Below are positions 1 to 21,209 of a DNA stretch of 21,209 nucleotides, in pieces. The notes under the pieces are model-generated. The model searched no databases and was not told the DNA's origin. It saw only the letters and a program-made list of their open reading frames with translations. The translations under genes and the position numbers were made by a program. Within the stretch, counting starts at the first letter, position 1; each line of letters starts with the position of its first letter. This stretch comes from a virus: positions 1 through 21,209 of the IMG/VR virus record IMGVR_UViG_3300029787_000399; one strand, given 5' to 3'.

Positions 1-52
1 CATGAATTAATATTTACGCTATTGTAAGAAGTGTAAGGAATTTACATTTTAT
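1..52. other. Leader before the small terminase gene, with paired TTAC/GTAA motifs
   Basis: No coding frame is recognisable here. TTAC (14-17) is followed by GTAA (24-27) and GTAA (33-36) by TTAC (42-45), giving two short inverted pairs about 18 bases apart. The hexamer TGTAAG is repeated at 23-28 and 32-37. In lambda the sequence just upstream of the small terminase gene is the cos site with its gpNu1 binding repeats, so these motifs could be terminase contacts; that is inference from position only. AAGGA at 36-40 may serve as a somewhat distant ribosome binding site for the ATG at 53. Confidence 0.25.
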
Positions 53-559
53 ATGGCTCTAATCACCAGAAAGCAAGCAGCAGAGAAAATGGGTGTAACT
101 ATCCAGGCTGTTTATGGTGCGATAAAAGAAGGTCGTCTTACAGCGATGGAGGACGATAAAGGTAAGATTGTAATTAACAGCGAGACTATGGTTGCAGAGT
201 GGAATAAAAAATCTGCTTTTAGAAGAGTAAGAACTACATCTAAGAACAGTAATGTAGTCGTCCATAAATCCCGACTTAGTAATACAAACGAGTCAATACC
301 TGAGTATGAAGAAAGCAAAGCTAGAACTGAGCATTTAAAAGCAGAATTATTAGAACTAGATCGAAAGATGAAAGAAAAAGAATTAGTTCCGATGGATGAT
401 GTAGAAAATAAGTGGTGCGATATTATTACAACTGCCAGAACCAAGTTGTTAGGAATATCATCCAAGGCAAAACAACGAATACCAGATTTAGATGCAAATG
501 CCGTGTCATGTTTAGACGATATTGTTCGTGAAGCACTAGAAGAGCTATCAGTTGCATGA
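53..559 (+). CDS. terS: Terminase small subunit (lambda gpNu1-like)
   Basis: The 168-residue product would recognise the packaging site and recruit the large terminase. Residues 4-50 fit a winged helix-turn-helix of the Nu1 kind: RKQAAEKMGVT, then a recognition helix (QAVYGAIKEGRL), a basic wing (DDKGKIVINSE) and a tryptophan helix end. Residues about 80-115 are charged and helical (ESKARTEHLKAELLELDRK), as expected for oligomerisation, and the C-terminal part is a helical region of the type that contacts the large subunit. The length is close to lambda gpNu1 (181). The stop overlaps the next start as ATGA, which is typical of translationally coupled terminase subunits. Family assignment rests on the HTH pattern together with the certain large terminase next door. 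Confidence 0.85.
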   Translation: MALITRKQAAEKMGVTIQAVYGAIKEGRLTAMEDDKGKIVINSETMVAEWNKKSAFRRVRTTSKNSNVVVHKSRLSNTNESIPEYEESKARTEHLKAELLELDRKMKEKELVPMDDVENKWCDIITTARTKLLGISSKAKQRIPDLDANAVSCLDDIVREALEELSVA

Positions 560-2424
560 ATAACCTTTTAAAACTAGAAAAAACAGCTTATTTAGCCTTT
601 AAACCGCCTAAAAAGCTTAGTTTAAGCCAATGGGCAGATAATTACGCTTATTTATCGGCTGAAAGTTCGGCTGAAGGTGGTAGGTGGAGAACACTTCCAT
701 ACCAAAAAGGAATTATGGATGCAATAACTGATCCAAAGGTAGAACAAGTTACCGTTATGAAGTCAGCAAGGGTTGGATATTCTAAGATTTTAAATCATAT
801 TATTGGATATCATATCCACCAAGACCCCTGTCCTATCATGGTTGTTCAGCCAACTATAGATGATGCAACTGGGTATTCTAAAGAGGAAGTTAGCCCGATG
901 CTGCGCGACACCAAATGTTTGCATGGATTAGTAAGTGATCCAAAAGCAAAAGACGGAAGTAATACGTTATTACAAAAAAACTTTCCAGGTGGAACATTAT
1001 CTTTAGTTGGAGCTAACTCTGCTCGTGGTTTTCGTAGAGTTAGTAGAAGAGTTGTGTTGTTTGATGAGGTAGATGGTTATCCATTGTCAGCTGGTACAGA
1101 AGGAGATCAAATAAAACTTGGTATTAGAAGAACAGAATATTATTGGAATCGAAAAATAGTAGCTGGATCAACACCTACAATTAAAGATTTTAGTCGTGTT
1201 GAAAGATTGTTCTTGCAAACTTCTCAAAAAAAATATTACGTTCCCTGCCCAGAGTGCAATCATATGCAGTATTTAAAGTGGGCAAACATGAAATGGCGAG
1301 ATAATGATCCAGATACTGTTGCTTATGGATGTGAAAGTTGTGGATGTTTAATACCACATAGTAAAAAGAGGTGGATGGTAGAGAGAGGAGAATGGCGAGC
1401 TACAGCCCCAGGTAATTCTAAACACGTTGGATTTCATATATGGGCTGCATATTCATATTCACCAAATGCAAGTTGGTCTAATTTAGTAGAAGAATTTTTG
1501 CAAAGTAAGAATGATCCAGAGCAGTTAAAAACATGGATCAATACGATTTTAGGGGAATGCTGGGAAGATACATTTGCAACTAAAGTTAGTGCAGATGGAT
1601 TAATGAAACGAGCAGGGGAAGAAACTTATAAACAAGGCACACCTCCAAAAGGTGTTCTCAGTTTGTGTCTCGGATGTGACGTTCAAGACGACAGACTTTC
1701 TATGAGTTTATGGGGCATAGGACGTAACGAAGAAATGTATTTAGTTGATAGAAAGGTTATTTATGGTTCACCAGCTAGAGCAGATCTATGGAAACAGATG
1801 GACGAAGTATTAATGAGTGAATATATAAATGAAGATGGGCAAAAGATGAAGATAGATAGTGCTGCGATAGATACTGGAGGTCACTTTACTCAAGAAGTTT
1901 ACCAATATGTTAGAGAAAGAACGCAGTTAGGTCTGATTGGAATAAAAGGTATGGGTCAAAAAGGAAAACCACCATTAGGCAAGCCAAGCAAAGTTGATAT
2001 TAATTTTGCAGGTAAAGCATTAAAAAGGGGAGTGCAATTATTTCCTGTTGGAGTAGATGTTATAAAATCAACACTTCACAATCGATTAAAAGATGCAGAG
2101 CCTGGAGAAGGTTATATACATTTTTATCCAACAATTACACATGATTATTTTCAAGAACTAACGGCAGAGAGACAGGTGCTTAGATATAAGCATGGCTATC
2201 AAGAAAGGGTTTGGGTTAAAAAAAGCGATGCAAGAAATGAAGCTCTTGATGAAATGGTATATGCATATGCTGCTTGGCAAAGATTATTGCAAAAATATGA
2301 TAGAAGAACAGTATTCGATCAATTTGAAAGAAGGTTAAATCCTGATGAGCCTAAAAAGGATAATAAGGTAGACTCAAAGAGTAGGAATAGTCTTAAAAAG
2401 TCTAATTTCGTGTCAAAATGGTAA
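556..2424 (+). CDS. terL: Terminase large subunit (lambda gpA-like)
   Basis: The 622-residue packaging motor and endonuclease cuts concatemeric DNA and pumps it into the procapsid. The ATPase domain shows the lambda-type Walker A variant KSARVGYSK (69-77), Walker B VVLFDEVD (166-173, with D170/E171) and the coupling motif AGSTPT (203-208). A zinc-binding knot follows, CPEC (231-234) and CESC (259-262). The nuclease domain has the expected acidic residues: D375 in GCDVQDDR, D439 in AIDTGGHFT and D565 in NEALDEMVYA. The length matches lambda gpA (641). The start is the ATG that overlaps the small subunit stop. The gpA type in lambda is linked to cos packaging, so cohesive ends are likely; that is inference. 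Confidence 0.97.
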   Translation: MNNLLKLEKTAYLAFKPPKKLSLSQWADNYAYLSAESSAEGGRWRTLPYQKGIMDAITDPKVEQVTVMKSARVGYSKILNHIIGYHIHQDPCPIMVVQPTIDDATGYSKEEVSPMLRDTKCLHGLVSDPKAKDGSNTLLQKNFPGGTLSLVGANSARGFRRVSRRVVLFDEVDGYPLSAGTEGDQIKLGIRRTEYYWNRKIVAGSTPTIKDFSRVERLFLQTSQKKYYVPCPECNHMQYLKWANMKWRDNDPDTVAYGCESCGCLIPHSKKRWMVERGEWRATAPGNSKHVGFHIWAAYSYSPNASWSNLVEEFLQSKNDPEQLKTWINTILGECWEDTFATKVSADGLMKRAGEETYKQGTPPKGVLSLCLGCDVQDDRLSMSLWGIGRNEEMYLVDRKVIYGSPARADLWKQMDEVLMSEYINEDGQKMKIDSAAIDTGGHFTQEVYQYVRERTQLGLIGIKGMGQKGKPPLGKPSKVDINFAGKALKRGVQLFPVGVDVIKSTLHNRLKDAEPGEGYIHFYPTITHDYFQELTAERQVLRYKHGYQERVWVKKSDARNEALDEMVYAYAAWQRLLQKYDRRTVFDQFERRLNPDEPKKDNKVDSKSRNSLKKSNFVSKW

Positions 2425-2430
2425 AAAAAC

Positions 2431-3009
2431 GTGGTATTTCCTTCTAAAATTCGTTCTGGCGACTTAATTCAATGGCGAGATCCAGCTACAAATGATGTCT
2501 ATGGTAATCCAATAAGCAGTCCAGACTGGACAGTTATTTATTATTTAAGAACTAATAAGTCAAGGATAGGAGCTACGATTACAAGTAGTGCATATGGAGA
2601 TGGGTTTCAATTTAGTATTCCATCTGCCACAAGTGCAGATTTTGTAGATGGCGATTGGTTTTTTCAAGCAGTTGCAAATAAATCTGGTAATGAAATTCAA
2701 ACTATAGGAACTGGAACATTTAAAGTCTTACCAAGCTTGGCTTATACAGGATCTAATCCAAAAGCTTTTGATGGTAGAACAGATACTGAAAAGACTTTAG
2801 ATTTAATAAAAACGGCAATTGACAATATAATGAAGGGAGGTGCGATACAAGAATATAAGATAGGAACAAGAACAGCTAAAAAATATACTTTAGAAGAATT
2901 AGAAATGTTAAAAGGTCGTTATATAGGTATGGTTAATTTAGAAAAACAGGCAGAATTAATGGCAAATGGTCTTGGTAATCCAAGAGCAATGTATGTGAGG
3001 TTTAAATAG
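2431..3009 (+). CDS. Two-domain head-tail connector: beta domain plus gpW-like C-terminus
   Basis: The 192-residue protein begins at GTG; no other in-frame ATG occurs before codon 134 and no clear ribosome site is visible. Residues about 1-103 form a beta-rich domain (YYLR, GDGFQFSIPS, GDWFFQA, TGTFKVLPSL) of a kind I recall as separate small proteins in other phages. Residues about 117-192 resemble lambda gpW (68 residues), with a helix, a basic hairpin (IGTRTAKKYTLEELE), a second helix and the ending GNPRAMYVRFK, compared with GPAGFYV in gpW. gpW fills the portal exit after packaging and prepares tail attachment. The position between terminase and portal is the same as W in lambda. The N-terminal domain's role is unknown; it could enter the mature head. 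Confidence 0.75.
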   Translation: MVFPSKIRSGDLIQWRDPATNDVYGNPISSPDWTVIYYLRTNKSRIGATITSSAYGDGFQFSIPSATSADFVDGDWFFQAVANKSGNEIQTIGTGTFKVLPSLAYTGSNPKAFDGRTDTEKTLDLIKTAIDNIMKGGAIQEYKIGTRTAKKYTLEELEMLKGRYIGMVNLEKQAELMANGLGNPRAMYVRFK

Positions 3010-4550
3010 TGAATATTTTTCAAAGAACATTAGCAGTATTGTTTCCACGATCATTTGGCAAAATGAAACGTGTATATCAAGGAGCATTAGTTTCAAGACT
3101 TACATCTGATTGGATGAGTAGCCAACTTAGTGCAGATGCTGAGATTAGAAATAGTTTAAGAAAACTAAGAGATAGATCAAGAGAATTAATTAGAAATAAT
3201 CCATATGCAAAACAAGCAAAAAGAACAACACAATTAAATATTGTTGGGACAGGAATGGCATTTAGATCTGAAGTTATACAAATCAGAGGAAACAAAAGAG
3301 ATGAAAGAATAAATACACAAATAGAAGAAAAGTGGAAAGAATGGACTAGAGCATACAATTGTGATTGTGCTGGTCGTCATAACTTCCACCAATTTGAATG
3401 GATGGCTGCTGGTCAGTTCCCAGAATCTGGAGAAGCTTTATTTAGAATCGTAAGACAACAATTTGGTAATTCAAAAGTTCCTCTTGCTTTACAAGTTATT
3501 GAAAGTGATTTATTAGATGAAGAATATAATGGCAAAACACTTAGTAAAAATAATGAATGGCGAAATGGAGTGGAAGTTGATTCCTGGGGTCGCGCCGTTA
3601 GGTATTCGATTATGTCTAGACACCCTGGAGATGCATATTATTTAAAAAACCAAGGAAAACAACAAGAAAATTTAATTTTACCTGCTGAAGATGTTATTCA
3701 TTTATTTATGCCAGAACGACCTGGTCAAAATAGAGGAGTACCTTGGTTTCATCCAGTAATGGAAGATATGCATCAATTGCAAGGCTACGAAGAAGCAGCC
3801 GTAATTCGAGCGCGAGCTGGAGCAAGCATCCAAGGTTTTATTACCAATAATTCTGGAGAGTTAATAGGAGATGAAGTTCAAGCTAATCAAAGAGTGCAAG
3901 ATTTTGAACCAGGAACTTTTCGGTATCTTCAGAATGGAGAATCTGTAACTGTTCCAGATATTGACTATCCAAGTCAACAGTATGAAATGTTTGTAAAAAA
4001 CAAAATCAGACGTTTTGCGTCAGGTTTTGGATGTAGCTATGAAACGATTTCAAAAGATTTCAGCGAAACAAACTATTCAAGTTCAAGATTAAGTTTGCTT
4101 GAAGATAGAGAACATTGGAAGTTTTGCCAAAAATATATAATAGATAATTTTCATTATCGAATATTTAAAGAGTGGTTAGGATTAGCAGTTCTTGTAGGAG
4201 AATTAGATTTTCCCGATTATGCGTCAAGGTCTGAAAGATATTGCAAACCTAAATGGACACCTCCTACACAACATTATGTTGATCCTTTAAAAGAAGTTAA
4301 AGCATATCGAGAAGCAGAACAAGCAGGGTATATGACTAAATCACAAGTCATAGCAATGAACGGTGGTGGCGATTATGACGATATTGTTGCAGAGATTGCC
4401 AGAGAGCAAGAAGTTGCAAAGGGCTTAGGAGTAACATTAGATAAAGATTTAGATCTTGAAGTTGAGATGGGTCAAATGGAATTAGATCTATCTTCTAACG
4501 CACCAACTCAAGAACAAAAATCAAAACCTACAAAAAGGAATAAAAAATAA
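3009..4550 (+). CDS. Portal protein (lambda gpB family)
   Basis: This 513-residue protein would form the dodecameric ring at one capsid vertex through which DNA enters and leaves. Lambda-type portal signatures are clear: ERPGQNRGVPWFHPVM (236-251), GCSYETISKDFSETNYSSSR (341-360), LLEDREHW (363-370) and WTPPTQHYVDPLKE (416-429). The tail end is acidic and then basic (KPTKRNKK). Translation starts at GTG, overlapping the preceding TAG by one base; GAGG at 2997-3000 lies eight bases upstream and supports this start over the ATG at 3063. Lambda gpB is 533 residues and is trimmed at its N-terminus in the head; whether that happens here cannot be seen. Confidence 0.97.
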   Translation: MNIFQRTLAVLFPRSFGKMKRVYQGALVSRLTSDWMSSQLSADAEIRNSLRKLRDRSRELIRNNPYAKQAKRTTQLNIVGTGMAFRSEVIQIRGNKRDERINTQIEEKWKEWTRAYNCDCAGRHNFHQFEWMAAGQFPESGEALFRIVRQQFGNSKVPLALQVIESDLLDEEYNGKTLSKNNEWRNGVEVDSWGRAVRYSIMSRHPGDAYYLKNQGKQQENLILPAEDVIHLFMPERPGQNRGVPWFHPVMEDMHQLQGYEEAAVIRARAGASIQGFITNNSGELIGDEVQANQRVQDFEPGTFRYLQNGESVTVPDIDYPSQQYEMFVKNKIRRFASGFGCSYETISKDFSETNYSSSRLSLLEDREHWKFCQKYIIDNFHYRIFKEWLGLAVLVGELDFPDYASRSERYCKPKWTPPTQHYVDPLKEVKAYREAEQAGYMTKSQVIAMNGGGDYDDIVAEIAREQEVAKGLGVTLDKDLDLEVEMGQMELDLSSNAPTQEQKSKPTKRNKK

Positions 4551-7040
4551 ATGGCAAATGTAAACGGAACTGACATAAATCTTATGCCAACTGAAAGCAT
4601 GAAGAGTGCTGCAAAACAATATAAGAAATGGAAATCTGAAGGTAGAGCAGGTGGTACAGATGATGCTGCTAGAAGAGCAACACAAATATTAAGCGGAAAT
4701 GAACTATCACCTGATATCGTTATTACAATGAATGCATGGTTTGCTCGACATGAATCGGACAAGTCAGGCAAAGGATTCAACTCAAGTGAAGAAGGCTACC
4801 CATCAAAAGGCAGGGTCGCTTGGTCAGCTTGGGGATCGGATTCTGGACAGACTTGGGCTAAATCTAAGTCGAATGCAATTAAAACAGCAAGGGAGCGTTC
4901 TATGACTGAAGAAGTTGTAACTGAAGAAAGAGCAGCACCAGATGGGCTGAAATCAGGAGATTTTGTTTCTTGGAATTCAAGCGGTGGCACTGCTAGAGGA
5001 AAAATTACTAGAATTGTAAGAGATGGATCAATTGACGTACCAGATTCATCGTTTACGATTACAGGAACAGCAGATGATCCAGCTGCTCTTATTACTTTGT
5101 ACAGAAATGGTGAAGCTACCGATAGAAAGGTAGGTCATAAATTTTCTACTCTTACAAAAATTGCCCCTATTAGAATGATTGATCCATCAGACAAGTTTGA
5201 AAGGAAAGAAGTTACTGATTTCAAAAATGTGAAATCAAGAACATTTGAGTTTCCATTTTCATCTGAACAACCTGTAAAAAGGGTATTTGGTAACGAAGTG
5301 TTAAGCCATGAAGAAGGAAGTGCAGATTTAGTTCGACTAAATGATGGCGCACCATTCCTCTATAATCACGATCCCAACCGTGTTTTAGGAGTAGTTGAGT
5401 CTGCATATATTTCAGATACCGATAAGCGCGGATACGCTAAAATCCGCTTTTCTCGCTCTAAATTTGCTACTGAAGTCTTAGAAGACGTTAAAGACGGTAT
5501 TTATCGTGGAATTTCGTTTGGATATTCAATCGAAAAATTTGAAGAAATGGATGATGGCTTAAGAGCAGTCTCATGGATTCCGCACGAAGTTAGCTTGGCT
5601 ACGATTCCAGCAGACAATTCCGTTGGTTTTGGAAGAAGTTTGATAGAACCCTCACAAGGTAATAGTATTAGTATGGAAGATAAGTCTCCTCTTGAGGAGA
5701 CAAATTCTGCGGTTGAACCCGCATCAACAACAGTCCGTAACATGGAAGAATCAACTAAACAAACTGCGGTTGATACGGCAGAAGCCGTTGAAATCGATGT
5801 CAAAGCCGAAGTACAACGTGCTATTGACGAAAATAATGCTCGTACAGCTTCAATCACAACATTATGTCGTGAGTACGCACAGTATGGAGCAGAAGATATT
5901 GCAGATGCATTAATCAGAGGAAATAAATCTCCTGACGAAGCAAAAGCAGCAATCCTCGATCTTGTAAAAAACAAGGCAGAGGTTAACAATACCCCTATCC
6001 GTTCTACTGACATGAGTACTAATGAAGTTGGCTTAGAGCCAAAAGAAGTTAAAAGATTTTCTTTTACAAGAGCTTTACACGCTTTAACTAATCCAACAGA
6101 TCGTAAAGCACAAGAAGCAGCATCTTTTGAAAGAGAAGTATCTGAAGCTGCTTCTAAGAAATATGGCAGACCTGCTGGAGGTATTCTTGTTCCTAACGAA
6201 GTTCTTCAAGAAAAAAGAGACTTAACCGTTGGATCAGCTACTGCTGGTGGAAACTTAGTTGCAACTGAATTATTAGCTGGTTCATTTATTGAGCAGTTGA
6301 AAAATTCTATGGCGATAATGGCTGCAAATCCTTCCATGTTAACTGGACTTGAAGGTAATATTTCAATCCCTAGACAAACATCTGGATCAACAGCTTATTG
6401 GGTTGGAGAAGGAAGCGCTCCTTCAGAGAGTAACCTTGCGTTCGACCAAGTGAACATGACACCAAAAACTATAGGTGCATTTGTTGACTACAGTCGTAGA
6501 CTGCTTTTACAAGCTTCTGTTGATGTTGAGCAAAGAATAAGAAACGACATTGCACAGAATATTGCACTTGAATTAGATCGTGCTGCTATCTATGGAACAG
6601 GTTCTTCAAACCAACCATTAGGTATCAAAGATACAACTGGTATTGGTTCTCAATCTTTATCAACTTTCGGCACATTCGCTGAATATGTAGGGATGGAGAC
6701 AGATATTGCGGTTGCAAATGCTGAAGTAGCAAATATGTTCTACATCATCAATGCAAATGCTAGAGGTGCTTTAAAAACTACTGAGATTGCTTCTAATACA
6801 GCAAAGTTTGTATTTGAAAATGGTGAAATTAATAGCTACAAAGCTATTGTTACTAATCAACTTCTAAATAATGACGCATTATTTGGAGACTTTAGTAAGT
6901 TCACTATTGGTATGTGGTCTGGTTTAGATCTTACTGTTGATCCTTATGCTGGAGCTACTAGCGGAAACGTAAGAGTAATAGCCTTACAAGATGTCGATTA
7001 CGCTGTGACTCAGCCAGGCGCATTTTGTTTCGCTACTTGA
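4551..7040 (+). CDS. Fusion: phage domain, Tudor-like domain, prohead protease and major capsid protein
   Basis: The 829-residue polyprotein has five parts. Residues 1-118 form a small domain (AWFARHESDKSG, then AWSAWGSDSGQTWA) that I recall from other phage proteins without a known function. Residues 131-205 (GDFVSWNSSGGTARGKI ... VGHKFSTLTKI) resemble the HVA1/DUF2945 Tudor-like domain. Residues about 215-365 are an HK97-type prohead protease (family U35) with H273 in YNHDP, S322 in GISFGYS and E346 in PHEVSLATIPAD. Residues about 375-530 are acidic and helical, like a scaffold or delta domain. Residues about 540-829 are an HK97-fold capsid protein (GNLVATELL, SIPRQT, WVGEGSAPSES, SRRLLLQAS, AAIYGTGSSNQPLGI). 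Start: ATG directly after the portal stop, with AAGGA at 4534-4538. Self-cleavage should release mature capsid protein of about 30 kDa. In-frame internal ATGs at 5673, 5742 and 6012 are possible extra starts. Confidence 0.93.
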   Translation: MANVNGTDINLMPTESMKSAAKQYKKWKSEGRAGGTDDAARRATQILSGNELSPDIVITMNAWFARHESDKSGKGFNSSEEGYPSKGRVAWSAWGSDSGQTWAKSKSNAIKTARERSMTEEVVTEERAAPDGLKSGDFVSWNSSGGTARGKITRIVRDGSIDVPDSSFTITGTADDPAALITLYRNGEATDRKVGHKFSTLTKIAPIRMIDPSDKFERKEVTDFKNVKSRTFEFPFSSEQPVKRVFGNEVLSHEEGSADLVRLNDGAPFLYNHDPNRVLGVVESAYISDTDKRGYAKIRFSRSKFATEVLEDVKDGIYRGISFGYSIEKFEEMDDGLRAVSWIPHEVSLATIPADNSVGFGRSLIEPSQGNSISMEDKSPLEETNSAVEPASTTVRNMEESTKQTAVDTAEAVEIDVKAEVQRAIDENNARTASITTLCREYAQYGAEDIADALIRGNKSPDEAKAAILDLVKNKAEVNNTPIRSTDMSTNEVGLEPKEVKRFSFTRALHALTNPTDRKAQEAASFEREVSEAASKKYGRPAGGILVPNEVLQEKRDLTVGSATAGGNLVATELLAGSFIEQLKNSMAIMAANPSMLTGLEGNISIPRQTSGSTAYWVGEGSAPSESNLAFDQVNMTPKTIGAFVDYSRRLLLQASVDVEQRIRNDIAQNIALELDRAAIYGTGSSNQPLGIKDTTGIGSQSLSTFGTFAEYVGMETDIAVANAEVANMFYIINANARGALKTTEIASNTAKFVFENGEINSYKAIVTNQLLNNDALFGDFSKFTIGMWSGLDLTVDPYAGATSGNVRVIALQDVDYAVTQPGAFCFAT

Positions 7041-7041
7041 T

Positions 7042-7323
7042 ATGAAAGTTAAGCTTTTACGCAACACAATGATAGCTGGAGTTCCTGAGAACTCTGGCTC
7101 TGTCATTGATGTTGAAGATCATGTTGGTTTTCTTCTTCTTAACTTGCAAAAAGCAGAAGAGTTTACAGAAAAAAAAGCCAATACTGCTAAAACTCCTAAT
7201 TTAGAACGTATGACTAAAGTTGATTTAGAAACATACGGAAAAAATCTTGGGTTAGAGCTAGATATTAGTAAAACAAAAACTGAACTCATAACTGAAATAC
7301 AAACTGTAAATTCAACTTCCTAA
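7042..7323 (+). CDS. Small head protein with C-terminal SAP/HeH-like motif
   Basis: The 93-residue protein has two parts. The N-terminus (VKLLRNTMIAGVPENSGSVI, then a VEDHVGFLLLNLQKAEEF segment) resembles small beta proteins found after the capsid gene in many phages. The C-terminal 35 residues (MTKVDLETYGKNLGLEL followed by TKTELITEI) fit a helix-extended loop-helix of the SAP, HeH or Rho-N type, which often binds nucleic acid. A lysine and threonine-rich linker separates them. The gene follows the capsid stop as TGATATG with no ribosome site, which suggests translation by reinitiation. It occupies the place of lambda FI, a DNA packaging accessory gene, but I see no sequence similarity to FI. 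A role in head completion or DNA contact is inference. Confidence 0.7.
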   Translation: MKVKLLRNTMIAGVPENSGSVIDVEDHVGFLLLNLQKAEEFTEKKANTAKTPNLERMTKVDLETYGKNLGLELDISKTKTELITEIQTVNSTS

Positions 7324-7328
7324 AAAAA

Positions 7329-7712
7329 ATGGCAATTATTCAACAAACATTAGAAAAGTTAGAAGTCTTTTCATGTGTTGCTACTGCTGCTGTTACAAGT
7401 ACAGCAACATCAGCAGCTATAGATTTATTGGAATATGACGGAGATGTTTCATTAATTCTTACAAGTGCTGCTGGCACAGGCTCATCACCAACACTAGATG
7501 TCAAAGTACAAGACTCAGATGCTAGTGGTGGTACTTATGGTGATTTATCTGGAGCAACTTTTACACAAGTAACTGGTTCTGTTTCAATGCAAGTCATCAC
7601 ATTTTGCAAAGATGAAGCCAAGCGTTACATCAAAATTGTTCAAACAATTGGAGGATCTACACCTTCATTTACTTTCAACATTAATGGTGTTGCTCTTAAA
7701 AAATACGGTTAA
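7329..7712 (+). CDS. Putative capsid decoration or head surface protein
   Basis: The 127-residue protein is rich in threonine, serine and alanine and looks all-beta (AAIDLLEYDGDVSLILTSAA, TLDVKVQDSDASGGTYGDL, RYIKIVQTIGG, FTFNINGVAL). Proteins with the pattern of a hydrophobic strand, a ligand-like VQDSD..GGTY loop and a RYI(K/R) strand are common just after capsid genes in other phages and are usually uncharacterised or called decoration proteins. It has no signal peptide or membrane segment. Position after the capsid gene and before a strong terminator suggests high expression together with the capsid protein. An alternative is a tail or neck component. The ATG at 7329 is preceded by an A-rich stretch with no Shine-Dalgarno match. 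Confidence 0.6.
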   Translation: MAIIQQTLEKLEVFSCVATAAVTSTATSAAIDLLEYDGDVSLILTSAAGTGSSPTLDVKVQDSDASGGTYGDLSGATFTQVTGSVSMQVITFCKDEAKRYIKIVQTIGGSTPSFTFNINGVALKKYG

Positions 7713-7718
7713 AATAAT

Positions 7719-7742
7719 AGCCCCAATATGGGGCTTTTTCTT
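7719..7742 (+). terminator. Intrinsic terminator inside the late operon
   Basis: AGCCCC (7719-7724) pairs perfectly with GGGGCT (7730-7735) around the five-base loop AATAT, and TTTTCTT follows. The hairpin begins 6 bases after the stop of the putative decoration gene, and the U tract runs up to the ATG at 7743. It is the only clear intrinsic terminator I see in the window. It probably works as a partial terminator, because no promoter is evident behind it and the tail genes need readthrough. The stem also covers the normal ribosome-site region of the next gene. Confidence 0.85.
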
Positions 7743-8027
7743 ATGGCTTTTACAGAAGATTTAAATACTTTTTTTATAGATTTTAAAGACTCTGTTATCT
7801 ACGATAATGCAGAGTACGAAGCTTTTTTAGACCAACCAGATGAAATGATAGCTGATGGGGTTGTAGTCTCAACTGATTATGAATTAACAGGAAAAACAAG
7901 TGATTTTGGATTAGTTGATTACGATGAAAAAATAGTTATTAATGATGAGAATTATACAGTGAGAAGTGTTAGAAAGATTGATGACGGTAGTATGTGTATA
8001 GTGTCATTAAGTAAAGAAAGCACTTGA
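7743..8027 (+). CDS. Head-tail joining protein (lambda gpFII-like)
   Basis: The 94-residue protein fits lambda gpFII (117 residues), which sits at the head-tail junction. It shows the same plan: an N-terminal helix (EDLNTFFIDFKDSVIY), an acidic loop, strands (VVVSTDYELTGK, LVDYDEKIVINDENYTVRSV) and the final DDGSMCIVSLSKE, compared with DDGGSCHLWLGRG in gpFII. The frame is open from an ATG at 7728, but that codon lies inside the terminator stem and would add MGLFL, encoded by stem and U tract; the ATG at 7743, right after the U tract, gives the family-like start MAFTEDLN. The stop is followed by TGATATG coupling to the next gene. Confidence 0.8.
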   Translation: MAFTEDLNTFFIDFKDSVIYDNAEYEAFLDQPDEMIADGVVVSTDYELTGKTSDFGLVDYDEKIVINDENYTVRSVRKIDDGSMCIVSLSKEST

Positions 8028-8028
8028 T

Positions 8029-8457
8029 ATGGCAACAAAAAGAGAACAGATATTAGCTGCTTTAAAAACAAAGCTTACTGGTACTACAGGAGTAGCAACA
8101 AGGATATATAGAAGTCGTCCCGAAGCACTAACAAAAGCATCTACTCCAGCAATAATATTAGAACCTGTAAGTGATAACCCTAGGGAAACAGATACTATCT
8201 TTAGTAAGATTACTTGGGAGTTTAGAGTAAGAGTATCTGTAATTGTTAGAGGAAAAATCCCAGATCAAAAAGCAGATCCTACTGTTAATAGTTTATATAC
8301 AAAACTTTTAACCGATCCTACTATTGGAGGTTTAGCAATTGATATAAGACCTTCTGTCACCAACTTTGAAATTTTAGAAGCAGACGAACCTGCTGGTATT
8401 GTATCGGTTGAATTTGAAATAGATTATAGAAGTTCTTATGACAATCTTTCAACCTAA
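8029..8457 (+). CDS. Tail terminator or completion protein (lambda gpU-like)
   Basis: The 142-residue product is compatible with lambda gpU (131), which caps the finished tail tube and sets its end for head joining. Shared plan: an opening helix (REQILAALKTKLTG), a PAIILEPVSD strand, an alternating strand pair around WEFRVRVSVIVRG, a helix ending in LLTDPTIGGLAIDI, then EADEPAGIVSVEFEIDY, compared with DDDAGLWSSADLTYVITY in gpU. Only one gene lies between the FII-like and tube genes, where lambda has Z and U, so a separate gpZ is missing or merged in function. Members of the DUF3168 or HK97 gp10-like groups share this fold and cannot be excluded by eye. Confidence 0.75.
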   Translation: MATKREQILAALKTKLTGTTGVATRIYRSRPEALTKASTPAIILEPVSDNPRETDTIFSKITWEFRVRVSVIVRGKIPDQKADPTVNSLYTKLLTDPTIGGLAIDIRPSVTNFEILEADEPAGIVSVEFEIDYRSSYDNLST

Positions 8458-8503
8458 CAACCTTGTTGCACTAAGATATTAAATGAACGATAGATAAACT
8501 CTA

Positions 8504-9454
8504 ATGGCATTATTGCAAAGAAAACGAGTCATTCTTATTGAAACTGAATCTGGTACTTCAGAAGCAACTGTTGGAGCTACTGATGCTGTTCAAGTTATTG
8601 ATTTGAGTATTACACCACAATCAAGTGACGTTGTAAATAGAGATGTTGTCAGACCATACTTTGGTGCTAGCGAGCAGTTACTTGCTAATACAAAAGTTGA
8701 GTGTACATTCTCGGTTGAAATGGCAGGCTCTGGGGCAGCTGGAACTCGTCCTAGATATTCAAAAGCCTTAGAAGCTTGTGGGATGAAAGAAGAAGTTTCA
8801 AGTGGTACTTCTTGCACTTACAAACCAATGTCTACAGGTATTGAGACAGTTACTATCCATTACAACGTAGATGGTGTCTTGCATAAGGCTATTAACTGTC
8901 GAGGAACATTTTCTTTAGCTTGTGAGGTAGGAGCAATTCCTCGTATTGATTTTACATTTACTGGTGAGTATATAGCTCCAACAGCTTCTGCATTGCCAAG
9001 CATTACTTATGGCGACCAAGCATCACCATTAATATTTAAAAACGGAAACACAACAGGATTTGAGCTATTAAGTTATGCTGGTTTATTACAATCTGTAACA
9101 ATGGATTTAGGTAATACTGTTGAGTATAGAGAACTTGTAGGGGGAACGACTGCAAAAGAAGTACTTATCACTGATAGGGCTGCAAGTGGTTCTGTTTCTA
9201 TAGAAGCTCCTGCTTTAGGTACTAAGGATTATTTTGCTGCTGCACTTACAGAAGGTTCTTTAGGTAACTTGCAATTCTTACATGGAACTACTGCTGGAAA
9301 TAAAGTTCAATTTATATCTTCAAAAGTAGACATTGGAGATGTGGCATATAGTGATATGCAAGGTGTTGTTATGCTTGATATTCCTTTCACACTTGTACCA
9401 AGTGCATCATCAACAGCAGCAGAAGGAGATGAATTCAGTTTAATTTATACATAA
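8504..9454 (+). CDS. Major tail tube protein (gpV position)
   Basis: The 316-residue protein is beta-rich and lies where lambda has V. It matches a phage tail tube type I know from other siphoviruses: KRVILIETESGTSEATVGAT at the N-terminus, VECTFSVEMAGSGAAGTRP (about 66-84), an EACGM segment, GIETVTIHYNVDGVLHKA and the strand FTFTGEYIAPTASALPSI. The C-terminal half (about 165-316) repeats similar beta structure with ITDRAASGSVSIEAPALG. Lambda gpV is shorter (246) and ends in an Ig-like domain, so this is the same function by position rather than clear sequence similarity. A 46-base gap with no clear element separates it from the preceding stop. Confidence 0.85.
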   Translation: MALLQRKRVILIETESGTSEATVGATDAVQVIDLSITPQSSDVVNRDVVRPYFGASEQLLANTKVECTFSVEMAGSGAAGTRPRYSKALEACGMKEEVSSGTSCTYKPMSTGIETVTIHYNVDGVLHKAINCRGTFSLACEVGAIPRIDFTFTGEYIAPTASALPSITYGDQASPLIFKNGNTTGFELLSYAGLLQSVTMDLGNTVEYRELVGGTTAKEVLITDRAASGSVSIEAPALGTKDYFAAALTEGSLGNLQFLHGTTAGNKVQFISSKVDIGDVAYSDMQGVVMLDIPFTLVPSASSTAAEGDEFSLIYT

Positions 9455-9457
9455 ACA

Positions 9458-9491
9458 TTGACTTCCTAGCTAAAGTATAGAAGTATATAAT
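9458..9491 (+). promoter_or_regulatory. Weak promoter-like sequence before the tail chaperone gene
   Basis: The 49-base gap before the chaperone gene holds TTGACT at 9458-9463 and a perfect TATAAT at 9486-9491. The spacer is 22 bases, longer than the usual 17, so this is not a good sigma-70 match, and TATAAT occurs by chance in DNA this AT-rich. ACTTC (9461-9465) and GAAGT (9480-9484) form a five-base inverted repeat. It is noted because it is one of only two real gaps in the operon. Confidence 0.2.
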
Positions 9492-9503
9492 TATTTAGTT
9501 TTT

Positions 9504-9836
9504 ATGGCATTTGTCAGAAAGAAGGGAAATATCTATCCCTGGCCTGTAGAGGTTAAACGTCCATCATTAGATGTACCTGGAGAATTTGAAATAGATAAAT
9601 TCGTTGGAAAATTTAAAAGATTAAAAAGATCTGAATTAGATAACTTTGAAAATGAAGATGAATTTTCTGCATTGCAAAAAATTTTAGTTGGTTGGGAAGA
9701 TATTAATGAAGAAGATGGTAGTCCTATTAGTTTTAGTAAAGTAATTTTAAAAGAATTTAGTGAAGACGTAGACTTTGTTAAAGGTGTTTTAGATGCATTT
9801 AAATCATTTTATGGCAATGCTCAAGTGGGAAACTAA
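9504..9836 (+). CDS. Tail assembly chaperone gpG (in-frame product)
   Basis: The 110-residue acidic protein (DNFENEDEFSAL, WEDINEEDGSPIS, KEFSEDVDF) is between the tube and tape-measure genes. In lambda gpG and its frameshifted form gpGT coat the tape measure and bring tube subunits to it; neither is in the finished virion. The N-terminal strands (GNIYPWPVEVKRPSL, GEFEIDKFVGKFKRL) and the helical C-terminus ending VLDAFKSFYGNAQVGN fit chaperones of this group. The stop at 9834-9836 directly follows a slippery heptamer, and the -1 frame is open beyond it, which strongly supports this assignment even though sequence similarity to lambda gpG is faint. Confidence 0.88.
   Translation: MAFVRKKGNIYPWPVEVKRPSLDVPGEFEIDKFVGKFKRLKRSELDNFENEDEFSALQKILVGWEDINEEDGSPISFSKVILKEFSEDVDFVKGVLDAFKSFYGNAQVGN
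9827..9833 (+). promoter_or_regulatory. Programmed -1 ribosomal frameshift site GGGAAAC
   Basis: In the gpG frame the codons are GTG GGA AAC TAA, so G GGA AAC is an exact X XXY YYZ slippery heptamer directly before the stop. Slipping back one base re-pairs the tRNAs on GGG AAA and continues at CTA (9833-9835). Lambda uses GGGAAAG at the same place. A possible stimulatory stem TGCCA/TGGCA (9844-9848 with 9865-9869) lies ten bases downstream, but it is weak. The last codon AAC rather than AAG may give a different slip rate. Confidence 0.92.
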
Positions 9837-10174
9837 TTGATGCTGCCAAACACTGGGCTTCGGGTGGCAAAGAATTAATAGATAATACCGAAGATGATGC
9901 AAAAGCTTTTGGTATTAAATTAGAGAAGCAGCCAGATATGAATAAAGATTTTGAAATATTTGAAGATAATTGGGAAATTGTTATGATGTTTCTAAGAACA
10001 CAAACACAATGGAATATGTCTTTTGGAGGTGCGGTAGGATTAAAATATGAAGTTCTTCTACTTAACGGAGGACTATTTGACGTATACAATATAGATAACA
10101 GACAAGAAATGTTTGAAGGTCTACAACTAATGGAAGCAACTGCATTAGCCGAAATGAATAAGGAGAAAAAATAA
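9833..10174 (+). CDS. gpT extension of the tail chaperone, made by -1 frameshift (gpGT)
   Basis: The frame one base behind gpG is open from 9803 to the stop at 10172-10174. Entered at 9833 after the slip, it adds 113 residues (LIDAAKHWASGGKELIDN ...) to the 110 of gpG, for a gpGT of about 223 residues (lambda: 279). Residues such as WEIVMMFLRTQTQWNMSFGG followed by AVGLKYEVLLL match the pattern W...F..TQW..G.GG..GL.Y of the gpT-like family DUF1799. In lambda the T part binds tail tube protein while G binds the tape measure. The only early ATG in this frame is at 9938, which would omit the first third, so an independent start is less likely. The stop overlaps the next ATG as TAATG. Confidence 0.9.
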   Translation, partial: LIDAAKHWASGGKELIDNTEDDAKAFGIKLEKQPDMNKDFEIFEDNWEIVMMFLRTQTQWNMSFGGAVGLKYEVLLLNGGLFDVYNIDNRQEMFEGLQLMEATALAEMNKEKK

Positions 10175-12459
10175 TGGCTAAACAAGTTGAAAAGTTTATT
10201 TTAGATTTAGATATTACAGGTCTAGAAGATCTTACTGGCTTAAAAAGATCACTAAAGCAACTTGACGCATCATTTAAAGGTTTAGGTAAGGGTGGACTTG
10301 ATAGTCTTAACAAGAATATAAAAACAACCATAAACCTTGTACCGCAATCAATTAATCAATTTCGACAAAAAGAAAGAACATTAAAATCATTAAGAAATGA
10401 AGTAAAAATAGGAGGAGCAGAATTTAAAAGGCTTGGTGCTGCAATTGAAGCAAATAAAGTAAAACTTCAATCATTTACACAAGTAGCAAACACTAGTAGA
10501 GGGATTTTTGCTGGATTAGGTACAGGTGGTGCAGCAGCTATTGGAGGTGCAGGTGCATATATTGGAAGTTCTTTAGGCTTACCTCCAGCTATTAGTGGAT
10601 TAGCTAGTGCTGGTGCTGCTGCTAACGCATCAAAAGCTGGAGTTGGGATTATGTCAAAAGCTGGGCTTGCAGGTGGGCTTGCAGGTGCTGGTATTGGAGC
10701 AGGTGTTACAGCAATAGCAGGGGCAACACAATTTGCTGGAGAATCTGCTAGTTACGCAGCAGAAATACAAAAGCTACAAATAGCTTTAAAAGGTGTTACT
10801 AAAAATCAAGCAGATTTCACTAAAGGTCTTAATGTAATTAGTACTACATCAAGAAAATTAAACGTACCTATAGCAGCATCAACCAGACAATTTACTACTT
10901 TATCTGCTTCTGTTATTGGTGCTGGTGGAACTATCGAAGATGCAGAAGAAGTATTTACTGGAGTTTCAAATGCTATAAAAGCAACTGGTGGTAATGCAGA
11001 AGATGTACAATCTGCGATCCGAGCGATGTCGCAGATATTCGGTAAAGGTAAGGTGTCGGCAGAAGAATTACAAGGCCAGCTCGGAGAAAGATTGGCTGGC
11101 GCGGTCGTCAAATTTGCTGAAGCAAATGGTAGTAGTTTGCAGAAATTACAGAAAGATTTGAGAGATGGAACTGTTGGTCTAGGCCAAATAATGAACTTCG
11201 CTAAGAAATTAAATCTTGATTTTTCAAAAATAGCAGAAGAGGTGTCTGATTCATCTGCTGATGCAGGGCAAAGGTTAAAAACATCAATGGATAGGTTAAA
11301 ACTTGCAGTTGGTACTATTTTGCAACCAATTGGAGCAGAGTTTCAAAAAGTGTTTGGAGAAATTGTTGATGCAATTACATTTGCGATAGAAGCATTTAAT
11401 AAATTTATGGGCATAGGGTTAGGTAATGCAATATTAAAAACTGAAAGAGACTTAGAAAGAGCAAGACAAAGACTTATAAAAAGCCGTGGAGATAAGAGTA
11501 GAGGTAGTATTAAAGGTGGAGCAAGTGAATATGACAGAGCTTTATTAGATTTTCAAAATTACACAAGAAAATTAGAGGAATTAAGAAAAGGTCTTGGAGG
11601 AGAAGGAGGAAACAAAACAAGCAATTTACCAGATGCTACTACTGCACCAAGTGAGGAAAAGATAAATAAATATAAGCTTGATTTAGGACTTATTACACAA
11701 GAAAAATTTGACTCATTACAGATTGATATTGAGGCACAAAAAATATTTGATGATATGTCTAAAGTGCAAGGTGAGAATTTTAAAATGACTTTAGATCAAA
11801 TAAAAGAAAAACTTAGACAAAATAAAGAAGAAACATTTAATTTTAAAAAATCATTTAAAGAGTTATATGATTCAGTTACTGATTTAGGAACAAATATAGG
11901 AGAATATGCAATTGGTGCTGTTGATCGTTTAGCAGATTCTTTTGTTGATTTAATGGTCACAGGAAAAGCTTCATTCAGTGATTTAGCACGATCAATATTA
12001 CAAGATTTACAAAAGATGATATTGAAAGCATTATTATTCCAACTTATATTTGATCCGTTTAAAAAAGCATTTGGTTTAGGAGATGGTGGAGTTTTAGATG
12101 GTGGTGAAGTTAAAAAAAGTGCTAAAGGAAATGTTTTTGCACAAAATAAAATTGTTCCTTACTCTTACGGAGGGGTTGTTAATCGTCCATCCATATTTCC
12201 TCTTGCAAATGGAGGTGTTGGTTTAATGGCTGAAGCTGGTTCTCCAGAAGCGATCATGCCTCTGAAGCGTGGTGCTAACGGAAAACTTGGAGTTGAATCT
12301 TCTGGAGGAATGGGTAATGTAGTAGTAAATGTTGACGCTAAAGGGACTTCTGCACAAGGTGATGATTCTAAATCAAAAGAAATGGGAAGATTAATTGGAG
12401 TAGCTATAGAAGCAGAACTTGTTAAGCAAAAACGACCTGGAGGGTTACTTTACAGCTAA
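10174..12459 (+). CDS. Tape measure protein (lambda gpH-like)
   Basis: The 761-residue protein sets tail length and is ejected ahead of DNA. Residues 1-105 are helical and basic. Residues about 110-190 are a glycine/alanine-rich hydrophobic stretch (AAAIGGAGAYIG, GLAGAGIGAGVTAIAGA) that could insert in the host membrane. Residues about 195-375 match the conserved tape-measure N-terminal domain (ASTRQFTTLSASVIGAGGTI, FTGVSNAIKATGG, SAEELQGQLGERLAGA). After a charged coiled coil (420-475 and 500-565), residues about 570-630 match the lambda tape-measure C-terminal domain (FSDLARSILQDLQKMILKAL); then comes a glycine-rich tail with AEAGSPEAIMPL. AAGGAG at 10160-10165 is a strong ribosome site. 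At about 0.15 nm per residue the tail would be near 115 nm (inference). Confidence 0.95.
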   Translation: MAKQVEKFILDLDITGLEDLTGLKRSLKQLDASFKGLGKGGLDSLNKNIKTTINLVPQSINQFRQKERTLKSLRNEVKIGGAEFKRLGAAIEANKVKLQSFTQVANTSRGIFAGLGTGGAAAIGGAGAYIGSSLGLPPAISGLASAGAAANASKAGVGIMSKAGLAGGLAGAGIGAGVTAIAGATQFAGESASYAAEIQKLQIALKGVTKNQADFTKGLNVISTTSRKLNVPIAASTRQFTTLSASVIGAGGTIEDAEEVFTGVSNAIKATGGNAEDVQSAIRAMSQIFGKGKVSAEELQGQLGERLAGAVVKFAEANGSSLQKLQKDLRDGTVGLGQIMNFAKKLNLDFSKIAEEVSDSSADAGQRLKTSMDRLKLAVGTILQPIGAEFQKVFGEIVDAITFAIEAFNKFMGIGLGNAILKTERDLERARQRLIKSRGDKSRGSIKGGASEYDRALLDFQNYTRKLEELRKGLGGEGGNKTSNLPDATTAPSEEKINKYKLDLGLITQEKFDSLQIDIEAQKIFDDMSKVQGENFKMTLDQIKEKLRQNKEETFNFKKSFKELYDSVTDLGTNIGEYAIGAVDRLADSFVDLMVTGKASFSDLARSILQDLQKMILKALLFQLIFDPFKKAFGLGDGGVLDGGEVKKSAKGNVFAQNKIVPYSYGGVVNRPSIFPLANGGVGLMAEAGSPEAIMPLKRGANGKLGVESSGGMGNVVVNVDAKGTSAQGDDSKSKEMGRLIGVAIEAELVKQKRPGGLLYS
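10663..10686 (+). repeat. Perfect 12-bp tandem duplication in the tape-measure gene
   Basis: GGGCTTGCAGGT occurs twice in direct succession (10663-10674 and 10675-10686), encoding part of AGLAGGLAGAG in the hydrophobic stretch. Being a multiple of three, it keeps frame and adds four residues; this looks like recent replication slippage. Confidence 0.9.
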
Positions 12460-12827
12460 TGGCAACTTTTGACACAAACACAGTAGGATCAGATGTTTCA
12501 CCTAGTTATTCTCCGGCTTTACAAATCAGTCCGAATGTAGTTACGGTAAAAATGGGTGATGGTTATGAGCAGCGTTTACATAAAGGATTAAACGTAGCAC
12601 CAAGAACGTGGAAACTTAAATTCGACAAAAGAACTAACTCTGTTACTACTAATATTTTAAATTTTTTAGCATCTTCTACAGGAGGTAATAACGGACAAAA
12701 AGCTTTTGATTGGAGTCCTCCTTATGGGTTAAGTGGTAAATGGAAATGTCAACAATGGTCTGTTACTAATGTTTCATATGATTTAAATGATATAAGTTTA
12801 GAATTTATAGAGGTTTTTGAAGCATGA
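12459..12827 (+). CDS. Minor tail protein (lambda gpM-like)
   Basis: The 122-residue protein fits the lambda gpM family (109 residues), which joins the tail tip complex after the tape measure to complete the initiator. Features: PALQISPNVVTVKMGDGYEQ near the N-terminus, the typical GYEQR..KGLN segment, RTWKLKFDKRT, a helix (TTNILNFLASSTGG), QKAFDWSPPYG (W fits the family's FxWTPP motif) and a C-terminal strand YDLNDISLEFIEVFEA. It starts at the ATG that overlaps the tape-measure stop as TAATG and ends with ATGA overlapping the next gene. Confidence 0.92.
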   Translation: MATFDTNTVGSDVSPSYSPALQISPNVVTVKMGDGYEQRLHKGLNVAPRTWKLKFDKRTNSVTTNILNFLASSTGGNNGQKAFDWSPPYGLSGKWKCQQWSVTNVSYDLNDISLEFIEVFEA

Positions 12828-13720
12828 GTGTACTTATATCTGAACTACAGAAAACAGATCCAAGTGCTGTTATTGAGTTATTTGAATTACAACTATCACA
12901 AAGTTTGCATGGAGCTACAACTATTTATAGATGGCATTCTGGTGTAGCAACAAATGCAACAGGAGAATTAGTTTTAAACAATGTTACTTATAATGCATTA
13001 CCAATTGAAGCAGAAGGTTTTGATTATAAAGGAGGAAAAGAACAACAATTACCAAGACCTACTTTAAGAGTTAGTAATCTATTAAGTACTGTAAGTGCTA
13101 TTCTTTCAAATGTTAATACTGTTACTCCATATAATAATTTAATTGGAGGAAAAGTTACAAGAATAAGAACACTTGCAAAATTTCTTGATTCTTCTAATTT
13201 TGGCCCTGGAACATCAACTTATAATGTAACTGTTGTAAATAGTAGTGGTAATAAATTTGCTTTAAACGGAGTAACAAATCCAACAATAACTTTAGTTAAA
13301 GGTGGTACTTATATTTTTTATCAACATGATTATTCCAACTCTGGTCATCCAATAGCCTTTAGACAAACAGATGATAGTGCTTATGTAGCTGGAGTATCAA
13401 CAACAGGAACTGCTGGATCGGCAGGGGCTAGAACTACTTTTACTGTTCCTTCAAACGCACCATCATCTTTAAAATATTACTGCACAGTTCATGGCAATAC
13501 TATGGGAAACAATATAACGATTTCAAATTATTCTAATCCCGATGCAAATGCATCAATAAGATTTCCTGATGATGTTTATTATATAGATCGAAAGTCTTTA
13601 GAAAATAGAGAATTAGTTGAATTTGAATTAGCAGCAGTATTTGATTTGGCAAATGTAAAAATTCCAAAACGACAAGCATTACCAAGTATTTTCCCTGGTA
13701 TTGGATCTTTCCATGCTTGA
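12824..13720 (+). CDS. Tail tip protein gpL-like with inserted cupredoxin-like domain
   Basis: The 298-residue protein combines lambda gpL sequence with an insert. Residues 1-130 follow gpL (VIELFELQLSQSLHG, YRWHSG, EGFDYKGGKEQQLPRPTLRV, GGKVTRIRTLAKFLDSSNF). Residues 237-278 resume it (SNPDANASIRFPDDVYYIDR, RELVEFELAAVFDL). Between them, residues about 132-234 form a beta domain with H175 (SGHP), C220, H223 and M227 (CTVHGNTM), a candidate type 1 copper set. The C-terminus ends at LPSIFPGIGSFHA where lambda gpL continues into a domain whose cysteines hold an Fe-S cluster; C220 is the only cysteine here. gpL is part of the tail tip and hub. GAGG at about 12810-12813 precedes the start. Confidence 0.92.
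   Translation: MSVLISELQKTDPSAVIELFELQLSQSLHGATTIYRWHSGVATNATGELVLNNVTYNALPIEAEGFDYKGGKEQQLPRPTLRVSNLLSTVSAILSNVNTVTPYNNLIGGKVTRIRTLAKFLDSSNFGPGTSTYNVTVVNSSGNKFALNGVTNPTITLVKGGTYIFYQHDYSNSGHPIAFRQTDDSAYVAGVSTTGTAGSAGARTTFTVPSNAPSSLKYYCTVHGNTMGNNITISNYSNPDANASIRFPDDVYYIDRKSLENRELVEFELAAVFDLANVKIPKRQALPSIFPGIGSFHA
13217..13525 (+). other. Cupredoxin-like domain inserted in gpL
   Basis: This stretch encodes gpL residues about 132-234. It opens with TYNVTVVNSSGNKFALNG, continues through TITLVKGGTYIFYQHDYS and SGHPIAF, and closes with SSLKYYCTVHGNTMGNNITI. The order His, then Cys-x2-His-x3-Met near the end of a seven- to eight-strand beta domain is that of small blue copper proteins; plastocyanin has C-x2-H-x4-M and amicyanin C-x2-H-x2-M. 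The insert falls in the loop between gpL motifs FLDSSNF and NPDA. Copper binding is inferred from the ligands only. Confidence 0.75.
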
Positions 13721-14417
13721 TTGGCAATTAAAAGCAGAACAACACGCTAGAGATGGATTTCCTAGTGAAGTTTGTGGCCTTGTTATTTGTATAAAAGGAA
13801 AAGAAAAATATATGCCATGTAAAAATTTATCAGTTAATACATTAGATCATTTTATTATTGATCCTACTGATTGGGCTGAAGCAGAAGATAGTGGTACGAT
13901 TATGTCAGTATTTCATTCACATCCTTATCAATCACCTAATCCAAGTGAAGCAGACAAAGCTGCTTGTGAGTTAACAAAAATACCTTGGTACATATATGGA
14001 GTAGGTGTTAATCAATGGCATGATTTCAAACCGTCAGGATACAAAGCTCCTTTAATAGGACGTAAATGGGTATGGGGTGTTCACGATTGTTGGACATTAA
14101 CAAAAGATTATTACGAAAGTAAAAATATAGTTTTACGAGATTGGGATCGTCCTAATGATCCAGAAGAATTTCAAATGAATCCTTATTTTGATAAATGTTT
14201 CGAGGATACAGGTTTTAGACAACTTACTAATGAAGAAGTTTTACAAGAAGGTGATAGTCTATTGTTTTCTCTGAACAGTACAGGTTTAAATCATGTAGGA
14301 GTCTATCTTGGTAAGCAGATGTTACTTCATCATATTCAAGGTAGACTAAGCTCAAAAGACTTTTATGGGGAATGGCTTATGAAAGCTACAGGCATGAGGT
14401 TACGATATGTTGCGTAA
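13713..14417 (+). CDS. Tail tip peptidase gpK-like: JAMM metalloprotease plus NlpC/P60
   Basis: With the ATG at 13713 the product has 234 residues (lambda gpK 199 to about 250 depending on start). The N-terminal half is a Mov34/JAB-type metal peptidase: E19 in PSEVCGL, then FHSHPYQSPNPSEAD with H68, H70, S78 and D81. The C-terminal half is an NlpC/P60 cysteine peptidase: C126 in VHDCWTLTKDYY, H194 in LNHVGVYLG and H206 in LLHHIQG. All catalytic positions are intact, so both cell-wall cutting and protein processing at the tail tip are plausible. A longer frame starts at TTG 13701, but ATG 13713 gives the usual family start and an eight-base overlap with gpL. Confidence 0.93.
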   Translation: MLDWQLKAEQHARDGFPSEVCGLVICIKGKEKYMPCKNLSVNTLDHFIIDPTDWAEAEDSGTIMSVFHSHPYQSPNPSEADKAACELTKIPWYIYGVGVNQWHDFKPSGYKAPLIGRKWVWGVHDCWTLTKDYYESKNIVLRDWDRPNDPEEFQMNPYFDKCFEDTGFRQLTNEEVLQEGDSLLFSLNSTGLNHVGVYLGKQMLLHHIQGRLSSKDFYGEWLMKATGMRLRYVA

Positions 14418-15021
14418 GATAAAGCTTTATGGGAATTTAGCAGAATATTGTGGTGGTCAAAGTGAATTTGAGGCTGTTGCTAATACAACTGCTGATGCTA
14501 TTAGATTTTTAGCGGTAAATTTTAAAGGTCTTGATAAACATATGTGTGAACAATTTTACCAAGTAAAACTTGGTGATATGCCATTAGATTATGAAGAGAT
14601 TTTGTACCCTGCTGGTTTTGAAGAAATAAAAATAATACCTGTTGTTACTGGATCAGGAAATATTGGTAAAATTTTAGCTGGAGTAGCATTAATAGGTTTA
14701 GGATTTATGTTTGCTCCAGCAGGTATGGGCTTTGGTACATATTTACAAGCTCCTCTTTTAAAAGCTGGTGGTGGTATTAGTTGGTATGCTTTGGCTGGAA
14801 AACTAGGAATGCTTTTAGTTTTAAACGGATTGGCTGGTTTATTAACACCCACACCAGAAGTTGATGATAGTGAAGGTGATCCTAGAAATTCATTTAGTTT
14901 TAGTGGAATTCAAAATACAGCAAGGGCTGGAACTGTTATTCCTGTAATATATGGAGATGTGATAACTGGAAGTATTCCTGTATCTGCTCGTGTTGTAACT
15001 GAAGATTCGGAGACTGACTAG
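14407..15021 (+). CDS. Tail assembly protein gpI-like
   Basis: The 204-residue protein matches lambda gpI (223). Residues 1-82 look like the ubiquitin-like N-terminal domain of this family (RKIKLYGNLAEYCGG, AVNTTADAIRFL-type helix, GFEEIKIIPVV). Residues about 83-160 are hydrophobic and glycine-rich (GKILAGVALIGLGFMFAPAG, GMLLVLNGLAGLL), which may be two membrane-active helices. The end (NTARAGTVIPVIYGDVITGS) is the usual C-terminal motif. In lambda gpI assists tip assembly with gpJ and gpK and is not in the virion. The ATG overlaps the gpK end by 11 bases, with GAGG at 14396-14399 as ribosome site. Confidence 0.92.
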   Translation: MLRKIKLYGNLAEYCGGQSEFEAVANTTADAIRFLAVNFKGLDKHMCEQFYQVKLGDMPLDYEEILYPAGFEEIKIIPVVTGSGNIGKILAGVALIGLGFMFAPAGMGFGTYLQAPLLKAGGGISWYALAGKLGMLLVLNGLAGLLTPTPEVDDSEGDPRNSFSFSGIQNTARAGTVIPVIYGDVITGSIPVSARVVTEDSETD

Positions 15022-18000
15022 ATGACTGATCAAAAGTTTATTGCTGGTTCTGGAGGAGGAGGAAAAGGTGGAGGTAGTTCTTCTAAGACTGCACCAGATT
15101 CTTTAGATAGTAGGTCACACGCAAAAATTATTGATGTAATATCAGAAGGTGAAATAGAAGGTTTATATAATCATGGTAATGTGCCAAACGCTAACGCATG
15201 GCAACGATCAGTATTCTTAAATGACACACCAATAATGAACTCTGATGGTTCATTAAATTTTGATGATGTCACTCTTCATGTAAGAAACGGTACTGCAAGT
15301 CAAGCTGTAGTACCTGGTTTTGAAACAGAAGCTGCTTCTCCAACCAGTGTCAATTCAAATGTAACTAATAGTGGAACTGGAGTAACTTTTCAAATTACAG
15401 ATACAAGTGTAGATGCTGTAACTCTTACTATTGGTGTTCCAGTTTTACAAAAAATTAAAAAGAATGGAGATACAGAAGGTACTTCTTTTAGATATACGAT
15501 AGAAAAACAACAACATGGTGGTAGCTTTGCTTTTCTTGGAGGTTTTAACGATACTGACGAAGCTGGAAATGTTGTTGGAAGAGAAGTAAAAGGACGTACT
15601 GCTGATTTATATCAAGATCAACACAGCTTTCAAATAACAGGAAATACCTTTCCTGTTACTTTTAGAATAAAAAGAACAACGGCTGATGACTCTACTTTAG
15701 ATTTAGATGCCTTAGATCTTATTAGTCATCAAAGTATTTTTAAATTAGTAAGTTTCCAAGAAATAAAATATGGATTTCATAAGTTAGACGCAACTTACAG
15801 TCAAGCTGCTCAAGTTATTACTGTTAATGCACCTTTCCATAATCTTATTGTTGGTGATTCTGTAAAATTAACTTTCACAAGTGGTAACCCTGCTACTGCT
15901 ACGAATATCTCAGCAACTACAGTTACTACTGTTGTAAACAGAGATCAATTTAAAGTAAACACAACTGCTGCATCTCAAACTATTTCATCAGGTGCTGTTG
16001 AGGTTTTACAGATATTTAATTATCCAAACTCTGCTTTAGTTGGTCTTAGAGTTGATGCTGAACAATTTTCAAGTATTCCTAAAAGAGCTTTTCGTGTTAG
16101 AGGTACAAAGGTAAGAATCCCAGCAACTAATAGTTCTGGAACTGTCTCTGTAGATGCAACTACTGGAAGGATAATATATCCGTCAGGTTATGTTTTTAAC
16201 GGTACATTACAAGCTGCTACATGGACTACAGATCCGGCTTGGTGTTTATATGATTTATTAGTTTCACGAAGGTTTGGGCTAGGAGATGAGATATTAACTG
16301 ATGCTGAAAAAGCTAATTTTTCTACAGGTGTAGCTTCTAATTTAGATATTTATTCTTTTTATTCTACAAGTCAATATTGCTCAGAATTAGTTACTTTTAA
16401 ATTTAGATTAAATGATGGTACAGAAAATACAATTACAGAACCAAGGTTTTCTCTTAATGCGGTTATTAATAAAAGAGAAGATGCTTTTAAAGTTATAAAT
16501 AATTTGTGTTCTGTATTCAGAGGTATGGCAATGTATACCGCTGGTAAACTAACTCTTATTCAAGATCGTAAAGGCCAAGATACATCATTCTTATTTACCC
16601 TAGCTAATGTGACACCTGATGGGTTTCAGTATTCGTCATCTTCAGTCAAAACAAGAGTTACAGTTGCAGTAGTAAAATATTTAGATTTAACTCTTAGAGA
16701 TACAGCCTATGAGGAGGTTCTTGACGAATCAGCTATAGCTAAATATGGGGTAAATACAAAAAACGTAGACGCATTTGGAGTAACATCACGCTATCAAGCA
16801 CGAAGACTTGGACGATGGTTGCTTTATTCATTAGCAAATGAAACAGAGTCAGTTGCGTTTACTACGACTTTAGAAGCTGGTGCTTTGTGTAGACCAGGTC
16901 AAATTATTGAAATAGCAGATCCAGTAAGAGCAGGGGTAAGAAGAGCAGGGAGAATTATGGGAGTAAATGGCACAAACCAAATTACTATTGATGATACTTC
17001 TATCACAGACTTACCTAATAATAGTGTTTCTTATACAAGAACTCTTCATGTAATCATGCCTAACGGTACGGTTTCAACAAATACAGTATCAAGTATTAAT
17101 GGAACTACTATTACAGTAGTCGATAATTTTAAACAAAAAATTCAAGATAGTAATAATAATACTGATAATTATTTTTTATCTACAACTAACAATTCTTATA
17201 ACTTTAATGAAGAAGATTATGTTCTTACAACTCAAACAGTTGCCCCAAATTTAAATTCAATTTGGATATTAGAAACAAGTCAAGGTACTAGTAGCGAAAA
17301 CATTGAAACACAAACATTTAAAGTTGTAGGAGTAGAAGAAAAAGATGATTTTCAATATCAAATAACAGCAATAACTCATAACGAATCTAAATATGACCAT
17401 GCAGAACAATTAGAAACTTTAGAATTTAGAGATTTTACAAACTTAAATGAGATTCCAGCACCTCCAGCACAATTTGCTAATAGAGTTAATCCTGATAATT
17501 CAATCACTAAATATCCTATTGAACAACTATATAGATTTAAAGATACAATTAGAATAAAAGTAATTGTTGGATGGCAGCCTGTTTTAGGTGTAAATAGGTA
17601 TGAAGTTAAATACAGACAAGATAGTGGTAATTTAAAAACAGTAGTTGTTAATGGTAGCGATTTTGAAATTTCAGATGTAATCATAGATTCTACAAATAAT
17701 GAATCTAGATTTGATTTTGAAGTTAGAAGTGTTAATGCAGCAGGGGTAAGATCTGCCAGTGCATTAACAACAAAAACTCAAACATATTTAAACGGACAAG
17801 ATACAACTACAGGTGAATATTATTTAAAAGCTATTGGTAAATCTGCTCCTCCTAGTGATGTAACTGGTTTTAGTGGCACAATAGATCCTCATATTGGAAT
17901 TGTTTTAAACTGGACTGCTCCCACTCCTACTGCCCCAAGTTTTGCAGATTTAGATATAGAACAATACGAAATCAAATCTGGATCATGGTCTACAGGTACA

Positions 18001-20307
18001 TCATTAGGAAAAATAAAAGGTACGTCATTTAAAGTTGGAACTATACCTACAGGAACAACATCTCAAATATTCTCTATAAAAGCTTTTGATGCTGATGGCA
18101 ATCAATCTGTAAATCCAACCCAAATATCTTTAGCAGTTACTGCACCATCTGCTCCGCAAAATGGAACAGGAACATTCAGTGATGACAACTTAATTTTAAA
18201 ATGGGATGTTCCAGCTTCTGGTAGTTATGCCATAGAAGAATATGAAGTTTATCAGGGTAATATAAGTGCTTCAAATTTATTAGGAAAATCAAAATCTACT
18301 ACTTTTCAATTACCTGTAAACTTTAACAGTAATCAAACTTTTAATATTAGAGCCGTTGATATTGCTGGTAATTTAGGGACTTCTTTAGCTTTTACTGTTA
18401 ACTTTGCTTTAGCTCAAGCACCAAATATTAGTTATCAATATGAAAATAGTCAGCTTAAGTTATCTTGGGCAGTTCCTGTTGTTGGTAGTACAAAAATTAA
18501 AGAATATGAAATTAAACAAAGTGCAACTTCTGTTACTGATGCTGGTCAAGCGACATTTATTACTCGTGTAAGTTCTACAAGTTTTTTACTTGACGTTACT
18601 TGGAATACAAGTCAAAGATTTTGGGTTGCTGCTGTTAACAGTAATGGTGATATTCAAACTTTTGGTCGCACAGGTATCTCCAATTATCCAGATGTAACCT
18701 TTGATGTACCTCCAGCACCTACAGGTTTAACAGGAGTGTTAGTTGATGAAAGCGCAAGAATAGCATGGAATCCTGTCACTAAAACAGCTAATGGTTTACC
18801 TATTGCAGATTATAAAATTTATAGAACAGCAGGGACAGAAACATTAAACGAAGCAACTCATTTTATTGCACAACAAAATGGAACTCAATTTACAGAAAAG
18901 TGGATTAGAGATGAAATAAGTGGAGTTGTGCAAACACAAAAAAAATATCATATAAGAGCTTTAGATGTTAACGGCAATCAAGGTACTTTAAACGATATAA
19001 CTATTACAGCAAATCCACCAGAAAATATTACAACAATAGAAGCAGAAGTTGTTGATAATAATGTTTTACTTAGATGGACTGCACCTAATTCTGATTTACC
19101 AATAATTTATTACAACATTTATAGAACAAGTAAAACTGCTGGAAATTTGATTGGAGCAAAACAAGGTGGATTTACTACAGTTTTTGAACAAGTTGGAGGT
19201 ACGTTTACTTATATTGTAACTGCTGTTAATAGTGCAAAAATAGAAGCTGCTGCTGGAGGTAGTATTACAGCGATAGTAGATGAACCTCCTGATTTTGTAC
19301 TTAATGCTGAAAGAAATAGTGCTTTAATTTCTGGAACAATTACAGGCACATATTCTCAGTCAAACGATACAAATACTGGTGCTGGCCTTATAGTTACTGT
19401 TACAAAAGTAGATCATGGTTTGTCTAATAATCAACAATTAAATATTGATTTTACAAGCGGTACTGCAAACGGTACTTCTGATGACGCAAAAATCTATGTA
19501 ATATCACAAGTCACTCAAAATACATTTCAATTTCAAGTAGCTGGCAGTAGACAAACAACAGGTAATATTTCATATTCATCACCAGCAACATTTACTAACG
19601 GATTTATTGATAATAATTCAATATTTTTCTGTTTAGATAGCTCAAGAACATTTCAAGATCATTTTATTGGTACTGGATCACAAGCTAGTCCTCAATATCC
19701 TAATTTTGGTTCTTTTGGTGCTAATTCTGCTTACGCATTACCTTCAAAAAATAGTGCATTATTTCAAGAAATATTTGATTTTGGAGCAACAATACCATCA
19801 AGTAGGATTCAAGTAGATATGAATATTATTGAAACTATTGGTGAAGGTGTAACTATAACCCCACAAATTTCTACAAGTTTAAATGGTTCTTCTTTTACAA
19901 ATTTAGAAGCAGGGGCATCAAACGTTTTGGGTTTAAATTTTAGATATGTAAAAGTAATTTTTACATTGTCAGCATCAGGTAATAATGATTTAATTAAGGT
20001 TGATAATATTAGTCAAAGATTATTTTTGAAACAACAAACAGATCAAGGTAGTATTGACGTAACAGCTAGTGAAGCAGTATCTGGTAAACAAGTAAATTTC
20101 TTTGCTGGTAATTCAAATAAAGCTTTCCTTGATATTGATTCAATTACTTTACAAATAAGAGGATCTAGTGCAACAGCAAAGTTTGCTATTTATGATTTTG
20201 TAGATACAAGTAATCCACAAAATGGATTTAAGATATTTTTATTTGATGCCAGTGGTAATGCCCCAACAGGCACAAATACTGTAGACTTTACGGTAAGAGG
20301 AGTTTAA
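15022..20307 (+). CDS. Tail tip central fibre and hub protein (lambda gpJ-like)
   Basis: At 1761 residues this is longer than lambda gpJ (1132). Residues 1-60 carry the glycine-rich start and SLDSRSHAKIIDVISEGEIE signature. The hub domains follow with YPNSALVGLRVDAEQFSSIP (334-353), RVRGTKVRIP, PAWCLYDLLVSRRFGLG and RYQARRLGRWLLYS. About six fibronectin-III-like domains cover roughly 812-918, 944-1040, 1042-1128, 1131-1228, 1229-1331 and 1332-1420. Residues 258-328 and 1443-1520 are two related inserted beta domains. Residues 1521-1761 are a C-terminal beta region likely exposed at the tip. In lambda the gpJ C-terminus binds the receptor. GGAG upstream and the ATG right after the gpI stop support the start. 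Confidence 0.96.
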   Translation: MTDQKFIAGSGGGGKGGGSSSKTAPDSLDSRSHAKIIDVISEGEIEGLYNHGNVPNANAWQRSVFLNDTPIMNSDGSLNFDDVTLHVRNGTASQAVVPGFETEAASPTSVNSNVTNSGTGVTFQITDTSVDAVTLTIGVPVLQKIKKNGDTEGTSFRYTIEKQQHGGSFAFLGGFNDTDEAGNVVGREVKGRTADLYQDQHSFQITGNTFPVTFRIKRTTADDSTLDLDALDLISHQSIFKLVSFQEIKYGFHKLDATYSQAAQVITVNAPFHNLIVGDSVKLTFTSGNPATATNISATTVTTVVNRDQFKVNTTAASQTISSGAVEVLQIFNYPNSALVGLRVDAEQFSSIPKRAFRVRGTKVRIPATNSSGTVSVDATTGRIIYPSGYVFNGTLQAATWTTDPAWCLYDLLVSRRFGLGDEILTDAEKANFSTGVASNLDIYSFYSTSQYCSELVTFKFRLNDGTENTITEPRFSLNAVINKREDAFKVINNLCSVFRGMAMYTAGKLTLIQDRKGQDTSFLFTLANVTPDGFQYSSSSVKTRVTVAVVKYLDLTLRDTAYEEVLDESAIAKYGVNTKNVDAFGVTSRYQARRLGRWLLYSLANETESVAFTTTLEAGALCRPGQIIEIADPVRAGVRRAGRIMGVNGTNQITIDDTSITDLPNNSVSYTRTLHVIMPNGTVSTNTVSSINGTTITVVDNFKQKIQDSNNNTDNYFLSTTNNSYNFNEEDYVLTTQTVAPNLNSIWILETSQGTSSENIETQTFKVVGVEEKDDFQYQITAITHNESKYDHAEQLETLEFRDFTNLNEIPAPPAQFANRVNPDNSITKYPIEQLYRFKDTIRIKVIVGWQPVLGVNRYEVKYRQDSGNLKTVVVNGSDFEISDVIIDSTNNESRFDFEVRSVNAAGVRSASALTTKTQTYLNGQDTTTGEYYLKAIGKSAPPSDVTGFSGTIDPHIGIVLNWTAPTPTAPSFADLDIEQYEIKSGSWSTGTSLGKIKGTSFKVGTIPTGTTSQIFSIKAFDADGNQSVNPTQISLAVTAPSAPQNGTGTFSDDNLILKWDVPASGSYAIEEYEVYQGNISASNLLGKSKSTTFQLPVNFNSNQTFNIRAVDIAGNLGTSLAFTVNFALAQAPNISYQYENSQLKLSWAVPVVGSTKIKEYEIKQSATSVTDAGQATFITRVSSTSFLLDVTWNTSQRFWVAAVNSNGDIQTFGRTGISNYPDVTFDVPPAPTGLTGVLVDESARIAWNPVTKTANGLPIADYKIYRTAGTETLNEATHFIAQQNGTQFTEKWIRDEISGVVQTQKKYHIRALDVNGNQGTLNDITITANPPENITTIEAEVVDNNVLLRWTAPNSDLPIIYYNIYRTSKTAGNLIGAKQGGFTTVFEQVGGTFTYIVTAVNSAKIEAAAGGSITAIVDEPPDFVLNAERNSALISGTITGTYSQSNDTNTGAGLIVTVTKVDHGLSNNQQLNIDFTSGTANGTSDDAKIYVISQVTQNTFQFQVAGSRQTTGNISYSSPATFTNGFIDNNSIFFCLDSSRTFQDHFIGTGSQASPQYPNFGSFGANSAYALPSKNSALFQEIFDFGATIPSSRIQVDMNIIETIGEGVTITPQISTSLNGSSFTNLEAGASNVLGLNFRYVKVIFTLSASGNNDLIKVDNISQRLFLKQQTDQGSIDVTASEAVSGKQVNFFAGNSNKAFLDIDSITLQIRGSSATAKFAIYDFVDTSNPQNGFKIFLFDASGNAPTGTNTVDFTVRGV
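15793..16005 (+). repeat. First copy of a mobile TYSQ/HxL beta domain inside gpJ
   Basis: This encodes gpJ residues 258-328 (TYSQAAQVITVNAPFHNLIV, KLTFTSGNPATA, NRDQFKV). It interrupts the conserved hub sequence between EIKYGFHKLD and FNYPNSALVGL. It shares the plan TYSQ, V.V, H.L, FTSG, a QF.V strand and a closing SG or TG turn with 19348-19581. The similarity is at protein level. Confidence 0.65.
19348..19581 (+). repeat. Second copy of the TYSQ/HxL beta domain inside gpJ
   Basis: This encodes gpJ residues 1443-1520 (TYSQSNDTNTGAGLIVTVTK, VDHGLSNNQQLNIDFTSGTA, NTFQFQV, TTGNISYSS). It lies between the last Fn3-like domain and the C-terminal region. Alignment by eye with residues 258-328 shows the same order of motifs. 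HGL...FTSG...F.V domains of this sort occur, to my recollection, in other marine phage virion proteins. Confidence 0.65.
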
Positions 20308-20309
20308 AC

Positions 20310-21209
20310 ATGGCTAATTTCAACAAACCAGAATTAACAAGTACATATACTAATTTTATTACTGAGTTAAAAGATAGAGATAATACAGTTTCATCTTTAT
20401 TTTCTGATGGAACTACACATACTGGAACTTATCCTGTAAGAGCAATTAGATGGAACGCAACTAATAGTTATTTTGAAAGACGTAATGCAGCCAATAATGG
20501 ATTTGAAAGATTAGAAGGTAATAGCGGAACACATAAGTTTGTAAATTTAGAAACAGGAGCGTTAACAACTACAAATGCAACCATAAATGGGAATGTAGCT
20601 GCAACTGGTCAAGTGCAAGGGGATAGATTTAATGCAACTGGCAACACACCTCCAGCTAATGGTTTTTATCTTGCCTCGGCTAATGAGATTAGGTTTACAA
20701 CAAATAGTAATGATAGATTTACAATTGAGTCAAACGGTGAGTGTGGAATAGGCACTGTTGATCCTCAAGAAAAGCTCCATGTCGTTGGTAATACAAGGTT
20801 TGTAAATGGAACTAGCACAGTTACTTTAGATCTTGGTAAGTATGGTGGTGGTAATCATGCGTCAAATTTTTCAATATTTTCTGACAACACAGCAAATTAT
20901 GCTTTTCAGATAGCAAGAGCTTCTGGTTCTAATGGTAATACACAGGTATTACATAATGGTACAGGGAATTTTGAAATAAACGCTGTTGACCTAGCCGATC
21001 TAAAACTAATGACATCTGGCACAACCAGAATGGTCGTAGATTCTGGAGGTAATATTGGTATTGGAGATTTTACAAATCCTAGTGCTAATTTACATTTTTA
21101 TACTTCTGCGAATACTGCTAATTATGTGCGGTTTCAAAATTCAGAAGGTAGTCAATATATAAGAGGTGATAATGATTCTTTGCATTTTGATGCAGATAAT
21201 CTTCAATTT
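20310..21209 (+). CDS. Tail fibre protein, N-terminal 300 residues (cut by window end)
   Basis: The frame opens at ATG 20310, two bases after the gpJ stop, with AGAGGAG at about 20296-20302 as a strong ribosome site, and is still open at the last base. The N-terminus (MANFNKPELTSTYTNFITEL, then VRAIRWNATNSYFERRNAAN) is of the type that anchors fibres to the tail in marine phages. Further on, GECGIGTVDPQEKLHVVG and GGNIGIGDF followed by NPSANLHFY are the G.(V/I)GIGT..P..KLHV repeats of trimeric beta-helical fibres. Such proteins often end in a self-cleaving S74 intramolecular chaperone, which would lie beyond the window. Its likely role is host receptor recognition. Confidence 0.9.
   Translation, partial: MANFNKPELTSTYTNFITELKDRDNTVSSLFSDGTTHTGTYPVRAIRWNATNSYFERRNAANNGFERLEGNSGTHKFVNLETGALTTTNATINGNVAATGQVQGDRFNATGNTPPANGFYLASANEIRFTTNSNDRFTIESNGECGIGTVDPQEKLHVVGNTRFVNGTSTVTLDLGKYGGGNHASNFSIFSDNTANYAFQIARASGSNGNTQVLHNGTGNFEINAVDLADLKLMTSGTTRMVVDSGGNIGIGDFTNPSANLHFYTSANTANYVRFQNSEGSQYIRGDNDSLHFDADNLQF

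Follow-up and report, generated by a model that had tools for sequence, protein, structure and literature searches.

Fusions of a protease to a capsid protein are the closest described systems to the gene analysed here. In the fusions of PHROG 617, NF045541 and phage R4C gp6, an S78 protease, a scaffold-like region and an HK97 capsid protein are found in one chain, and the fusion gene comes after that for a lambda-type portal. The R4C shell has 415 subunits (PMC10276861). The R4C protease-capsid fusion is 629 amino acids long, without further modules, and the chain in the virion structure (8gta) is exactly residues 362-629, that is, the C-terminal 268 of 629, and therefore the first 361 residues are absent from the shell as solved. 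In phage T4 the internal proteins IPI-IPIII are small proteins that enter the prohead, are processed by the head protease and are ejected, with about 300 copies of each (PMC9026906). It has also been proposed that effector domains fused to MuF, portal or capsid-processing peptidase proteins are packaged in the head and injected (PMC9503650). For fungal Hva1 a link to NADPH has been proposed (PMC5008624), and in the literature searched no paper was found that treats its domain family, DUF2945, together with phage.

The locus described here lies in a stretch of DNA of 21,209 bp, referred to below as the window, which is the whole of its source virus record; the virus is a marine virus of bacteria. 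Its capsid gene has the protease, the scaffold-like region and the HK97 capsid in one chain and follows a lambda-type portal gene, as in the known fusions, but unlike them the family to which it belongs has two to three extra modules at the N-terminus.

Architecture of the capsid precursor gene

The gene at 4551..7040 on the plus strand, on which all of its parts given below lie, encodes 829 amino acids in a single unbroken frame. The Pfam families Hva1_TUDOR, Peptidase_S78 and Phage_capsid follow each other in this order from the N- to the C-terminus, each above its cut-off, with Peptidase_S78 at residues 265-354 (E 2.9e-8) and Phage_capsid at residues 566-828 (E 1.5e-40), and the match to PHROG 617 spans both protease and capsid (residues 226-828, E 2.6e-152). 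Against NF045541 (scaf_prot_MCP2, NCBIfam) the protein scores 158.9 bits where the curated cut-off is 525, and by this score rule it is a relative and not a member. When the full-length protein was modelled with AlphaFold2 (AF2) the result was a row of folded, bead-like domains joined by disordered linkers at residues 116-128, 208-220, 353-417, 480-500 and 553-577, and the best fold match in the PDB found by Foldseek was the R4C capsid 8gta.

The chain begins with a helical domain that we call dom1 (residues 12-117, 4584..4901), followed by a Hva1/DUF2945 Tudor-like barrel (residues 134-205, 4950..5165), the S78 prohead protease (residues 228-365, 5232..5645), a scaffold-like (delta-like) helical region recognised from AF2 helices and from the PHROG 617 and 4523 protease-capsid fusions (residues about 417-551, 5799..6205), and the HK97-fold capsid protein expected in the mature shell (residues 566-829, 6246..7037). 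H273 and S322 of the protease are invariant in two family alignments and are the probable catalytic residues. The preliminary description had read the gene as a major capsid protein fused to a protease, a Tudor-like domain and an extra N-terminal domain, and this four-part architecture is borne out by the intact frame, by the Pfam, PHROG and AF2 domains and by dozens of relatives. Two domains do precede the protease, but their limits had to be moved, since Hva1 starts at about residue 134 and not 131 and dom1 is residues 12-117 and not 1-118.

The gene sits in an ordinary lambda-like morphogenesis block, which has a small terminase (53-559), a large terminase (556-2424), a head-tail joining protein (2431-3009) and, directly upstream of the capsid precursor gene, the lambda-type portal (3009..4550, plus strand; PF05136, E 8.8e-102), with head-tail and tail genes downstream. 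Further along the window, a lambda K-like tail protein has a JAB domain and a NlpC/P60 peptidase within one gene (13701-14417), and a lambda J-like tip protein of 1761 amino acids (15022-20307) has a GH85 C-terminal-like domain (838-915) and a fibronectin type III repeat.

dom1 and the Hva1 domain

Residues 12-108 of dom1 match PHROG 2859 (E 5e-23), a family to which no function is assigned, and dom1 had no match among the Pfam and NCBIfam models. Its signature is G-G-T...FxRHxxDK...PSxGxxAWxxWGGDxG, with residues that are invariant across 106 relatives. When residues 1-226 were modelled with AlphaFold2 from an alignment of 106 relatives, two confident domains were obtained (mean pLDDT 87.6), namely the helices of dom1 between residues 15 and 122 (pLDDT about 97) and a seven-strand barrel at residues 138-204 (pLDDT about 90) in the Hva1 region. 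Solved relatives of dom1 were found neither by sequence nor by fold (Foldseek against the PDB), no catalytic motif was recognised in it, and no enzyme family was found in residues 1-226 with Pfam and NCBIfam. The dom1 region is a new helical domain of about 105 amino acids, and this work delimits, within PHROG 2859, a conserved domain that is absent from Pfam and NCBIfam.

Hva1_TUDOR (PF11160) matches at residues 136-184 with an E-value of 5e-7 and 30.1 bits against a cut-off of 24.1, or 34.2 bits when scanned alone. Among PDB structures the barrel matched the Cryptococcus Hva1 crystal structure 4p5n with the highest Foldseek probability (0.98; rmsd 3.3 A, 23% identity, E 0.17), and its other matches were Tudor/SH3-like barrels. 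Since an E-value of 0.17 is not significant alone, the assignment is carried by the Pfam match. With a family score above the cut-off and a barrel that pairs with 4p5n, the HVA1/DUF2945 Tudor-like fold that had been proposed for this region stands, and what sets it apart from fungal Hva1 is that it is embedded in a viral head polyprotein. The argument that these domains bind DNA because of their charge is weak, as dom1 (+6) and Hva1 (+2) have no more than a small net positive charge, and on this basis DNA binding is not compelling.

Relatives and selection

The gene is contained in 80 fetched viral contigs, mostly at full length and with a best-segment identity of 66-100%. The preliminary description had asked whether the same architecture occurs in other phages, and Roseobacter phage CRP-811 has dom1-Hva1-protease-capsid, as do dozens of IMG/VR contigs; in whole or in part it is common to dozens of independent marine contigs and to cultured Roseobacter and Synechococcus phages. 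Many relatives have a third module, PYP ('PYPNEHAA', RPYPNEHAA..., about 85 amino acids), between dom1 and Hva1. A duplication of dom1 was considered as the source of the extra 87 or so amino acids in relatives of 918 amino acids and was rejected, because the extra stretch is a separate module. In one MAG contig (L099:4920-7199) a module-capsid fusion has same-frame stops inside the PYP module; we do not read it as a fusion gene that has split naturally, and it is most likely a frameshift in that MAG, or else a decayed prophage. The pairwise dN/dS values of the dom1 and Hva1 modules are 0.006-0.27 and mostly equal to or below those of the capsid domain. In the relative L028, dom1 is 99% identical (dS 0.04) but the dS of Hva1 is 0.97, a contrast that points to module exchange by recombination. 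The fusion architecture is real and conserved.

Maturation and stoichiometry of the precursor

The start of the R4C virion chain, GG362, aligns with window residues 566-567, and from this we infer that the window precursor is cleaved near residue 566, the expected cleavage region being residues about 558-567 (LTVGSATAGG, 6222..6251) within the disorder predicted at 553-577. By analogy with R4C, the modules are very probably removed from the mature shell. The preliminary description had the extra domains welded to every capsid subunit, and for the virion the R4C homologue, which keeps only the C-terminal 268 of 629 residues, speaks against this. For the procapsid the claim is doubtful, as judged from a volume estimate and from conserved internal methionines. 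Residues 1-565 have a mass of 61.8 kDa and on all 415 subunits they would fill about 31,000 nm3. The lumen of an HK97-like procapsid has a radius of 18.5-20 nm, which gives 26,500-33,500 nm3 for a radius that is that of HK97-like procapsids and not of this phage. Unless the procapsid is larger, it is therefore implausible that every subunit carries these residues, and the N-terminus may be missing from some of them.

A methionine is present 20 or fewer residues before the scaffold-helix motif in all 34 representatives (below 80% identity to each other), and in the linker before the scaffold helices Met otherwise makes up 1.7% of residues. In the window the possible internal starts in this disordered linker are Met375 and Met398 (5673..5744), with a weak Shine-Dalgarno match (-3.9). 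At the dom1/Hva1 boundary, AGGGAG followed by the ATG of Met118 (4890..4904) has a duplex energy of -8.1 compared to -5.6 for the gene's own start (p 0.023 against a synonymous-codon null). Strong Shine-Dalgarno matches are found in several relatives at this boundary and in several before the scaffold motif, for example AAGGAG before MSEENQIDVEAV in CRP-811. When Shine-Dalgarno strength was compared family-wide with synonymous-codon controls, none of the three boundaries was significant (Wilcoxon p 0.54, 0.30 and 0.72), and Met118 is only a candidate, possible internal start. The conserved Met and the crowding of the lumen suggest that module-free subunits may also be made; the pattern could just as well be left over from genes that were once separate.

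Portability of the modules among phage head proteins

In S-LBS1 the same leader, MANVNG, runs directly into the protease, which shows that the modules are an optional insert, and the relatives S-LBS1, R4C and ep3 are all without them. Where modules precede the protease their order varies (dom1-hva, dom1-PYP-hva, dom1-hva-PYP, dom1-YAR-PYP and others), PYP and YAR being further modules that we defined, of which YAR is a weak match to DUF5824. Outside this fusion, ClpP-type, XkdF-type and separate S78 proteases have dom1 at their N-terminus, and in portals of several families and in one MuF protein it lies close to the C-terminus. Among 48 other phage-like dom1 proteins, in a survey drawn by similarity to dom1 and hence not a random sample, there were about 27 portals, 7 ClpP-type proteases and 7 S78 proteases. 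Exactly one dom1 was present per genome in 12 of 12 whole phage records, and no surveyed genome had two dom1 genes. Stand-alone dom1 away from head genes was seen in jumbo phage PaBG and Vibrio phage 150E35-1. In related phages the modules sit at the portal/protease junction, and this junction proves to be a slot for small modules that change from one carrier to another. Limnohabitans phage DC31 is a case in which dom1 is fused to an XkdF-type protease (L086:1329-2123) and Hva1 lies inside the next gene (L086:2123-3340), which encodes a coiled scaffold-like protein just upstream of the capsid gene; the domains thus do occur in separate genes near the capsid, as the preliminary description had thought worth searching for.

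A bacterial gene pair

On bacterial chromosomes dom1 is a gene of about 105 amino acids, mainly of Alphaproteobacteria in our sample. When 150 Sphingomonadaceae genomes were searched, 9 had dom1 and 71 had Hva1, and in 7 of the 9 with dom1 the two lay next to each other on one strand, with either of them first and with the domain matches 20-36 bp apart. As there is about one Hva1 gene per genome of 3-4 Mb, chance adjacency to dom1 is negligible. In a broader chromosomal set the two were adjacent in 10 of 60 cases. Several chromosomal pairs overlap by 4 nt, an overlap typical of translational coupling. In a neighbour comparison, chromosomal dom1 had no conserved partner across genera other than Hva1. 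The existence of the same pair as two small adjacent genes in bacteria makes it probable that its biochemical function does not depend on capsids. An uncharacterised bacterial gene pair (dom1 and Hva1/DUF2945) is linked here to phage head assembly.

Probable role of the modules

The explanation that we lean towards is that the gene at 4551-7040 encodes a self-processing capsid precursor which carries a portable dom1-Hva1 module as procapsid cargo and cuts it free at maturation. The S78 protease and the scaffold-like helices would work inside the procapsid, and the protease would cut near residue 566 to leave a shell of residues about 566-829, an end result that is seen in R4C and expected here. 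dom1 and the Hva1 barrel would reach the procapsid lumen through their fusion to a head protein, which would be the protease-capsid chain in this lineage and, in others, either the portal, at its C-terminus, or a head protease of its own gene, and would be released at maturation. That dom1-Hva1 is a portable module directed to the lumen is likely. As to its role there, the first choice would be a cargo with affinity for nucleic acid or some other ligand, which remains with the DNA or is injected together with it; by analogy this can be proposed only tentatively, and the freed fragments of 10-25 kDa could also exit the procapsid or be degraded. More speculative, and rather unlikely as a whole, is that phages captured an unnamed two-part bacterial module as capsid-borne cargo. 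On this view internal starts would set the fraction of precursors that carry it, the fused protease would release it, and it would remain with the DNA and enter the next host. dom1 is found on the same three kinds of carrier as the head-packaged effectors, whereas no recognised effector enzyme is present in dom1 or Hva1, and its carriers include the capsid protein itself, fused in the window to S78. The proposed modules also resemble T4 IPI-IPIII, which are encoded by separate genes with short targeting peptides and not as capsid fusions; ejection is established for T4 and is a hypothesis here. Should the modules be packaged, cargo would be delivered by the capsid protein itself, potentially in hundreds of copies, and the cultured marine phages CRP-406, CRP-822 and S-CBS1 make the packaging reading testable. 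The distribution of these domains is of more interest than was originally read, and the implied stoichiometry of less.

A role in assembly, in which dom1 and Hva1 bind a procapsid partner (portal, scaffold or terminase), help to nucleate or order assembly and are then discarded, is unlikely. In its favour, the phage carriers surveyed are with few exceptions head proteins in or at the procapsid, the modules are under strong purifying selection, each genome has exactly one copy of dom1, and in DC31 Hva1 lies within a coiled scaffold-like protein. The stand-alone pair in bacteria and the relatives S-LBS1, R4C and ep3 that lack the modules argue against it. The scaffold role suggested for dom1 in the preliminary description is itself unlikely, because other phages carry dom1 on the portal, which is normally a 12-mer; a copy number that varies from 12 to at most 415 with the carrier is a poor fit to a shell-wide scaffold. 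Control of the protease, which the N-terminal domains would tether or hold back until the shell closes, is improbable, for although the modules are fused directly N-terminal of S78, ClpP-type and XkdF-type proteases, about 27 of the 48 other dom1 cases are on portals and many proteases of the same family have no dom1. To the same low degree we consider a neutral passenger that hops at the portal/protease junction and is tolerated because it is cleaved off; high turnover and shuffling of modules and the N-terminal removal in R4C would fit such a passenger, but dN/dS values of 0.006-0.27 and a dom1 motif that is invariant across portal, protease and bacterial stand-alone forms do not. Finally, the internal Met codons at module boundaries would suit an assembly or gene-calling artefact that joined separate genes, but the same frame runs on unbroken in cultured phage genomes and in dozens of contigs of independent origin, which makes the chance of this practically nil, and the many independent full-length relatives exclude the assembly join that the preliminary description had considered.

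Further observations on dom1 carriers

In three head proteases (L242:4105-6222, L107:2543-4123 and L108:3542-5257) a ferritin/Dps-like domain is found with dom1 N-terminal of S78, and the first of these has an additional HAD-phosphatase domain, also N-terminal of S78. DUF3721 (PF12518, about 33 amino acids) is present in 13 of the 48 other dom1 proteins, and in L203 and L205 it lies between portal and dom1. The contig L243 has a separate protease-like gene (620-1423) upstream of two tandem capsid genes (1434-2774 and 2816-4141), and the N-terminal region, coiled and scaffold-like in the first of these, is replaced by dom1 in the second; the second is possibly a cargo-bearing minor capsid paralogue.
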